64,000 nucleotides of DNA from Castellaniella sp. Its GTDB lineage: Bacteria; Pseudomonadota; Gammaproteobacteria; Burkholderiales; Burkholderiaceae_B. Shown piece by piece: positions 1-64,000 of the stretch (its first letter is position 1; every line of letters starts with the position of its first letter). Under the pieces are notes generated by a model, which had not been told where the DNA came from, did no database searches, and saw only the letters and a list, made by a program, of their open reading frames with translations. A program made the position numbers and the translations under genes. The DNA lies in the NCBI RefSeq assembly GCF_004321985.1, contig NZ_SCQN01000039.1, positions 62,001 to 126,000 of the forward strand. Reading direction: 5' to 3'.

Positions 1-492
1 GGCCGCCAGCCAGGTCATCAGGGCCAGCAGCGCGATGCCCAGCACCAGATGTGTGCTGACCACCAGCGGCATGAGCTTGTGGGTGACTGTCCACGCGCCG
101 AAGGCCCCCTGCAGGCATACCATCGCAAGCAGCGTGGTCGCCAATGCCGGGCCGTGCGCCAGCGCGCGACGGTAGCGCCACGCCAGCACCGTGATCAGGA
201 TGATGAGCGTGCCCAGCGTCGCCCCCGCGTAGCGGTGGATCATCTCCATCCAGGCCTGGAAGACGCTGACCGGCCCATAGGGCATGGCGTGCAGCGCCTG
301 CTGGATGCGGTCGCTGGCGCCCAGCGGGCTGAGGTGCCCGTAGCAGCCGGGCCAGTCCGGGCATCCCAGGCCTGAATCGGTCAGGCGCACGAAGGCACCG
401 AACATGATGAGATCGAGCGTCAGGAACCAGGTCAGGAAGACCAGTTTCCGATAGCGTGGTACAGCGCGGGGCGTTTCAGACAGGCGGGACAC
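1..492 (-). CDS. ctaA: Heme A synthase (Cox15/CtaA), 5' part only
   Basis: Integral membrane enzyme that oxidises the C8 methyl of heme O to make heme A for cytochrome c oxidase. The gene runs off the left edge, so only the N-terminal ~164 residues are seen. They carry the Cox15 signatures RLTDSGLGCPDWPGC and EMIHRYAG (a conserved heme-binding His) and hydrophobic helices. The start is inferred: GTG five bases after the stop of the SCO-like gene, with an AGG upstream; no ATG is available there. It is the last visible gene of the leftward oxidase assembly set. The ORF track omits it because it is open at the edge. Confidence 0.93.
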   Translation of the reverse strand, partial: MSRLSETPRAVPRYRKLVFLTWFLTLDLIMFGAFVRLTDSGLGCPDWPGCYGHLSPLGASDRIQQALHAMPYGPVSVFQAWMEMIHRYAGATLGTLIILITVLAWRYRRALAHGPALATTLLAMVCLQGAFGAWTVTHKLMPLVVSTHLVLGIALLALMTWLAA

Positions 493-497
493 GGGAC

Positions 498-1109
498 TTA
501 TCCTATCCCCGAATTCTTCAGCAGGGTGCGAATGTCGTCGCGGACGCCTTCGGGATCATTGGTGTCCGGGAACTGCATCATCAGGTGGCCAAGTGGGTCG
601 ACGATCCACAGGCGCTGGTCCAGGGCGGCCATCGGGTCCGTGGCGTCGGGAGCCAGCCATGCGGCGAGTGCCTTTGGGTCGGCGCGCAGGATACGGGTGC
701 CGACATAGGCATGGTGGACGACCGGCGCCACGGGGGCGTCATCGGTGACGAACCAGATGCGCTCGAGCCGCATGACATTCTTTCCCTGGCTCGCGTGCGA
801 GTTACGCAGCACGAACAGGCCCTTTACGCAGGTGTCCGGACAAGCGCCCGGTCCGGCGCTGATGAGCAGCCATTTGCCCTTGAGTTGATTCAGATCGTAG
901 GTCTGCCCCTGCTCGTCACGCGCATTGAGGTCGGTGGGGATGGGCCGCTGCGGTTCGATGATCTGGCCGTAGTGGGTCTGGACCGCTGAGCGCAGCCCCA
1001 GCGACGGCACGTAGTAGGCCAGGAACGCCAGGACCACCGGCGCCAGGCAGATGAACAGGATGGCGTAGACCTGGAAGAGGGAACGCCGGCGAGGAGCTGC
1101 AGTGGTCAT
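498..1109 (-). CDS. SCO-like membrane-anchored cytochrome oxidase assembly protein
   Basis: A 203-aa protein with one N-terminal membrane helix (about residues 13-36) and a periplasmic thioredoxin-like domain. The motif CPDTC is a CxxxC as in SCO1/PrrC copper chaperones, and a later His in VDPLGHLM may be the third ligand. By context it probably helps deliver copper to, or reduce, subunit II; direct copper binding is not shown. The ORF track starts it at 1265, but the ATG at 1109 makes a 4-base ATGA overlap with the SURF1 stop and begins just before the membrane helix, so that start is used. It lies between SURF1 and Cox15. Confidence 0.82.
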   Translation of the reverse strand: MTTAAPRRRSLFQVYAILFICLAPVVLAFLAYYVPSLGLRSAVQTHYGQIIEPQRPIPTDLNARDEQGQTYDLNQLKGKWLLISAGPGACPDTCVKGLFVLRNSHASQGKNVMRLERIWFVTDDAPVAPVVHHAYVGTRILRADPKALAAWLAPDATDPMAALDQRLWIVDPLGHLMMQFPDTNDPEGVRDDIRTLLKNSGIG

Positions 1110-1903
1110 GAATTCGTGGTGTCGGTGGATGGCGAAGAGGAGCGGCGCGGCCGCCAGATGCGCCAGGCCATGAAGCCCGCCGCCAGCAATGCAATGGTCG
1201 CGAAACTGAACCATTGTCCCGCATAGTTGTAATTCTGCCTGGCATTGAGCGATGGACCCGGCCATTCCTGGGTGAGTCCCGCGTCGTGGGTGGGATCCTG
1301 TTCCAGCACCACCGGCAGCAGGTTCAGTCCGGTGGCGTGCTGCAGATCCGATAATGCCAGATTCTGGACGCGCGGGGGCTGCCCGTCGGCGGGCGGCCAG
1401 GCGGACGGCAGCGCCGTGTCCAGGTGGCCTGTCAGGCTACCCAGGTCGAACATGCGGGGGACGTGGCCGAGCATGGTGCCCTGGACGGTGATCTCTCCGT
1501 GTGCCGCTTGCAGATCGGGCAGCGGCGCTCGCGTCAGCGGCCGGGCAATCCAGCCCCGCAATACCAGTAGAGCAGTGTGCGGTGCAGCCGTGAGCGCCAG
1601 CGGTGTCGCGACCCAGAATCCCGGCATCCCCTGGAGATTGCGATTGTCGAGGAGTACAGTGAATTGATTGAGCCAGTGACCGCTGGCGGTCGCCGGGTGC
1701 CAGTCGGGACCTTGGCGGTGTTCCGCGTCCAGCGTCATGCGTGGTGCGACCCGGCCTGCTGCGATAGCTGTCGACAGCGCCTCGCGTTCGCCCGCGCGCC
1801 GCAGCTGCCAGCGGCCCGCCTGGATGCAGACGGCGCCCAACAGGATCAGCAGGACGATAGCCACCATGGCTTTGGTGTGCGAGTGGGTCTGTGATTCGGT
1901 CAT
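1106..1903 (-). CDS. SURF1 family cytochrome oxidase assembly protein
   Basis: A 265-aa inner-membrane protein of the Shy1/SURF1 family, which helps insert heme A into subunit I. It has one hydrophobic helix near the N-terminus (MVAIVLLILLGAV), the hallmark GRWQLRRAGER just after it, and a second helix near the C-terminus, the usual two-helix topology with a periplasmic loop. The start at 1903 (MTESQTHSH) was chosen over the longer ORF, whose extra 44 residues are not hydrophobic or family-like. It is translationally coupled to the SCO-like gene and divergent from the small DUF2909 gene. Confidence 0.92.
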   Translation of the reverse strand: MTESQTHSHTKAMVAIVLLILLGAVCIQAGRWQLRRAGEREALSTAIAAGRVAPRMTLDAEHRQGPDWHPATASGHWLNQFTVLLDNRNLQGMPGFWVATPLALTAAPHTALLVLRGWIARPLTRAPLPDLQAAHGEITVQGTMLGHVPRMFDLGSLTGHLDTALPSAWPPADGQPPRVQNLALSDLQHATGLNLLPVVLEQDPTHDAGLTQEWPGPSLNARQNYNYAGQWFSFATIALLAAGFMAWRIWRPRRSSSPSTDTTNS

Positions 1904-1937
1904 GGTGAGTCTGCGGATAGATTTCCAGGGAAAACCC

Positions 1938-2147
1938 ATGAAAATCCTGATTATCGTGATGTTTCTGGCAGTGGTGGCCAGCCTGGCGTCTGCGTTGGTG
2001 TTCCTGATGGATGATCGTGGCGCCAGCGATCGCATGGTTTGGGCGCTGACCTGGAGGGTGGGTTTGTCGGTTCTGCTCGTCCTGTTTCTGCTGCTGGCGC
2101 ACGGCCTGGGGTGGATTGATTCTACCGGGCTGCAGGTGGTGCGTTAG
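1938..2147 (+). CDS. Twin-transmembrane DUF2909 family protein
   Basis: A 69-aa membrane protein with two hydrophobic helices (ILIIVMFLAVVASLASALVF and GLSVLLVLFLLLAHGLGW) separated by a short polar loop. This matches the DUF2909 'twin transmembrane' family that is commonly found between ctaE and SURF1 in betaproteobacteria. The ORF track buries it in a 136-aa ORF. The ATG at 1938 starts exactly at the first helix and leaves 34 bp to the divergent SURF1 start. Its role is unknown; location suggests oxidase biogenesis. Confidence 0.82.
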   Translation: MKILIIVMFLAVVASLASALVFLMDDRGASDRMVWALTWRVGLSVLLVLFLLLAHGLGWIDSTGLQVVR

Positions 2148-2215
2148 GCATCGTCAATACCGTGATGTCCATGGCGGGGCGCACGTGCCGCGGTCGCCCA
2201 AAAAGCCTGAATGGA

Positions 2216-2238
2216 ACGGCCGGCGGTGAGCCGGCCGT
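2216..2238 (-). terminator. Possible terminator after ctaE
   Basis: A 9-bp inverted repeat ACGGCCGGC / GCCGGCCGT with a 5-nt loop lies 28 bp beyond the ctaE stop. Read leftward it is followed by a moderately T-rich tail. It could also be a shared stop signal for the convergent DUF2909 gene. There is no uninterrupted T tract, so confidence is limited. Confidence 0.45.
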
Positions 2239-2265
2239 GGCATGCCTTGCGTCGCTGCCTGTGCG

Positions 2266-3141
2266 CTACATCCAGTAGACGAAGACGTACAGACCCAGCC
2301 ACACGACGTCCACGAAGTGCCAGTACCAGGCGGCACCCTCGAAGCCGAAGTGGTGGGTGGCGGTGAAGTCCCCACGCACAACGCGCCACCAGATGACCGA
2401 CAGCACCGTGGCGCCGATGATGACGTGGAATCCATGGAATCCGGTCAGCATGAAGAACAGTGCGCCGAACGCGCCGGAGGTGAAGCGCAGGTTCAGTTCA
2501 GTATAGGCTTCGTGATATTCGTAGGCCTGACAGGCCACGAAGGCAAAGCCCAGCAGGATCCCCAGCCCCAGCCAGAAGATGGTGCGCGACCGATTGGCGG
2601 CGCGCAGGGCATGGTGGGCAACGGTGACTGCGGCCGCCGAAGACAGCAGCAAGGCCGTGTTGATCGTGGGCAGCCAGAAGGGGCTCACGGTCTTGAACGG
2701 CGCGATGGTGCCTGCCGGTCCCAGATTCGGCCAAGTGCCCGCGAAGCCCGGCCACAGCAGGGTTTGAGAGTCCAGCGTGCTGAGCCAGGGAGTGGAGACC
2801 TCGCGGGTGTACCAGAGCGCGCCGAAGAACGCGGAAAAGAACATGACCTCTGAGAAGATGAACCAGGTCATGCTCCAGCGGTACGAGACATCAATGCGCT
2901 TGCTGTTCAGCCCGCCCTCGGATTCGCCGATGGCATCGCCAAACCAGCCGTACAGCGTGACCAGCATGGAGATGATCCCGGCGATGCACAGGTAGGGGCC
3001 CACGGTGAAGTCGTTGACCCAAAGGGCCGCCCCCAGGAGCGTCGCCAGCATGCTCAGGCTACCCCGGATCGGGTAGATGGAATGCGGCGGGACGTAATAG
3101 TAGGGCGCCTCTGCGGCGCGTGCCATCTGGCCCGTGGTCAT
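2266..3141 (-). CDS. ctaE: Cytochrome c oxidase subunit III
   Basis: Core subunit III (291 aa) of the heme-copper oxidase, with about seven membrane helices. Typical stretches are FIFSEVMFFSAFFGALWYTR and FHGFHVIIGATVLSVIWW, with the C-terminal WYWHFVDVVWLGLYVFVYW. The start at 3141 (MTTGQMARAAEAP) follows a GAGGAGA ribosome-binding site; the upstream ATG pair at 3159 overlaps that site and is less likely. It is the last structural gene of the leftward ctaC-ctaD operon. In most relatives ctaG/cox11 sits just upstream, but here only DUF2970 does. Confidence 0.97.
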   Translation of the reverse strand: MTTGQMARAAEAPYYYVPPHSIYPIRGSLSMLATLLGAALWVNDFTVGPYLCIAGIISMLVTLYGWFGDAIGESEGGLNSKRIDVSYRWSMTWFIFSEVMFFSAFFGALWYTREVSTPWLSTLDSQTLLWPGFAGTWPNLGPAGTIAPFKTVSPFWLPTINTALLLSSAAAVTVAHHALRAANRSRTIFWLGLGILLGFAFVACQAYEYHEAYTELNLRFTSGAFGALFFMLTGFHGFHVIIGATVLSVIWWRVVRGDFTATHHFGFEGAAWYWHFVDVVWLGLYVFVYWM

Positions 3142-3169
3142 AAGTGTTCTCCTCATCATTATTTCAGCA

Positions 3170-3376
3170 CTAGGCCGTCACCAGGTGCACAGCCAACATC
3201 AGCAACAATACGAAAACCAGACCGAGCAGCAGCCCTGCACAGATGACGTGGACCGGGCGGATGTGCGCCAGATCGTCGTCGTGGCCAGCGCGCTTGCGCA
3301 GCCCCAGAAATGCCCAAGCTGCGGTTCGGATCGAGCGCAAAAACGGGCTCGATCTCCTCAAGAACCGATCCCCCAC
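3170..3376 (-). CDS. DUF2970 domain membrane protein
   Basis: A small protein (~68 aa) with the DUF2970 pattern: an amphipathic start, TAAWAFLGLRKRAG, then IRPVHVICAGLLLGLVFVLL and one C-terminal membrane helix. This family regularly sits in betaproteobacterial cytochrome oxidase operons; its function is unknown. No ATG gives the family length. GTG at 3376 (used here, inside the 3' end of the 42-aa gene) or TTG codons a little downstream, near a GAGGAGA site, are the alternatives. The ORF-track start at 3436 lies within the upstream small gene. Confidence 0.72.
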   Translation of the reverse strand: MGDRFLRRSSPFLRSIRTAAWAFLGLRKRAGHDDDLAHIRPVHVICAGLLLGLVFVLLLMLAVHLVTA

Positions 3377-3486
3377 AGATTGGCGCGCACGAAAGTCCAT
3401 ACGATGAGCGCGACCGCAACGAGCGCCAGAAGCCATCCGGTACGGCGATTGCGCCGACGCTGTTCGGGGGTCAATCTAGGGTCCAT
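3358..3486 (-). CDS. 42-aa cytochrome oxidase small assembly protein
   Basis: Too short for the ORF track. It reads MDPRLTPEQRRRNRRTGWLL, then ALVAVALIVWTFVRANLWG and stops: a basic N-terminus followed by a single membrane helix. The ATG overlaps the ctaD stop as ATGA, which is strong evidence for translational coupling and real expression. Short proteins with this Arg-rich start plus one helix occur immediately after ctaD in Burkholderiales and are annotated as oxidase small assembly proteins. They resemble CoxG/CtaG membrane anchors but lack the copper-binding domain. Confidence 0.8.
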   Translation of the reverse strand: MDPRLTPEQRRRNRRTGWLLALVAVALIVWTFVRANLWGIGS

Positions 3487-5117
3487 CAGTGGCTACCCTC
3501 TATCACGAGCGGCGTGCCGTCCAGGTCCGGCGGCGTAACGAAGGTGTGGTAGGGAGCGGGCGAGGGCACTGTCCATTCCAGGCCCTCGGCGCCTTCCCAT
3601 GGGCAGGCCGGCGCCTTGGCACCCTGGCCGCGCACGGCTTTTACGACGATGTAGATGAGCAGCAGCTGCGAGAGCCCAAACCAGAAGGCGCCAATGGTCG
3701 CTATCTGGTGGAAGGTGGTGAACTGCGCGGGGTAGTCGGCGTAGCGACGCGGCATGCCGGCCAGACCCAGGAAGTGCATCGGGAAGAACGCGAGGTTGAA
3801 CGAGAGCATGCTGGACCAGAAGTGAATCTTGCCCAGCCGTTCGTCGTACATGGTGCCGGTCCACTTGGGCATCCAGTAGTAGGCGGCGGCAAACATGCCG
3901 AACAGCGATCCAGCCACCATGACGTAGTGGAAGTGGGCCACGACGTAGTATGTGTCCTGAGCCTGGATGTCGATGGGGGCGGACGCCACGATCAAGCCCG
4001 TGAAGCCGCCGATGACGAACACGAAAATGAAGCCGATGGCGAACAGCATGGGTGTTTCAAAGGAGAGCGAGCCGCGCCATATGGTGGCCGTCCAGTTGAA
4101 GACCTTCACCCCCGTGGGGATGGAAATCAGCATCGTGGCGTACATGAAGAAGAGCTGCGCCGTCACCGGCATGCCCGTCGTGAACATGTGGTGGGCCCAC
4201 ACCAGGAACGACAGGATGCCGATGGCACAGATCGCGTACACCATAGAGGTGTAGCCGAAGAGCTTCTTGCGTGCGAAAGCCGGTATCACGTGCGAGATGA
4301 TCCCGAACGCGGGCAGGATCATGATGTAGACCTCGGGGTGCCCGAAGAACCAGAACACGTGCTGGTACAGCACCGGGTCGCCGCCTGCGGCGGCGTTGAA
4401 GAAGTGGGTGCCGAAGTGGCGGTCGGTCAGCAGCATGGTGACGGCGGCGGCCAGCACCGGCATCACGGCCAGCAGCAGGTAAGCCGTGACCAGCCAGCCC
4501 CAGCAGAACAGCGGCATCTTCATCAGCGACATTTTCGGTGTGCGCATGTTCAGGATGGTGACGATGATGTTGATCGCCCCCATGATGGACGACGCACCCA
4601 GGATGTGGACGGCAAAGATCGCGAAGTCCATGCCTGGACCCATCTGGAGCGACAGGGGCGCGTACATGGTCCAGCCCGCCGCATTGGCGCCGCCCGGCAC
4701 GAAGAACGACGCCGTCATCAGGATGGCGCCCACCGGCAGCAGCCAGAAGCTGAAGTTGTTCATGCGCGCGAAGGCCATGTCGGAGGCCCCGATCTGCAGC
4801 GGAATCATCCAGTTGGCGAAGCCCACGAAGGCCGGCATGATGGCCCCGAAGATCATGATCAGCCCGTGCATGGTGGTGAGCTGATTGAAGAACTGCGGCT
4901 GGAAGAACTGGATGCCCGGTTCGAACAATTCCGTGCGCAGCATGAGTGCCAGCGTGCCGCCCTCGAGCAGCATGCAGAACGAAAAGATCAGGTACATGGT
5001 CCCGATATCTTTGTGGTTCGTGGCAAACACCCACCGGCGCCACCCGTGCGGGATGGCGTGGGCGTGTTCTTCGTGCCCCACGTGGGGTGGGATGTGGTCA
5101 ACTGCAACGCTGCTCAT
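3486..5117 (-). CDS. ctaD: Cytochrome c oxidase subunit I
   Basis: Catalytic heme-copper subunit (543 aa, ~12 membrane helices). It shows the cross-linked His-Tyr motif GHPEVYI, the CuB His pair in HHMFTTGM, and the heme-ligand region AHFHYVMVAGSLFG. This is an A-family (aa3-type) oxidase by subunit set and motifs. The start MSSVAVDHIPPHVG follows AGGAGG-like sequence and lies 72 bp downstream of the ctaC stop. The stop overlaps the next small gene. A 720-aa ORF on the opposite strand is a coding shadow. Confidence 0.98.
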   Translation of the reverse strand: MSSVAVDHIPPHVGHEEHAHAIPHGWRRWVFATNHKDIGTMYLIFSFCMLLEGGTLALMLRTELFEPGIQFFQPQFFNQLTTMHGLIMIFGAIMPAFVGFANWMIPLQIGASDMAFARMNNFSFWLLPVGAILMTASFFVPGGANAAGWTMYAPLSLQMGPGMDFAIFAVHILGASSIMGAINIIVTILNMRTPKMSLMKMPLFCWGWLVTAYLLLAVMPVLAAAVTMLLTDRHFGTHFFNAAAGGDPVLYQHVFWFFGHPEVYIMILPAFGIISHVIPAFARKKLFGYTSMVYAICAIGILSFLVWAHHMFTTGMPVTAQLFFMYATMLISIPTGVKVFNWTATIWRGSLSFETPMLFAIGFIFVFVIGGFTGLIVASAPIDIQAQDTYYVVAHFHYVMVAGSLFGMFAAAYYWMPKWTGTMYDERLGKIHFWSSMLSFNLAFFPMHFLGLAGMPRRYADYPAQFTTFHQIATIGAFWFGLSQLLLIYIVVKAVRGQGAKAPACPWEGAEGLEWTVPSPAPYHTFVTPPDLDGTPLVIEGSH

Positions 5118-5189
5118 GACTGCCTCCTTCCTGGGTCGTGCCGCCTGTCGGCGGCGCGAGGAAATATCGTATTGGGTTCGTGGCCGAAA

Positions 5190-6359
5190 TCAGTGGGATC
5201 CGCGCAAGGCCAGCACGTCCTTGGGCTGCACGACCGGGTCGGGGCCCTTGCCGGCGTTGTCCCAGGCGTTGCGGGTATAGGTGATGACGGCTGCCAGCTG
5301 GGTATCCGAGAGCTGGTCGCGGAATGCCGGCATGGCGGTTCCCGGGTGACCGTTGAGCTCAGTCAGGATCTGGCCTTTCATGGGTGCCAGCACGAACTTG
5401 GTGTTGCCGTTCAACGCCGGGAAGGTCCCCGGGATCCCCATCCCGTTGGCCTGGTGACAGGCGACACAGGTGGTGGTGAAGACGTCTTTGCCCTTGGCGA
5501 TGAGCTCTTCCTTGGTCCAGGTCTTGTTCGGGTCTTCGGTGGCGGCAGCCATCGTGGACTTTTCCTGCTTGACCCACTTTGCGTAGTCTTCCGCGGACTT
5601 GACCTCGACGACGATTGGCATGTAGGCGTGGTTCTTGCCGCAGAGTTCTGAACATTGGCCGCGATAGGTACCCGTCTTTTCAGCCCGGAACCAGGTATCG
5701 CGCAGATATCCAGGGATCGCGTCCTGCTTGACGCCGAAATCAGGGACGGCCCATGAGTGGATCACGTCTTCAGCCGTGACCACGATCCGGACTTTCTTGT
5801 TGACCGGCACCACCAGCGGATGGTCGACTTCCATCAGGTAGGTGTTGCTCTTGGGGGCCAGGTTGTTGATCTGAGCCTCCGGTGTCGACAGATTGGACAG
5901 GAAGTGCACGCCCGCCGCCGGCCCGTCGAGATATTCGTAGCCCCATTTCCATTGGTAGCCGGTGACCTTCACGGTCAGGTCCGCGCTGCTGGTGTCTTTC
6001 ATGGCCACCACCGTGCGCGTCGACGGAATGGCCATACTGACAATGATGAGGAAAGGTACGACGGTCCAGGTCAGTTCGACCGTCATGTTTTCGTCGAACT
6101 TCGCGGCCTTGTGGCCCTTCGACTTGCGGTGCATGACGATGGAGTAGAACATCGTGCCGAACACGCCGATGAAAATGATCGTACAGATGATCATGATCAT
6201 CCAGTTCAGATCGTAGATATCGTGCGCAATCGGCGTGACGCCGAAGGGGAGGTTGAGTTGATCCACCCCCGGCCCGCCCGGCATGTCCTTTACTTCGGCG
6301 CCGGCAAGAGCCGCCCACGACAGTGCGACCATGCCCAACAACCCTCTGACCATCTTCAT
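5190..6359 (-). CDS. ctaC: Cytochrome c oxidase subunit II with fused cytochrome c domain
   Basis: A 389-aa subunit II. In order: signal peptide (1-20), two membrane helices (about 54-76 and 97-113), the CuA cupredoxin domain with ligands His201 and CSELCGKNH (about 236-244) and a later Met, then a C-terminal cytochrome c domain with CVACH (298-302) and a distal Met in GTAMPAF. Such caa3-like fusions let the oxidase carry its own electron donor. The start at 6359 is preceded by AGAGGGA; the ORF-track N-terminal extension of 35 residues is not signal-like. First gene of the operon. Confidence 0.97.
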   Translation of the reverse strand: MKMVRGLLGMVALSWAALAGAEVKDMPGGPGVDQLNLPFGVTPIAHDIYDLNWMIMIICTIIFIGVFGTMFYSIVMHRKSKGHKAAKFDENMTVELTWTVVPFLIIVSMAIPSTRTVVAMKDTSSADLTVKVTGYQWKWGYEYLDGPAAGVHFLSNLSTPEAQINNLAPKSNTYLMEVDHPLVVPVNKKVRIVVTAEDVIHSWAVPDFGVKQDAIPGYLRDTWFRAEKTGTYRGQCSELCGKNHAYMPIVVEVKSAEDYAKWVKQEKSTMAAATEDPNKTWTKEELIAKGKDVFTTTCVACHQANGMGIPGTFPALNGNTKFVLAPMKGQILTELNGHPGTAMPAFRDQLSDTQLAAVITYTRNAWDNAGKGPDPVVQPKDVLALRGSH

Positions 6360-6514
6360 GCTGTCCCTCTGGTTATAGTGTGTCTCTGGCGGCGGGTTGG
6401 CTTTCGTCGGACAGCGGCGAAAGGGCGACGAGCCCAGGGCACACATCATCAGATCATCAGGCATTCGAGCGGGCGTTGGCGCCCGTGCCTGAGATTTCCT
6501 TATAAGCAGAGGGG

Positions 6515-6542
6515 ATTATAGCGAAGGGACCCGCCTTGTACA
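6515..6542 (-). promoter_or_regulatory. Candidate promoter of the ctaC-ctaD-ctaE operon
   Basis: On the minus strand TGTACA (-35 like, 4 of 6) is followed after 16 bp by a perfect TATAAT, about 155 bp before the ctaC ATG. The 258-bp divergent region between ctaC and the Nudix gene holds no other gene. The long leader could contain further control sites; none was recognised. Confidence 0.55.
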
Positions 6543-6617
6543 GGCTGGCCAGACGCCCATTTGCAGGCTCTTCCGGGTTTTTACCAATCCCCTGTGGGCT
6601 TCCACTACAATCTTCCG

Positions 6618-7460
6618 ATGGATTCAATCACTGCCGCATTCGCTCTTGACGACGTGCTCGCGCGCAGCGCACGCCTGGTGCGCCGCGCACAGCAGCTCCC
6701 GCCGGCAGGCGCCCGGCCCGTGACGATTTCAGGCCGCGTCGGGGGCTGGATTGCGCCGCGTGCACTCGAGGCCATCCGGGCGTTGCCGGGCGTGGATGTG
6801 GAAGACGAAGCCGTTCACATCCGCGCTGTTTCGACCCGTGGGCTGGGGCTGGAGGCCGTGCTGCAGGGTGTGGCGCAAACGCTGCAGGAGGCCGGTTGCA
6901 TTCGCTCCTGGCGCGACGAGCGGGTGGACGTGGTGGCCGAGGGCCGCTGCTTTTCGCGGATCGAGCGCGGCGCTACGCGGCCGCTGGGGCTGCTCACGCA
7001 GGCCGTGCATCTGAATGCCTGGGCGCCGGACGGGCGGCTGTGGGTGGCCCGCCGTTCGCTCACCAAGCCGACCGACCCGGGGTTGTGGGATACGCTCTCC
7101 GGTGGGTTGGTCGCGGCCGGCGAAGACCCGGAGATGGCGCTGCTGCGCGAGACTCACGAAGAGGCCGGCCTGCCGGCCGTGGCGCTCGCAGCCCATGCGC
7201 CGTTGCGCACCGTGGTGCGGATGCACCGCCGGCTGCCCGATGGCTATCAGGTCGAGAACGTGCTGGTCAGCGACTGTGTGCTGGACCCGGGGACGGTTCC
7301 CAGGAACCTGGATGGAGAGGTCATGGAATTCCGGTGCGTGGCGGCCGCGCCGCTGCAGGAACTGCTGGCCCAGGGCGCGTTCACCCTTGAGGCCGAGATC
7401 TGTGTTCTCGACTCGCTGCGTCGCCGGCTTCAGATCCCCTCTGCGGCCGTTTCCCGCTAG
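6618..7460 (+). CDS. Nudix hydrolase with DUF4743 N-terminal domain
   Basis: A 280-aa protein with an N-terminal DUF4743-like region (to about residue 115) and a Nudix domain. The Nudix box GLVAAGEDPEMALLRETHEE followed by AGL fits GX5EX7REUXEEXGU, so it should hydrolyse a nucleoside-diphosphate-linked substrate with Mg2+. The two-domain layout resembles plant/yeast thiamine-diphosphate or NADH-type Nudix proteins; the substrate cannot be told. Start ATG 6618 (MDSITAAFALDD) is preferred to the ORF start at 6561. A TACAAT hexamer ends only 6 nt before the ATG, so the transcript may be nearly leaderless. Confidence 0.88.
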   Translation: MDSITAAFALDDVLARSARLVRRAQQLPPAGARPVTISGRVGGWIAPRALEAIRALPGVDVEDEAVHIRAVSTRGLGLEAVLQGVAQTLQEAGCIRSWRDERVDVVAEGRCFSRIERGATRPLGLLTQAVHLNAWAPDGRLWVARRSLTKPTDPGLWDTLSGGLVAAGEDPEMALLRETHEEAGLPAVALAAHAPLRTVVRMHRRLPDGYQVENVLVSDCVLDPGTVPRNLDGEVMEFRCVAAAPLQELLAQGAFTLEAEICVLDSLRRRLQIPSAAVSR

Positions 7461-7504
7461 ACTTCTTCTATCGTGCCGGCATGGTGCCGGCGGAGGCGCT
7501 TCCC

Positions 7505-8101
7505 ATGGCACAAGACAAGACCAATCCATTCGTGTTGCCCGGTTTTGGACAAAAGGGCGATGCCGCTCAGAACCCGCTGTTCGCGGGACTGGAAATGATG
7601 CGCCAGGCCTGGCAGAACATGGCGGGCGCCGGACATATGGATGCGGCCCTGATGCCGCCGCTGTCGCTTGAAGAGCTCGACCGCCGCATCCGCGAACTGC
7701 AGACGGTGCAGAACTGGCTGCAGCTCAACGCCACCATGCTGGCGAACACCATCCAGGGTCTGGAGATCCAGCGCAGTACGGTGAGGACGCTGAACTCCCT
7801 GGCCGGTCGGGGGCTGGCAGGTGCGGCGGCGGCGACCGATGCATCGGCCGGTGCCGGCGGGTCCGACTACACACAGGCGGCTGAAGACTGGTGGAAGCTG
7901 GTCCGCGAGCAGTTCGATGGCCTGGCGGCAGCCACTACGGCCAGCCTCCAGGGGGTGGCCGACGCGGCCAAGACTGCCTCGCAACCGGATCCCAGTCAGC
8001 AGGCCGCCGAAGGCAAGGCCTCTTCCTCCCGCAAGAAGACCTCGACCGGTACTCCGGCCAAGCGAACTCCCCGCCCGGCCGCCCGCAAGCCGCGCGCCTG
8101 A
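7505..8101 (+). CDS. phaM: PhaM-type polyhydroxybutyrate granule-associated protein
   Basis: A 198-aa protein. The central region LSLEELDRRIRELQTVQNWL and the helix that follows match PhaM of Ralstonia, which activates PHB synthase and links granules to the nucleoid. The C-terminus is a Lys/Ala/Pro-rich, histone-H1-like tail (SSRKKTSTGTPAKRTPRP), suited to DNA binding. The start at 7505 has GGAGG upstream and replaces the ORF-track start at 7481. The acetyl-CoA acyltransferase later in the window could supply thiolase activity, but no PHB synthase is present here. Identification rests on pattern, not alignment. Confidence 0.78.
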   Translation: MAQDKTNPFVLPGFGQKGDAAQNPLFAGLEMMRQAWQNMAGAGHMDAALMPPLSLEELDRRIRELQTVQNWLQLNATMLANTIQGLEIQRSTVRTLNSLAGRGLAGAAAATDASAGAGGSDYTQAAEDWWKLVREQFDGLAAATTASLQGVADAAKTASQPDPSQQAAEGKASSSRKKTSTGTPAKRTPRPAARKPRA

Positions 8102-8176
8102 TCCTGCTGCCGTCTGCGCGGTTGCCCGGTGGCCCGCGCGGGCGGCGTCTTACCGCCACTTTGTCGTGACCCTTTC

Positions 8177-9544
8177 ATGCTGAACATCATCATTCTGGCT
8201 GCCGGCCTGGGCAAGCGCATGCAGTCCGATCTGCCCAAGGTCCTGCACCCGATCGCGGGCAAACCCATGCTGGCGCACGTCCTGGAAACTGCTCGTGCCT
8301 TGTCGCCCGATCGCATCGTGGTCGTGGTGGGCCATGGCGCCGAGCGTGTCCAGGCGTCCTTCGCGGACGCAGACGTGGCCTTCGCGCTGCAGCAGCCCCA
8401 GCAGGGCACAGGCCATGCCGTGATGCAGGCGTTGCCTCATCTGGTCGAAGGCGATTCCGACGATGCTTGCCTGGTGCTGTATGGCGATGTCCCGCTGGTG
8501 CAGGCAGAGACCCTGCGCGAACTGCTGCGGGCCCGTGGCGCAGGCCTGGCGCTGCTCACCGAGACGCTGGCTGATCCGACGGGGTACGGCCGCATCGTGC
8601 GGGATGCGGACGGGCGTGTCGCGCGGATCGTCGAGCACAAGGACGCGTCCGCCACGGAGCGTGCCATCACCGAGGTCAATACCGGCATCCTGGCAGCCCC
8701 CACGGCGGCGCTGCGCCGCTGGCTCGCAAGGATCGACAATCGCAATGCCCAGGGCGAATATTATCTGACCGATATCGTGGGGCTCGCGGTGCGCGACGGT
8801 GTGCCGGTGGCCCATGCCCAACCGGCCGCCTCGTGGGAGACTCTGGGCGTCAACAGCCGCATGCAACAGGCGCAGCTCGAGCGGATCTGGCAGGGCGAGC
8901 AGGCCCGCCGCTTGCTCGAACAGGGCGTGACACTCGCGGATCCGGCCCGCTTCGACTTGCGCGGCGAACTCATCTGCGGGCGTGATGTGTTCATCGATGT
9001 GGGGTGCGTGTTCGAGGGCCGCGTGCGGCTGGCGGACGGTGTGCGCATCGGGCCGCACTGCGTTCTGCGCGATGCCGACATGGGCGAGGGGACGCAAGTC
9101 GAAGCCTTCACACATGTCCAAGGCGCCCGGGCGGGCGCGGGCGCGCGGATCGGTCCCTATGCGCGCTTGCGCCCCGGCGCCGATGTGGGTCCAGAGGCCC
9201 ATGTGGGCAACTTCGTGGAACTCAAGAAGACCACGCTGGGCCGCGGATCCAAGGCCAACCACCTGAGCTATCTGGGCGACGCGGTGATCGGCGACCAGGT
9301 CAACATCGGCGCGGGCACGATCACCTGCAATTACGATGGCGTCAACAAATTCCAGACCGTGATCGAGGACGGCGCCTTCATCGGTTCCGACACGCAGCTC
9401 GTGGCACCCGTGCGTGTCGGCCGTGGCGCCACGCTGGGCGCGGGGACGACGCTCACGCGCGACGCACCCGCCGGGGAACTGACCTTGTCGCGCTCGAAGC
9501 AGATGTCCGTTCCGGGCTGGAAACGTCCAGTGCGCAAGTCCTGA
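8177..9544 (+). CDS. glmU: Bifunctional GlmU (GlcN-1-P acetyltransferase / GlcNAc-1-P uridylyltransferase)
   Basis: Cytoplasmic enzyme (455 aa) making UDP-GlcNAc for peptidoglycan and LPS. The N-terminal pyrophosphorylase domain begins [20 protein letters not shown] with the nucleotide-binding LAAGxGxRM. From about residue 250 a left-handed beta-helix follows (hexapeptide repeats, e.g. [14 protein letters not shown]), with the acetyltransferase site. The start at 8177 removes a 16-residue non-homologous leader in the ORF track. glmS, which supplies GlcN-6-P, is 46 kb away in this window. The GT4 gene follows after 14 bp and is probably co-transcribed. Confidence 0.98.
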
Positions 9545-9558
9545 CGGGCGCCGGGCGA

Positions 9559-10620
9559 ATGCGGATCCTGCAGATCAATCTGGAGCGTGGGTGGCGTGGT
9601 GGCGAGCGCCAGACCCTGTTGACACTGCAGGGGCTGCGGGCAGCCGGCCACGAGGCCGAATTGCTGGCCCGATCGGGCGGGGTGCTTGCCGACCGTGCAG
9701 CGGCGTCGGGTATCCCGACCCATGTCTGTGGGGGCAGTCTCGGGATGTCGCGTTTTCTGCTGAGCACCTGTCGCGGCTACGACCTGTGGCATGCCCAGAC
9801 GGCACAGTCCATGAGCATCTTGGCTGTGTGGCGGCCCTTGCTCAGGATCCCGGTGGTCTTCACGCGCCGGACGGCTTTTGCCCCGCATGGCGGCGACCGT
9901 CGGCGGCGCTGGAAATGGTCACGCGCCGATGCGTTGGTCGCCATCAGTCAGGCGGCGGCACATGCGCCCCGGGATCTGGGGTTGGCTGTGCAGATCATCC
10001 CCAGCGCCGTGGAGCCGATGGCGCCGGACCCGGCTCGTGTGCGGTCGCTACAGGATGCGTTTTCCCTGTCGGGACGGCGTGTCCTGACCACCGCAGCGGC
10101 GCTCACTCCCGAGAAGGACCCGCTGACCCTGATCGAGGCCGTGGCTCGCGTGCGCGAGTCGATCCCGGATGTCCTGTGCCTGCATTGCGGCGCCGATGGT
10201 TCGGCGGCTGCGGCGGCGCGTGCGCGAGTCGCGGCGTTGGGCCTGCAGGATCACTATCGTTTCGTCGGTTTCCAGCCGCATGTGGCGGATTTTCTGGCTG
10301 CTGCCGAACTCTATGTCAGCAGCTCGCAGGCCGAGGCGCTGGGCACCAGTGTGCTGGACGCCTGCCTGGCGGGCCTGCCGGTGGTTGCGACCGATGTGGG
10401 CGGGCACCGCGAGACGCTGGCGCCCGATCGCGGCCTGCTGGTGCAGCCCGGAGATGCCGTCGCCCTGGCGCACAAGATCCTCTGGGTGCTGACGCATCGC
10501 GATGTCGCGCAGGCCATGGCGCAACGCGCGCGGGCCCATGTGGCTCAAGCCTATTCGGTCCCTGCCATGGTGGCCGCTTATCAGGATCTGTATGCCGCGC
10601 TGATACGCGCGCGGCGATGA
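9559..10620 (+). CDS. GT4-family glycosyltransferase
   Basis: A 353-aa GT-B fold enzyme. The N-terminus MRILQINLERGWRGGERQTL carries the Gly-rich acceptor-side loop, and the C-terminal nucleotide-sugar half has EALGTSVLDACLAGLPVV (the E-x7-acidic motif of GT4) and VATDVGGHRE. It probably adds a sugar to LPS or another surface glycan, given glmU upstream and waaC-waaA nearby; donor and acceptor are unknown. The ORF track begins inside glmU at 9004; the ATG at 9559 gives the first residues of a standard Rossmann strand, and the family length. Confidence 0.85.
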   Translation: MRILQINLERGWRGGERQTLLTLQGLRAAGHEAELLARSGGVLADRAAASGIPTHVCGGSLGMSRFLLSTCRGYDLWHAQTAQSMSILAVWRPLLRIPVVFTRRTAFAPHGGDRRRRWKWSRADALVAISQAAAHAPRDLGLAVQIIPSAVEPMAPDPARVRSLQDAFSLSGRRVLTTAAALTPEKDPLTLIEAVARVRESIPDVLCLHCGADGSAAAAARARVAALGLQDHYRFVGFQPHVADFLAAAELYVSSSQAEALGTSVLDACLAGLPVVATDVGGHRETLAPDRGLLVQPGDAVALAHKILWVLTHRDVAQAMAQRARAHVAQAYSVPAMVAAYQDLYAALIRARR

Positions 10621-10627
10621 GTGCCGC

Positions 10628-11149
10628 TCAAAGCGCCTTTAGTGCCTTTCGGTAGCGCGCGGCGCGGGCTGAATAGTCCTGTGCGCTGTGTTCCAGGGCC
10701 TCGACCTCTTCGTCGCTGAGCGTCCGGGCGACCCTGGCGGGCGCACCCAGGATCAGCGACCGTTCAGGGAAGGTTTTACCCTCGGTGACCAGGGCGCCGG
10801 CGCCGACCAGGCAGTGGCGGCCGATCACGGCCCCGTTGAGCACGACGGCCTGAATGCCGATGAGCGATCCGTCCTGGATGGTGCAGCCATGCAGCATGGC
10901 TTGATGCCCGATGGTGACGTTGCGCCCGACACGCAGCGGCCGACCCCGGTCCACGTGCAGCACCGCGTTTTCCTGGACATTGCTGCCTTCGCCGACGGTG
11001 ATGGGTTCATTGTCGGCGCGGATGACGGCCCCCGGCCAGACGCTGGCCCCTGCGTCCAGCGTGACAGCACCGATCAGTGTGGCTTCGGGAGCGACGAAGG
11101 CGGAAGGGTCGATGCTGGGTTCGATGTCGTCCAGCGAATAGCAGGTCAT
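10628..11149 (-). CDS. Gamma-carbonic anhydrase family protein
   Basis: A 173-aa left-handed beta-helix hexapeptide protein of the YrdA/PaaY/gamma-CA type. The three zinc His positions are visible: AVLHVDRG and GHQAMLHGCTI. Gln/Asn residues of the Cam-type site (NVQENAVLH) are also kept. It may be a zinc hydrolase such as a carbonic anhydrase or thioesterase-like PaaY; activity cannot be assigned from sequence. It converges on the GT4 gene (7 bp apart) and is divergent from waaC. Confidence 0.88.
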   Translation of the reverse strand: MTCYSLDDIEPSIDPSAFVAPEATLIGAVTLDAGASVWPGAVIRADNEPITVGEGSNVQENAVLHVDRGRPLRVGRNVTIGHQAMLHGCTIQDGSLIGIQAVVLNGAVIGRHCLVGAGALVTEGKTFPERSLILGAPARVARTLSDEEVEALEHSAQDYSARAARYRKALKAL

Positions 11150-11201
11150 GGTGGGGTCTCCGGGGTGTTGACGTGCAACGCGGTTTTGATCGTAGCATGC
11201 C

Positions 11202-11207
11202 TATAAT
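11202..11207 (+). promoter_or_regulatory. Perfect -10 hexamer for waaC, predicting a leaderless mRNA
   Basis: TATAAT ends 6 nt before the waaC ATG, so transcription should start at or within a base or two of the start codon. No Shine-Dalgarno sequence fits in the remaining space. No good -35 hexamer is seen 16-18 bp upstream. Confidence 0.5.
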
Positions 11208-11213
11208 CGCGCC

Positions 11214-12200
11214 ATGACGACCCGCATTCTCATCGTACGCACGTCCTCTTTAGGCGATCTGGTCCATCTGCTGCCCACCATGAGCGACATTGCCGCGCAT
11301 GTGACCGATGCACAGATCGATTGGATTGCCGAGGAAAGTTTCGCCGAGATTCCTGCCTGGCATCCGGCGGTGCACGAAGTCATCCGCGTGGCTCATCGCC
11401 GCTGGCGCAAGCACTGGTGGTCCGCGCAGACCCGGCGTGAGCGCGCGGCGCTGCGCGAACGCCTGGGTGCTCGGCAGTATGACGTGGTGCTGGACATGCA
11501 GGCGCTTCTGAAGTCCGTCTGGCTGGTGCGCCAGACCCACGGGGTGCGCCATGGGCTGGACTGGCAGTCGGCCCGCGAGCCGCTGGCGTCTCTGTTCTAC
11601 GATGTGCGCCATCGCGTGGAATTCTGGCAACCGGCCATCATCCGCCAGCGCACGCTGGCCGCGGCTACTTTCGGCTACACCGTCGAGGGTCCGCCCGACT
11701 TCGGTCTGGGGGCCTTCACCGACGGCGTGGCCATCGAGCCGACAGCGCTCATCATGCCCTCAGCCAGCCGGGACGACAAGCTGTGGCCGGCAACGGAGTG
11801 GCAGCAGGTGTTCGATGATCTGCAGTCGCGCGGGCTGGCACTGCGCCTGCTGGCGGGCAACGAGGCCGAACAGGCGCGGGCGCAGGCGCTGATCGCGGGC
11901 CGCGACGGCGCCGAGGTCCTGCCGCGCATGGGGCTGCGCCAGGTGGCGGAGCAATTGGCGCGTGCGCGGATCATGGTGGGGCTGGACAGCGGCCTCACGC
12001 ACCTGAGTGCGGGGCTGGGCCGACCCACGATCGGCATTTACCGCGCGTCCACGCCCGTACGCACACCGCTGCAGGGACCGGCGTATGTGGCCAGCCTGGG
12101 CGAGCGCGGCCAGGCACCCGACGCGACGCGGGTGCGCGCGGCCATCGCCGAAGCGCTGGATGATGCCCGGGACGGCGGGATGGTTCATGCGGTCGGGTGA
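11214..12200 (+). CDS. waaC: Lipopolysaccharide heptosyltransferase I
   Basis: Adds the first L-glycero-D-manno-heptose to Kdo in the LPS inner core; peripheral inner-membrane GT9 enzyme of 328 aa. It begins MTTRILIVRTSSLGDLVHLL, the typical WaaC N-terminus, where the Asp of SLGD is the proposed catalytic base. The C-terminal ADP-heptose half has MVGLDSGLTHLSAGLGRPT. It is followed one base later by waaA, the usual LPS-core pair. A -10 hexamer directly abuts the start. Confidence 0.96.
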   Translation: MTTRILIVRTSSLGDLVHLLPTMSDIAAHVTDAQIDWIAEESFAEIPAWHPAVHEVIRVAHRRWRKHWWSAQTRRERAALRERLGARQYDVVLDMQALLKSVWLVRQTHGVRHGLDWQSAREPLASLFYDVRHRVEFWQPAIIRQRTLAAATFGYTVEGPPDFGLGAFTDGVAIEPTALIMPSASRDDKLWPATEWQQVFDDLQSRGLALRLLAGNEAEQARAQALIAGRDGAEVLPRMGLRQVAEQLARARIMVGLDSGLTHLSAGLGRPTIGIYRASTPVRTPLQGPAYVASLGERGQAPDATRVRAAIAEALDDARDGGMVHAVG

Positions 12201-12201
12201 C

Positions 12202-13545
12202 ATGGTCCGCCGGATCTATTCGATTCTGCTGGTACTGGCCTCGCCGCTGTTGCTGGGCTGGATGGCATGGCGCGCGCGTCGAGCGGGCGGCGATTGGTCG
12301 GTCCTCGGGTGCGAGCGGTTTGGCCGGTACGCCCGCCGCCCTTCGGCGCAGCCAGGCGCGGTCTGGGTGCATGCCGTCAGTCTGGGTGAGACGCGTGCCG
12401 CGCAGCCGCTCATCCGGGCGCTGCTGGATCGCGGCCACCGCGTGCTGCTCACGCACCTGACCGCGACGGGGCGCGCCGAGGGGCGGCGCGCATATGCCGA
12501 CGACATCGTCGCCGGCCGGCTGCGGCAGCTCTGGCTGCCCTACGATTTTCCGGGGGCGACCCGGCGGTTCATGCGCTGTCATCGCCCGGCCCTGGGGGTA
12601 CTGATCGAACGCGAACTGTGGCCCAACCTGGTGCACGCCGCAGTCGCCGCACGCATCCCGCTGGTGTTGGCCAGCGCCCGCATGTCGCCGGCCTCGCTTC
12701 GCCAGAACCTGCGCCTGGCGCCGCTCTTGCGCCCGGCCTATGCGGGCCTGAGCCGTACCTATGCGCAGTCCGAGGCGGATGCGAAGCGTTTGAGACAGGT
12801 GGGCGCCACCAACGTCAGCGTCTTGGGCAATTTCAAGTTCGATCTTCGTCTGGATGCACAGCGCATCGCGCAGGGCCGGGAATTCGCGGTCCGCCTGGCG
12901 CGTCCGGTCGTCGTGATTGCCAGCACTCGCGAAGGAGAAGATCCTGGTTTCGTGGCGGCGATCCGCCAGCAGGCCGATCGCTGGGATACAGAGGGGCTGC
13001 CCTTGGAAAGGTGGCCGCTCTTCATGCTGATTCCCCGGCATCCGCAACGCTTCGATGCCGTCGCCGGGATACTGGAATCGGCCGGATTGTCGTTCGTGCG
13101 CCGCACCCATATCGCGGGTCTGGGGGAGGCCTCGGACCGGGTGGTTCAAGCCTGCCGGGAGTCCGCCGTGATATTGGGCGATACCCTGGGGGAAATGCCC
13201 TGGTATTACGCGTGCGCCCAGGTGGCGATCGTGGCGGGCAGCTTTGCCCCGTTGGGTGGACAGAATTTCATCGAGGCCAGCGCGTTGGGGTGCCCGGTGT
13301 TGGTCGGCCCCCATGTGGCCAATTTCGATCAGGCGGTTGCCGATGCCCTGCAGGCGGGTGCGCTGCGCCAGGTGCAGACACCCGAAGTGGCGCTGCAATG
13401 CGCCCTGCAGTGGCTGGGCGATGATGCGCTGCGGGCCCGCATGGGCGAGGCGGCCCTGCAGTGGATCAGCCACCACTCAGGCGCTGTGGCGCGCGTGGTG
13501 GCCGGCATCGAGGCGTTGCTGCGCGAAGACGTCAATCCAGACTGA
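12202..13545 (+). CDS. waaA: 3-deoxy-D-manno-octulosonic acid (Kdo) transferase
   Basis: Transfers Kdo from CMP-Kdo to lipid A precursor; a GT30 enzyme of 447 aa with an N-terminal membrane anchor ([19 protein letters not shown]). Family marks are [27 protein letters not shown] and [19 protein letters not shown], with NFKFD in the middle. ATG 12202 follows the waaC stop by one base; an in-frame ATG at 12187 inside waaC is an alternative. Its last 14 bp overlap the convergent galU gene. A long antisense ORF here is a shadow. Confidence 0.96.
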
Positions 13546-14371
13546 GGTTGTGGTATTTGCGCCCGAAGGCGACGGTGGCGCGGAAGAAACCTTCCTTGCT
13601 GCCGCAATCGTAGCGGTCGCCCACATAGCGGTGCGCGAACACCGGACGATGGTTCAGCAGCCCGGAGATCGCGTCGGTGAGCTGGATTTCCTGTCCCACG
13701 CCGACCTGGGTGCGGCGCAGCACGTCGAAGATTTCGGGTTCCAGCACATAGCGTCCCACCACGGCCATGTCGGATGGCGCGTTTTCGGGGGCGGGTTTCT
13801 CGATGATGCGCTCCACCCGGGTGTTGCGGGCGTCGACGGGGGTGCCGGCGATGATGCCGTATTTTCGTGAGTCCTGGATGTCGATGGTCTGGATCGCGAG
13901 CACACTGCCGTTATGCTGGTGGGCCGCATCTACGAGCTGGCGCGTCACGGCGGTATCGGCATCGAGCAGGTCATCGGCCAGCAGGACTGCGAAGGGCTCG
14001 TTCCCCACGATGGGCGCAGCGCAGAGCACGGCATGCCCCAGGCCCAGCGGCTGCGGCTGGCGGGTATAGATGCAGCTCACATGGCTGGGCAGGACGCCGC
14101 GCACGGCTTCGAGCAGGACCTGCTTGCCCTTGGCCTCCAGATCGGCCTCCAGCTCGGGTGCGCGGTCGAAGTGATCCTCGATGGCGCGCTTGTTGCGGCC
14201 CGTGATGAAGATCAGCTCTGTGATGCCCGCTGCCAGCGCTTCTTCGACGGCGTACTGGATGAGCGGCCTGTCCACGATGGGCAGCATCTCCTTGGGCATG
14301 GCCTTGGTGGCCGGCAGGAATCGGGTACCCATTCCTGCGACTGGGAAGACGGCTTTGCGGATCGGTTTCAT
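13532..14371 (-). CDS. galU: UTP-glucose-1-phosphate uridylyltransferase
   Basis: Makes UDP-glucose for surface glycans (279 aa). It begins [20 protein letters not shown] with the nucleotide-binding GxGTRxLP, then [14 protein letters not shown]; later [13 protein letters not shown] and DCGSKEGFF are typical GalU motifs. The ATG overlaps the stop of the upstream 59-aa gene (ATGA). The 3' end overlaps waaA by 14 bp in convergent orientation, so transcripts from both sides would be complementary at their ends. Confidence 0.97.
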
Positions 14372-14547
14372 CGTTGAGTGGTGATGTCGGGGGGAAGCGG
14401 CGTGCCCAGCGTCAGTGCTTGCTGGTTGCGCTGTGACAGGGGGCGAACTTCGCGGCCTTGTTCGGCGGGGGGCGGGCCAAAGAATCCCTGTCCGTAGGCG
14501 AGCAGCGCTACGTTGGCAATGACGGCAAGACTGAGCAGGAATCGCAT
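14368..14547 (-). CDS. 59-aa membrane-anchored or secreted protein between coaX and galU
   Basis: The real product is likely the last 59 residues of the 114-aa [23 protein letters not shown], then a polar, Pro/Gln-rich tail. The N-terminus is a signal anchor or uncleaved signal peptide, with most of the protein outside the cytoplasm. It sits 34 bp after coaX and overlaps galU by 4 bp, so it is part of the birA-coaX-galU transcript. It resembles the N-terminal leader of SPOR-domain proteins found after coaX in related genera but has no SPOR domain; it may be a remnant. Function unknown. Confidence 0.6.
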
Positions 14548-14581
14548 GGCCGAAGAGAGGTGGAACGATGCGTTGAGTATA

Positions 14582-15412
14582 TCAATCCCGATGATTGGTC
14601 TGCCGGTCCAGCCACGCGAGCCCGTCCAGCACTGGGGCGTCCAGCCACTGGGGAGGCTGCTGGGGTAGTCCCAGATCGGCCTGGGTGTTGGCCAGAGCCT
14701 GGCTGACGTCATCGCGCACGGCGGGCCAGCCTCCGCCGCTTACATATGTATGGGGCGCGCGCCCTGTGATCCGCCGGGCAAGCCGCCATTGGCGCAGCAG
14801 TGCCCCGCCTTGGGCGGCTGCGATGCCGCTGGCGATGGCGCTGTGGGTGTCGGCGGGGAAGTCCTGGCAGGGTCCCGTGGCCAGCGGTAGTCGCGCCGTG
14901 CCGGTTGCCAGGCTTTGCGCCATCAGCGTCACGCCGGGCAGGATCAACCCGCCCAGGAAGGCGGCCGGCGGCTGCTGGCCGGTGGCGCGCCGCTGGAGCG
15001 TGTCCACCGTGGTGGCGGTTCCGAAGCTTGCCAGAATATATGGGGTGCCCGCCGTCCAGTCGGGGTCGTGCGCGATCTGCTGCTGCAGACCCAGCAAAGC
15101 CAGCCAGCGATCCGAACCCAGCTGTCCGGGCCGGGCATAGGGATTGTGCAGCAGCTCTGCGCCGTCATGTGCGTCTTTCCATTCGATCGCAAGGCCCCAG
15201 TGTTCCCGGCAGGCCTGCTCCAGCGGGCCGATGGCCTCGTGCCCGGCGACCTTCGAGCCCAGGATGCGCTGCGGCGGCTGTGGGGCCTCGCGGATCAGGC
15301 GCAGCGGGTCGGCGTAATCCAGCGGTTGCAGCGCGCCGCGGTGCGCGGTGGGATCGTCATCCAGCCAGGCAAATTTCGCGCGTGTATTGCCGGCGTCGAT
15401 CAGCAGAATCAT
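14582..15412 (-). CDS. coaX: Type III pantothenate kinase
   Basis: First enzyme of coenzyme A synthesis, ATP-dependent phosphorylation of pantothenate (276 aa). ASKHA-fold motifs are MILLIDAGNTRAKFAW (phosphate 1), GSDRWLALLG (pantothenate/ATP contacts with the conserved Asp) and ASFGTATTVD (phosphate 2). Type III kinases are insensitive to CoA feedback. The ATG at 15412 overlaps the birA stop (ATGA), which fixes the start; the ORF-track version extends into birA. The birA-coaX pair is standard in Bordetella relatives. Confidence 0.96.
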   Translation of the reverse strand: MILLIDAGNTRAKFAWLDDDPTAHRGALQPLDYADPLRLIREAPQPPQRILGSKVAGHEAIGPLEQACREHWGLAIEWKDAHDGAELLHNPYARPGQLGSDRWLALLGLQQQIAHDPDWTAGTPYILASFGTATTVDTLQRRATGQQPPAAFLGGLILPGVTLMAQSLATGTARLPLATGPCQDFPADTHSAIASGIAAAQGGALLRQWRLARRITGRAPHTYVSGGGWPAVRDDVSQALANTQADLGLPQQPPQWLDAPVLDGLAWLDRQTNHRD

Positions 15413-16281
15413 GGGCGGACCCGTACCGAGATTTCGCCCATGGAGATCGGGTGCAGGCCGCTCGCGTTGCGCAGCAGCAGCCGGCCCTGGGTGTCGATGC
15501 CGCATGCAGCGCCCGTCTGCAGCAGCCGGCCGTTGTCCAGCACGTCCAGCAGCTGGCCGCTCAGGCCGTCGACCTGTGCGTAGCGCGCCGGCAGGTTCTC
15601 GAAACCATACGCCGTCGCCCGGTTGATGGCCTGGAACCAGGCCATGGCGATGCAGGCCACGAGATCGGCCGGCGTCATGGCGGCGGCCTGGGGATCCTGA
15701 GACGCGATCTCGGCCCAGTCCGCAATGCGGCGGTTCAGCGCGGCGGACAGGGCGTGGGCGTCCCGCAGGTTCAATCCCATGCCGATGATGATGAGGTGGT
15801 GATCGGCCGCATTGGTTGTCCCCGATCGTGTGCTCTCGATCAGGATGCCTGCAAGCTTGGCCTGTTTCCACTGCAGATCGTTGGGCCATTTCATCGTCAG
15901 GTGCGCGCGTGCGGACGGATCAATCTGGCCGCGCAGCGCCTCGCAGCTCACCAGCCCGATCAGAGGCGCCAGCGTGGGTAGTTGCCGGGCGGGCAGGAAG
16001 ATATCGAACGCGCAGGAGAACATCAGGTTGGTGTCGGTGCGGTTCTGCCATGTGCGGCCTGCGCGGCCGCGGCCCCGTGTCTGCAGGTGGCAGCCCAGCA
16101 GCCAGGGGCGTGTCATGGGGCCCGTGGGATCACGCGCCCGATCGAGCAGATCGCCATTGGTCGAGCCGGTTTCTGCCACCCAGTCGACTTGCGCAAAAAG
16201 GGGCAAGGCAGCCCGGAGGGTGCGGGTCATCTCTTCCGGCGGGGGCATGGGCCGGGCCGGATCGAAGGAGGAGTCGGACAT
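15409..16281 (-). CDS. birA: Biotin-acetyl-CoA-carboxylase ligase (BirA), no DNA-binding domain
   Basis: Activates biotin to biotinyl-AMP and attaches it to BCCP (290 aa). The N-terminal half has ETGSTNGDLLDRA and QTRGRGRAGRTWQNRTDTNL, the adenylate-binding loop (GRGRxGRxW), then MKWPNDLQW and KLAGILIE with the catalytic Lys. There is no N-terminal winged helix, so this is a group I enzyme, not a repressor. The ATG at 16281 (MSDSSFDPA) is used. Its start codon shares bases with a possible start of the divergent hydrolase gene. Confidence 0.95.
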   Translation of the reverse strand: MSDSSFDPARPMPPPEEMTRTLRAALPLFAQVDWVAETGSTNGDLLDRARDPTGPMTRPWLLGCHLQTRGRGRAGRTWQNRTDTNLMFSCAFDIFLPARQLPTLAPLIGLVSCEALRGQIDPSARAHLTMKWPNDLQWKQAKLAGILIESTRSGTTNAADHHLIIIGMGLNLRDAHALSAALNRRIADWAEIASQDPQAAAMTPADLVACIAMAWFQAINRATAYGFENLPARYAQVDGLSGQLLDVLDNGRLLQTGAACGIDTQGRLLLRNASGLHPISMGEISVRVRP

Positions 16282-16327
16282 GGGATGGGTAGAATGGAAC
16301 CTGTCGGGCTTCGAAATGATCGCAGAC

Positions 16328-16981
16328 ATGAGTTTACGTACAGAACAGTGGGTCTGCCAGGGGTTGGCGGGTACCGTCGAATGCATCGTGGACCATCCGG
16401 ACGGGGACCCGGTGGGCTGGGCGTTGGTGCTGCATCCACATCCGCTGTATGGCGGTACCCGCGACAACAAGGTCGTGACCACGATCAGCCGTGCCTGCGT
16501 GCAGCAGGGCCTGATGTGCGTGCGCCCGAACTTTCGGGGGGTGGGCGCATCCCAGGGTACGTTCGACCGGGCCGTGGGCGAGACGGCCGACATGGTGCGC
16601 TGTGTCGAGCAGATTCGCGCGGCCTGGCCGGCTGTCGCAGCCGGACCCTGGGTATTGGCCGGGTTTTCGTTCGGGTCGGCAGTCGCCGCCCAGCTCTATG
16701 CCGAGCTCGCCGATCGAGGCCTGCCATTGCCGGCTCGCCTGGCGCTGATTGGTTGCGCGGTAGAGCGTTTCCGCTACCGGCCGCTCACGATGCCCCCGCA
16801 GACGCTGTTGGTCCATGGCGAGACCGATGAAGTCGTGCCCCTGCCCGAAGGCATGGATTTTGCCCGCGCGCACCAGTTGCCCATGACGGTCGTGCCGGAT
16901 GCCAGTCATTTTTTCCATGGCAAGCTGCTGATTCTGCGCCAGATCATCGAAGATTCACTGGCTGGCCTTCCGCGGGGCTGA
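16328..16981 (+). CDS. Alpha/beta hydrolase (COG2945-type)
   Basis: A small serine hydrolase of about 217 aa. It has LVLHPHPLYGGTRDNKVV (oxyanion-side His-Pro-His motif), NFRGVGASQGTFD, the nucleophile elbow GFSFGSAVA, an Asp in HGETDEVV and the catalytic His in DASHFF. Substrate unknown. The start MSLRTEQWV (16328) fits the family N-terminus. However, in-frame ATGs at 16316 and 16280 are possible; the one at 16280 has the best ribosome site (GGAGG) and would overlap the birA start codon on the other strand. Confidence 0.85.
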   Translation: MSLRTEQWVCQGLAGTVECIVDHPDGDPVGWALVLHPHPLYGGTRDNKVVTTISRACVQQGLMCVRPNFRGVGASQGTFDRAVGETADMVRCVEQIRAAWPAVAAGPWVLAGFSFGSAVAAQLYAELADRGLPLPARLALIGCAVERFRYRPLTMPPQTLLVHGETDEVVPLPEGMDFARAHQLPMTVVPDASHFFHGKLLILRQIIEDSLAGLPRG

Positions 16982-17060
16982 TGCTGGCTTTGGTTTCAGT
17001 TGCTTGCGTTTTGTCGCGATTTGCACTCAACAGCGCCCAGACTCGGATTTTCGTGCTGCC

Positions 17061-17066
17061 TATAAT
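17061..17066 (+). promoter_or_regulatory. -10 hexamer upstream of dacC
   Basis: A perfect TATAAT lies 36 bp before the dacC ATG, in the 121-bp gap after the hydrolase gene. No convincing -35 is seen. Transcription from here would cover dacC, ybeD and lipB. Confidence 0.45.
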
Positions 17067-17102
17067 GAGCCCCTTACGCCTGTTCTTCCTGAGTTTCCGC
17101 TC

Positions 17103-18374
17103 ATGACGCCATCCAAATCCCCCGCCCTGTCGTTCCGCCGTCGGCTTTCTGCCGTGGCGCTTGCCCTGAGCACCGCCTTGGTGCTGCCGGGGATTGCCTG
17201 GTCGCAAGCGGCGCCGGCTCCTGCCGCCGCGGGAGCATCGGCATCGGGTGCCCAGCCCGCCGCGCCACAGAAGGCCGAGCCCGATCTGGACATGGTCAGC
17301 GCGTTGTCCAACGTTCCGGCACCCACGCTGGGTGCCAAGGCCTGGCTGACGCTGGATGCCACCAGCGGGCAGATCATCGCAGCCCAGAATCCCCAGGAGG
17401 CCATCGAGCCGGCCTCGCTGACCAAGCTGATGTCCGACTATGTCATCTTCATCGCGCTCGACAGCGGCCGGCTGAAGCTCGACCAGCAGGTGCATATTTC
17501 AGAGAAGGCCTGGAAGACCGAAGGCTCGCGCATGTTCATCAAGCCCAACACGGACGTGGTGGTGGATGACCTACTGCAGGGCATGATCGTGCAGTCGGGG
17601 AACGATGCCACGGTGGCGCTGGCCGAGGCGGTGGCAGGCAGTGAATCGGCGTTTGCCGCGCTGATGAACCAGGAAGCCAAGAAGCTGGGGATGACGCATA
17701 CCCACTACGTCAATTCCACTGGTCTGCCCGATCCCAACCACGTCACCACGGTGCAGGACCTTGCGATTCTCGCCCGCGCGCTGGTGCAGCGGTTCCCGCA
17801 GTACATGCATTACTTCAGCCAGAAGGATTTCACCTGGAACAAGATCAAGCAGAGCAACCGTAACCGGCTGCTGTGGGCGGATCAGACTGTGGATGGACTG
17901 AAGACTGGCCACACACAGGCGGCGGGCTATTGCCTGATCGCGACGGCGCTGCGCGATGGGCGCCGTGTGGTGTCCGTGGTCGTAGGGGCGGCCAGCGACG
18001 CAGCGCGTACTGAAAGCAGCCTGAAATTGCTGAACTGGAGCTTCAAGAACTTCGACACGGTGAAGCTGTTGGACAAGGCCAAGCCGGCCGTATCGGCGCG
18101 GGTCTGGGAAGGCGCGTCCGACAAGGTGGATCTGGGCGTCTCCAAGCCGCTGTGGGTCACGGTACCGCGTGGCAAGGCCGATGACATCAAGACCAAGGCT
18201 CGTTACACTCAACCGCTGATGGCGCCGCTGACCCAGGGCAACCAGGCCGGCACTCTGACCGTGAGTCTGGATGGCAAAGTCCTGCGCCAGGCGCCTCTCG
18301 TGGTCGAACAGACGGTGGGACAGGCCGGCTTCTTTGGTCGTATGATCGACAAGGTCCACCTGTTGTTCAAATGA
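17103..18374 (+). CDS. dacC: D-alanyl-D-alanine carboxypeptidase (PBP5/6 family)
   Basis: Periplasmic, membrane-tethered DD-carboxypeptidase trimming peptidoglycan stem peptides (423 aa). It has a signal peptide (to about residue 36, LPGIAWSQA), an Ala/Pro-rich linker, the S11 peptidase domain with SLTK, SGND and KTGH (SxxK, SxN, KTG), a PBP5-type C-terminal beta domain and an amphipathic tail GRMIDKVHLLFK. ATG 17103 is chosen since the signal sequence starts there. Its stop overlaps an ATG in frame with the next gene. Confidence 0.96.
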   Translation: MTPSKSPALSFRRRLSAVALALSTALVLPGIAWSQAAPAPAAAGASASGAQPAAPQKAEPDLDMVSALSNVPAPTLGAKAWLTLDATSGQIIAAQNPQEAIEPASLTKLMSDYVIFIALDSGRLKLDQQVHISEKAWKTEGSRMFIKPNTDVVVDDLLQGMIVQSGNDATVALAEAVAGSESAFAALMNQEAKKLGMTHTHYVNSTGLPDPNHVTTVQDLAILARALVQRFPQYMHYFSQKDFTWNKIKQSNRNRLLWADQTVDGLKTGHTQAAGYCLIATALRDGRRVVSVVVGAASDAARTESSLKLLNWSFKNFDTVKLLDKAKPAVSARVWEGASDKVDLGVSKPLWVTVPRGKADDIKTKARYTQPLMAPLTQGNQAGTLTVSLDGKVLRQAPLVVEQTVGQAGFFGRMIDKVHLLFK

Positions 18375-18439
18375 CGACGGGGCTCGCCGGCCGCCAGCAC
18401 CTTGCCGCGGCCGGAAGGGGCCTCTCGATCGATTGCGCC

Positions 18440-18715
18440 ATGCCGATTCCGCCTGCCACCGAGTCCCTGATCTCTTACCCCTGTGACTTTCCCATCAAGG
18501 TCATGGGACCTGCGCAGGACGGCTTTCAGGAAGCCATCGTACGGGTCGTGCGTGATTTCGATCCGGATTTCCAGGCGGATTCCGTAGAGGTCCGCCCCAG
18601 CTCGGGCGGCCGGTATCTAGGGCTCACGCTGACGGTCCACGTGCACTCGCGTACCCAGCTCGATAACTTGTACCGGGCCCTTCACGGACACGAAATGGTA
18701 TCCGTGGTGCTCTAG
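18440..18715 (+). CDS. ybeD: DUF493 (YbeD) family protein
   Basis: A 91-aa ACT-like protein with the family pattern [14 protein letters not shown], then [20 protein letters not shown] and LDNLYRAL. Family members sit between dacA/dacC and lipB in many proteobacteria; the molecular role is unknown. ATG 18440 gives the usual family length. An ATG at 18371, overlapping the dacC stop as ATGA, would add 23 atypical residues but would couple translation; both are possible. The stop overlaps the GTG start of lipB. Confidence 0.9.
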
Positions 18716-19410
18716 TGTCCAGCAGCCAACCAGACGCAATGACCCTGCGGACCCGCTGGTGGGAGCGGCCCGCGCCCTATGCCCCGGTCTGGCAGGCCAT
18801 GCAGGACTTCACCGAGCAGCGCACGGCGGAGACACCCGACGAACTCTGGCTGGTGGAGCATGCCCCGGTCTACACGTTGGGCCAGGCGGGGCTCGAGGAA
18901 CACGTCCTGAACCCGCACGGTATCCCGGTGGTGCATTGCAATCGGGGCGGGCAAGTCACCTATCACGGGCCTGGGCAGGTCGTCCTGTATACGCTGGTGG
19001 ATCTGCGCCGCCAGGGCGTTTTCGTCAAGGATTTCGTTCATCTGCTGGAGTCCGCCGTGCTGGAAGTGCTGGCGCAGGCCGGGATCCGCGGCGCCTGCCG
19101 CAAGCCTGGCGCACCGGGCGTCTATGTGCCGCAGACGGCGCTTTCCCGGCCCCAGGGCGACGCCTTGGCCAAGATCGCCGCGCTGGGGGTGAAGATCCGA
19201 CGGGGCTGCGCCTACCATGGGGTGGCGCTGAACGTCGCGATGGATCTGGCCCCGTTTCTGGGGATCAACCCCTGCGGTTATGCGGGCCTGCAGACCGTGG
19301 ACATGCGCTCGTGTGGCGTGACCGCCGATGTGGTGTCCACGGGCGAAGCGCTGGCGCGGGAATTCTCGGCCGCCTGGGCGGCGCATCACCGATCACGGGT
19401 GACCGGTTAG
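18715..19410 (+). CDS. lipB: Octanoyl-[acyl-carrier-protein] transferase
   Basis: Transfers octanoate from ACP to lipoyl domains (231 aa). Motifs are [34 protein letters not shown] with the catalytic Lys, and NPCGYAGLQ with the catalytic Cys. The GTG at 18715 overlaps the ybeD stop; an ATG at 18739 is a possible alternative. lipA, the usual next gene, is absent: the downstream gene is convergent and overlaps lipB by 4 bp. Lipoate synthase must be encoded elsewhere. Confidence 0.96.
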
Positions 19411-19955
19411 CGGCGCGGACCCTTCCAGAGCACGTCGGGGCAGCCGGCTGCACGGTTCAGGACGCGAGCCAGCACGAAACACAGGTCTGAGAGCCGGTTC
19501 AGGTAGTGCAGGACGGACGGGTTGACCGCTTCTTCGTGCGCCAGGGTCACGACAGAACGCTCGGCGCGCCGGGCGATCGTGCGGGCCATGTGGGCATGAG
19601 CCGCCGCCGGGCTGCCGCCGGGCAGAATGAACTCGGCCAGTGGGGCCAGTGTGGCGTTGTAATGCTTCAGCGCCTCATCCAGGCGCGCCACCTGGGACGG
19701 TTGCAGGAGCTGTGTTCCGGGGATGCACAACTCTCCCCCCAGGTCGAACAGATCCTGCTGGATCTGGTCCAGCAGGCTGTCCGTGTCGGCCGGCAGGCCC
19801 TGTGTTCGCCACAGGCCGATGGCGCAGTTGAGTTCGTCGACGTTGCCCAACGCCGCGATGCGCGGCGCGTCTTTGGGGACCCGGCTTTTATCGCCGAGGC
19901 CGGTGGTGCCGTCATCCCCTGTCCGGGTGCTGACGATGGAAACGCGTATCGACAT
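19407..19955 (-). CDS. Cob(I)yrinic acid a,c-diamide adenosyltransferase (PduO type)
   Basis: Makes adenosylcobalamin from cob(I)alamin and ATP (182 aa, trimer). The N-terminal ATP loop [20 protein letters not shown] and [20 protein letters not shown] with RRAER are the PduO/MMAB signatures. ATG 19955 (MSIRVSIVS) is used since the 20-residue ORF-track leader is not conserved. Convergent with and overlapping lipB; divergent from the CusF-like gene. No cobalamin biosynthesis genes are nearby, so it may serve salvage. Confidence 0.95.
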
Positions 19956-20009
19956 GGCGGAGTGATCCTTGATCGGCGTTATGCTTGCATCAGCCAAGGA
20001 GTTTAGCTC

Positions 20010-20303
20010 ATGCATTCTTCATTCATCGGTGTGCTCGCGGCAGCGGCTGTGGCGGTGCCCATGGTGGTGTCGGCCGCGCCGCCCGTTCAGGCCCACGCTC
20101 AGGGGACGGTCGTGCGCGTCAATGCGGCCCAGGGCAAGATCGCCATCCAGCATGGCCAGATCCCCGCCCTGGATCTGCCTGCCATGACGCTGGTTTATCA
20201 CATTGCCCCGGCGCTGCTGCGGGGCATCGCGGTGGGCGATTCCGTCAGCTTCACGGCCGAGCGGGCGGGGGGGCAGTACCGCATCGTGGATCTGAAAAAA
20301 TAA
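20010..20303 (+). CDS. CusF-like periplasmic copper-binding protein
   Basis: A 97-aa exported protein: signal peptide (to about residue 22-28, VVSAAPPVQA) followed by a small OB-fold with the CusF_Ec pattern GTVVRVNAAQGKIAIQHGQI, LDLPAMTLVYHI and VGDSVSFTAE. In CusF a His, two Met and a Trp bind Cu(I); here one His (QHGQ) and the Met of PAMT are kept, and the Trp is not obvious. An AAGGAG site precedes the ATG. It stands alone, with no cus efflux genes. The last codons overlap the hslU terminator stem region. Confidence 0.82.
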   Translation: MHSSFIGVLAAAAVAVPMVVSAAPPVQAHAQGTVVRVNAAQGKIAIQHGQIPALDLPAMTLVYHIAPALLRGIAVGDSVSFTAERAGGQYRIVDLKK

Positions 20304-20326
20304 GGCCTGTGCGTGCAGCACAGGCC
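20292..20326 (-). terminator. Rho-independent terminator of hslVU
   Basis: Read leftward, a perfect 9-bp stem GGCCTGTGC / GCACAGGCC (loop 5 nt) is followed directly by TTATTTTTTC. It begins 32 nt after the hslU stop. The T tract corresponds to the last codons (Lys-Lys-stop) of the convergent CusF-like gene, so signal and coding sequence overlap. Confidence 0.85.
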
Positions 20327-20357
20327 CTGTGGGGACAGATTGGCGGGGCGCGGCGAA

Positions 20358-21689
20358 CTACAGCACGTAGCGCGCCAGATCCTGGCTGCTGGCCGTCTCC
20401 GACAGCTTTTCGTTGACGTACGCAGCATCGATCGACACGGTCTGCGCGCCGGGGCTGGCTGCTTCGAACGACAGGTCTTCCAGCAGCTTTTCCATCACGG
20501 TATACAGGCGCCGGGCGCCGATGTTTTCCGTGGTTTCGTTGACCTCGAAGGCCAGTTCGGCCAGGCGCCGGACGCCATCTTCACGAAAGTCCAGCGTCAC
20601 GTCCTCGGTGGCCATCAGTGCCGCGTATTGCTTGGTGAGTGACGCATCGGTGGCGCTCAGGATGCGCACGAAATCTTCGGCTGTGAGCGAGTCCAGTTCC
20701 ACCCGGATCGGAAAGCGCCCTTGCAGTTCGGGAATCAGGTCGGACGGGCGCGACAGGTGAAAGGCGCCCGAAGCGATGAACAGGATGTGGTCGGTCTTTA
20801 CCGTGCCATACTTGGTGTTGACCGTCGTGCCTTCCACCAGCGGCAGCAGGTCACGCTGTACACCCTGGCGCGACACGTCGGCGCCGCCCTGTTCCTGGCG
20901 TGAGGCGATCTTGTCGATCTCGTCCAGGAACACGATGCCGTGCTGTTCGGCCAGCGTCACGGCCTGGGCCCGCAGTTCTTCCTCGTTGATGCGGCGTGCG
21001 GCCTCTTCGTCGGTGATGAGCCGGAAGGCTTCCTTGACCGTGATCCTGCGTGATTTGGTCTTGCCTTGCGACAGGCCGGCAAACATGCCGCGCAGCTGCT
21101 CGGTCATCTCTTCCATCCCCGGGGGCGCCATGATTTCCATTTGGGGCGCAGTCTGGGCGATTTCGATGTCGATCTCGGTGTCGTCCAGCTTGCCTTCACG
21201 CAACCGCTTGCGGAAAACCTGCCGGGTGGTGTTCTCTTCGCGATCGGGGTTGCCCTGGGCATTGCGCGGCGGCGGGAGCAACGCATCCAGGATGCGGTCT
21301 TCGGCCGCGTCCTCGGCCTGTGTGCGCACCTGGCGCGTTGCGTTCTCGCGCGTCTGTTTGACGGCGACCTCGATCAGATCGCGGACGATGGTGTCCACGT
21401 CGCGGCCCACATAGCCCACCTCGGTGAACTTGGTGGCCTCGATCTTGATGAAGGGCGCGTTGGCCAGCCGCGCCAGGCGGCGTGCGATCTCGGTCTTGCC
21501 CACGCCGGTGGGGCCTATCATCAGGATGTTCTTGGGCACGATTTCGTGGCGCAACGGCTCGGCGACCTGCTGGCGGCGCCAGCGGTTGCGCAGCGCCACG
21601 GCGACGGATCGTTTGGCACGTTCCTGACCGACGATGTGCTTGTCCAGTTCCGAGACGATTTCCTTGGGGGTCATATTGGTGGCGGACAT
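20358..21689 (-). CDS. hslU: ATP-dependent protease ATPase subunit HslU
   Basis: AAA+ unfoldase of the HslUV protease (443 aa). It shows [17 protein letters not shown] (Walker A), the I-domain insertion (about residues 110-240), [11 protein letters not shown] (Walker B), a sensor region [13 protein letters not shown], and the C-terminal DLARYVL (family tail, usually ...RFIL) that docks into HslV. The start [16 protein letters not shown] gives the full N-terminus. It follows hslV by 10 bp in one operon driven by a sigma32-like promoter. Confidence 0.98.
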
Positions 21690-21699
21690 GGCAGGCGGC

Positions 21700-22233
21700 C
21701 TATAGCGTTTCGACGATGTGGTTCTGGTTGGTGTAGATGCACAGATCGCCGGCGATCTCCAGGGACTTCTTCACGATCTCGGCGGGCGGCATCTCGGTGT
21801 ATTCGAGCAGGGCCCGGGCGGCGGATTGGGCGTAGGCGCCTCCGGAACCGATGGCGGCGATACCGTGCTCAGGTTCCAGCACGTCGCCGTTCCCGCTCAG
21901 GATCAGGGTGTGTTCCTGGTCGGCCACGATGAGCATGGCCTCGAGCCGGCGCAGCACCCGGTCGGTGCGCCAGTCGCGGGTCAGCTCCACGGCGGCGCGC
22001 ATCAGGTGCCCCTGGTGCTTTTCGAGTTTGGCCTCGAAGCGTTCCTGCAGCGTGAAGGCATCGGCTGTGGCGCCGGCGAATCCGGCCAGCACCTTGTCGT
22101 GGTAGAGGCGGCGGATCTTGCGGGCGGTTCCCTTGATGACGATGTTGCCCAGCGTGACTTGACCGTCTCCCCCCAGGGCGACCGTATCGCCGCGGCGCAC
22201 GCAGACGATCGTGGTGGCGTGAAATTGTTCCAT
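21700..22233 (-). CDS. hslV: ATP-dependent protease peptidase subunit HslV
   Basis: Proteasome-like N-terminal-Thr peptidase (177 aa) forming the core of HslUV. After removal of MEQFHA the mature chain starts [10 protein letters not shown] with the catalytic Thr; [12 protein letters not shown] and the Lys in [11 protein letters not shown] follow, and [14 protein letters not shown] is typical. ATG 22233 was chosen because propeptides are short; the ORF-track start adds 13 residues. The gene lies about 17-25 nt downstream of a heat-shock promoter. Confidence 0.98.
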
Positions 22234-22258
22234 AGGGCTCTCGAGTGTTGAGAACAAC

Positions 22259-22288
22259 ATATGGAGGCGCAATGTGGGAATTCAAGGG
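22259..22288 (-). promoter_or_regulatory. Sigma32 (RpoH)-type heat-shock promoter of hslVU
   Basis: On the minus strand CCCTTGAA is followed after 14 bp by CTCCATAT, against the RpoH consensus CTTGAA-N13-15-CCCCATNT (one mismatch in the -10). The -10 lies 26 bp before the hslV start codon, a normal leader length. HslVU is a classical heat-shock protease, so position and function agree. Confidence 0.75.
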
Positions 22289-22375
22289 GCGCGAAGACGG
22301 GCCCCGTCTGTCCGCGAATGCGGCGCGGCGGCCACCAGGGGCCGCCGCAGTGGCGATTTACCCGGAGCGCGGAGG

Positions 22376-22816
22376 TCAGTCGCCGTAAAGTTTCTGGCGC
22401 ATCTCGCGGCGTTCCTGGGCTTCGAGCGACAGGGTGGCCGTGGGCCGTGCGAGCAGCCGTGCGATGCCGATGGGTTCGCCAGTTTCTTCGCAGTAGCCGT
22501 ATTCGCCCCCGTCGATGCGGGCAATGGCCTGCTGGACCTTTTTCAGCAGCTTGCGCTCGCGGTCACGCGTGCGCAGTTCCAGCGCGTGCTCTTCCTCGAT
22601 GGTCGCGCGGTCGGCTGGGTCCGGAACGTATTGGGTCTCGCGCAGGTTCTCGGTCGTGGCACCCGCATTGGTGAGGATTTCGTGTTCGAGCTGGTGCAGG
22701 CGTTCCCGGAAGAACGTGAGCTGGGCATCGTTCATGTAGTCCTTCTCCGGCATCGCCAACAGTTCCTTTTCGGTCAACACCCGGACCGGAGATTTTGTAC
22801 TGGATTTGCTAGCCAT
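22376..22816 (-). CDS. dksA: RNA polymerase-binding transcription factor DksA (Cys-poor)
   Basis: Secondary-channel regulator that works with ppGpp (146 aa). It has the N-terminal helices (MNDAQLTFFRERLHQLEHEI), the coiled-coil tip region with DPADRATIEEE (the two Asp and the Ala needed for activity), and GEYGYCEETGEPIGIARLLA. Only one of the four zinc-finger Cys is present, with the others replaced, so this is probably a zinc-independent DksA. It lies 30 bp downstream of the CobW GTPase gene on the same strand. Confidence 0.95.
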   Translation of the reverse strand: MASKSSTKSPVRVLTEKELLAMPEKDYMNDAQLTFFRERLHQLEHEILTNAGATTENLRETQYVPDPADRATIEEEHALELRTRDRERKLLKKVQQAIARIDGGEYGYCEETGEPIGIARLLARPTATLSLEAQERREMRQKLYGD

Positions 22817-22846
22817 GTTGCGTCCCTCTTGGTTTGCCTGGCTCAG

Positions 22847-23953
22847 TCAGGCCAGGCATTGTTCGAGCCCCTGGGTGAAGATGTCTCGGGGCAGTTTACG
22901 GCCGATGAAGACCATGCGGGTATTCGGTTTTTCACTGGCTTGCCAAGGCTTGCCGGGTTCGGCACCCATCAGCATGTGCACGCCCTGGAAGACCATGCGG
23001 CGCTTGATGCCCTTGATGTAGAGGATACCTTTGTAACGCAACAGATCCGTGCCGTAGACCTGGACGATCCCGGACAGGAAATCTTCCAGACGCTCGGGGT
23101 CGAACGGACGATCCGAGCGGAACAGGAATGAGCCGATCGCGTCGTCGTGGTGGGCGTGATGGTGGTCGTGGCTGCAGTTCGGGCCGCATTCGTGACCGTC
23201 TTCGTCGTCTTCGTGATCATGGTGGTGATGCCCATGATCATGTTCATGATCATGATCGTGGTCCTGTTCGCTCAGGAACTCCGGGTCGATGGTGAGGATG
23301 TCGTCGATGTTGAAGCCGCTTACGTCCAGCAGCGTGTTCAGGTCGGTCTCGCCAAAGTGCACTGGTGCGATGGAGGCGCGCGGGTTGATGTGCATGAGAC
23401 GCGAGCGCAATGCCTCGTAGTCGGCCTCGTTGACCAGATCCTTTTTCGAGATCAGGATGCGGTCGGCAAAGCCGACCTGGCTCTGGGCCTCTTCCTGGCG
23501 GTCCAGCGTGGACATGCCATGTTTGGCGTCCACCACGGTGATGACGGCGTCCAGCTTGTAGGTGTCGGCGACGTCGTCGTCCATGAAGAAGGTCTGGCAC
23601 ACCGGTCCCGGGTTCGCCATGCCGGTGGTCTCGATGATGACGCGGTCGAAGTGCAGCGTGCCAGCCTCGTGCTGCAGGGCCAGATCGTTCAGGGCCCGCA
23701 CCAGGTCGCCCCGCACGGTGCAGCAGACGCAGCCGTTGCTCAGCTGTACGATCTGTTCTTCGCTGTCCTGCACCAGCACGTCGTTGTCGATGTTTTCTTC
23801 GCCGAACTCGTTTTCGATCACCGCGATGCGCTGGCCGTGATATTCCGTGAGAATGCGGCGCAGCAGCGTGGTCTTGCCTGCGCCCAGAAATCCCGTGAGC
23901 ACCGTCACGGGAATCAGTTTGTCAACGGAAGGGGAAGGATTTGCGGCGTTCAT
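22847..23953 (-). CDS. CobW/COG0523 family GTPase with His-rich metal loop
   Basis: G3E GTPase of the metal-chaperone family (368 aa). Motifs: VTVLTGFLGAGKTTLLRRIL (Walker A), NEFGEENID, the metal-binding NGCVCCTVRGDL (CxCC), IIETTGMANPGP, and SKKDLVNEAD. Between the GTPase and the C-terminal CobW_C domain is a ~40-residue His/Asp/Glu-rich stretch (HDHEHDHGHHHHDHEDDEDG). Likely cytoplasmic, supplying or storing zinc or a similar metal. It is cotranscribed with dksA. A 5-bp inverted repeat lies in its leader but is not a convincing Zur site. Confidence 0.92.
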   Translation of the reverse strand: MNAANPSPSVDKLIPVTVLTGFLGAGKTTLLRRILTEYHGQRIAVIENEFGEENIDNDVLVQDSEEQIVQLSNGCVCCTVRGDLVRALNDLALQHEAGTLHFDRVIIETTGMANPGPVCQTFFMDDDVADTYKLDAVITVVDAKHGMSTLDRQEEAQSQVGFADRILISKKDLVNEADYEALRSRLMHINPRASIAPVHFGETDLNTLLDVSGFNIDDILTIDPEFLSEQDHDHDHEHDHGHHHHDHEDDEDGHECGPNCSHDHHHAHHDDAIGSFLFRSDRPFDPERLEDFLSGIVQVYGTDLLRYKGILYIKGIKRRMVFQGVHMLMGAEPGKPWQASEKPNTRMVFIGRKLPRDIFTQGLEQCLA

Positions 23954-24126
23954 GACGGATCTCTGCGTCGCACTCAGGCAGACGGCTTCGACCGAAGCGG
24001 TCCGGGCGCGACAAAATCAAGCAGATGATTACATCATAGCCTGGGGTTTTGGGCAAACTTGCTGTAAGTTCGTGTCTGTTTGACGCCTCATGTCCACCGT
24101 CTGACGGATGGTGCAGCAGCGATTCC

Positions 24127-24777
24127 TCAGTCAGTTTGTGGCTGTTCCGACCGAGCGGCCAACAGCTCTAAGCGTCGTCCCGACACGGCAAGAGTTCCTG
24201 CGGCTTGCAGCCGCCTTAAGGCTCGATACAGGGCTTCGTGGGTCAACCCCAGTTCAGTTGCCCAAGCCTTCTTGGCAATTTGTAATTCGATCACTCCCGC
24301 GACTCCCTCGGCCTCGATGTAGTGGACGATCCGTTCTTCTGCGGTTCGTAGGCATAGGCGCTCGCATTGGGCGCGAAGCTTGCGCACTTCATTGGCGAGG
24401 ATGGACTGCCAACGCCTGGAAAAGGCCGAGTCTTCCGTGAGGCTTCTCTTGAATGCCTCTGCGGGGAAGGCCAGCAGGTCGGAGGCGGCCGTCGCCACAG
24501 CGTCGCAGTGGTAGACCTTCGAGTCCAAGCTTGCCTCGGCGATGAACCCTCCGCGGGATCGCTGCAAAGTAACCTCAACTCCTTGGAATCCAATCCTCGC
24601 GAGGCGCACCTCTCCCGACAGCACGAGGAAGGCCGCGCGAACGTGGTCGCCGACGCGAAACAGGCAAGAATCCTGCGCGAGGTGGACCGCACTGGCCTGG
24701 CGCCGCAGTCCCTCGGGAATTGACTGTAAGAGCACTCGCGTGGAGTGCAAGGAGGACTCTGGAACGTTTATTTCCAT
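24127..24777 (-). CDS. Crp/Fnr family transcriptional regulator
   Basis: A 216-aa regulator with an N-terminal cyclic-nucleotide-like beta roll (about 20-110, e.g. FLVLSGEVRLAR), dimerisation helix (LRAQCERLCLRTAEERIVHY) and winged helix. The recognition helix LGLTHEALYRALRRLQ keeps the Glu and Arg that read GA in FNR/CRP sites, while FNR's Ser is Tyr. There is no N-terminal Cys cluster, so it is not an iron-sulfur FNR. ATG 24777 lies inside the palindromic operator; the ORF-track start (24810) is a TTG. No good ribosome site is seen for either. Confidence 0.88.
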   Translation of the reverse strand: MEINVPESSLHSTRVLLQSIPEGLRRQASAVHLAQDSCLFRVGDHVRAAFLVLSGEVRLARIGFQGVEVTLQRSRGGFIAEASLDSKVYHCDAVATAASDLLAFPAEAFKRSLTEDSAFSRRWQSILANEVRKLRAQCERLCLRTAEERIVHYIEAEGVAGVIELQIAKKAWATELGLTHEALYRALRRLQAAGTLAVSGRRLELLAARSEQPQTD

Positions 24778-24794
24778 ATGATTCAAATCATATG
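24775..24794. promoter_or_regulatory. Perfect 9-2-9 palindrome, candidate Crp/Fnr operator
   Basis: CATATGATTCAAATCATATG has 9-bp perfect arms and contains TGAT-N4-ATCA, the core of FNR/ANR/DNR-type sites. It lies between the divergent Crp/Fnr gene and the periplasmic protein gene and overlaps the regulator's start codon. A weak -10 (TAGCAT, 24815-24820) would place the site near -42 for the rightward gene (class II activation) and over the leftward start (autorepression). This is inference from spacing. Confidence 0.75.
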
Positions 24795-24852
24795 CGAATA
24801 ACGAGTGCAAACCCTAGCATTCAGTCTGATAGTCTTAACCCGAGAGAGATTC

Positions 24853-25416
24853 ATGCGCCTGATGATGATCCCCCTGATGCTGGCCGCCGTGGCAACGGCA
24901 TCGCACGCCCAATCGACCGCCAGCCCGACCTCACCCATAGAGGGGATGGATCACATGCACATGGGTCATGCGGCGCACATGGCGGCTATGGCCAAGGCTC
25001 AGCGCCAGCAGCAGGTCTCCGAGCTCGGAAAGGATGTGATGCCGTTCAGCCTCGCGGCGACGTTGCACGTGTTCACCAAGGATGCGGAGGGGGGTGTCCA
25101 GCAAGTGATCGCTCGGGACAAGGCCGACGCCAAGCAGACCAGCTTGATCAGACGGCACTTGCAGGAGATCCGAGAGCAGTTCCTCGCAGGCGACTTCTTG
25201 GGCCCGAGCCATATCCACGGTGCTCAAATGCCAGGGCTCGCCGAACTGTCTGTTGCAAAGCCTGGGCAGATCTCGATTGGCTATGAGGACGTTACTGGCG
25301 GTGCGGAGCTGGCTTACAGGACGTCCGATCCAGCGCTGGTTGTGGCGATCCACAGGTGGTTCGACGCCCAGGTGTCCGACCATGGCAAGGACGCCATGGT
25401 CGGACATGCTCACTAA
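24853..25416 (+). CDS. Periplasmic His/Met-rich protein of unknown function
   Basis: A 187-aa exported protein: signal peptide (LMMIPLMLAAVATASHA), then a short His/Met-rich stretch (MDHMHMGHAAHMAAMAKA), then a conserved-looking domain VMPFSLAATLHVFTKDAEGG...LVRRHL-like helix...HIHGAQMPGL, and a C-terminal HRWFDAQVSDHGKDAMVGHA with more His. The His/Met clusters suggest metal (copper?) binding. As I recall, homologues are sometimes mislabelled aspartate carbamoyltransferase; no such active site is visible. It is divergent from the Crp/Fnr regulator, with the palindrome in its promoter, and convergent with tsdA. Confidence 0.75.
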   Translation: MRLMMIPLMLAAVATASHAQSTASPTSPIEGMDHMHMGHAAHMAAMAKAQRQQQVSELGKDVMPFSLAATLHVFTKDAEGGVQQVIARDKADAKQTSLIRRHLQEIREQFLAGDFLGPSHIHGAQMPGLAELSVAKPGQISIGYEDVTGGAELAYRTSDPALVVAIHRWFDAQVSDHGKDAMVGHAH

Positions 25417-25454
25417 GACAGGGGTCCACTTGTCGCTATCTGAATTGAAGGGGG

Positions 25455-26393
25455 TCAGTTCCCGACTTGCTGCTCGGCCTTGTCGGGCAGTGTGCTGGTC
25501 GAGGGTTTGGAGTGCGCTCCGAGCGTCACGCCATTCACGGTCTGGCCGTATAGGTCATATTTGCCGCCGTGGTGTGCCTTGGTGGTCGCCGCCAGGTTGC
25601 CGGCGAAGTGAGGATCTTGCGGGCGCTCATGTGCGTCGACGAAGTAGGCCACGTCCCAGGCTTCCTGTTCGCTCAGGGTGCCGCCCTGGCTCAGCGGCAT
25701 GTTGGCGTGGATGAAGGCCGCTGCCGTCTTGATGGAATGCATGCCGGCGCCCCAGTTGTAGGAATCATCGCCCCACAGCGCCGGAAACACCGTGTGCTCG
25801 GTGGCGTCCTGCCGGCCCTTGCCCTGGGCGTCGTGACACAGCGCACAGTGTTCGGTGTAGACCTTCTGGCCGCGGACATAATCCGGTGTTTGCTGCGGCT
25901 CAGCCAGTTCGGGAAATCCCTGTCCGGCCAGTTTCACGCCGGTGGGCGCGCCCTTGGCCATCCAGTACATATAGCTTTCGAGGGCCACGATGGTCTTGCT
26001 GTCGGCTGGCGGCATGCGGCCGTTCATGCTGTAGATGAAGCAGCCCTGGAGTCGTTCGGCCAGTGTGTTGACATGGCCGTTCTTCGACCGGTAGGCCGGA
26101 TACAGGACGTACGCTGCCCACAGGGGCGCCGAACCCGCCCGGCGGCCGGCATCCAGGTGGCAGCTCACGCAGGCCATGGAATTCCCGACGTACTGTTTAG
26201 CGAATTTCTGCGGATTCAGAAAGATGTCCTGGCCCCGGCGCACGGCTTCGCCAAACGGGCCGCTGGGAATTGCATCGGCAGCGGGCGGCGTGAAGGCGGG
26301 GACATCCGGTGATGCGGCCCGGGCAGTCCCCAGGGCCAACGCCAACATCAGCGCACTGGCAGCGGCCGCAGCCGGAGTGGGTCGTGTGCTCAT
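25455..26393 (-). CDS. tsdA: Thiosulfate dehydrogenase, diheme cytochrome c (TsdA)
   Basis: Periplasmic diheme enzyme (312 aa) oxidising two thiosulfates to tetrathionate, or the reverse. It has a signal peptide (LMLALALGTARA), an N-terminal domain with CVSCHLDAGRR and LQGCFIYSMNG, in which the Cys is the unusual His/Cys axial ligand of the active-site heme, and a C-terminal cytochrome c domain with CALCHDAQG. APLWAAYVLYPAYR and LYGQTVNGV are TsdA-typical. ATG 26393 overlaps the tsdB stop (ATGA); the ORF-track N-terminus belongs to tsdB in another frame. Confidence 0.9.
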   Translation of the reverse strand: MSTRPTPAAAAASALMLALALGTARAASPDVPAFTPPAADAIPSGPFGEAVRRGQDIFLNPQKFAKQYVGNSMACVSCHLDAGRRAGSAPLWAAYVLYPAYRSKNGHVNTLAERLQGCFIYSMNGRMPPADSKTIVALESYMYWMAKGAPTGVKLAGQGFPELAEPQQTPDYVRGQKVYTEHCALCHDAQGKGRQDATEHTVFPALWGDDSYNWGAGMHSIKTAAAFIHANMPLSQGGTLSEQEAWDVAYFVDAHERPQDPHFAGNLAATTKAHHGGKYDLYGQTVNGVTLGAHSKPSTSTLPDKAEQQVGN

Positions 26394-27088
26394 TGTTTTT
26401 TCGCTCCTTCGAGGGACGTGGCCTGGGGCAGGGCAGAGAAGTAACCGGCGACGGCCGCAATCTGCCCGTCGTTCATGCGCTTGGCGATATTGCCCATCAG
26501 GTTCTGGGGACCCCCTGCGCGCTGGCCTGATCGCCATTGGGTGAACTGCTCGACGATATAGGTCTTGCTCAGGCCCGCAATGGCTGGAAAGTTCGGCACC
26601 ACCCCGATGCCGCCGGCCGCGTGGCATTGGATGCAGGCAGGGATGTCGTGAGCCCAATCGCCGCGATTGGCGATCCAGGCGCCAGTGTCCTGTGCATCGG
26701 GCAGTGTATTGGCCTGTGCCGCGAGCTTGCCGGCGTCCCATGGTGCTGGCAGCGTCCGGATGTAGGCCACGACGGCCTGGCGCTGTTCAGGCGTCAGCGC
26801 ACTGGCGATGGGTTTCATGATCGGATTGGCACGTGTGCCGTCGCTGAACATCTGGAGCTGGGCCGCCAGATAGTTTGCGCCCTGGCCCGCCAGAAATGGG
26901 AAGTTGGCGGCCGCCATGCCTTGCCCCTGGGCCCCGTGACAGGTGATGCACGCCGTGATGCCCGGGCCGCCCTGGGTGAAGATTTGCTTGCCCGCGTCCG
27001 TTGGCGAGGCAGCCTGGGCCAGCCCCGTGCCCAGCAGGGACATGGTGCTGATCCATAACGCACGTCGGTATTTGTTTGAGAAAAACAT
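26390..27088 (-). CDS. tsdB: Diheme cytochrome c, electron partner of TsdA (TsdB)
   Basis: A 232-aa periplasmic cytochrome c4-like protein with two heme domains, CITCHGAQG (about residue 46) and CIQCHAAGG (about 150), and a signal peptide (MSLLGTGLAQAA). In tsdBA operons TsdB takes electrons from TsdA and passes them to the oxidase, here potentially the caa3-type enzyme at the left of the window. It is the first gene of the two-gene operon, directly after a good promoter, and translationally coupled to tsdA. Confidence 0.88.
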   Translation of the reverse strand: MFFSNKYRRALWISTMSLLGTGLAQAASPTDAGKQIFTQGGPGITACITCHGAQGQGMAAANFPFLAGQGANYLAAQLQMFSDGTRANPIMKPIASALTPEQRQAVVAYIRTLPAPWDAGKLAAQANTLPDAQDTGAWIANRGDWAHDIPACIQCHAAGGIGVVPNFPAIAGLSKTYIVEQFTQWRSGQRAGGPQNLMGNIAKRMNDGQIAAVAGYFSALPQATSLEGAKKQ

Positions 27089-27114
27089 GTCCCGTCTCCC
27101 CGTGTGGTTGGGCC

Positions 27115-27144
27115 ATTATCGGACAAGTGGTCCCGCTGCATCAA
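27115..27144 (-). promoter_or_regulatory. Promoter of tsdBA
   Basis: On the minus strand TTGATG, 18 bp, GATAAT, about 27 bp before the tsdB ATG; both hexamers have 4-5 of 6 consensus bases. The region has no TGAT-N4-ATCA palindrome, so direct control by the nearby Crp/Fnr protein is not supported here. Confidence 0.6.
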
Positions 27145-27226
27145 ACATTCGGTGCTGCACTGCTGGGGCGGGTTATCACCCTGGCGGGCGCCAGCCTGGG
27201 CTGCCCAGCCAAGCTGGTGCCGCCGG

Positions 27227-28267
27227 TCAATCCTTGCTCGTGCGGCGGGCGCGTGGGTGTGCCTGATCGTAGGTCGCCGCCAGGTGCTGAAAATCCAGTC
27301 GCGTGTAGATCTGGGTGGTTGAGATGTTGGCGTGGCCCAGGAGTTCCTGGACGGCCCGCAGATCGTGGGCCGATTGCAGCAGGTGGCTGGCGAAACTGTG
27401 GCGCAGGCTGTGGGGATGCACGTGCAGCGGCAGACCGACTTTTTGTGCCAGCGCCTGGAGCTGGAGTTCGACCACGCGCGGGCTGACGCGCCGGCCGCGA
27501 GCACCCAGGAACAGCGCGGCGCGCGTGTCGGCGTCCGGTTCGGGCGGCAGCAGTTGCGCCCGGACTTCCAGCCAGGCCTGGAGCGCAGTGATGGCGTGCC
27601 GCCCCAATGGCACGGTCCGGGTCTTGTGGCCCTTGCCCGTGACGGTGGCTTCGGCCTCGGCGATCTGGATCCAGCTTTGCGAGGCGTATCCCGATTCGCG
27701 CAGCGGTTGCCAGTCCAGGCTGACCAGTTCCGACAGGCGCAGCCCGCTGGAATACAGAACCTCGAACATGGCCATGTCGCGCCGCTCTACGGGCGTCTCG
27801 GCGGGTGGGAGCTGGGTGCGGTCCAGCAGCGCCTGCGCCTGATCGACCGATAGGGCCTTGGGCAGGCTGCGCGGGATCTTGGGGGCGCGCACGCCATGGG
27901 TCGGGTTGCGGGGCAGCCCGGCGGCGGGTGCCCGCCATTCGTAGAAGCTGCGCCAGGCCGAGAGTGCCCGCGCCAGGCTGCGGGGTTCGTGGCCTTGAGC
28001 GTGCAGGCGCGCCAGCGCCTGGCGGATGTGCAGTTCGGACCGCGTGTCCAGCGATTCCCCGGGGAAACAGCCTTGCAGCGCGTGCAGGTCACGCCGGTAC
28101 GCCGCGACGGTGTGCTCTGAGTAGCGTTGTTGTGCGCCGAGTTCCGTCAGCCAGGATTCCACGAGCTGGGCATCGGATGCCATGCCAGTAGGCTGGGCCA
28201 GCGGGTTTGCGGCCGTGCCTTCCGGTGGGTGGCGACGGCCTCTGGTCGGGGTTTCCGGTCCGGACAC
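27227..28267 (-). CDS. xerC: Site-specific tyrosine recombinase XerC
   Basis: Resolves chromosome dimers at dif with XerD (346 aa as drawn). The catalytic set is visible: Arg in SSGLRLSELVSL, Lys in VTGKGHKTRTVP, HPHSLRHSFASHLL, His in LLGHANISTTQ and the nucleophile in IYTRLD. The GTG at 28267 overlaps the upstream stop as TAGTG and has GAGG upstream; an ATG at 28183 (MASDAQLVESWL) would give the usual family length of ~318 aa and is the main alternative. Confidence 0.95.
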   Translation of the reverse strand: MSGPETPTRGRRHPPEGTAANPLAQPTGMASDAQLVESWLTELGAQQRYSEHTVAAYRRDLHALQGCFPGESLDTRSELHIRQALARLHAQGHEPRSLARALSAWRSFYEWRAPAAGLPRNPTHGVRAPKIPRSLPKALSVDQAQALLDRTQLPPAETPVERRDMAMFEVLYSSGLRLSELVSLDWQPLRESGYASQSWIQIAEAEATVTGKGHKTRTVPLGRHAITALQAWLEVRAQLLPPEPDADTRAALFLGARGRRVSPRVVELQLQALAQKVGLPLHVHPHSLRHSFASHLLQSAHDLRAVQELLGHANISTTQIYTRLDFQHLAATYDQAHPRARRTSKD

Positions 28268-28947
28268 TAGGCGGCCTCGGGATCCAACGTGGCCAGGCGG
28301 CCCAGGGCGGCACCCGCCAGGGTGGCGATCAGCTCCAGGAACGCGGTGCCCATGTCCGGCGTGAAGCGCTGCGCGTCGTCCGAGCCCATCACGAGCAGCC
28401 CGACGGGATCCGCACCGACTGGCGTGCGCAACGGAAGGATGGCCAGCGACGCGGGCTCTGACCCCAGCCAGGTTGCGGCCTCTTGTTGCTGGTTCGGCCC
28501 GCAGAAAGGCTGCTGCAGATCGTCGGCAAACGCGCGGATCGATGGCGTGACGTCCTCGGCGAATTCACTGTTCGTGAGTCTCGGCAAGTCCCAGAGTCGT
28601 AGTGCGATCGCGGTCAGATCGAACTGGTCGCCCAGGCTGCGGATGATGTGAGCCGGAATCTGGCTGGCGTCAGGCTCTGCCAGCATGCGTGCACACCATT
28701 GCAGCAGGTCCAGGTTGATGCGTTCATTGCTGCCCGCGTTCTGCAGCAGTTGCCTCAGACGCAGTTCGTGTTCGCGCAGGCGGGTCCGCAGCGTCAGGAT
28801 CTGGCGTTCACCCAGCGAGATGGCCCGGGCCTGGTTGGGGTGCGGCACGCTCAGATTGGCGAACACATCGGCGTGCGCTTCAAAGAAATCAGGGTTCTGG
28901 GTCAGGTAGTCTGCGATGGTCTGAGCGGTCAGGGCATCCTGGGTCAT
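28267..28947 (-). CDS. DUF484 family protein
   Basis: A 226-aa GAF-like cytoplasmic protein with the family N-terminus TAQTIADYLTQNPDFFEAHA and LSVPHP, followed by a coiled-coil (QILTLRTRLREHELRLRQLL) and a GAF-like domain. It normally lies between dapF and xerC; here xerC follows directly (TAGTG overlap) but dapF is 12 kb away. Function unknown. ATG 28947 (MTQDALTAQ) has GGAAG upstream. Confidence 0.9.
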   Translation of the reverse strand: MTQDALTAQTIADYLTQNPDFFEAHADVFANLSVPHPNQARAISLGERQILTLRTRLREHELRLRQLLQNAGSNERINLDLLQWCARMLAEPDASQIPAHIIRSLGDQFDLTAIALRLWDLPRLTNSEFAEDVTPSIRAFADDLQQPFCGPNQQQEAATWLGSEPASLAILPLRTPVGADPVGLLVMGSDDAQRFTPDMGTAFLELIATLAGAALGRLATLDPEAA

Positions 28948-29113
28948 GAGGCTTCCATGTGGTGAAGAGGGCACAAGTCGGGGCGCGGCGCGGTCCCCGA
29001 TACATGCTGGCTGATGCAGGAATTATCCGGCAAAGTGCGGGGCGGAGCCAGTGACGGGTCGCAAGGGTCGCCCTGCCGGGCTGCGGGGGCAACCCCATGG
29101 AGCAGCGGGGCTG

Positions 29114-29815
29114 CTACACCGAAAGATACCGGTGTTGCGTCTCCGTGTCCCGCAACAGGTCCTGGCTGTCGGCTGTGTGGACGATGCGGCCTTTTTCCAG
29201 GATGTAGGCGCGGCGGGCGTGGCGCAGCGCGAAGTGCACGCTCTGGTCGGTGAATAGAATGGTCGCGGTCTTGGACAGATCGTCGATCAGTTGACCGATT
29301 TGCTGGACGATGACGGGGGCCAGGCCTTCGTTGGGCTCGTCCAGCAGCAGTACGCGTGGCTCGCTCATGAGCGAGCGGGCCACGGCCAGCATCTGCTGCT
29401 GGCCGCCCGACAGATGGCCGCCGTCCCGGTCGGCCAGTTCCGCCAGCATGGGGTATTGGTCGAAGATCCGTTCCACGGTCCAGGTGCGCGCAGCGCCAGG
29501 CCGGTGGTATTCGCTGATTTCCAGGTTCTCGCGCACGCTCAGCGTGGGAAAGATGCGCCGGTCTTCGGGGACCAGGCCGATGCCCGAGCGGGCAATGCGC
29601 CAGGTGGGGGCACCGGCGATGTCCTGGCCGTCGAACAGGATCTGTCCCTCGCGGGGCGGGGTGAGTCCCATGATGCTGCGCAGGGTCGTGCTTTTGCCCG
29701 CACCGTTGCGCCCCAGCAGGCAAACGGTCTCGCCCGCTTCCAGCGACAGGGAAACGCCCTGCAGGGCGTGGCTTTCACCGTAGTAGGTGTGAATGTTCCG
29801 GACGTCCAGGATCAT
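29114..29815 (-). CDS. livF: Branched-chain amino acid-type ABC transporter ATPase LivF (system 1)
   Basis: Cytoplasmic ATPase (233 aa) of a hydrophobic-amino-acid-type uptake system. Walker A GRNGAGKST, signature LSGGQQQMLAVARSL, Walker B VLLLDEPNEGLAP and the short LivF-type C-terminus are seen. Last gene of livK-livH-livM-livG-livF, each overlapping or abutting the next (ATGA with livG). The neighbouring acyl-CoA genes suggest the substrate may be a carboxylate or aromatic/fatty acid instead of an amino acid. Confidence 0.92.
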   Translation of the reverse strand: MILDVRNIHTYYGESHALQGVSLSLEAGETVCLLGRNGAGKSTTLRSIMGLTPPREGQILFDGQDIAGAPTWRIARSGIGLVPEDRRIFPTLSVRENLEISEYHRPGAARTWTVERIFDQYPMLAELADRDGGHLSGGQQQMLAVARSLMSEPRVLLLDEPNEGLAPVIVQQIGQLIDDLSKTATILFTDQSVHFALRHARRAYILEKGRIVHTADSQDLLRDTETQHRYLSV

Positions 29816-30591
29816 GCCGGCTCCATCATGTCGGCGGCTTCGTCGCCCAGATAGGCGCGGCGCACTTCGGGATCGGCGCGCACGACTTCGGGTGCATCCA
29901 GGATCAGGCGGCTGCCGTGGTGCATGACCAGGATGCGGTCGGCCAGATCGAACACCACCCGCATGTCGTGTTCCGTGACCAGGAAGGTGTAGTGGCCGGT
30001 GCGCGCCAGCGTGCGGACCAGTTCGATGATCCGGCCGGTCTCGTCGGGTGTCATGCCGGCGGTGGGCTCGTCCAGCAGCACCAGTTCCGGGCGAGTGGCC
30101 AGCACCATGGCGATTTCCACCAAGCGCTTGTCACCATAGCTGATGGTGCCCGCCACGCGGTCGGACAGATGGGCCAGCGACAGTTCCGCGAGCAGCGCGT
30201 CCGCGTCCTGCTGGACGGCCTTGTTCGCGGCGGCCCGATTGGCCCAGCGCCAGCTTTCACGGCGCTGCGCGGTGACGGCGACCTCTACGTTCTCGCGCAC
30301 CGTCATTTCCGTGAAAATATTGTTGAGCTGGAACGACCGCGAGATCCCGAGCCGGCTGATGACATGAGGTGGCAGGCCCGTGATGTCGTGGTCCTTGAAC
30401 TGGATGCTGCCGCTGCTGGGCACCAGACGCCCGGAGAGCAGGTTGTAGAAAGTCGTCTTGCCGGCACCGTTGGGGCCGATGATGGCCAGAGTCTCGCCGG
30501 TGTGGACCTCCAGGTCGATCCCGGTCACCGCTTTGACCCCGCCAAAGTGCTTGCTCAGGCCCTGGACGAGCAGGATGCAGTCGGGCGTCAT
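29812..30591 (-). CDS. livG: Branched-chain amino acid-type ABC transporter ATPase LivG (system 1)
   Basis: Second ATPase of the same transporter (259 aa). Walker A IGPNGAGKTTFYN, the LivG insertion LGISRSFQLNNIFTEMTVRE, a degenerate signature AGTISYGDKRLVEIAMVLA (SYGD replaces SGGQ) and Walker B LVLLDEPTAGMTP are visible. It overlaps livM upstream and livF downstream by four bases each, implying coupled synthesis. The SYGDKR variant is common in LivG proteins of carboxylate/amide-type systems. Confidence 0.92.
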   Translation of the reverse strand: MTPDCILLVQGLSKHFGGVKAVTGIDLEVHTGETLAIIGPNGAGKTTFYNLLSGRLVPSSGSIQFKDHDITGLPPHVISRLGISRSFQLNNIFTEMTVRENVEVAVTAQRRESWRWANRAAANKAVQQDADALLAELSLAHLSDRVAGTISYGDKRLVEIAMVLATRPELVLLDEPTAGMTPDETGRIIELVRTLARTGHYTFLVTEHDMRVVFDLADRILVMHHGSRLILDAPEVVRADPEVRRAYLGDEAADMMEPA

Positions 30592-31547
30592 GGCTCTGTC
30601 CTGCGGCGGCGCGTTTTCAGGACGTCGATGAGGGTGCCCAGGGCGCCGCCCCTGAAGAACATCACCATCAGCGCGAGGATGATGCCCAGAAACAGCATCC
30701 AGGCCTGGGTAAGACTGGTGATCCAGGTCTCCAGCAGGACGAAGATTCCGGCGCCCAGGAACGGCCCCAGGAAGTAGCCGCTGCCGCCCAATATGGTCAT
30801 GAGTACGGGTTCGGCCGACATGGTCCAGTGGGCGAGTTCAGGGCTGGCAATGCGCAGGAAGGGGGCCATCAGCCCGCCCGCGAGACCTGCGAACCCACCG
30901 GCGATGGTGAATGCCGCGAGCCGATAACGGCGCACGTTGAGGCCGCAGAACGCCACCCGCTCCGGGTTCTGGCGGATGGCGCGCAGAATCATGCCGAAGG
31001 ACGAGCCGCAGATCCGGTACAGGACGAGTCCGGCAATCACCACGATGGCAAGCACCACGTGGTAGTACACGGCGGGGTTGCCCAATGTGAGCTTGATCCC
31101 CAGACCCAGCGAACCCACCGTGAAGCCCGAGATCCCGTCGCTGCCGTTGGTGACGGAGCGCCACTGGTGCACCACGCCGAACACCATCATGCCGAAGGCC
31201 AGGGTCAGCATGGCGAAGTACACCTGGTCCAGGCGAACGCAGAAAAAGCCGATGACGAGCGCCAGAATCGTGCCGGCCAGGAAAGATACCAGCAGGCACG
31301 CCAGCAGCGGCCAGTGCATCGATTGCAGAAGCATGGCCGTTGCATAGGCGCCAATGCCGTAGAACGCAGCGTGGCCGAAGCTCAGCATCCCGGTGTAGCC
31401 GAAGATCAGGTTGAAGCTGGCGGCAAGCAGTCCCAGGATCAGGATCTGGGTGGCGATGAAGATGTAGAAGAAGGGGGCGATCCAGGGAAGCGCGATCAGC
31501 ACCGCCAGCAGGGCCGCCAGCCAGATCCGGCCGCCGAGCGTGTTCAT
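30588..31547 (-). CDS. livM: Branched-chain amino acid-type ABC transporter permease LivM (system 1)
   Basis: Membrane permease (319 aa, about 9-10 helices). LivM marks: ASFNLIFGYTGMLSFGHAAF and GLNVRRYRLAAFTIAGGFAG, with SGSGYFLGP-like TILGGSGYFLGPFLG near the ATPase-coupling loop. ATG 31547 (MNTLGGRIWLAALL) overlaps the livH stop; the ORF-track version begins inside livH and is wrong. Confidence 0.92.
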   Translation of the reverse strand: MNTLGGRIWLAALLAVLIALPWIAPFFYIFIATQILILGLLAASFNLIFGYTGMLSFGHAAFYGIGAYATAMLLQSMHWPLLACLLVSFLAGTILALVIGFFCVRLDQVYFAMLTLAFGMMVFGVVHQWRSVTNGSDGISGFTVGSLGLGIKLTLGNPAVYYHVVLAIVVIAGLVLYRICGSSFGMILRAIRQNPERVAFCGLNVRRYRLAAFTIAGGFAGLAGGLMAPFLRIASPELAHWTMSAEPVLMTILGGSGYFLGPFLGAGIFVLLETWITSLTQAWMLFLGIILALMVMFFRGGALGTLIDVLKTRRRRTEP

Positions 31548-32416
31548 GTCGACCTCCCCGGGCCCATCAGGCCGCGAGGCTTGATGAGCAGCACCAGCGC
31601 CATGCCGATGAAGGGCAGCACCAGATTGACTTCGGGCAGATAACGCCCGCCCAGGCCGTGGATGAGGCCCAGGATGATGGCACCGAGCAGTGCGCCGGGG
31701 AAGCTGCCCAGGCCGCCAATCACCACCACGATGAAGCTTTCGATGATGATCTTGTCGCCCATGCCTGGGTCGATGGCGCGCATGGGAGCGGCCACCACGC
31801 CGCCCACTGCGGCGAGCCAGGCACCGAATGCGAACGCGCCGGTGATGACCAGGCGTGTGTTGATGCACAGTACCTGGGCCATTTCGCGGTCCAGGGCGGC
31901 AGCGCGCATGATCTTGCCGATCCGCGTGCGGTTGAACAGCAGCCACAAGCCGAGCAGTGTCAGAACCCCGACGACCATCACGAAGGCGCTGTAGCGCGGG
32001 TAGCTGAGTTCACCGCCCAGGTGGATCGCGCCCTGCAGCAGTGCGGGTGGATCAATGATGTGGATGCCCGGCCCCCAGATGAGTCTTGTGGATTCATTCA
32101 GGATGAGCAGCAGGGCAAAGGTCAGCAGCAAGCTGTCGGTGACTTCGCGCTGGTAGATGAAGCGCAGCATGCCCCGATCGATGGCGACCGCCAGGGCGGC
32201 CACCACCAGCGGTGCCAGCAGCAGCGTCAGCCAGAAGGGCATCCCCAGGCTGACGATGCAGGCATACGCCAAGTACGCGCCCAGCATGTAAAGCGAGCCG
32301 TGCGCGAAGTTGATGACGTTGAGGACGCCAAAGACGATGTTCAGGCCCACTGCAATGATGAAAAGCAGCAGGCCGATGTCCAGGCTGTTCAACAGCGCCA
32401 GGCCGAGACCGCCCAT
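31544..32416 (-). CDS. livH: Branched-chain amino acid-type ABC transporter permease LivH (system 1)
   Basis: Membrane permease (290 aa, about 8 helices) pairing with LivM. It shows GLNIVFGVLNVINFAHGSLY and the C-terminal VVVIGGLGSFPGALLGAIIL typical of LivH. It starts one base after the livK stop region (gap of 1 bp) and overlaps livM by 4 bp. Confidence 0.92.
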   Translation of the reverse strand: MGGLGLALLNSLDIGLLLFIIAVGLNIVFGVLNVINFAHGSLYMLGAYLAYACIVSLGMPFWLTLLLAPLVVAALAVAIDRGMLRFIYQREVTDSLLLTFALLLILNESTRLIWGPGIHIIDPPALLQGAIHLGGELSYPRYSAFVMVVGVLTLLGLWLLFNRTRIGKIMRAAALDREMAQVLCINTRLVITGAFAFGAWLAAVGGVVAAPMRAIDPGMGDKIIIESFIVVVIGGLGSFPGALLGAIILGLIHGLGGRYLPEVNLVLPFIGMALVLLIKPRGLMGPGRST

Positions 32417-32417
32417 G

Positions 32418-33638
32418 TCACATCTTGCAGGCGGGGTCGACGGGCGGCGTGACTTTGGTGCCGTCGAAGTTGTGGACCTGCGTGAGCGAGCGGATCTTGT
32501 CGGCGGCGTTCATGGCGCCGGTCAGGCCCCAGGTCGGTCCAATGAGCGCCTGATGGTCTTCCTTGCGGAAGGTCAGGTCGCCTGTGGGCGCCTGGAACGT
32601 CATCCCGGCCAGTGCGTTGATGACCTTGTCGCTGTCCACGGACCCGGCTTTTTCGAGGGCGGCCTTGTATGCATAGATCGCGGTGTAGGCGCCTTCGGCG
32701 TTATAGCTGGGCGGGTGGTTGTAGGCCTTTTTGTAGGCTTCGACGAAGTGCTTGTTCATGGGGGTATCCCACGAGGCATACCAGTAGCGCGTGCCCAACC
32801 AGACGTTCTCGGGCATCTGGTCACCCAGGGCGGTCAGGACCTCGGTCGCGGCGCCCACGTTCATGAAGACCTTGTAGCCCTGCTTGAAGAAGCCGCGTTC
32901 GTTGGCCTGGCGCACGAAGTTGACCAGGTCACCGCCCCAGAGCGAAATCAGCACCCCGTCGGGTTTGCTCTGCATGACGCTGCTGATGAACGGTGTGTAG
33001 TCCTCGGCACCGAAACGCGGGAAGGCAAGCTGGTCGCTCATGAGCACGACCTGGGGATTGTGCGCCTTCAGGTTGTTGCTGAAGTATTCCCAGGACTGGT
33101 GGCCGAAGGCGTAGTCCGGCCCGATGGTCGTCCATTTGATCGCGCCGGTCTTGGCGGCGATTTCCGCGCCGCCCGCCATCATCTGCGCCACGTTCACGCT
33201 GTCACGGAAGGTGTATTTGTTGCAGAGCTTGCCGGTCACGTCGGGTGTGGCAGCGTGCGTAATGATGAAGGGCTTGCCCAGTTCGGGCAGCACCGGGACC
33301 AGACCCTGGGCCACGCCCGAGCTGTCCAGCCCCATCATCAGGTCGACCTTGTCCTGGTAGACCATCTTGCGTGCGACCTGGATTGCGGTGGCCGCCTTGC
33401 CCTGGCCGTCTTCGAGCTGGAGATGCAGTTGGCGGCCGAGTACGCCGCCCTTGGCGTTGATCTCTTCGATCGCGAGCGTCGCACCCTGCTTGGCGAATTC
33501 GCCATAGGTGGCCGCGCTGCCGGACATCAGGTAGATGCCGCCGATGCGGATGGGATCCTTGGCGTGGGCGGGGGCGCTCGCCAGCAGACCCACGATGGCG
33601 AGCGCGCCTAGCACCCGGGTTGGTGAAAGCTTGTTCAT
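32418..33638 (-). CDS. livK: ABC transporter substrate-binding protein, LivK/AmiC type (system 1)
   Basis: Periplasmic binding protein (406 aa), type I fold, with signal peptide VLGALAIVGLLASAPAHA. The mature start IRIGGIYLMSGSAATYGEFA is typical of Leu/Ile/Val-family receptors. Two alpha/beta lobes follow; VNAEGAYTAIYAYKAALEKA-like sequence (YNAEGAYTAIYAYKAALE) lies in the hinge region. The ligand cannot be read from sequence. First gene of the transporter operon, preceded by a near-consensus promoter and GGAGA ribosome site. Confidence 0.92.
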   Translation of the reverse strand: MNKLSPTRVLGALAIVGLLASAPAHAKDPIRIGGIYLMSGSAATYGEFAKQGATLAIEEINAKGGVLGRQLHLQLEDGQGKAATAIQVARKMVYQDKVDLMMGLDSSGVAQGLVPVLPELGKPFIITHAATPDVTGKLCNKYTFRDSVNVAQMMAGGAEIAAKTGAIKWTTIGPDYAFGHQSWEYFSNNLKAHNPQVVLMSDQLAFPRFGAEDYTPFISSVMQSKPDGVLISLWGGDLVNFVRQANERGFFKQGYKVFMNVGAATEVLTALGDQMPENVWLGTRYWYASWDTPMNKHFVEAYKKAYNHPPSYNAEGAYTAIYAYKAALEKAGSVDSDKVINALAGMTFQAPTGDLTFRKEDHQALIGPTWGLTGAMNAADKIRSLTQVHNFDGTKVTPPVDPACKM

Positions 33639-33731
33639 GGTTGTCTCCTCGGACTTTGCACTGGCGGTCGGCAGGTGCCGGCCGAGTTGTGAAAGGGGGC
33701 CGCTGTGGCTGCGGCCTCATATTGTGGGAAA

Positions 33732-33760
33732 AATGTAAAACAGTTGTTCGATAAAGTCAA
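33732..33760 (-). promoter_or_regulatory. Sigma70 promoter of the liv1 operon
   Basis: On the minus strand TTGACT, 17 bp, TACATT: one of the best -35/-10 pairs in the window. It lies immediately after the tetR stop, about 95 bp before livK, in an AT-rich patch. Confidence 0.72.
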
Positions 33761-33764
33761 AGAT

Positions 33765-34457
33765 TCAGGGTGGACCTTGCAGATAGGACTCCAGCAGGTC
33801 GCAGACGGACTGTGCGTAGGTATTCACGTCGATCTCCTGGCGGCGGTATTTGCTGCGTTTGAGATACCAGTCCTGCATCAGGGCCTTGGTCAGCGATGCG
33901 AGCAATCTCGCGTCGACGTGGCGGAAGGCGCCGGCCGCCATGCCCTCTTGCAGGATGTCGAAGAAAATGTCTTCGATCTCGCGCGCGGCTTGCACCGCCT
34001 TCTGCCTTTCGGGGGGCGGCAGGTGGCGGGCTTCCATGAAGGAAAAGCTGAACCAGTCGGGCATCATCTCGCTCAGGAACAGGTGCGTGCGCACGGCGGC
34101 CCGCAGTTTTTCCACGCCAGGCGCGGCGTCCTGAGTGCGGGTGCGCAGGGTCCGTCGGGTGAGCAGGAATCCGTAGTCCTGGATCAGGTGGATCAGGTCC
34201 TCCTTGTTCTTGATGTAGGCGTAGATTCCCCCGATGCTGAAGCCCGACTCGGCGCACAGGTCGCGCAGCGACATGGCATGAAAACCCTTGGAGCCGGCCA
34301 GGCGCAGCGTGGCTTCCACGATGCTCGCCAGGCCCTGGATGGCCACCGCCGGCTTCTTGATGCGGATGTGGTGGTGGTTTTCCTGCAGCAGCGCGCTGTA
34401 GATGTCGTCTCTGGACAGGCTCAGCCCGGCCTTGAAGCGCTCGAAGTCCTCCGGCAT
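33765..34457 (-). CDS. TetR/AcrR family regulator of the acyl-CoA / liv1 cluster
   Basis: A 230-aa regulator. The helix-turn-helix (about residues 40-85) reads IVEATLRLAGSKGFHAMSLR and CAESGFSIGGIYAYIKNKED, a standard TetR_N pattern (IYxxFxxKEx-like). The C-terminal ligand domain is of the type often fused to acyl-CoA sensing. It begins 1 bp after the acyl-CoA synthetase stop, so it is in that operon, and ends upstream of the livK promoter. Likely sensor of an acyl-CoA intermediate made by the cluster. Confidence 0.88.
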   Translation of the reverse strand: MPEDFERFKAGLSLSRDDIYSALLQENHHHIRIKKPAVAIQGLASIVEATLRLAGSKGFHAMSLRDLCAESGFSIGGIYAYIKNKEDLIHLIQDYGFLLTRRTLRTRTQDAAPGVEKLRAAVRTHLFLSEMMPDWFSFSFMEARHLPPPERQKAVQAAREIEDIFFDILQEGMAAGAFRHVDARLLASLTKALMQDWYLKRSKYRRQEIDVNTYAQSVCDLLESYLQGPP

Positions 34458-34458
34458 G

Positions 34459-36087
34459 CTAGTGCCCCGAGCGAGCCTGGTCCCGCAGGATGTTCTTGCG
34501 GATCTTTCCCGTGGAGGTCTTGGGTAGCGGCCCGAAGACCACGGCCTTGGGGATCTTGTACGACGCCATGCCGCTACGGCAGAAGTTCACGATATCTTGT
34601 TCGCTCACCGCCGGCGCCCCCTCTTTCAGACACACGAAGGCACAGGGCACTTCGCCCCAACGCTCGTCTGGGCGCGCGACCACGGCCGCTTCCAGAACCT
34701 GGGGGTGGCGGTAGAGGACGTCTTCGACTTCTTTGCTGGAGATGTTTTCGCCGCCGGAGATAATGATGTCCTTGGCCCGGTCCTTGACCTCGGCGTAGCC
34801 GTCGGGGTGCATCACCGCCAGATCGCCCGTGCGGAACCAGCCGTCCTGGAAGGCCTTCGCGGTGCTGGCGGGGTTCTTCAAGTAACCCTTCATCAGGGTA
34901 TTGCCCCGGTGAGCCAGCTCGCCCAGGGTCTGGCCGTCGGCCGGGACAGGGAGGCCCGTTTCCCGGGACAGCACCTGCACGTCGTCCATGGCGTAGAGTC
35001 CCACGCCCTGGCGCGCCATCTTTGCGGCCAGATCGTCCAGTTCCAAGCCCTCCCAGTCGGTCTGCCAGACGCATACCGTCGAGGGGCCGTAGCTTTCCGT
35101 CAGGCCGTACAGGTGGGTGATCTGGAACCCGACCGGGCCAGCCTTGGCGATGATGACATTCGGGGGGGCCGCGCCGCCCACGGCGAACTGAACCTTCGTG
35201 GGCAGTTTGACGCCGGCTTGGCTGAAGTCGTTGACCAGCAGGTTCAGCACCACCGGCGCCCCGCACATGTGCGTGACGTGGTCCTCGCGGATGCGTTCCA
35301 GCACCGCTTGGGACTGGACCTTGCGCAGGCACACGTGTGTACCGCCCACAGCTGTGATGGCCCAGGTGTAGCACCAGCCGTTGCAATGGAACATGGGCAG
35401 GGTCCAGAGATACACGGTGTCCGGCGTCATGTTGAAGGCCATGGCATTGCCCATGCCCGACAGGTAGGCACCGCGATGGTGGTAGACCACGCCCTTGGGG
35501 TCGCCCGTGGTGCCCGAGGTGTAGCACAGCGAGATGGCGTCCCATTCGTTGTGCGGCTTCTGCCAAGCGAAGTTCGGGTCGCCCGAGGCGATCAGGGACT
35601 CGTAATCATAGGCCGCCATGCCTGGTGTCGCGGGATGTTGGTGCGCGATGGCGATGCGCAGCGGCGGGTGTTCCAGGCCTTTCACCGCCTCGGCCACCAG
35701 GGGCTCGAATTCGGTGTCGTAGAGCAGCGCACGGGCTTCACCGTGCTGCAGGATGAAGCGGATGGAAGCGGCATCCAGCCGGGTGTTGAGGGCATTCAGC
35801 ACGGCGCCAGCCATGGGGACCGAGTAGTGGCTCTCCAGCAGTTCGTGGCTGTTGAAGCACAGCACCGACACGGTGTCGTTGCGTCCTATGCCTAGCGACT
35901 GCAGTGCGCTCGCCATGCGTCGGCAGCGTTCGTAGAACTGGGCGTAGGTGAATTCACCGTCGTCATCCTTCACCGCGATCTTGTGGGGAAAGACCCAGGC
36001 CGATCGCTTCAGGAAGCTCAGCGGTGTGAGCGGCGAGTAGTTGGCGGCCTGCTGCTCCAGATCGGTGTCGAATTTGTCGGATGCCAT
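34459..36087 (-). CDS. AMP-forming acyl-CoA synthetase (fatty/medium-chain type)
   Basis: ANL-family ligase (542 aa) activating a carboxylic acid to its CoA thioester. Motifs: LCYTSGTTGDPKGVVYHHRG (A3/P-loop), YGLTESYGP (A5), WFRTGDLAVMHPDGY (A7), KDIIISGGENISSKEVE (A8) and the catalytic Lys in KTSTGKIRKNIL (A10). Closest in style to the AlkK/medium-chain group; chain length is not determinable. It follows DUF6285 by 23 bp and precedes tetR. Confidence 0.93.
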   Translation of the reverse strand: MASDKFDTDLEQQAANYSPLTPLSFLKRSAWVFPHKIAVKDDDGEFTYAQFYERCRRMASALQSLGIGRNDTVSVLCFNSHELLESHYSVPMAGAVLNALNTRLDAASIRFILQHGEARALLYDTEFEPLVAEAVKGLEHPPLRIAIAHQHPATPGMAAYDYESLIASGDPNFAWQKPHNEWDAISLCYTSGTTGDPKGVVYHHRGAYLSGMGNAMAFNMTPDTVYLWTLPMFHCNGWCYTWAITAVGGTHVCLRKVQSQAVLERIREDHVTHMCGAPVVLNLLVNDFSQAGVKLPTKVQFAVGGAAPPNVIIAKAGPVGFQITHLYGLTESYGPSTVCVWQTDWEGLELDDLAAKMARQGVGLYAMDDVQVLSRETGLPVPADGQTLGELAHRGNTLMKGYLKNPASTAKAFQDGWFRTGDLAVMHPDGYAEVKDRAKDIIISGGENISSKEVEDVLYRHPQVLEAAVVARPDERWGEVPCAFVCLKEGAPAVSEQDIVNFCRSGMASYKIPKAVVFGPLPKTSTGKIRKNILRDQARSGH

Positions 36088-36110
36088 GAAAATCGCCTCC
36101 TTGGAGGGCT

Positions 36111-36470
36111 TCAGGATGGAAACCTGGGGTTGCTGAGCGCAAGCTTGCGCCGTGTCAGTGCCATGAGCAACTCGGCGAGCGCCGGCTGGTCCTGTTCGGA
36201 CAGTCGCCGTTCACGGATCAGTCGGTCGAGCGTCCGTTCGTCGGCGGGCAGATCTCCGAGGCCAGCTTGCTGAAGGAACCGGGCAATGGCGGAAGCGGTG
36301 TCGGTGTGGTAGGCCGGGCCCTGCTGCAGCTCGCGCGCCGCGATGCCCATGGCACGTGCCACCATGCGGGCTGCGTAGGCTTCGTCGGGCGGGAGCACCG
36401 GTAGCAGCTGCTCCATGAGCGTGCGCCGGGCCACGTCCAGCAGGGCTGCGCCGTCGGGCTGGTTGATCAT
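36111..36470 (-). CDS. DUF6285 domain protein
   Basis: A 119-aa, mainly helical protein (LLDVARRTLMEQLLPVLPPD, ARMVARAMGIAARELQQG). Such proteins regularly follow an aminoglycoside-phosphotransferase-like gene next to an acyl-CoA dehydrogenase. It overlaps the phosphotransferase stop by 4 bp. Possibly a partner or regulator of that kinase; function unknown. Confidence 0.75.
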   Translation of the reverse strand: MINQPDGAALLDVARRTLMEQLLPVLPPDEAYAARMVARAMGIAARELQQGPAYHTDTASAIARFLQQAGLGDLPADERTLDRLIRERRLSEQDQPALAELLMALTRRKLALSNPRFPS

Positions 36471-37516
36471 GAGGCGGCCTCCGGTTGCCGGTGTTGCGGG
36501 TCATGGGTGAGGTGCCCGATCTGGTCCAGCAAGTCGAACTCCATTTCGGGCAGCATGCGCCCGGTGAGCGCCAGTTCCAGCGAGGGCTCCTCGCCGGACA
36601 GATGCCGCTGGGCCTGCTGCAGGGCGATGACCGACCAGCGCACCAGGCCCATGATCTCCCAGTATTCGACGGCGCAGGCATCCACCGGGCGTCCCGAGGC
36701 AGCCGAGTATCCGGCGAAAAGGTCGGCCTTGTCCCCCAGTCCGCCCACTTCGCGTTCCCGGACACCGAAGCGCCAGCTTCGGCAGCACAGCCAACCCAGA
36801 TCTTCGTAAGGGTCGCTCCACGCGGCGAATTCCCAATCGAGCACAGCGCTGAGCTGCCCATCGCGCACCATGTAATTTCCGGTCCGGAAGTCGCAGTGGC
36901 ACAGCACGGGGCTGTGGGCGGTGGGCGCGTGGTCGGCCAGCCAGGTCAACGCCCAGTCCAGCACGGGGTGAGGGTCGTCGATCTGTTGCAGGGCGTGCTG
37001 GTAGGTGCGCACGCGGTGCAGTGACGGCGGACCGGCGGGCAGCTCCAGGAATTTCAGGTCGGGGTGTGGAGGCCTGACGCGGTGCAGGAGCGCGAGTTCT
37101 TCGCCCAGGCGGCGCGTCAGGGCCCTGGTTTGGCCAGGGTCCAGCGCGCCCTGCAGGAAGGTGCGGGGGGCGCTGGTGCCTTCCGCCCTTTGCATGATGA
37201 AGAAATTGCGCCCCAGCACGGCTGGGTCCGTGCATAGCCAAAGCGGCTGTGGCACCGTAAGCCCGGCTTCGTGTGCGACCTTCAGGACATGGAATTCCTG
37301 GCTTCGGTCCAGGCTGGCAGCGATGCGCGAAGGAGCATCGCTGCGCAGCACGAAACGGTGTTCGCCAGGGTGGGTGCCACCCGCCATGCGCACGGTCAGG
37401 GCGTGGTTGTCCTGGATGGCGCCGCCGGTCAGCCGCGAGAATTCCAGGATCTCGACGGATTGCGCACGGCATTCGCGCCGGAGGTAATCGGTCAGCGCGG
37501 CCTCAGGGGCGGTCAT
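36467..37516 (-). CDS. Aminoglycoside phosphotransferase-like kinase (ACAD10/11 type)
   Basis: A 349-aa protein-kinase-fold phosphotransferase. LTGGAIQDNHALTV is the glycine-loop region; the catalytic loop LCHCDFRTGNYMV (HxDxxxxN) and metal site AVLDWEFAAWSDPYEDLGWL (DxE/D) are intact. Homologues next to acyl-CoA dehydrogenases (as in ACAD10/11) phosphorylate 4-hydroxyacyl-CoA so that hydroxylated fatty acids can enter beta-oxidation, so that role is the best guess; antibiotic resistance is unlikely. ATG 37516 lies 14 bp inside the upstream gene's end. Confidence 0.86.
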   Translation of the reverse strand: MTAPEAALTDYLRRECRAQSVEILEFSRLTGGAIQDNHALTVRMAGGTHPGEHRFVLRSDAPSRIAASLDRSQEFHVLKVAHEAGLTVPQPLWLCTDPAVLGRNFFIMQRAEGTSAPRTFLQGALDPGQTRALTRRLGEELALLHRVRPPHPDLKFLELPAGPPSLHRVRTYQHALQQIDDPHPVLDWALTWLADHAPTAHSPVLCHCDFRTGNYMVRDGQLSAVLDWEFAAWSDPYEDLGWLCCRSWRFGVREREVGGLGDKADLFAGYSAASGRPVDACAVEYWEIMGLVRWSVIALQQAQRHLSGEEPSLELALTGRMLPEMEFDLLDQIGHLTHDPQHRQPEAAS

Positions 37517-38714
37517 GGTCGGGTCCCCAGCGCCAGAAGCCGTCGTCGTGCAGCAGCCGCTGCGCCAGAACCATTTTGTGGACCTCGGAAGCCCCATCGA
37601 CCAGCCGGGCCTGACGGGCGTAGCGGTAGATCCATTCCAGCGGCGTGTCGCGCGAATAGCCGTGCGCGCCGCATAACTGGATGGCGGTATCGACCGCCTT
37701 GTGCAGGGCATCGGCCACCGCGACCTTGGCCATCGAGACCTCGGCCCGCGCGAAGTCGCCCTGGTCCAGCTTCCAGGCGGCGTGCATGGTGAGCAGGCGA
37801 CCGGTGCGGATCTGCAGCGCTGCTTCGCCCAGCATCCATTGCACGCCTTCGTGGTCGGCCAATGCCTGGCCGAAGGCCTGCCGTTGCGTGACATAATCCC
37901 CCGCGATTTCGAGCGAGCGGCGCGCCAGTCCCAGCCAGCGCATGCAGTGCGTCAGCCGTGCCGGCCCCAGGCGGATTTGCGTGACCTTGAGCCCGTCGCC
38001 GATTCCCATGAGGCGGTTCTCGTCCGGGATGCGCAGTCCGTCAAAGCGCAGCTCGCAGTGCCCGCCGTGTTCCTCCGGCCCCATGATGGGGATGCGGCGC
38101 ACGACTTCCCAGCCCGGGTCGTCCCGATGGAACAGAAAGGCCGTCAGGCCCTTGCGGGCATCGTCCGAGGTGCGCGCGATCAGGATGAAGTGTTCCGCCA
38201 CCCCCGCGCCGGTGATGAAATGCTTGGTGCCTTGGATGCGCCATTGATCGCCCTCGCGCGTGGCGCTTGTCAGCATCATGGCGGGGTCCGATCCGGAGCC
38301 TGGTGCCGGTTCCGTCATGGCGAAGGACGAGCGCACGGCGCCGTCGATGATGGGCTGGAGCCAGCGGTCCTTCTGGGCTGGCGTGGCGATCTTGTTCAGC
38401 ACCATCATGTTGCCATCGTCCGGCGCGGCGGAGTTGAACACGACCGGCCCGAAGATCGAGCGGTTCATCTCCTCGTAGCAGGCGGCCATGTCCGCCATGG
38501 ACAGACCCTGTCCGCCGCGTTCCCGGGGCATCTGCAGGCACCACAGGCCCTGGGCGCGGGCCTTCGTGCGCAGCACTTGCAGACGGGTAGGGTCCAGGTT
38601 TTCATGGGCGTCGTAGGTCTGCGGATCCGCTTCCAGCGGAATGAGCTCGGTGGCGACGAATTGGCGGATCCGGGCGCAAAAGTCCTGGGCGGTGCGAGAT
38701 AGGGTGAAATCCAT
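37503..38714 (-). CDS. Acyl-CoA dehydrogenase (ACAD11-like)
   Basis: FAD enzyme (403 aa) that introduces the alpha-beta double bond, or eliminates phosphate in the 4-hydroxyacid pathway. Seen: SSFAMTEPAPGSGSDPAMML, WRIQGTKHFITGAGVA, ARLTHCMRWLGLARRSLEIA and IQLCGAHGYSRDTPLEWIYR with the usual FAD/CoA contacts. No signal for the catalytic Glu of medium-chain enzymes was assigned. ATG 38714 (MDFTLSRTAQDF) is preceded by AAGGAG. Upstream neighbour is an SDR, downstream the kinase with 14-bp overlap. Confidence 0.93.
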   Translation of the reverse strand: MDFTLSRTAQDFCARIRQFVATELIPLEADPQTYDAHENLDPTRLQVLRTKARAQGLWCLQMPRERGGQGLSMADMAACYEEMNRSIFGPVVFNSAAPDDGNMMVLNKIATPAQKDRWLQPIIDGAVRSSFAMTEPAPGSGSDPAMMLTSATREGDQWRIQGTKHFITGAGVAEHFILIARTSDDARKGLTAFLFHRDDPGWEVVRRIPIMGPEEHGGHCELRFDGLRIPDENRLMGIGDGLKVTQIRLGPARLTHCMRWLGLARRSLEIAGDYVTQRQAFGQALADHEGVQWMLGEAALQIRTGRLLTMHAAWKLDQGDFARAEVSMAKVAVADALHKAVDTAIQLCGAHGYSRDTPLEWIYRYARQARLVDGASEVHKMVLAQRLLHDDGFWRWGPDHDRP

Positions 38715-38727
38715 GTCGTGGAGCTCC

Positions 38728-39495
38728 TTACAGCGTGGATTGCAGGTGGCCGCCATCGACCACCAGCGAACTGCCGGTCATGTAGGCCGAGGCGTCCGAG
38801 GCGAGCAGCAGCAATGGGCCGTCCAGGTCCTGGGGCTGGCCCAGATGCCGCTGCGGAATGCGGCGAATCAGCGTCTGGCCGGCGTCCGAGGCGAAGAATT
38901 CCTGGTTCAAATCCGTTTCGATGTAGCCGGGGGCCAACGCGTTGACGCGGATGCCGTGGCGCGCCCATTCCAGCGCCAGCGCGCGTGTCATCTGTTCCAG
39001 CCCTGCTTTGGAAACCGTGTACGGCAGCACGTTTCCGGCGACGCGATGACCGAGGATCGAGGACACCAGGATCAGCGAGCCGGGGCGCCTGGCGGCCACG
39101 AGCCGGTGTGCGATCTCGCTCGCGGTGATCCACGCGCCCCTGAGGTTGACGGCGATCACCCGGTCCCATTCTTCGGTGGACAGCGAAAGGGCCGGTTTGT
39201 TGGTGGCGATGCCCGCTGCACAGACGGCGATGTCGATCATGCCCGCGCGCGCTTGCACCTCGTCCAGCCCGAGGCGGACGCTGTCTGCGTCGGCCACGTC
39301 CATGGGCTGGGCCGTGGCGGTGATGCCCGATGCGGCCAGCCCTTCGGCGAGCCGGACCAGCGGGTCGCGGTGGCGCCCGGCAAGGATGACGGCCGCCCCT
39401 GCCAGACCCAGCGTGCGTGCGAAATGCGAGCCCAAGCCGCCGGAAGCACCGGTGACCAAAGCGGTTTTGCCTGCCAGGCTGAATCTGTCGTCCAT
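38728..39495 (-). CDS. Short-chain dehydrogenase/reductase
   Basis: NAD(P)-dependent Rossmann enzyme (255 aa). TGASGGLG (cofactor), CAAGIATNK (NAG position), SSILG with the catalytic Ser, YTVSK (Tyr-x3-Lys) and NALAPGYIETD are all in place. In this operon it probably acts as a hydroxyacyl(-CoA) dehydrogenase. It is the first gene of the leftward catabolic operon, divergent from the thiolase across a 134-bp region with a candidate operator. Confidence 0.92.
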   Translation of the reverse strand: MDDRFSLAGKTALVTGASGGLGSHFARTLGLAGAAVILAGRHRDPLVRLAEGLAASGITATAQPMDVADADSVRLGLDEVQARAGMIDIAVCAAGIATNKPALSLSTEEWDRVIAVNLRGAWITASEIAHRLVAARRPGSLILVSSILGHRVAGNVLPYTVSKAGLEQMTRALALEWARHGIRVNALAPGYIETDLNQEFFASDAGQTLIRRIPQRHLGQPQDLDGPLLLLASDASAYMTGSSLVVDGGHLQSTL

Positions 39496-39525
39496 ACGCT
39501 GATCCTCTCTCGTGGTTTGAGTGTA

Positions 39526-39537
39526 GAGCGATCGTTC
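39526..39537. promoter_or_regulatory. Candidate TetR-type operator between SDR and thiolase
   Basis: GAGCGATCGTTC is a 12-bp palindrome with a single mismatched pair, in the 134-bp divergent promoter region. The CGATCGTT core recurs upstream of the second liv system. It fits a TetR-family acyl-CoA-sensing repressor site; binding is inferred. Confidence 0.5.
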
Positions 39538-39629
39538 GATTTTCTCAATTTGCCGGTGCGATGATGCGCTACTATGACTGAGAATGGGTGCCGCGACAGG
39601 CGGCGTCCGCCATCGGAGAGGCAGTCATC

Positions 39630-40811
39630 ATGCAGGATATCGTCGTCGTGGGGGCGTGCCGGACGGCCGTCGGGGATTTTGGCGGGGGCCTGAAGGACGT
39701 GCCGCCATGTGAGCTGGGTGAAACGGTGGTGCGCGCGGTGCTGGAACGCACGGGTGTGTCGGCGGCCGACGTGGGCCACGTCGTCTTTGGGCACGTCATC
39801 AACACGGAGCCGCGCGACATGTACCTGTCACGCGTGGCAGCTCTCAACGCCGGCATCCCTGACAGTGTGCCGGCATTCAATGTGGATCGGTTGTGCGGCT
39901 CGGGTCTGCAGGCCATCGTGTCGGCAGCCCAGTGCCTGATGCTGGGCGATGCGGAGGTCGCAATCGGCGCCGGCGCCGAGAACATGAGCCGGGCGCCCTA
40001 CGCGGCGGTGGGACAGCGCTGGGGATCGCGCATGGGGGATTCGCGCCTCATCGATATGATGACCGGGGCGCTGTCCGATCCGTTCGATCATTGCCACATG
40101 GGCGTCACGGCCGAAAACGTGGCCAAGAAATACGGCATCAGCCGCGAGGAACAGGACGCGCTGGCGCTGGAATCCCACCGCCGGGCGGCACATGCCATCG
40201 AGCACGGGTATTTCAAGGAACAGATCGTTCCAGTGGTGCGCAAGACACGCAAGGGCGATGTGGTGTTCGACCGCGACGAGCATGTGCGGTCCGATGTGGA
40301 TGCGGCGAGCTTCAGCAAGCTCAAGCCCGTGTTCCAGAAGGAAAACGGTACCGTGACGGCCGGCAATGCGTCGGGCATCAACGATGCAGCGGCCGCGGTG
40401 CTGCTCATGACGGCGGACGCTGCCAAAGCACGCGGCGTGAAGCCCATGGCGCGCCTGGTGTCGTACGGGCATGCCGGGGTGGACCCGAAGTACATGGGAA
40501 TCGGCCCCGTTCCGTCCAGCCGCATGGCGCTCAAGCGCGCCGGGTTGTCGCTGGAACAGATGGATGTGATCGAAGCCAACGAAGCCTTTGCCGCCCAGGC
40601 TTGCGCCGTGGCGCACGAGCTAGGATTCGACCCGGCAAAGGTCAACCCGAACGGCAGCGGGATCAGCCTGGGGCACCCCATCGGCGCCACGGGCGCCATC
40701 CTGACGGTCAAGGCGCTGTACGAGCTGCAGCGCACCCAGGGCCGCTATGCGCTGGTCACCATGTGCATCGGCGGCGGCCAGGGAATCGCGGCGATATACG
40801 AGCGGATCTGA
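39630..40811 (+). CDS. Acetyl-CoA C-acyltransferase (thiolase)
   Basis: Thiolase (393 aa) cleaving or forming beta-ketoacyl-CoA. The nucleophile is in FNVDRLCGSGLQAI; NEAFAAQA, GHPIGATGA with the catalytic His, and CIGGGQG with the second Cys complete the active site. PhaA/BktB-like; it could serve either beta-oxidation or acetoacetyl-CoA for PHB. ATG 39630 (MQDIVVVGAC) has GGAGAGG upstream. It is the only rightward gene of the block and ends 12 bp from the dapF stop. Confidence 0.95.
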   Translation: MQDIVVVGACRTAVGDFGGGLKDVPPCELGETVVRAVLERTGVSAADVGHVVFGHVINTEPRDMYLSRVAALNAGIPDSVPAFNVDRLCGSGLQAIVSAAQCLMLGDAEVAIGAGAENMSRAPYAAVGQRWGSRMGDSRLIDMMTGALSDPFDHCHMGVTAENVAKKYGISREEQDALALESHRRAAHAIEHGYFKEQIVPVVRKTRKGDVVFDRDEHVRSDVDAASFSKLKPVFQKENGTVTAGNASGINDAAAAVLLMTADAAKARGVKPMARLVSYGHAGVDPKYMGIGPVPSSRMALKRAGLSLEQMDVIEANEAFAAQACAVAHELGFDPAKVNPNGSGISLGHPIGATGAILTVKALYELQRTQGRYALVTMCIGGGQGIAAIYERI

Positions 40812-40823
40812 TCAGCGCCGGGC

Positions 40824-41696
40824 TCAGGCCCGGTTGATCAGCGCGTCCACGTCGATCGCGCCCTGGAAGACCGTCGTGGCGGGACCCTGCAGCCGCAGGG
40901 TGTCACCGTCCCATTCGATGCGCAGGGTGCCGCCGTGCATGTCCACACGGACCGGGCTGTCCAGCACCCCGCAGCGGATGCCTGCCGCCACGGCGGCGCA
41001 GGCGCCCGTACCACAGGCCAGGGTTTCGCCGGCGCCGCGCTCGTAGACGCGCAGGTGGATGTGATGCCGGTCCAGCACCTGCATGAATCCCGCGTTGACC
41101 CGGTTTGCGAACCGCCGGTGACTTTCGATCAGGGGACCGATGCGGCTGACCGGGTACGCTTCGACGTCCTCGACCTGGACGACGGCGTGGGGGTTGGAGA
41201 TTGCCACCAGCGAGCACCAGATTGGCGCTCGCTCATCGTTCACGTCCAGCCCGTACTGTGTATCGTCGCCGCAGGCGCGGGTGGGCAGCCCCTGCGTGTC
41301 GAACGCCACCCCGTCCGGGGTGAAGGTCGTGCGTCCCATGTCGACCGACACCTCGCCGTCGTCGGATGCGCTGAGGACGATGACCCCTGTTGCGATCTCC
41401 GCCCGCAGCGGGTTGCGCTGCGACAGACCCTGCTCGTGCACGAAGCGCACGAAGCACCGCGCACCGTTGCCGCAGTGCTCGACTTCGCCGCCGTCCGCAT
41501 TGAAGATGCGGTAGCGGAAATCGGTATCGGGCCGGGTTGCCGGTTCCACCAGCAGGATTTGGTCGGCACCGACGCCGAAATGCCGGTCGGCCAGTGCTCG
41601 GGCGCGTTCGGGGGTGATGTCTATCGATTGGCGCACGCCGTCGAGCATGACGAAATCATTGCCCGCACCGTGCATTTTGGTGAAGTTCCAGATCAT
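40824..41696 (-). CDS. dapF: Diaminopimelate epimerase
   Basis: Converts LL- to meso-diaminopimelate for lysine and peptidoglycan (290 aa). The two catalytic Cys are in [12 protein letters not shown] and [13 protein letters not shown], and the start [20 protein letters not shown] is family-typical, which fixes the ATG at 41696. It follows the second lpxL-like gene by 14 bp. DUF484-xerC, normally downstream, are 12 kb away. Confidence 0.97.
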
Positions 41697-41710
41697 GGAC
41701 TGACCATTCC

Positions 41711-42601
41711 TCAATAAAATCCAGCTTCCCCTTCCGGCCGTGTCTTGAATCGGCGGTGTACCCAATAGTACTGTGCAGGATCCTGGGATACCGCATTTTC
41801 GATCAAAACGTTCAGGCGGGCAGTGGCGGCTTCAGGGGTATCGTCCCCGGGGAAGTTTTCCACCGCTGGTCCGACGTCCACCCGGTAACGCCCGGTGTCC
41901 GGGTCCAGGCGGCTGATGACCGGCACGACGACGGCTCCCCAGGCTTTGGCGATCTGGGCGGCCGAGAGCAGGGTCGCTGCGGGTACGCCGAAAAACGGGA
42001 TGAAAGCACTGCCCTGGCGGCCGAAGTCCATGTCGGGCAGGTAGTACACGGGAATGCCCTTGCGCAGATAGCGGATCAGACCGCGCACCCCGTCGTGGCG
42101 GCTGACCAGATGCACCTGGTTGAAGCGTCCCCGGCCCAGGCGCACGATTTCGTCCACGTCGGCGTCGCTTTGCCGGGTGTAGAGGGTGGCCGACTCCTTG
42201 AGAAACAGGGTGAGCCGTGTGGCGGCCGCGTCCAGCGCGATGAAGTGGGGTGCGAACATCAGGATGGGGCGTTGCTGATCCATCACGTCCTGCAGGAGCT
42301 GTTCACCGTGCAGTTCGACGGTGTCCAGTATCCGTTCGCGCGACCCGAACCAGCACAGGCCCCGGTCCACGAAGGATTGGGCCAGCAGCCGGAAGTGGCG
42401 GCGTGCCAGGGCGTCGCGTTCCTGTTGCGTGCGGTCCGGAAAGCAGCGGGCCAGGTTGACCTGAACGATGTGGGCGCGAGATCGCAGCAGCCTGGGCGTG
42501 AGCCACCCCAGGACTCGGCCCCAGCGCAGGCGTGTGTGGTCGGAGCAGCGCCCGAAATATCCCATCACGGCGTGCAGCAGCGGTTTTTTGTCGAAGGCCA
42601 T
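41711..42601 (-). CDS. Lipid A biosynthesis acyltransferase (LpxL/HtrB family), copy 2
   Basis: Inner-membrane enzyme (296 aa) adding a secondary acyl chain to Kdo2-lipid A. The catalytic [12 protein letters not shown] (HX4D) and conserved [19 protein letters not shown] and [14 protein letters not shown] are present. The N-terminal anchor is weak compared with classical LpxL. It lies between the first copy and dapF in one operon. Which acyl chain or position it uses cannot be told. Confidence 0.92.
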
Positions 42602-42613
42602 ATCGGGTGGATT

Positions 42614-43468
42614 TTAATGTGCCGCGTCGTCGGGATGGGGTGGTGCGTCGTCGGGCCGTTTGTAGCGGTTGTAGCTCCACAGGTATTGTTCCGGAAAACG
42701 GCGGATCAGCGTTTCCATCGCCTGGTTGATGGCGGCGGCCAGCGTTTCCGTGGTGGCCGGCAGGGGGTCGGGCAGCCGCAGGTAGTGCATGCGCCAGCCG
42801 CGTCCGTGCGGCAGGCGCTCGCCGGCCGTCAGGATCACGGCCACGCCGGTTTGCAGTGCGATGCGCGCTGCCAGCGTCATGGTCAGGGCGGGGCGGCCGA
42901 AAAATGGCAGCCAGATGCCGTCGCCTTCACGCGGCACCTGGTCGGGCAGCATGCCCACGGCCTCGCCGCGCTTGAGTGCGCGCACGAATTCCCGCACGCC
43001 CTGGCGGTTGGCGGGAACCGCCCGCAGGTTGTGCATGTCGCGGGCCGATTCGACGATGGGGTCCAGCAGCGGGCTGCGCGAAGGGCGGAACATCACGGTG
43101 AGCGGCCCGTACTGAGTCAGGTGCCGAGCGGTGATCTCGAAGCAGCCCAGGTGCGGCGTGAGGTAAAGCACGCCGCGCCCTTGGTCGACGGCAGCCCGCA
43201 CCACGGGCTCCTCGTCGCTGTGGGTGCGCGCCAGGCACAGGGACGTGCGCCACCAGACCTTGGGGATCTCCAGAATCATGGCGCCCGACTCGGCGGCGGC
43301 GCGGCGGGCGAATGCCGGGTCGTCGTAGCCGGCCTGTCGCGCGTTCTGCCGCAGTCGCCGCCGGTAGCGCCCCGGAAAGGCGTAGATGAACCGTCCGATT
43401 CCGCGCCCCAGGAACTGGAGCCAGGAGAGCGGCAGGACGGACAATGAGCGGACGAGAAACAGCAACAT
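42614..43468 (-). CDS. Lipid A biosynthesis acyltransferase (LpxL/HtrB family), copy 1
   Basis: Second paralogue (284 aa). It has an N-terminal hydrophobic stretch (LLFLVRSLSVLPLSWLQFLG), HLGCFEITARHL (the HX4E active site), VGMLPDQVPREGDGIWLPFFG and QYLWSYNRYKRPDD. Copies 1 and 2 differ in the catalytic acid (Glu versus Asp) and flanks, so they are old paralogues. ATG 43468 is used; the ORF-track start is a TTG at 43495. Divergent from metK. Confidence 0.92.
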   Translation of the reverse strand: MLLFLVRSLSVLPLSWLQFLGRGIGRFIYAFPGRYRRRLRQNARQAGYDDPAFARRAAAESGAMILEIPKVWWRTSLCLARTHSDEEPVVRAAVDQGRGVLYLTPHLGCFEITARHLTQYGPLTVMFRPSRSPLLDPIVESARDMHNLRAVPANRQGVREFVRALKRGEAVGMLPDQVPREGDGIWLPFFGRPALTMTLAARIALQTGVAVILTAGERLPHGRGWRMHYLRLPDPLPATTETLAAAINQAMETLIRRFPEQYLWSYNRYKRPDDAPPHPDDAAH

Positions 43469-43539
43469 TCGGTGTGGAAAATCCCTGTCTGTCAAGGAGG
43501 TTTGACCATGGAGCCGCCATTTTCGCTTAAAATGATGAG

Positions 43540-43620
43540 GATCGCTGAGTTAACCGACAACTTGCGGAGCGATCTCCGTGCCGGCATCGGCACGCCAACA
43601 ATCCGCTAAAGCGTCGCGCC
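43540..43620 (+). ncRNA. SAM-II-like riboswitch upstream of metK
   Basis: Stem P1 GATCGCT / AGCGATC encloses the loop GAGTTAACCGACAACTTGCG, close to the SAM-II loop (GAUUUAACCG...UUGC). A 3' tail CCGCTAAAGCGTCG carries the GCUAAA core and can pair back into the loop in two blocks (GCGG with CCGC, CGAC with GTCG), forming the H-type pseudoknot of this class. An extra hairpin (CGTGCCG / CGGCACG) is inserted between P1 and the tail. The gene downstream makes SAM, as expected. Not checked with a covariance model. Confidence 0.75.
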
Positions 43621-43653
43621 CCGACTGAGGTGCAACGCGAATCGTTCAACCTC

Positions 43654-43672
43654 GCACCGGGCGGCCCGGTGC
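43654..43672 (+). promoter_or_regulatory. Strong hairpin in the metK expression platform
   Basis: GCACCGGG / CCCGGTGC forms an 8-bp stem with a CGG loop ending 19 nt before the GTG start. The preceding GAGGTGC can pair instead with its 5' arm (GGTGC/GCACC), and TCCTAAAGGA next to it can fold over the Shine-Dalgarno AGGA. This looks like a translation-control platform for the aptamer upstream. Confidence 0.5.
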
Positions 43673-43691
43673 TCCTAAAGGACGCATCGCT

Positions 43692-44855
43692 GTGGCAAAC
43701 AACGATTTTCTCTTCACCTCTGAATCTGTCTCCGAAGGTCACCCCGACAAGGTCGCTGACCAGATCTCGGACGCCATTCTCGACGCATTGCTCGAACAGG
43801 ACCCCAATTCCCGGGTTGCCGCCGAGACGCTTTGCAATACCGGGCTGGTGGTGCTGGCTGGTGAAATCACCACCCGCGCGAACGTGGACTACATCCAGGT
43901 CGCGCGCGACACCATCCGCCGCATCGGCTATGACAATACCGAATACGGCATCGACTACAAGGGCTGCGCGGTTTTGGTGGCCTATGACAAGCAGTCTCCG
44001 GACATCGCCCAGGGCGTGGACCGCACCCCCGAGGAAATCCTGAACCAGGGCGCCGGCGACCAGGGCCTGATGTTCGGCTACGCTTGCGACGAGACGCCGG
44101 ATCTGATGCCGGCCCCCATCTGGTATGCCCACCGCATCGTGCAACGGCAGTCCGAGCTGCGCAAGGACGGCCGCCTGCCGTGGCTGCGCCCGGATGCCAA
44201 ATCCCAGGTCACCTTCCGCTATCTCGACGGCAAGCCGGCCGAGGTCGATACGGTCGTGCTGTCCACTCAGCACCACCCCGATATTTCGCAGGCCGAGATC
44301 CGCGATGCGGTGATCAAGCACATCATTCGCCCCGTGTTCCCGGCGGGCCTGCTGACCGACCACACGAAATTCCTGGTCAATCCCACTGGCAAGTTCGTGG
44401 TGGGCGGCCCGCAGGGCGATTGCGGCCTGACCGGGCGCAAGATCATCGTGGATACCTACGGCGGCGCCTGCCCGCACGGCGGTGGCGCGTTCTCCGGGAA
44501 GGACCCGTCCAAGGTCGACCGCTCGGCCGCCTATGCGGCGCGCTACGTGGCGAAGAACATCGTGGCGGCGGGTCTCGCGCGCCAGTGCCAGATCCAGATC
44601 AGCTATGCCATCGGCGTGGCGGAGCCCATCAACATCACGGTCTACACCGAAGGCACGGGCGTGATCCCCGATGACCAGATCGCGCGTGTGGTGCGCGAGC
44701 ATTTCGATCTGCGTCCGCGCGGCATCATCGAAATGCTGGATCTGCTGCGTCCCATCTATACCAAGTCGGCCGCTTATGGCCACTTTGGCCGCAGCGAGCC
44801 TGAATTCAGCTGGGAGGCGACCGACAAGGTCCAGGTCCTGAAGGCAGCTGCCTGA
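43692..44855 (+). CDS. metK: S-adenosylmethionine synthetase
   Basis: Makes SAM from methionine and ATP (387 aa, cytoplasmic tetramer). [20 protein letters not shown] (Mg/ATP), [16 protein letters not shown] (signature 1) and [19 protein letters not shown] (signature 2, P-loop) are intact. The GTG start follows AAAGGA. It is separated from ahcY by 232 bp containing a SAH riboswitch and its own promoter. Confidence 0.98.
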
Positions 44856-44915
44856 CCGTCTTCGGACAGTCTGTTGCGGCGGGATCGGCTGGCAGGCTGG
44901 TCCCGCCGCTTCGTT

Positions 44916-44921
44916 TATAAT
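44916..44921 (+). promoter_or_regulatory. -10 hexamer for the SAH-riboswitch/ahcY transcript
   Basis: A perfect TATAAT ends 10 bp before the first paired base of the SAH riboswitch, so transcription should begin just before P1. No clear -35 is seen 16-18 bp upstream. Confidence 0.65.
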
Positions 44922-44931
44922 GTCCCCCTTC

Positions 44932-45022
44932 TCCTGAGGGGCGCTGCACCGGCCCCGCCGCCCGTTCATTGGGCGCTGCAGCGGGCCGCCAGGCTCAGGA
45001 ACCTTCTTCATGAACGGCGCCC
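44932..45022 (+). ncRNA. SAH riboswitch upstream of ahcY
   Basis: Matches the S-adenosylhomocysteine aptamer in order: P1 TCCTGAG, core GGGCGCTGCA, an extended P2 (GGCCCCGC / GCGGGCC), GCCAGGCTCAGGA closing P1, and a 3' segment AACGGCGCCC whose GGCGCCC pairs with GGGCGC as the pseudoknot. SAH binding normally turns expression on, matching ahcY, which removes SAH. The P2 loop carries a second exact copy of GGGCGCTGCA at 44971-44980. No covariance model was run. Confidence 0.93.
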
Positions 45023-45087
45023 ATCATTGCCCCGCGCGGGTATGGTGGGTCGCTCATCATCTCTGACGTGGGCTCTACAGGAACGAC

Positions 45088-46494
45088 ATGAGCACTGCAC
45101 ACGATTACGCTGTCGCCGATATCACGCTGGCCGATTGGGGTCGCCGCGAGATCGCCATCGCAGAAACCGAAATGCCCGGCCTGATGGCCACCCGCGAAGA
45201 ATACGCTGCGCAGCAGCCGCTGAAGGGCGCGCGCATTGCGGGCAGCATTCACATGACCATCCAGACGGCGGTCCTGATCGAAACGCTGAAGGCCCTGGGC
45301 GCCCAGGTCCGTTGGGCTTCCTGCAACATTTTCTCCACCCAGGATCACGCAGCCGCCGCGATCGCCGCCGGCGGCTCGCCGGTGTTTGCCGTCAAGGGCG
45401 AGTCCCTGGAAGACTACTGGCAGTACACGCACCGCATCTTCGAATGGCCAGGCGAGCCTGCCAACATGATTCTGGACGATGGCGGCGATGCGACCCTGCT
45501 GCTGCATCTGGGCGCGCGTGCCGAGACCGATGCTTCGGCGATCGCCAATCCGACCAGCGAAGAAGAGCGCGTGCTCTTTGCCGCCATCAAGGCGCATCTG
45601 GCCAAGGACCCCAAGTGGTATTCCAGCCGCCTGTCGCACATCAAGGGCGTGACCGAGGAAACGACCACGGGCGTACACCGCCTGTACCAAATGTCCAAGC
45701 GGGGCGAACTCAAAATCCCGGCGATCAACGTCAATGATTCGGTCACCAAGTCCAAGTTCGACAACCTTTACGGTTGCCGTGAATCGCTGGTGGACGGCAT
45801 CAAGCGCGCCACCGACGTGATGGTGGCGGGCAAGATCGCCGTCGTCTGTGGCTTCGGCGATGTGGGCAAGGGTTGCGCCCAGGCGCTGGCGGCCCTGCGG
45901 GCCCAGGTCTGGGTGACTGAAGCTGATCCCATCTGCGCGCTGCAGGCGGCGATGGAAGGCTATCGCGTGGTTGACTTGGGCGACGCTGGCGTGGTGGAAC
46001 AGGCCGATATCTTCGTCACGGCTACCGGCAACTATCACGTGATCGGGCGGGACCACCTGTACCGCATGAAAGATCAGGCCATCGTCTGCAACATCGGGCA
46101 CTTCGACAGCGAAATCGACGTGGCCTCGGTGGAAGATCTGAAGTGGGAAGAGATCAAGCCCCAGGTCGATCACATCATCTTCCCGGACGGCAAGCGCGTC
46201 ATCCTGCTGGCCAAGGGCCGGCTGGTGAACCTGGGCTGCGCGACGGGCCACCCGTCCTTCGTGATGTCGGCATCCTTCACCAACCAGACCATGGCGCAGA
46301 TCGAGCTGTTCACCCGGGGCGGGCATTACGCCACGGGCCAGGTCTATGTGCTGCCCAAGCACCTGGATGAGAAGGTCGCCCGTCTGCATCTGAAGAAGCT
46401 GGGCGCACGCCTGACGACCATGACGCATAAGCAGGCCGATTACATCGGCGTTCCGGTCGAGGGCCCGTACAAGTCCGACATGTATCGTTATTGA
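45088..46494 (+). CDS. ahcY: Adenosylhomocysteinase
   Basis: Hydrolyses S-adenosylhomocysteine to adenosine and homocysteine (468 aa, NAD-dependent). Seen: [42 protein letters not shown] (substrate Lys/Asp), [17 protein letters not shown] (NAD loop) and the C-terminal [13 protein letters not shown]. It contains the ~40-residue insertion usual for proteobacterial enzymes. Start ATG 45088 lies 65 bp after the riboswitch; AGGAAC precedes it. Antisense ORFs of 477 and 494 aa here are shadows. Confidence 0.98.
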
Positions 46495-46533
46495 TCGGTC
46501 GGTGGCACCGCAACCGTCTTTCTGGAGCCGTTC

Positions 46534-46872
46534 ATGATGTTATTGCTCGTCTGGATCCTGAATGCCGTGGCCTTGCTGGTCGTGGCGTATATCCTGCCCG
46601 GAATCACCGTGGCTTCCTTCGGATCGGCTCTGATTGCGGCGCTGGTGCTGGGGCTGCTGAACGCGGTCGTCAAGCCGCTGCTGATCCTGCTCACATTGCC
46701 GCTCACGGTGGTGACGCTGGGGCTGTTCCTGTTCGTACTCAACGCCCTGGTCTTCTGGCTGGCCGGCTCCATCCTGCGCGGCTTTCAGGTGGACGGGTTC
46801 TGGTGGGCCGTGATTGGCGCCATCGTCTACAGCATCGTGTCCACGGCGCTGACGGGGCTGCTGGTTTCATGA
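46534..46872 (+). CDS. Phage-holin-like (PF04020) membrane protein
   Basis: A 112-aa, very hydrophobic protein with about four helices (LLVWILNAVALLVVAYILPG, ALIAALVLGLLNAVVKPLLI, FLFVLNALVFWLAG, AVIGAIVYSIVSTALTGLLV). The N-A-V-V-K-P-L pattern is typical of the family also called phage holin family 4 or YvlD-like; most members are chromosomal, not phage. It sits 39 bp after ahcY, and its stop overlaps the metF ATG, so its amount is tied to MetF. Function in the methyl cycle is unknown. Confidence 0.88.
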   Translation: MMLLLVWILNAVALLVVAYILPGITVASFGSALIAALVLGLLNAVVKPLLILLTLPLTVVTLGLFLFVLNALVFWLAGSILRGFQVDGFWWAVIGAIVYSIVSTALTGLLVS

Positions 46873-47708
46873 ATCCCGCGCAGACGGTCAGCCTGGAGTA
46901 CTATCCGCCGCGCGACATTGCGGCTCAGGAACGCCTGGTGCGGTCCGCCAAGCGCTTGTCCGCCCTGAATCCGGCGTACGTCAGTGTCACGTTCGGCGCG
47001 GGCGGCTCGACGCGCGCCGGTACGGTGGATACGGTCCAGATGCTGCAGAACCTGGGGTCCGAAGTGGCGCCTCACCTGTCCTGCATGGGAGCGAGCCGCG
47101 CGGATCTCCAGGCAATCCTGGACGACTACCAGGCGCGTGGCATCCGCCGCCTGGTGGCCTTGCGCGGCGACATGCCCTCCGGCATGGGCGGGGACACGGG
47201 TGACCTGCACCATGCCAGCGAACTGGTTGCCTTTGTGCGCGAGCGCTACGGCGACCAATTCCACATCGAGGTGGCGGCCTACCCCGAAATGCACCCGCAG
47301 GCGCAGAGTAGCGAACACGACCTGCAGCACTTCGTGGACAAGGTCCGCGCCGGTGCCGACGGCGCCATCACACAGTATTTCTACAATCCGGATGCGTATT
47401 TCCACTTCGTGGACAGGGTACGGGCCCGGGGCCTGGATATTCCGGTCACACCCGGCATCATGCCCATCACCAATTACACGCAACTGGCGCGGTTCTCCGA
47501 GATGTGCGGCGCGGAGATCCCTCGCTGGATGCGCCTGCGGCTGCAGGGATTCGGCGACGACAAGGCCTCGATCCGCGCCTTTGGCGTGGACGTGGTGACC
47601 CAGCTGGTGGCCCAGTTGCTGGAGCAGGACGCGCCGGGCGTGCACTTCTATACGCTGAACCACGCCGACGCGGTGGCGCAGATCTGCGCCAATCTGGGGG
47701 TGCGTTAG
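46869..47708 (+). CDS. metF: Methylenetetrahydrofolate reductase
   Basis: FAD enzyme (279 aa) reducing 5,10-methylene-THF to 5-methyl-THF, the methyl donor for homocysteine. SLEYYPPRD (usually SFEFFPP), VSVTFGAGGSTR, RGDMPSGMG, AAYPEMHPQAQ and the flavin region DGAITQYFYNPDAYFHF are seen. ATG 46869 overlaps the holin-like stop (ATGA), so the ORF-track version starting in that gene is too long. Together with ahcY and metK it completes three steps of the methyl cycle. Confidence 0.96.
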   Translation: MNPAQTVSLEYYPPRDIAAQERLVRSAKRLSALNPAYVSVTFGAGGSTRAGTVDTVQMLQNLGSEVAPHLSCMGASRADLQAILDDYQARGIRRLVALRGDMPSGMGGDTGDLHHASELVAFVRERYGDQFHIEVAAYPEMHPQAQSSEHDLQHFVDKVRAGADGAITQYFYNPDAYFHFVDRVRARGLDIPVTPGIMPITNYTQLARFSEMCGAEIPRWMRLRLQGFGDDKASIRAFGVDVVTQLVAQLLEQDAPGVHFYTLNHADAVAQICANLGVR

Positions 47709-47757
47709 GCGGCGGATGGGCGGCGGATCGGTGCGCACCCGTGCGCGCGCCGGGGGT

Positions 47758-48411
47758 TTACAGTTCCCGCGCGGGTACCGCCCAGCCCATGTCCGTCAGG
47801 ATGGAATCCAGCCGTACGTCGTGCGTCGCCGGCGTGTAGGGCTGGCTGCCCAGATCCCCGCAGGCCCAGGCGATGCCCAGGCTCGTGAACGGGTGGCCAG
47901 CGGTCTTCAGCGCGGCCAGGGTGCGGTCGTAGTAGCCGCCACCGTATCCCAGGCGGTCGCCCTGGCGGGTATACCCCAGGGTAGGGACCAGAACGATGTC
48001 GGGCGCCGAGACCTCGGGGCCGTCCGGCTCCTGGATGCCGTAGGGGCCGGCGTGCAGTGGGGTGTCCGGATCCCAGCGTCGGAACGCCAGGGGCTCGTCC
48101 TTGCCCCTCACGACTGGCAGTGAGATCGTCAGGGTGTCGTCCGTCGCCCACTGGGTCAGCAGCGGTTGCAGCTCAGGTTCTTCGTCCATGGACCAGAAGG
48201 CGGCGATGTGGCGGACGTCGGGGCGGCCAGACTTGCGCAGGCGCGTGCGGTTGGTGGCCAGCCAGGTGTAGAGACGGCCGCGGATGAGCAGTGCGCCCCG
48301 GTCCCGGTCCTGGGGCGACATCTGGCGGCGTAGCTGTTTCAGTCGCCCTCTCAGGGGGAGTGCGGTATCCTGTGCGTTCTGAATCATGGTGGGCCGTTTG
48401 GTGGTGTTCAT
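47758..48411 (-). CDS. 5-formyltetrahydrofolate cyclo-ligase
   Basis: Returns 5-formyl-THF to the active folate pool using ATP (217 aa). The family block DIVLVPTLGYTRQGDRLGYG followed by GGYYDRTLA and the N-terminal LRGRLKQLRRQMSPQDR are typical. It is convergent with metF (49 bp, GC-rich, no clear terminator) and divergent from the lytic transglycosylase. M1 at 48411 or M9 at 48387 could be the start; the first is directly adjacent to an in-frame ATG of the neighbour on the other strand. Confidence 0.92.
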   Translation of the reverse strand: MNTTKRPTMIQNAQDTALPLRGRLKQLRRQMSPQDRDRGALLIRGRLYTWLATNRTRLRKSGRPDVRHIAAFWSMDEEPELQPLLTQWATDDTLTISLPVVRGKDEPLAFRRWDPDTPLHAGPYGIQEPDGPEVSAPDIVLVPTLGYTRQGDRLGYGGGYYDRTLAALKTAGHPFTSLGIAWACGDLGSQPYTPATHDVRLDSILTDMGWAVPAREL

Positions 48412-48477
48412 ATGGGGTTTCTGGACATTCTAAGGGATTGTGACGCGGTGGACCCGACCCCCTCGGCGGCCCCGAAG

Positions 48478-50616
48478 ATGCGCCGCCATCCCCTGATCTG
48501 GAGCTTGCTGGGCCTGACGCTGGGCCTCACGGGCTGCGCGGGCGCGCAGGCGCCCACGGCCTCCGAACAGCAGGCCGGCGAGGCGCCTGTTGCCGAAATG
48601 GCGCCGGTCGCTTCTGCAGCCCCGACCGCTGCGACTCCGGCTACTGCGGCGTCGACGCCCACCGCGCCCGTTGCACCTGTGGTGGCGGCGCCGGCCGCTC
48701 CTGTGGTGCCAGCCGTCACGCCCTATGTGGCCCCGTCCGTTCCGCCGGCGGCCCGCCAGGCCGTCCTGGATGCCTACGATGCTGTGCAGAAGAACCGCTG
48801 GTCGGATCTGGATGCCCTGGTGCCAGCCGCCAGTGCGGACCCAGTCTTGGGCATGTATCCGCGCTACTGGTCGCTGCAGCATCAGCTTCAACTGGGCACG
48901 GCGCCTGTTCCGCAGGCTGCGCTGCAGCAGTTTCTGACCGACTACCCTGGCACCTATCTGTCCAGCCAGCTTCGTGACCAGTGGATCATCGCCGCCGCGC
49001 GCAGTGGCGATTATGCCCAGGCGCTGCGCCTGGATCCCGGGCCCGACCCATCGTCCCGCGTCCAGTGCTCGCAACTGTTGTCGCGGCAACTCACTGGCCA
49101 GAAAATCCGTTCCACCGATTTCCTCAGCGCCTATCAGCCGAATTCGGACTGCTGGGATCTGCTGGACCAGTTGGCGGCGGCTCATGTGCTCAGCCGCAAG
49201 GAACTCAATGGCCTGTTGCGCGACACGTTGGAGACCGGGAAGTCGGGGCAGATCAGCCGGGTGGCGGCGGCCGTATTTGACGACCAGGGCATGGTGCAGT
49301 TCGCTGCGCTCATGAAGAATCCCCGCCACTGGCTGGAGTCGCGTTCGCAGCCGCGCGCAGCCATCGACTTCGAGTTGGCCGAGGTCGCACTGGCGCGCCT
49401 GGCGCGCAGCGACGACCGGGCCGAAGCTGCGCAGTACGTCCGCGACCATTGGGCACGCTGGATTCCGGCAGCCGACATGCAATGGGTCTGGGGGCAGTTT
49501 GGCCTGGTGTCGGCGTTAAGCATGGACCCGGACGCCGCGCGCTGGTATCGGGATTCTGGCTATGTTCCCATGACCGATTTCAATCATGCCTGGGAAGTCC
49601 GTGCAGAGCTGCGGTCTTCGCCGATTCATTGGGATCGGGTGGCCATCGCGATTCGCAAGATGACGGCTCGCCAGGCGGACGAGCCAGTCTGGCGTTACTG
49701 GTACGGCAGGGCGCTGCAGGCCCAGGGCAATCAGAAGGCGGCACGCCAGTATTTTGGGTCCATCACCACGGACCTCGGTTTTTACGGCCAGCTTGCGTCC
49801 GAGGCGCTCGGCAAGAATCCGTACATGCCGCAGCAGCCGGGTCCAGTGGCGGCTGGCTGGGTGTCTCAGGCTCGTCATAACACAGGGCTGGAGCGCGCGG
49901 TGTCGCTGTTCGACCTGGGGTGGCGCCGTCAGGCGGTACCCGAATGGAACTACGCGCTGCGGGGAATGAGTGACCCACAGCTGCGCGGCGCGGCCGAATT
50001 CGCGCGCGAGCAGCAGATCTATGACCGGGTGGTGAATACGTCGTTGCAGACCCGGCATGTGGTGGATTTCAGCCAGCGATTCATTGCGCCGTTCGAAGGT
50101 CGGGTCGCGGCCAAGGCGAAACAGGTCAATCTGGATCCGGCCTGGGTCTACGGTCTGATTCGCCAGGAATCCCGCTTCATGACGGATGCGCATTCGCACG
50201 TGGGGGCGTCCGGGCTGATGCAACTCATGCCGTCCACGGCGCGCTGGGTGGCGCGCAAGATCGGGATGAAGGGCTTCAAGCCGTCCGAGGTCAATGATTT
50301 CGACACCAACACGGTGTTGGGCACCAGCTATCTGAGCATGGTGCTGCAGGACCTGGGGGGCTCGCAGTTGCTGGCGACTGCGGGTTACAACGCGGGACCT
50401 GGCCGGCCCAAGCGCTGGCGGGCCGCGCTGCAGGCGCCCGTGGAAGGTGCGATCTTCGCCGAGACCATTCCGTTCACCGAAACCCGCCTCTATGTGAAGA
50501 ACGTCCTGTCTAATTCAGTCTATTACGCCACGTTGTTCTCCGGGCAGCCACATTCGCTGACGTCGCGCCTGGGGATGATCAGCCCGCTGACCGACACGCG
50601 GACTGCCTTGCCGTGA
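48478..50616 (+). CDS. slt: Soluble lytic murein transglycosylase, lipoprotein form
   Basis: Peptidoglycan-cleaving enzyme (712 aa). From ATG 48478 the N-terminus [20 protein letters not shown] is a lipoprotein signal with lipobox LTGC; a Pro/Ala/Thr-rich linker follows, then a long superhelical U/L domain, and the C-terminal SLT domain with [13 protein letters not shown] (catalytic Glu), [13 protein letters not shown] and [15 protein letters not shown]. The ORF-track start at 48412 abuts the divergent start codon and puts 22 polar residues before the signal. Overlaps cca by 4 bp. Confidence 0.93.
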
Positions 50617-51737
50617 CGGTGATGGGTGTGGATGAAGCCACGCGCGGGCTGGACGTGTACATAGTGGGTGGTGCCGTGCGCGACGATCTGATGGGGTTGC
50701 CGGCCGGTGATCGTGACTGGGTGGTGGTAGGATCCACGCCCGAAGCGATGGTGGCGCGCGGGTTCGTGCCGGTCGGCGGCGACTTTCCGGTGTTCCTGCA
50801 TCCTCGCACACACGAGGAATACGCATTGGCCCGCACCGAGCGCAAGTCGGGCCGCGGCTATCACGGTTTTGTTTTCCACGCAGGACAGGACGTGACCCTG
50901 GCCGACGACCTGCGCCGCCGTGATCTGACGGTCAACGCGATCGCGCGGGCGGCCGATGGCACGCTGGTCGATCCGCTGGGCGGGGTGGCCGATATCCGGG
51001 CGCGTGTGCTGCGCCACGTCGGGTCGGCGTTCATCGAAGATCCCGTCCGGCTGCTGCGCCTGGCCCGGTTCGCCGCCCGGTTCCATGACTTTTCCATTGC
51101 ACCCGAGACCCTGGCGATGTGCCGCACGCTGGTGCGGGACGGCGAGGTCGATGCGCTGGTGCCCGAGCGGGTCTGGCAGGAATTCGCCAAGGGGCTGATG
51201 ACGGCGCACCCTTCGCGCATGCTGGAAGTGCTGGTCTCGTGCGGCGCACTCGAGCGCGTGGCCCCGGGTCTGGTCTGGGCACCCGAAGTCGCGGCTGGCC
51301 TGGATCGGGCGGCACAGCGCGGCCTGGATCTTGCGCAGCGTCATGCCCTGCTTTGCCGCTGCTCGGCCGTTGACCTGCAGTCGCGCCTGCGGGCTCCGTC
51401 CGCCTGCCGCGATCTGGCGAGATTGTTGCCCGGCCTGTTGCAGCGTCTGTCGGGTCTTGCATCGGATGCGTCGGGTGGCGGGGCGGTGGGCACGGCCGAC
51501 TGGCTGGACGTGCTGGAATCCTGCGATGCGCTGCGCCGCCCCGACCGCTTCGAGGCTCTGTTGGGAGCGGCTGCTTGTGTGTGCCAGAGCCTGCAGGCTG
51601 ATGTCTGGCTGGCCCGGCTGGCGGCTGTTCGGTCGGTCGATGCGGGCGCGATTGCGCGAGCCGCCGGCGGCGACCCTCAGCGGATCCGTGATGGCCTTCG
51701 GGCCGCGCGTACGCTGGCGTTGGAGCAACTGGGTTGA
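50613..51737 (+). CDS. cca: CCA tRNA nucleotidyltransferase
   Basis: Adds or repairs the 3' CCA of tRNAs (374 aa). [17 protein letters not shown] and the DRDWVVVG acidic motif form the class II nucleotidyltransferase site; [20 protein letters not shown] with [10 protein letters not shown] and [16 protein letters not shown] follow. No C-terminal HD phosphohydrolase domain is evident (E. coli enzyme is ~412 aa with HD). The GTG start overlaps the slt stop (GTGA); ATG 50622 is an alternative. Confidence 0.95.
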
Positions 51738-51739
51738 CC

Positions 51740-52600
51740 ATGGACAAGATTCAGGCCGATGCCGTGAGGCCCGTGCTGGTTTTTGATTCGGGGATCGGGG
51801 GGCTGACGGTACTGCGCGAAGCGCGGCTGCTGATGCCGGAGCGTCGTTTCGTCTATGTGGCCGACGATGCCGGATTTCCTTATGGGGACTGGGACGAGCC
51901 GGGGTTGCGCGCTCGGCTGATCCTCCTGTTCGGAGAGTTGCTGCGGGTTCACCATCCGGTGCTGTGCATCGTCGCCTGCAACACGGCCTTCACGCTGGCG
52001 GGTGCCGACTTGCGTGCGGCCTTCCCGGGGATGACCTTCGTGGGCACGGTTCCCGCCATCAAGCCCGCCGCCGAGCGTACCCGGTCGGGCCTGGTATCCG
52101 TGCTGGCCACGCCAGGCACCGTGTGCCGCGAATATACGCGCACACTCATTCAGTCCTTCGCCTCGCGTTGCGAGGTCAATCTGGTGGGGTCCACTGAACT
52201 GGCCGGCATGGCCGAAGCCTATGTGCGCGGCGATGCCGTGGATGACGTCGCGGTGCGTGCCGAGATTGCTGACTGCTTTGTGCAGCGCGCCGATCGACAC
52301 ACCGATATCGTGGTGCTGGGCTGCACGCACTATCCCTTCATGACCAACGTCTTCCGGCGGCTGGCCCCATGGCCCGTGGATTGGCTGGATCCGGCCGAGG
52401 CGATCGCGCGCCGGGCGCGCAGCCTGCTGCTGCGTCCACCCAATGCGTTGCATCCGGCGGACGATGATGCTGCGTTCTTTACCAGCGGTACGCCGGACTT
52501 TGCGACGCGGCGGCTGATGAACAGCTTTGGGTTGCGAGTGACGGAGTCGGGAGGAATTGGGCCTGCCGTCCAGTTGGCGGGCGTACAGGCGGCACCCTAA
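51740..52600 (+). CDS. murI: Glutamate racemase
   Basis: Supplies D-glutamate for peptidoglycan (286 aa). [23 protein letters not shown] (usual form DNAxxPYG), IVACNTAFT with the first catalytic Cys and LGCTHYPFM with the second are in place. ATG 51740 is chosen; an in-frame TTG at 51734 overlaps the cca stop. The 3' end overlaps the convergent methyltransferase by 4 bp. Some divergence in the aspartate/Asn loop (DDAG instead of DNAN) is noted. Confidence 0.92.
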
Positions 52601-53778
52601 AGCCGGTCCCGCCGGTCCCCACGCGCAAAGCCCAGCAGCGGTGGAGCAATGCCTCGGCCCACAGCCATCACCTTGAACAGTTCCCCCATTTCAGCTTCGG
52701 ACAGCAGCGTGTTCAACGCAGTGAGTTGGCGCGCACGCAGTGCCGGGTCCTCGCCGGGTGCGCGGATCAGATCCGTCAGTCCAGCGTTCATCAGGAATCG
52801 TGCCTGGGACGTATAGCCCAGCACGTCCAGCCCACTGTCCAGCGCCGCGTCAGCCATGGCGGTGAAGTCCACGTGGGCAGTGATGTCCTGCAGGCCGGCG
52901 AGCACCAGCGGCTGGTCGTGGGCATGGTGGCGGAAGTGGCACATCAGCGTGCCCTGGGTGCGTTGCGGGTGGTAGTACTCGCGACGCGGAAAGCCGTAGT
53001 CGATGAGCAGCGCTGCACCTTTTTCCAGCCACAGACCCAGGTTGCGCATCCAGGCCTCGGCCTGCAGGTTGAGTTCCGACCGGTAGCCCGGCAGCGGCGG
53101 CATGCGGGCCGCGATCACGGCTGCCGTGGCGGGTGGCGCATCGTGCAGTACCCAGCGAAATGGGGCAGGCGCATCGGGGCGCGCATCTGTTGCCACGCCC
53201 AGCAGGGCCGGTGTCCCGGCCTCGGTCCATTGAAACAGGATCGCTGGCATGGCATCCAGGACCTCGTTGGCGACGACGCAGCCAGCGAAGGCGTGGGGCA
53301 AGGTGTCCAGCCACTGAACTTGGTTCCCCCAGGCAGCCAGGCGCTCCTGCTGGCGCGCGCGCAGATCGGCGGACAGCTCCAGAATGCGGTAGTCCACGGC
53401 TATGCCCAAATCCCGCAGCGCTGGAATCAGGGCGTCGGCGAGCGCCCCCGACCCGGCACCGAATTCCAGCACGGTCGATGACTGGCTGGCCGCCAGGATT
53501 TCCGCTACCTGGCGCGCCAGCGCCTGCCCGAACAGGGGGCTGGTTTCGGGGGCGGTGGTGAAATCGCCACCCTGGTGCAGCTTGGTGCTGCCGGCGCTGT
53601 AGTATCCCAGGCCGGGTTCGTAGAGCGCGACCTGCATCCAGTGCTCGAATGACAGCCAGCCGCCAGCGTCGGTGATACGCTGGGTGAGCATGGCGCGCAC
53701 TCGGTGGCCATGTTCGCGGGTCGCGTCGTCCACAGGCGGCAGGCCTGCGGGCAGGTGGATGGGAGGCAAGAGCATCAT
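52597..53778 (-). CDS. SAM-dependent methyltransferase, MidA/NDUFAF7 (DUF185) family
   Basis: A 393-aa class I methyltransferase. [20 protein letters not shown] and [20 protein letters not shown] are the family N-terminus; [17 protein letters not shown] is the SAM loop and [12 protein letters not shown] follows. In mitochondria NDUFAF7 methylates an Arg of complex I subunit NDUFS2; bacterial substrates are not settled. ATG 53778 is used; the ORF start at 53787 is a TTG. A TATGCT hexamer lies 8 nt before this ATG. Confidence 0.92.
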
Positions 53779-53865
53779 AGGGCGCAAGCATAGCAGGCGC
53801 GCGGGGGATATCTGTACTGATTATCCTGCTGCCTGGCTTGTGCGGGTTCGCCGGTCAGCCCCGTG

Positions 53866-54345
53866 TCACCCGGCAATCGGGATGCGGGTCGTGAATTTGC
53901 TGCGCGCCGTGGCAAAGAAGCTGCGGACGTTGCGGATGCGCGGGTCGCTCGTGAGACACCGCTGGGCGAGCGCCTGATAGGCTGGCATGTCGGCGACCAT
54001 CGCAATCAAAATGAAATCCGGACCGCTGCTGACCCGGTAGCATTGCTGGATGGCGGGTTCTGCCAAGAGCTGGGCTTCCAGTGCGTCGGCCTGTGTGGCC
54101 GCCTGGGTGTCCAGTGTGACCTCGATGATGACCGTCAGCGCAGCCCCCATCAGTACCGGGTCCAGAATCGCCACGCGCTGCTGGATGAGGCCTGTTTCGA
54201 CCAGACGCCGGACTCGCCGCAGACAGGTGGGTGGCGAGGCGTGGACCTTTTCAGCCAGGTCCTGGTTGGTCAGGGCGCAGTCCCGCTGGAGCTGCTCCAG
54301 AATGCGGTGGTCCAGGTCATCCAGCTCGTTGGCGCGGATCGGCAT
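53866..54345 (-). CDS. Lrp/AsnC family transcriptional regulator
   Basis: A 159-aa feast/famine regulator: N-terminal winged helix ELDDLDHRILEQLQRDCALT, recognition region ASPPTCLRRVRRLVETGLI, and C-terminal RAM domain (LTVIIEVTLDT, YRVSSGPDFILIAMVADM) for amino-acid binding. ATG 54345 (MPIRANELD) begins directly before the DNA-binding domain. Divergent from glmS across an AT-rich region with phased inverted repeats, which it probably binds. The ligand is unknown. Confidence 0.93.
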   Translation of the reverse strand: MPIRANELDDLDHRILEQLQRDCALTNQDLAEKVHASPPTCLRRVRRLVETGLIQQRVAILDPVLMGAALTVIIEVTLDTQAATQADALEAQLLAEPAIQQCYRVSSGPDFILIAMVADMPAYQALAQRCLTSDPRIRNVRSFFATARSKFTTRIPIAG

Positions 54346-54429
54346 GATGTGTGTCCATTCTGTAAAAGAGGTCAGACATTTCCAGATATTGACCAATGAT
54401 TCTATCTACACATGAATAATGAAATAATT

Positions 54430-54493
54430 TTTCTTATTATAGAAGATAAGAAATAATAATTCGTTTTGATTAGGAAATAGAAATCATATTTCC
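54430..54493. repeat. Two inverted repeats in the AT-rich lrp-glmS intergenic region
   Basis: TTTCTTAT-N8-ATAAGAAA (54430-54453) and GGAAATA-N7-TATTTCC (54473-54493) have perfect arms and centres about 42 bp apart, near four helical turns. The whole 198-bp gap is strikingly AT-rich beside its high-GC neighbours. GAAATAAT also occurs twice as a direct repeat (54421, 54450). Likely Lrp-type operator array controlling lrp and possibly glmS. Confidence 0.6.
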
Positions 54494-54543
54494 ATAGGTT
54501 TTCCGCACAATAGCGCAACTGTTGAAACGAAGGAGTCTGCTCC

Positions 54544-56376
54544 ATGTGTGGCATCGTCGGTGCTGTGGCGCAACGGGACGTAGTCCCCATTTTGCTGGAG
54601 GGCCTGCGCCGGCTGGAATATCGCGGCTATGATTCCTGCGGCGTGGCCGTGCATACCGGCACCGGCCTGCAGCGGGTGCGCAGCACGCGCCGCGTGGCCG
54701 AACTGGAAGCACAGGCCGAACAGGACGGCATTCATGGGCTGACCGGCATTGCACATACGCGCTGGGCCACCCATGGCGCGCCGCTCACGCATAATGCGCA
54801 TCCGCACTTTTCGGGTCTGGATCCGGCCGCGCCGCGCATTGCGCTGGTGCACAACGGCATCATCGAAAATCATGACGTGCTGCGGGCGGAGCTGCAGGCC
54901 GTCGGTTACGTGTTCCAGAGCCAGACCGATACCGAGGTCATTGCTCATCTGGTCGATCACCTGTACGACGGCGATCTGCTCGCGGCCGTCCAGCAGGCCA
55001 TTCGTCGGCTCGAAGGCGCCTATGCCATCGCCGTCTTCTGTGCTGCGGAGCCGCACCGGGTCGTGGGCGCCCGCCAGGGCTCTCCGCTGGTCGTGGGCTG
55101 TGGCACCGACGGCAATTACCTGGCTTCGGACGCGTTGGCGCTGGCCGGAACCACCGACCAGATCATCTATCTGGAAGATGGCGACGTGGTCGACGTGCAG
55201 CTTTCACGCGTGTGGGTGACGGATGCCCGCGGCCGCCCGGCGGATCGCGAAGTGCACACCGTGCAGATCCATACCGGCGAGGCGGAACTGGGCCCCTACC
55301 GTCATTTCATGCAGAAAGAGATCTTCGAGCAGCCGCGCGCGGTCGGCGATACGCTGCGCGGAATCGATGCCGTCATGCCCGAGCTGTTCGGCGATGGGGC
55401 GCATGCCGTGTTCGCGGGCATCGACCGCGTTCTGATCCTGGCGTGCGGCACCAGCTTCTACGCCGGGCTGACGGCGCGCTACTGGATCGAATCGGCCGCG
55501 GGCATCCCGGTCAATGTGGAAATTGCCAGCGAATACCGCTACCGGACCAGCGTGCCTGATCCACGCACCCTGGTGGTGACGATTTCCCAGTCGGGCGAGA
55601 CGGCCGACACGCTGGCTGCACTCAAGCACGCCCGGAGCCTGGGCATGCAACAGACGCTCACGATCTGCAATGTGGCCACCAGCGCAATGGTCCGCGAATG
55701 CAAGCTGTCCTTCATCACGCGGGCCGGCGTGGAAATCGGCGTGGCCTCAACCAAGGCTTTCACCACGCAACTGACGGCGCTGTACCTGCTGGCCCTGTGC
55801 CTGGCGCAGATTCGCGGGCGTCTGGATGCAGCGGCGGAAGAACGGGCCCTGAAGTCGCTGCGGCACTTGCCGGCGGCCATTTCCGCCGTGCTGGCGCTGG
55901 AGCCGCAGATCATCGCCTGGGCGGAGCGTTTCGCCAGCAAGGAAAATGCGCTGTTCCTGGGGCGCGGCATGCATTACCCGATCGCGTTGGAAGGCGCCCT
56001 GAAGCTGAAGGAAATCAGCTACATTCATGCAGAGGCGTACCCGGCGGGCGAACTCAAGCACGGGCCGCTGGCGCTGGTGACCGATGCCATGCCGGTGGTC
56101 ACCATCGCCCCGCACGACGAGCTGCTGGAGAAGCTGAAATCCAACATGCAGGAAGTCCGTGCCCGTGGCGGCGAACTATATGTCTTTGCGGATGCGGATT
56201 CGCAGATCATTCCGGCGCCGGGCATGCACGTCATCCGCATGCCCGAGCATTATGGTCAGCTGTCTCCCATTCTGCATGTGGTGCCATTGCAGTTGCTGGC
56301 CTATCACACGGCTTGCGCCCGCGGGACAGACGTGGATAAACCGCGCAATCTGGCCAAGAGCGTGACGGTGGAGTAG
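54544..56376 (+). CDS. glmS: Glutamine-fructose-6-phosphate aminotransferase (isomerizing)
   Basis: Makes glucosamine-6-phosphate from Fru-6-P and glutamine (610 aa). The N-terminal Ntn glutaminase starts at the catalytic Cys ([12 protein letters not shown]), with [13 protein letters not shown] and [10 protein letters not shown]; two SIS domains follow with [10 protein letters not shown] and [14 protein letters not shown], ending [21 protein letters not shown] precedes the ATG. No glmS ribozyme is expected or seen. Its product feeds GlmU, encoded earlier in the window. Confidence 0.98.
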
Positions 56377-56413
56377 GGCTGCGGCTGCGTTGGTTTTCGG
56401 TGAGAGAGGCTCC

Positions 56414-57367
56414 ATGAAGATTGTGAATGCGACGGATGCCGCTGAAGCGCTCCCTTTGCCCCAGTTGATCGACGCATTGCAGGCGGGATTCGTGGCCGGG
56501 TGCCACGTCCCGGAACGGCAACACCACAGCATTTCCATGACCGGGGAGCCGAATGCCACGTTGCTCACCATGCCGGCCTGGAGCATCGGCACGAAGGAGC
56601 CCTCGTTCCTTGGCGTCAAGCTCGTGACGGTCTTCCCGGGGAACACTGCGCGGGATCTGCCGGGCCTGGAATCGGTCTATGTGCTGTTCGATGGCGCCAC
56701 GGGTGCCGTGCTTGCGATGATCGATGGAAACACGATCACGGCACGCCGGACCGTGTCGACGGCCGCGCTGGCCGCGAGCTTTCTCTCGCGTGAAGACGCG
56801 CACCGCTTGCTGGTGGTGGGCGCAGGACACGTGGGTAGTCTCTTGCCCGAGGCCTATTGTGCCGTGCGGCCGATTGACGAGATTCTGGTTTGGGACATCA
56901 GGCATGCGGCTGCCGAGGCCCTGGTTGACCGGTTGACCGGGGCCGGCATGAATGCACGGGTTGCCGAGGATCTGGAGCAGGCTGTTCGGCATGCCGACAT
57001 CATCAGCACCGCCACACTGTCCACAGAGCCGCTGGTCCGGGGAGATTGGGTGCGCCCGGGCACGCACGTCGATCTGATCGGCTCGTTCACGCCATTGATG
57101 CGCGAGTCGGATGATGCGCTCATCGTCCGCGCATCGGTGTATGTCGACATCCCGACCGCGATCAGGAGCGCCGGCGACCTCCTGTTTCCGGTCAAGTTGG
57201 GCCTGTTCACGGCGCAGAACGTCAGGGGTATGTTGGCGGGCTTGTGCCGCGCCGGCGCCCGGGCGCGGGACTCGGATCAGGAGATTACGGTCTTCAAGAC
57301 TGTAGGGTCGGCACTGGCTGATCTGGTTGCAGCAGAGATGGCCTACAAGCGCTTGCTGGAAGCGTGA
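56414..57367 (+). CDS. Ornithine cyclodeaminase / mu-crystallin family protein
   Basis: NAD(P)-binding protein (317 aa). The dinucleotide loop LLVVGAGHVGSLLPEAY, GNTITARRTVSTAALAASFL and VDLIGSFTPLMRE are typical of the OCD/mu-crystallin/AlaDH superfamily. Members include ornithine cyclodeaminase, ketimine reductases and N-methyl-alanine dehydrogenases, so the exact substrate is open. ATG 56414 has GAGAGAGG upstream. It follows glmS by 37 bp but its likely partners are the C45 hydrolase and liv2 genes beyond. Confidence 0.88.
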   Translation: MKIVNATDAAEALPLPQLIDALQAGFVAGCHVPERQHHSISMTGEPNATLLTMPAWSIGTKEPSFLGVKLVTVFPGNTARDLPGLESVYVLFDGATGAVLAMIDGNTITARRTVSTAALAASFLSREDAHRLLVVGAGHVGSLLPEAYCAVRPIDEILVWDIRHAAAEALVDRLTGAGMNARVAEDLEQAVRHADIISTATLSTEPLVRGDWVRPGTHVDLIGSFTPLMRESDDALIVRASVYVDIPTAIRSAGDLLFPVKLGLFTAQNVRGMLAGLCRAGARARDSDQEITVFKTVGSALADLVAAEMAYKRLLEA

Positions 57368-57394
57368 TTCGCCCATGCCCGGCCTGGTGCTGCT

Positions 57395-58435
57395 TCAATC
57401 GTGGAGCGCCGTCCCTTTGAACTTGAACCGTGCGCCGGCCGCCGGTGATTCATGCACCTTCCAGATGATGCCATCCGGGGTGAGGCGGATGTCGGCGGTG
57501 GCCATGGTGTTTTCATCGTCACTGTCGGCGGCGTCGGCCCGGTAGATGGGATAGTCCGCATTGCCGGTGTCGGACAGGATGGCCAGCGGATCGATAGGCT
57601 GGTTCCGCATCGAGTACTGCGACAGCAGATGCTCCGCGCGGATCTGCCGGAATCCGGACGACGCGGTGATCCATTGCGGCAGGTTGCGTGTCGCGGCGTG
57701 GATGGCGTGATTGGCGTGCGCCGAAGGGACGGCGGCGACCTGCACAGAGCAGGCGAACGCGCCATATTCCACGCTCAGCAGGCCGCCATTCCGGGCATCC
57801 CCGATCGCCAGATGGAAGCTTCCGGCACGCGGGTTGTCCTGGAGGATTTGGACGGCCTCTTTGGCGCTGCCGGCATTCAGGGCGGCGCGTGAGAGCACCA
57901 TGCGCGGCACCCCTGCAGTTGCCTGCTTCCCGCGAATGTTGTTGACGGTAATGGCCAAGCCGTTGCCTGTGACGGCAAACGTGTGCCCCGGGATGGACCC
58001 GGGGTAGACGAAGCTCGCAATGCTGGGCTGGCCGTCGATCCGATATTCAGCGATGGCACAGCTGCCGGCGAATCCCGGGTACCCGTCTTCGTTGTGCACG
58101 ATTCGCGCAGCGCCGCCGCCAGGCAGCAGGATGGTGGTGCAGCCGTCAGGGGCAAACGCCCACAGATCCCCCCGGCAATTCCACAGGAAAACGTCGTCGA
58201 ACGGAAGCCCGAGCCCGGCGGCAAGTCCTTCCAGCTCGGACCAGATGAGCGGGAAACGCTCGCGAACGAGCCGCGCCATGGTGGCGACGCGGGCGCTTCC
58301 GCGCCACGTCATGATCTCCGCCCACGTCCGGGTGTCCAGCAGGTGCTCATGCATCGCTGCGGCGCCGAACCGTCCCAGCTGTAGCCCTGCGTCGAAAGCG
58401 GATCCGGAAATCTTGAGATGCGACAACGCCGGCAT
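57395..58435 (-). CDS. C45 autoproteolytic acyltransferase/hydrolase (penicillin acyltransferase-like)
   Basis: Ntn-hydrolase-type protein (346 aa) of the acyl-CoA:6-APA acyltransferase family. Seen: GSAFDAGLQLGRFGAAAM, FLWNCRGDLW, and FAPDGCTTILL, whose Cys should be the autoprocessing nucleophile (DGCT/S motif), then HNEDGYPGF. Bacterial members hydrolyse or transfer amide-linked acyl groups; substrate unknown. ATG 58435 is preceded by AAGGAG; the longer ORF-track start runs into the promoter region. Divergent from liv2, convergent with the OCD-family gene. Confidence 0.85.
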   Translation of the reverse strand: MPALSHLKISGSAFDAGLQLGRFGAAAMHEHLLDTRTWAEIMTWRGSARVATMARLVRERFPLIWSELEGLAAGLGLPFDDVFLWNCRGDLWAFAPDGCTTILLPGGGAARIVHNEDGYPGFAGSCAIAEYRIDGQPSIASFVYPGSIPGHTFAVTGNGLAITVNNIRGKQATAGVPRMVLSRAALNAGSAKEAVQILQDNPRAGSFHLAIGDARNGGLLSVEYGAFACSVQVAAVPSAHANHAIHAATRNLPQWITASSGFRQIRAEHLLSQYSMRNQPIDPLAILSDTGNADYPIYRADAADSDDENTMATADIRLTPDGIIWKVHESPAAGARFKFKGTALHD

Positions 58436-58543
58436 GTCATTCTCCTTGGTCTCTCTTGCACATTGCAGGCTCGTCCCGACCCGGGCACGGGGGTGGGACG
58501 CCTGTCGTTTCGTCCACAGTATAGGGAAATCGAGGGGGTGATA

Positions 58544-58572
58544 AAACATATGTTTCGTAATACGATCGTTTT
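58544..58572. promoter_or_regulatory. Palindromes in the C45/liv2 divergent region
   Basis: AAACATATGTTT (58544-58555) is a perfect 12-bp palindrome; four bases on, AATACGATCGTTTT (58559-58572) is palindromic with one mismatched pair and shares CGATCGTT with the site before the thiolase. They lie in the 269-bp space between the C45 gene and livK2, which holds no other gene. Likely regulator-binding sites. Confidence 0.5.
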
Positions 58573-58704
58573 GCAACATGCTTTGCAGAACCGTTTTGCC
58601 GCGATCATTGGTGGCGTCATCGCACTCATTGCTACGTCGGGTGGTGGATTGACGCCTTCGTTATCGAGCCTGTCATGTCGCGGACTTCACCTGAGGACAC
58701 CATC

Positions 58705-59919
58705 ATGAAATTTTCTCGAGGTATTGGGGTCGTGGCAGCTGCGGTGCTGTCCATGGCGTCCACCGCAGCGCCTGCAGCAGAACCGGTCACTTTGGGCTGG
58801 GTTGGCCCGCTCTCCGCACCTGGCAATTACTCCAGCGGCCAGGAAATGCGCTGGGCGGTTGAACTTGGCGTGGAAGAGATCAACAAGGCCGGCGGGGTTT
58901 TGGGCCGCCCGCTGAAGGTCTTCTACGAGGACACCAAGGGCCAGCCTTCCGAAGGCAGCGCGGCTGCGGTGCGCTTGATCACGAAGAACAAGGTATCCGC
59001 CATTTTTGGCGAATTCCACAGCTCGGTTGCGCTCGCCGAGATCGATGTGGCGCACCAGTACGGTGTTCCGTGGGTGGGTACGGACGTCTGGTCCGATGAC
59101 ATCACCGCAAAGCAGTATCCGGAGGTCTTCCGCCTGGCTCCAGCCAATTCGTTGATTTACGTGAAGATCGCCAACTGGATCGCGGAACAGGGATTCAAGC
59201 ACGTGGCAACCGTTGCCGAGAACACGGACTTTGGCCAAGGCGGCGCCAAGGTCGTGCTGGATACCCTGAAGGCGAAGGGTGTTGCCGATACGCCGGCGAC
59301 CATCGATCTGAATCAGCAGGACTTCACCCCGTCGCTGATCCGGCTGATGAGCCAGAAGCCCAAACCCGATCTGCTGCAGATGATCGTTGCGGGCCAGGCC
59401 CAGTACCAGATCGTCAAACAAGCCTGCCAGCTCGGCTTCGCGCCCAACGCTGCCACGAAGATGATCGGTTCTTCGGGTCTGTTGCAAAAGGACGTTTGGG
59501 AAGTGGACGGCGAATGCGCCAAAAACCTGTTGATCGTCAACGTGGCACGGCCCAAGTCGCAATGGAACGACAAGGCGAAGAGTTTCGTCCAGGAATTCCA
59601 GAAGCGCTATAACCGCCCGCCCACCGGGGTCGCGATGGAGGCCTATGACACCCTGGGTGTCGTCGTGGCAGGGATCGAGCAGGCCAAGTCCAGCGACCCC
59701 AAGGCTGTCATCAAGGGGCTGGAGAACGTTCACTACACCGGTGTGAACGCAACGTATTCGTTCTCGACCAACAAGAGCCCCGCCTGGGCTTACCACCAGT
59801 TCATGGATGTTCCCTTCACGGTCATCCAGTACACGCAGATGAATCAGGCGCCCGAGGATGCGGCCATTGTCTACCCGAAGGAGTGGGCGACGACCGACAA
59901 GATCTTGCCGCTGAAATGA
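58705..59919 (+). CDS. ABC transporter substrate-binding protein, LivK type (system 2)
   Basis: Periplasmic receptor (404 aa) with signal peptide VVAAAVLSMASTAAPAAE. The mature N-terminus VTLGWVGPLSAPGNYSSGQE and GVEEINKAGGVLGRPLKVFY are those of Leu/amide-type receptors; GEFHSSVALAEIDVAHQYGV and TDFGQGGAKVVLDTLKAKGV follow. It differs much from the system-1 receptor, so the ligands are probably different. ATG 58705 (MKFSRGIGV) is used. First gene of a five-gene transporter operon. Confidence 0.92.
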   Translation: MKFSRGIGVVAAAVLSMASTAAPAAEPVTLGWVGPLSAPGNYSSGQEMRWAVELGVEEINKAGGVLGRPLKVFYEDTKGQPSEGSAAAVRLITKNKVSAIFGEFHSSVALAEIDVAHQYGVPWVGTDVWSDDITAKQYPEVFRLAPANSLIYVKIANWIAEQGFKHVATVAENTDFGQGGAKVVLDTLKAKGVADTPATIDLNQQDFTPSLIRLMSQKPKPDLLQMIVAGQAQYQIVKQACQLGFAPNAATKMIGSSGLLQKDVWEVDGECAKNLLIVNVARPKSQWNDKAKSFVQEFQKRYNRPPTGVAMEAYDTLGVVVAGIEQAKSSDPKAVIKGLENVHYTGVNATYSFSTNKSPAWAYHQFMDVPFTVIQYTQMNQAPEDAAIVYPKEWATTDKILPLK

Positions 59920-59983
59920 AGCGGGCCTGCGCACGGGCCGGCCGGCCCGTGCGCAGGCGGCTTGCAACGAACGGGAGCGCAGC

Positions 59984-60883
59984 GTGAGCTATTTTTCTTT
60001 ACTGACCGTCAACGGTCTGGTGATAGGGCTGATCTATGCCCTGACGGCGGCGGGCCTGACCCTGATATTTTCTGTCCTGCGCGTCGTGAACTTCGGCCAC
60101 GGCGCCCTCTACATGGTGGGGGGCTACGTTTCCTACTATGCGATCCGGTATCTCGGCCTGCCGCCGATTGGCGGGGTGATCGTGGCCATGGCTGCGCTGT
60201 TTCTGTTCGGCATCCTGTTCGAGATGCTGATCATGCGCCCCGTCTACACGGACGAGGTCGAACGCAAGGACGAGTACGCCATCATCGTGACGTTCGGGCT
60301 CACCATCCTCCTGTCGAACCTGGCCATCGTGGTGTTCGGGCCGTTCAGCAAATCACCGCCTCCGTTCATGGCGGGCACGCTGATCCTGGGGCCCATCATT
60401 CTTCCCTATGACCGCCTGATCGCGGCGCTGGTGGCCATCGCGCTGCTGTGCGCCACGACCTGGTTCCTCGCCCGCACCACGCTGGGGCAGGCGCTTGACG
60501 CGGTCAGCCAGAACCGCGAATCAGCTGCCGTCATCGGCATCAATCCGCGGCGCATGTACACCATCGCCTTCGGCCTGGGCTCGGCGCTGGCCGGCGGCGC
60601 CGGTGCCCTGATCGCGCCGATCTTCGCGCTGTCACCCAGCATGGGTGACCTGCCGGTCGTGCAGGCCTTCATCATCATCGTGATCGGCGGGATGGGTTCG
60701 GTCGGCGGCAGCATCGTCGGCGGCATCCTGCTGGGCCTGGCGCAAAGCTGGGGGGTTGGCTATCTGCCCGATCCGAATCGGGCGCTGGCCTATACCCAGG
60801 CGTTCGGCGCGGTGCTCCTCGTCATCACCTTGCTGTTCAGGCCCACCGGGCTGTTCGGGCGGGTCCACCTGAGGCTTGAATGA
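59984..60883 (+). CDS. ABC transporter permease LivH type (system 2)
   Basis: Permease (299 aa, about 8 helices) with GLTLIFSVLRVVNFGHGALY, GALIAPIFALSPSMGD and IIVIGGMGSVGGSIVGGILL. The start is GTG at 59984 with GGGAGCG upstream; no ATG is near. It ends overlapping the ATG of the next permease. Confidence 0.92.
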   Translation: MSYFSLLTVNGLVIGLIYALTAAGLTLIFSVLRVVNFGHGALYMVGGYVSYYAIRYLGLPPIGGVIVAMAALFLFGILFEMLIMRPVYTDEVERKDEYAIIVTFGLTILLSNLAIVVFGPFSKSPPPFMAGTLILGPIILPYDRLIAALVAIALLCATTWFLARTTLGQALDAVSQNRESAAVIGINPRRMYTIAFGLGSALAGGAGALIAPIFALSPSMGDLPVVQAFIIIVIGGMGSVGGSIVGGILLGLAQSWGVGYLPDPNRALAYTQAFGAVLLVITLLFRPTGLFGRVHLRLE

Positions 60884-61878
60884 TGGCAACCGCACACTCG
60901 AAACGCCTGTCCGCATCCGGCATGGGTCAGACGCTGTTGCTGCTCGTGGCGTTGGCCGTGCCGCTCTTCGGCGGCGCCTACTGGATCCACGTGGGCGCGA
61001 TCCTCTGGTACTACGCCATCCTGGCATCCAGCTGGACGCTGCTGGCTGGATTTGCGGGCCAGTTCTCGTTCGCCCATCTGATGTTCGCCGCGCTGGGCGG
61101 GTATGCGTCGGCCCTGATCGTGGTGCACATGGGGACGGCGTATTTCCCCTTGGCGATCATCACCGGCGTGGTCCTCGCGATCGTCGTCGGGGCGCTGATC
61201 GGCTTCATGGTGCTGCGGCTCTCGGGGCCTTATCTGGCGCTGTTCACGCTGGCCATCTCCGAGGTGTTCCGGATGATACTGATTGCCGAAGAGCACATCA
61301 CCCGCGGCAGCCTTGGGTTGCAGGTCCCCAGATTCTTCAAGGGAGACTCGGACATCCCGTACTACTACCTCGGCCTGGCGCTACTGGTCGGCTCCATGCT
61401 TTTGATGGGGTTTCTGTTGCGTACCCGTGTCGGGCTGTTCCTGCGCGCCATTCGTGAAGACGAGGGGGCTACGCAGGCAAGTGGCGTCAATACGACGCAC
61501 TACAAGATTCTGGTGTTCGTCGTCACCAGCGGCATTGCGGCCATCGCGGGGATCTACTACGCCCACTTCATCGGGATCTTGACGCCCAACATGATGATTC
61601 TGCCGGAAATGGGCATCGTCATTGCCATGGCTGTCATCGGCGGCATCGAGAGCCTTCCGGGTGCCGTCGTAGGAGCGGCAATCGTCTACCTGCTGTCCGA
61701 GCTGCTGCGTGAGTACGGCGAGCTGCGTTTCGTGTTGCTCGGCCTTGCGCTGATCCTCGTCCAGCGATTCGCGCGCAATGGGCTGCTGCCTCTTATCGAG
61801 CGCTTCGGGCGACGTCCGGCGGTGTCGTCGCGGCTTGCAGTGCCGGATGGCGCATCGGAGAAACCGCATGGCAACTGA
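60880..61878 (+). CDS. ABC transporter permease LivM type (system 2)
   Basis: Permease (332 aa) with ASSWTLLAGFAGQFSFAHLM, LRAIREDEGATQASGVNTTH and IAMAVIGGIESLPGAVVGAA. Tandem ATG codons at 60880/60883 overlap the stop of the upstream permease gene. The last 11 bp overlap the following ATPase gene. Confidence 0.92.
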   Translation: MMATAHSKRLSASGMGQTLLLLVALAVPLFGGAYWIHVGAILWYYAILASSWTLLAGFAGQFSFAHLMFAALGGYASALIVVHMGTAYFPLAIITGVVLAIVVGALIGFMVLRLSGPYLALFTLAISEVFRMILIAEEHITRGSLGLQVPRFFKGDSDIPYYYLGLALLVGSMLLMGFLLRTRVGLFLRAIREDEGATQASGVNTTHYKILVFVVTSGIAAIAGIYYAHFIGILTPNMMILPEMGIVIAMAVIGGIESLPGAVVGAAIVYLLSELLREYGELRFVLLGLALILVQRFARNGLLPLIERFGRRPAVSSRLAVPDGASEKPHGN

Positions 61879-62626
61879 TTCCTCCAGGCCTTTCTTCGCG
61901 GCGCAGCATCTCGCCAAGCATTTCGGTGGCATTCAGGCGGTTGCCGAGGTCTCTCTGGACATCGCGCCGGGCGAAATCGTTGGATTGATCGGGCCCAATG
62001 GGTCCGGGAAGACCACCACCATCAACATGCTCTGCGGCGCGCTCAACTCGGACGGCGGGAAGATCCTGCTGGACGGTGCCGATCTGACGGGCATGGCTGC
62101 CCATTTCTTCGCACGCCACGGTGTGGCGCGAACCTTCCAGGTTCCCCGGTTGTTCCGCCGCCTGAGCGTGCTGGAAAACCTGATCGTGCCGGCGCTTTCC
62201 GACAGGCGCGTGAAGCGCGCAGCCGCCGAGGACATGGCCGACGACGTGCTGGAATTTTTGCGGCTGTCGCACCTCAGCCAGGATTACGCACGTTCGCTGT
62301 CGGGGGGGCAACAGAAGCTTCTGGAGCTCGGGCGCGCGCTCATGCTGGACCCGAAACTCATTTTGCTGGACGAGCCGTTTGCCGGCGTGCACCCGCGATT
62401 GCTCAATCAGATCATCGAGCACATCAAGGCGCTGAATGAACGGGGGATGACGATCGTGCTGGTCGATCACAATCTGGATGCGATCCGTTCGGTTGTCCGC
62501 CGCGTCGCCGTCATGGCACAGGGGCGGAAGATCGCCGACGGATCCGTGGACGATGTGCTTCGCGATCCCGCAGTGATCCACGCCTATACCGGTTCACGCA
62601 AGTCGAATGGGAGGGCAGGATCATGA
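61868..62626 (+). CDS. ABC transporter ATPase LivG type (system 2)
   Basis: ATPase (252 aa): Walker A GLIGPNGSGKTTTINMLCGA, HGVARTFQVPRLFRRLSVLE, signature SLSGGQQKLLELGRALM and Walker B LILLDEPFAGVHP. ATG 61868 (MATDSSRPFF) is inside the 3' end of the permease gene; the ORF-track start 90 bp earlier is out of family. Unlike system 1 LivG, it has a regular SGGQ signature. Confidence 0.92.
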   Translation: MATDSSRPFFAAQHLAKHFGGIQAVAEVSLDIAPGEIVGLIGPNGSGKTTTINMLCGALNSDGGKILLDGADLTGMAAHFFARHGVARTFQVPRLFRRLSVLENLIVPALSDRRVKRAAAEDMADDVLEFLRLSHLSQDYARSLSGGQQKLLELGRALMLDPKLILLDEPFAGVHPRLLNQIIEHIKALNERGMTIVLVDHNLDAIRSVVRRVAVMAQGRKIADGSVDDVLRDPAVIHAYTGSRKSNGRAGS

Positions 62627-63411
62627 CGACCATGGCGGGCCGCGCGCAGCCGGCCTCCTCGGAACCCTATTACGAGTCGGCGCCGCATTTTTCCGGGGAA
62701 GAACTGGTGGCGGGCTATACCCGGGACATCGACATCCTGCGAGGGCTGACCGCGCGGATCTGGAAGGGCAGGATTTCGTGCGTGGTGGGCCCCAACGGGA
62801 CCGGCAAATCGACCCTGCTGAAGGCCATGTTCGGTTTCCTGCGCCCCAGTGCCGGCCAGATCCTGCTCGATGGACAGGACATCACGGGCAGTCCGCCACA
62901 CCAGATGCTGAGCCTTGGCGTGGCCTACCTCCCGCAGCGTCCCAGCCTGTTCCCCTATTTGACGGTGGAATCCAACCTTCGCCTGGGGCTCTGGCACGCG
63001 CGTCTGAAAAAGTCGGAGATTCAGGACCGGCTCGACCGGGTCTATGCCCGGTTTCCGGTTGTCGAGAGCAAGCGCCGGCAGCCGGCCGGACAGCTTTCGG
63101 GGGGACAGCAGCGCCAGGTGGAGATTGCTCGCAGCCTCATGGCCGAACCATCCGTTTATCTGATCGATGAACCGACGGCCGGGATCGACCCGCAGACCAG
63201 CGAATCCATCTACGAGATCGTGGCCGGGCTGGCGCACGAGCTGGGAAAGGCGGTGTTGCTGGTGGACCAGGACATTCGCAGCGCATTGGACATCACGGAC
63301 TATGTATATGTGGTCAAGACGGGCGCGGTCGTCGCCAGCGGACCGCGGGAAGAGTTCGGCGGAGACACCGATGCACTGGTGGCGCGATGGCTCTATGCCA
63401 GTGGTGAGTGA
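62623..63411 (+). CDS. ABC transporter ATPase LivF type (system 2)
   Basis: ATPase (262 aa): Walker A CVVGPNGTGKSTLLKAMFGF, signature QLSGGQQRQVEIARSLM, Walker B VYLIDEPTAGIDP. A ~25-residue polar N-terminal extension precedes the ABC fold. Overlaps the LivG-type gene by 4 bp (ATGA). Last gene of the transporter; the enoyl-CoA hydratase follows after 78 bp that contain a GC-rich hairpin. Confidence 0.92.
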   Translation: MTTMAGRAQPASSEPYYESAPHFSGEELVAGYTRDIDILRGLTARIWKGRISCVVGPNGTGKSTLLKAMFGFLRPSAGQILLDGQDITGSPPHQMLSLGVAYLPQRPSLFPYLTVESNLRLGLWHARLKKSEIQDRLDRVYARFPVVESKRRQPAGQLSGGQQRQVEIARSLMAEPSVYLIDEPTAGIDPQTSESIYEIVAGLAHELGKAVLLVDQDIRSALDITDYVYVVKTGAVVASGPREEFGGDTDALVARWLYASGE

Positions 63412-63489
63412 GGGCCGCCGGCGTTCGCCGCCTTCGGCGCGGCAACCCGTTCTTTCACTTTATCGTTGAACCAACCATCAGGATCAGTC

Positions 63490-64000
63490 ATGTCGTGGGA
63501 AACAGTCTTGTATGAGGCCAGTGAAGGCATCGCGGAGATTCAGCTCAACCGGCCTCAGCGGTTGAATGCCGTCGTGCAGCAGCTCTATGACGACCTGAAC
63601 GCCGCGCTGGATACTGCGGAACGTGATCCGGCAGTGCGTGTCATTCTGTTGTCAGGCGCGGGCCGTGCCTTTTGCGTGGGTGCTGACCTCAAGGCCCACA
63701 AGGCGGGCCGGACCGCGTTCGAGCGCCGTGAGTATCTGCGGGGCGAACAATCCGTGTGCCGGCGCCTGCTCCTGCTGTCCAAGCCGGTCGTGGCGGCCGT
63801 CCACGGCTATGCACTGGGCGCGGGTGCGGAGATGGCGGTAGCTTCGGATTTCATCCTGATGGCGCAGAGCGCCAGGATCGGTTTTCCTGAAATAAGCCTG
63901 GGGAACTTCCTGGGTGGCGGGGTGACCGCTCTGTTACCTCGGCTGGTGGGGCTGGCGAAGGCCCGGGAACTGGTGTTCCTGGGTGAAAAGATCTCTGCGG
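63490..64000 (+). CDS. Enoyl-CoA hydratase/isomerase family protein, 3' end beyond window
   Basis: Crotonase-fold enzyme, cut by the right edge after ~170 residues. GAGRAFCVGADLKA and VHGYALGAGAEMAVASDFIL are the two oxyanion-hole segments, and FPEISLGNFLGGGVTALLPR follows. The usual second Glu of hydratases is at the PEISLG position (Glu present), so hydratase activity is possible. Not in the ORF track because it is open at the edge. Same strand as liv2, suggesting CoA-linked breakdown of the imported compound. Confidence 0.92.
   Translation, partial: MSWETVLYEASEGIAEIQLNRPQRLNAVVQQLYDDLNAALDTAERDPAVRVILLSGAGRAFCVGADLKAHKAGRTAFERREYLRGEQSVCRRLLLLSKPVVAAVHGYALGAGAEMAVASDFILMAQSARIGFPEISLGNFLGGGVTALLPRLVGLAKARELVFLGEKISA

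Follow-up and report, generated by a model that had tools for sequence, protein, structure and literature searches.

A Crp/Fnr-type regulator, its operator and the divergent gene of a His/Met-rich putative secreted protein in Castellaniella

Results

A regulator and its divergent neighbour share a palindromic site

The analysed stretch of DNA (64,000 nucleotides from Castellaniella sp., here called the window) contains the gene of a Crp/Fnr-type regulator and, in divergent orientation, the gene of a small protein, which is referred to as the target. A palindromic operator overlies the start of the regulator gene. The features of the locus are listed in Table 1.

Table 1. Positions of the regulator, the operator, the target gene and their elements in the window
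Feature	Position	Strand	Basis or remark
Crp/Fnr-type regulator, 216 aa	24127..24777	-	ATG at 24777-24775
Recognition helix T179-H180-E181-A182-L183-Y184-R185-A186-L187	24217..24243	-	alignments
Codons of Y89-H90-C91	24505..24513	-	alignments; C91 invariant in the aligned subfamily, His nearly invariant
Operator CATATGATT-CA-AATCATATG	24775..24794	.	9-bp arms, core ATGAT-N4-ATCAT; overlies the regulator start codon
TATGAT in the operator, possible -10 of the regulator's own near-leaderless promoter	24787..24792	-	predicted
-10 of the target promoter, TAGCAT	24815..24820	+	operator centre at -42.5; predicted start at 24827
Target gene, 187-aa putative secreted protein	24853..25416	+	conserved partner in L003 and L010
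Signal-peptide-like N-terminus MRLMMIPLMLAAVATASHA	24853..24909	+	sequence; hydropathy heuristic
His/Met-rich segment GMDHMHMGHAAHMAAM	24943..24990	+	sequence; kept in L003, partly in L010
Conserved domain with invariant His 72, 102, 122, 167 and 177	25036..25386	+	10-sequence alignment

The regulator consists of a cNMP-binding-type domain (PF00027 cNMP_binding, 1.3e-11) and a C-terminal Crp helix-turn-helix (PF13545 HTH_Crp_2, 2.7e-6). Both Pfam matches exceed the cut-off, and this combination defines the Crp/Fnr superfamily. The name FtrB (NCBIfam NF006901) was rejected, as the score of 60.8 bits falls short of the curated cut-off of 211 bits. The nearest solved structure by sequence is that of the heme/NO regulator DNR (E 2.9e-24). 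An AlphaFold model of the regulator, built from two sequences, was poor; Cys91 could not be placed in it and the model was not used.

As the initial annotation had stated, the recognition helix (T-H-E-A-L-Y-R) keeps the Glu and the Arg of FNR and has a Tyr at the position of FNR's Ser. Its second statement on the protein, that there is no Cys set for an Fe-S cluster, also holds: the regulator has four Cys residues (38, 91, 138 and 142), of which only C91 is conserved in the alignments, and the N-terminal Cys cluster that binds the [4Fe-4S] centre of FNR is absent. However, this earlier reading had overlooked that C91 is an invariant pocket residue within a YHC motif. According to a motif alignment, Y89-H90-C91 occupies what we take to be the position of the cAMP-phosphate ligands Arg82-Ser83 of CRP, so that the regulator carries His90-Cys91 instead of these ligands. 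DNR has YVA at the same place.

The site was originally described as a 20-bp perfect palindrome. This is correct for its two 9-bp arms, which are perfect, but not for the central CA of the complete sequence CATATGATTCAAATCATATG, which is not self-complementary. An inverted-repeat search revealed a longer and weaker extension with 16-nt arms that are 88% complementary. The palindrome covers the ATG of the regulator with its left end, as proposed. In the 3.4-Mb genome, the scan for the exact 18-bp form ATATGAT-N4-ATCATAT that had been suggested as a check gave a single occurrence. The core is found at ten places; the seven other matches that were fetched all lie inside open reading frames and have neither the flanks nor a -10 element. 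The regulator is therefore probably a one-target switch in this genome.

The same divergent pair exists in a Curvibacter metagenome-assembled genome (L003; regulator 60%, target 78% identical) and in genome G105 (L010; 58% for both proteins), which confirms the predicted divergent 187-aa protein as a conserved partner. In both loci, the ATG of the regulator is at the same position as in the window, the palindrome overlies it, and ATATGAT-N4-ATCATAT is conserved at the same place.

The operator accompanies homologous regulators

A profile search of the whole phylum, extended by the flanking DNA, yielded about 45 loci with related regulators. These loci (474 kb) contain 40 matches to ATGAT-N4-ATCAT, about 0.2 being expected from base composition, and 38 of the 40 are located at the regulator gene. 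Note that the loci were chosen by similarity to the regulator, that start codons were picked by a script and that shared ancestry was controlled in part. If the partner gene is divergent, the operator lies over or beside the regulator start codon; if it is codirectional, the operator lies mostly 3-18 bp past the regulator stop codon. The motif TTGAT-N4-ATCAA of DNR/NnrR is not used; the site reads ATGAT-N4-ATCAT throughout the loci.

No exact ATGAT-N4-ATCAT site was found at four regulator loci lacking the YHC motif, nor upstream of 17 target-family genes without a linked regulator. Of the exact sites detected in further genomes of this class, one is internal to a glnD-like open reading frame and only the one in G709 is next to such a regulator; the remaining ones have no regulator match within about 1.5 kb. 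In an out-of-sample test with the motif fixed beforehand, three of six plasmid loci contained an exact site and one a site matching in 9 of 10 positions; the operator was absent from the other two.

A further relationship concerns the residue preceding the Glu of the recognition helix (residue 180), which covaries with the base just outside ATGAT. Regulators with Pro180 have a C at this outer position in 20/20 half-sites, whereas a T is found in 47/52 half-sites for other residues; the window, with His180 and a T in both arms, agrees with this rule. The Fisher p value of 2e-13 is overstated, since the loci share ancestry. Such covariation is the pattern that a cognate protein-DNA pair should display.

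The comparison thus shows that regulator and operator belong together, and the proposal of a matched pair has been borne out. Likewise, the argument that an A replaces the first T of FNR's half-site in step with the exchange of Ser for Tyr is upheld by the comparative evidence. That the palindrome arose by chance or serves an FNR/ANR-type protein of this genome is strongly disfavoured, to the point of being scarcely credible: the half-site does differ from that of FNR in a single base, but it is conserved together with its cognate regulator in alpha-, beta- and other Proteobacteria, is absent without the regulator and covaries with the recognition helix.

In Cupriavidus (L039), a regulator-free homologue of the target gene is preceded, at a distance of about 164 bases, by the FNR/DNR-like sequence TTGATTTGCATCAA (TTGAT-N4-ATCAA). 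This gene may be under the control of another Crp/Fnr regulator.

The regulators form a subfamily with exchangeable partners

For this analysis, a YHC subfamily was defined by the invariant pocket Cys (YHC) and a recognition helix of the type ..YR. The regulator of the window has both features (Y89-H90-C91, Y184-R185), which FNR-type outgroups lack, and its gene carries ATGAT-N4-ATCAT with the A of a -10 element about 31 positions from the site centre. The common motif EAS-x(5)-YHC-x-A coincides with the cAMP-phosphate cassette of CRP. Within it, the Cys never varies and the His rarely does; in several members, this Cys is the only one. The recognition helix reads E-x-x-Y-R, or P-x-x-Y-R in one group, and ends in S-R in outgroups of the FNR/DNR type. 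In a maximum-likelihood tree, these outgroups split off on a strongly supported branch, whereas a single clade of all YHC regulators is less well supported. Regulators with the operator occur in alpha-, beta- and other Proteobacteria. Abstracts of the open-access literature yielded no description of the subfamily; the regulator is apparently a case of a widespread Crp/Fnr subfamily that has not been described.

The partner proteins represent several unrelated families, at least four in number. Their clusters, with counts uncorrected for descent, are: a cytochrome c'-like protein with CxxCH (15 loci, mostly from one group of metagenome-assembled genomes), the Spy/Metal_resist family (11 loci; Metal_resist 1e-8 in L067), an unnamed family (10 loci), the family of the window's target (3 loci) and a protein with a heavy-metal-associated domain (1 locus). 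Nearly all have 150-220 residues, a hydrophobic signal-like start, as judged by hydropathy, and a high content of His and often of Met. The type of partner switches several times across the regulator tree. Regulator and operator thus stay together, and the partner is exchanged. In G709 (L076 1539-2171), the regulator homologue is frame-broken and has YHY instead of YHC; the locus retains the operator together with a cytochrome c'-like gene in divergent orientation.

The operator has a fixed distance to the partner promoter

When the promoters are aligned on the operator and read toward the partner gene, an A is found at +31 from the site centre in 35/38 cases (corrected p 1.1e-14) and, after removal of redundancy, in 23/26 cases (corrected p 2.6e-8). 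Position +35 is a T in 24 of the 38 promoters, and all four sites of the out-of-sample plasmid loci have the A at +31. These bases correspond to the -11A and the -7T of a -10 element, so that the operator is centred at -41.5, the position of class II activators. The -10 element (TAGCAT) of the window and of G105 is one base more distant (A at +32 in the window). The resulting centre at -42.5 agrees with the placement near -42 of a rightward promoter in the initial annotation. A sigma-70 scan of the window promoter detected no full promoter and no -35 element. Promoters at which an activator substitutes for the -35 element usually have none; if the operator does so here, the absence of a full sigma-70 promoter is to be expected.

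The comparison shows that the spacing between the operator and the -10 element of the partner is fixed. This layout argues for activation of the target by the regulator rather than repression; taken by themselves, the operator and class II activation are highly probable. Toward the regulator, the effect of binding should be the opposite. In divergent loci, the operator stands where the ribosome-binding (Shine-Dalgarno) site of the regulator would be, and in the window its proximal arm, TATGAT, would be a good -10 element for a transcript starting three bases before the regulator ATG. Binding should consequently shut off the regulator gene, which would amount to autorepression.

The overlap with the start codon could also mean that the regulator represses both genes via the shared site until a metal or another signal relieves repression, and many metal switches are indeed derepression systems. 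Yet a fixed distance of 30.5 bp between the site centre and the -11A in promoters without a -35 element is the layout of a class II activator, and it is kept even where the site lies past the regulator stop codon. A repressor needs no such spacing, which makes dual repression very unlikely.

The target has a conserved His-containing domain

The target has no family in Pfam or NCBIfam, in line with its earlier description as uncharacterised; Metal_resist/LTXXQ (PF13801 or PF07813) was not matched. In ten relatives, the five invariant His residues fall within a compact domain. The AlphaFold2 model has a high-confidence alpha/beta core. A Foldseek search of this model against the PDB gave no fold match with E < 0.1, and a profile search of the PDB sequences with the target gave no match. 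In the window's copy, GMDHMHMGHAAHMAAM follows the signal segment as an addition. The family is sparse, with members in 11/399 genomes of the order.

Relatives in plasmid records are labelled 'aspartate carbamoyltransferase' (L039 4833-5426; L042 4854-5411). This identity was rejected for the target, for which Pfam and NCBIfam contain no ATCase match. The same genome also contains, next to an RND efflux operon, a degraded piece of a target-family gene that includes a stop codon (L070 about 6913-7032; G000:C71:26928-27032). An inverted repeat inside the 3' end of the target gene (25373-25406), with perfectly matching 14-nt arms, a 6-nt loop and no T-run, may form an mRNA hairpin.

Discussion

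The inducing signal

The neighbours of the member loci include, according to annotation and Pfam, heavy-metal P-type ATPases, CusA/CzcA-type RND pumps, DUF411 proteins and multicopper oxidases; further ones are a four-helix copper-binding protein, MerR- and CsoR-type regulators, cation efflux proteins and periplasmic heavy-metal sensors. The approximately 15 loci with a cytochrome c'-like partner, mostly from one group of metagenome-assembled genomes, have ordinary neighbours. Given this metal-gene context, the His/Met-rich products and the Cys/His pair in the pocket, the most economical assumption is that a thiophilic metal, in the first place copper, is the signal. By guilt by association, we infer that the inducer is Cu(I) or another thiophilic metal rather than NO/heme or a redox signal.

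The main rival is a heme/NO-sensing relative of DNR/NnrR, with Cys91/His90 as heme ligands and partners that handle nitrosative or heme stress. It draws on DNR being the closest solved structure, on the cytochrome c'-like partners in 15 loci, cytochromes c' being NO-binding proteins, and on the cytochrome c genes alongside the pair in the window. However, DNR has YVA and lacks YHC, its TTGAT operator is unused here, many members are surrounded by metal-resistance genes, and Spy-like and window-type partners have no link to NO. Moreover, the cytochrome genes of the window are located elsewhere in sister genomes, so that their presence here is incidental. A heme/NO sensor is thus an unlikely candidate.

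Ranked after it, and given only a small chance, is a thiol-redox or sulfur-species sensor, in which oxidation or persulfidation of the invariant pocket Cys would alter DNA binding. One invariant Cys, which is the sole Cys in several members, would fit this proposal, as would one relative near sulfur-transport and rhodanese-type genes. But the adjoining His is almost equally conserved, in keeping with metal ligation; the partners have a high content of His and Met, and metal genes dominate the annotated plasmid loci.

Proposed mechanism

Under the metal-sensing reading, a Crp/Fnr dimer would bind ATGAT-N4-ATCAT. Rightward, it would act as a class II activator at -42.5, where it would stand in for the -35 element and bring RNA polymerase to the target gene. 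Leftward, the same site covers the regulator start codon and probably the regulator's own -10 element, so that the bound dimer would repress its own gene. Induction would likely come from a thiophilic metal, with Cu(I) as the most plausible one, held by Cys91/His90 in place of the cAMP-phosphate ligands of CRP, and the target product would bind metal in the periplasm. We lean slightly toward accepting this reading as a whole, namely that of an autoregulated one-target activator, induced by a thiophilic metal, of a gene for a periplasmic metal-binding protein.

A generalization to the subfamily is more tentative, and doubt prevails over acceptance. It would comprise widespread Crp/Fnr regulators whose cAMP pocket has been turned into a Cys/His metal site for sensing Cu(I) or another thiophilic metal; each copy would activate one exchangeable periplasmic metal-binding protein, with the operator over its own start codon in divergent loci. 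We know of no established copper-sensing branch of Crp/Fnr.

Comparison with known systems

With DNR/NnrR, its best match among solved structures, the regulator shares the Crp/Fnr architecture and the FNR-type half-site spacing; it differs in the pocket (YHC versus YVA), the recognition helix (..YR versus ..SR), the operator (ATGAT-N4-ATCAT versus TTGAT-N4-ATCAA) and its local single target. FNR/ANR has the Glu and Arg of the recognition helix, the TGAT-N4-ATCA core and the class II position near -41.5 in common with it, but the four-Cys Fe-S set is missing here, a Tyr replaces Ser212 and an A replaces the first T of the half-site. CRP is similar in fold and class II layout and dissimilar in having Arg82-Ser83 instead of His-Cys and a half-site spacing of N6 instead of N4. 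The local regulator, shared operator and small metal-handling target resemble the divergent switches of MerR/CueR and CsoR. These work-alikes belong to other protein families and operate by spacer distortion or derepression, not by activation from -41.5.

The target resembles Spy/CpxP-like Metal_resist (LTXXQ) and SilE-like proteins in being small, secreted and His/Met-rich, and Spy/Metal_resist-type proteins are the partners of the same type of regulator in 11 other loci. It matches neither group by sequence and has its own conserved domain with five invariant His residues.

If the proposal is correct, an operator, a promoter layout and effector residues that can be tested would be available for the many regulators annotated just as 'Crp/Fnr family'. 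One switch would connect several small secreted proteins that are so far uncharacterised and include one misnamed as aspartate carbamoyltransferase. Residue 180 and the outer base would provide a natural covariation series for the Crp/Fnr recognition code, and a metal-sensing branch would be a new sensing mode in the family.

History of the locus

None of nine genomes of the same genus has a close relative of the regulator or this stretch, and the three that were aligned have other DNA in the slot between cobW and xerC. Since the pair is absent from sister genomes and the slot is otherwise filled, it looks acquired or replaced. In the window, the cobW-xerC space (24027-27240) is taken up by the pair together with two cytochrome c genes. 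The corresponding space of the sister genome G117 (L162 5144-8515) contains a zur-znuCBA-type zinc-uptake operon; with the ZnuA of this operon as query, the best protein found in the genome of the window is only 28% identical. The neighbours in the window were not used as support, as cobW and the cytochrome genes are not conserved with the pair. In Curvibacter, TniQ-like transposition-associated genes (L003 2929-4068) adjoin the pair, which suggests that it is mobile.
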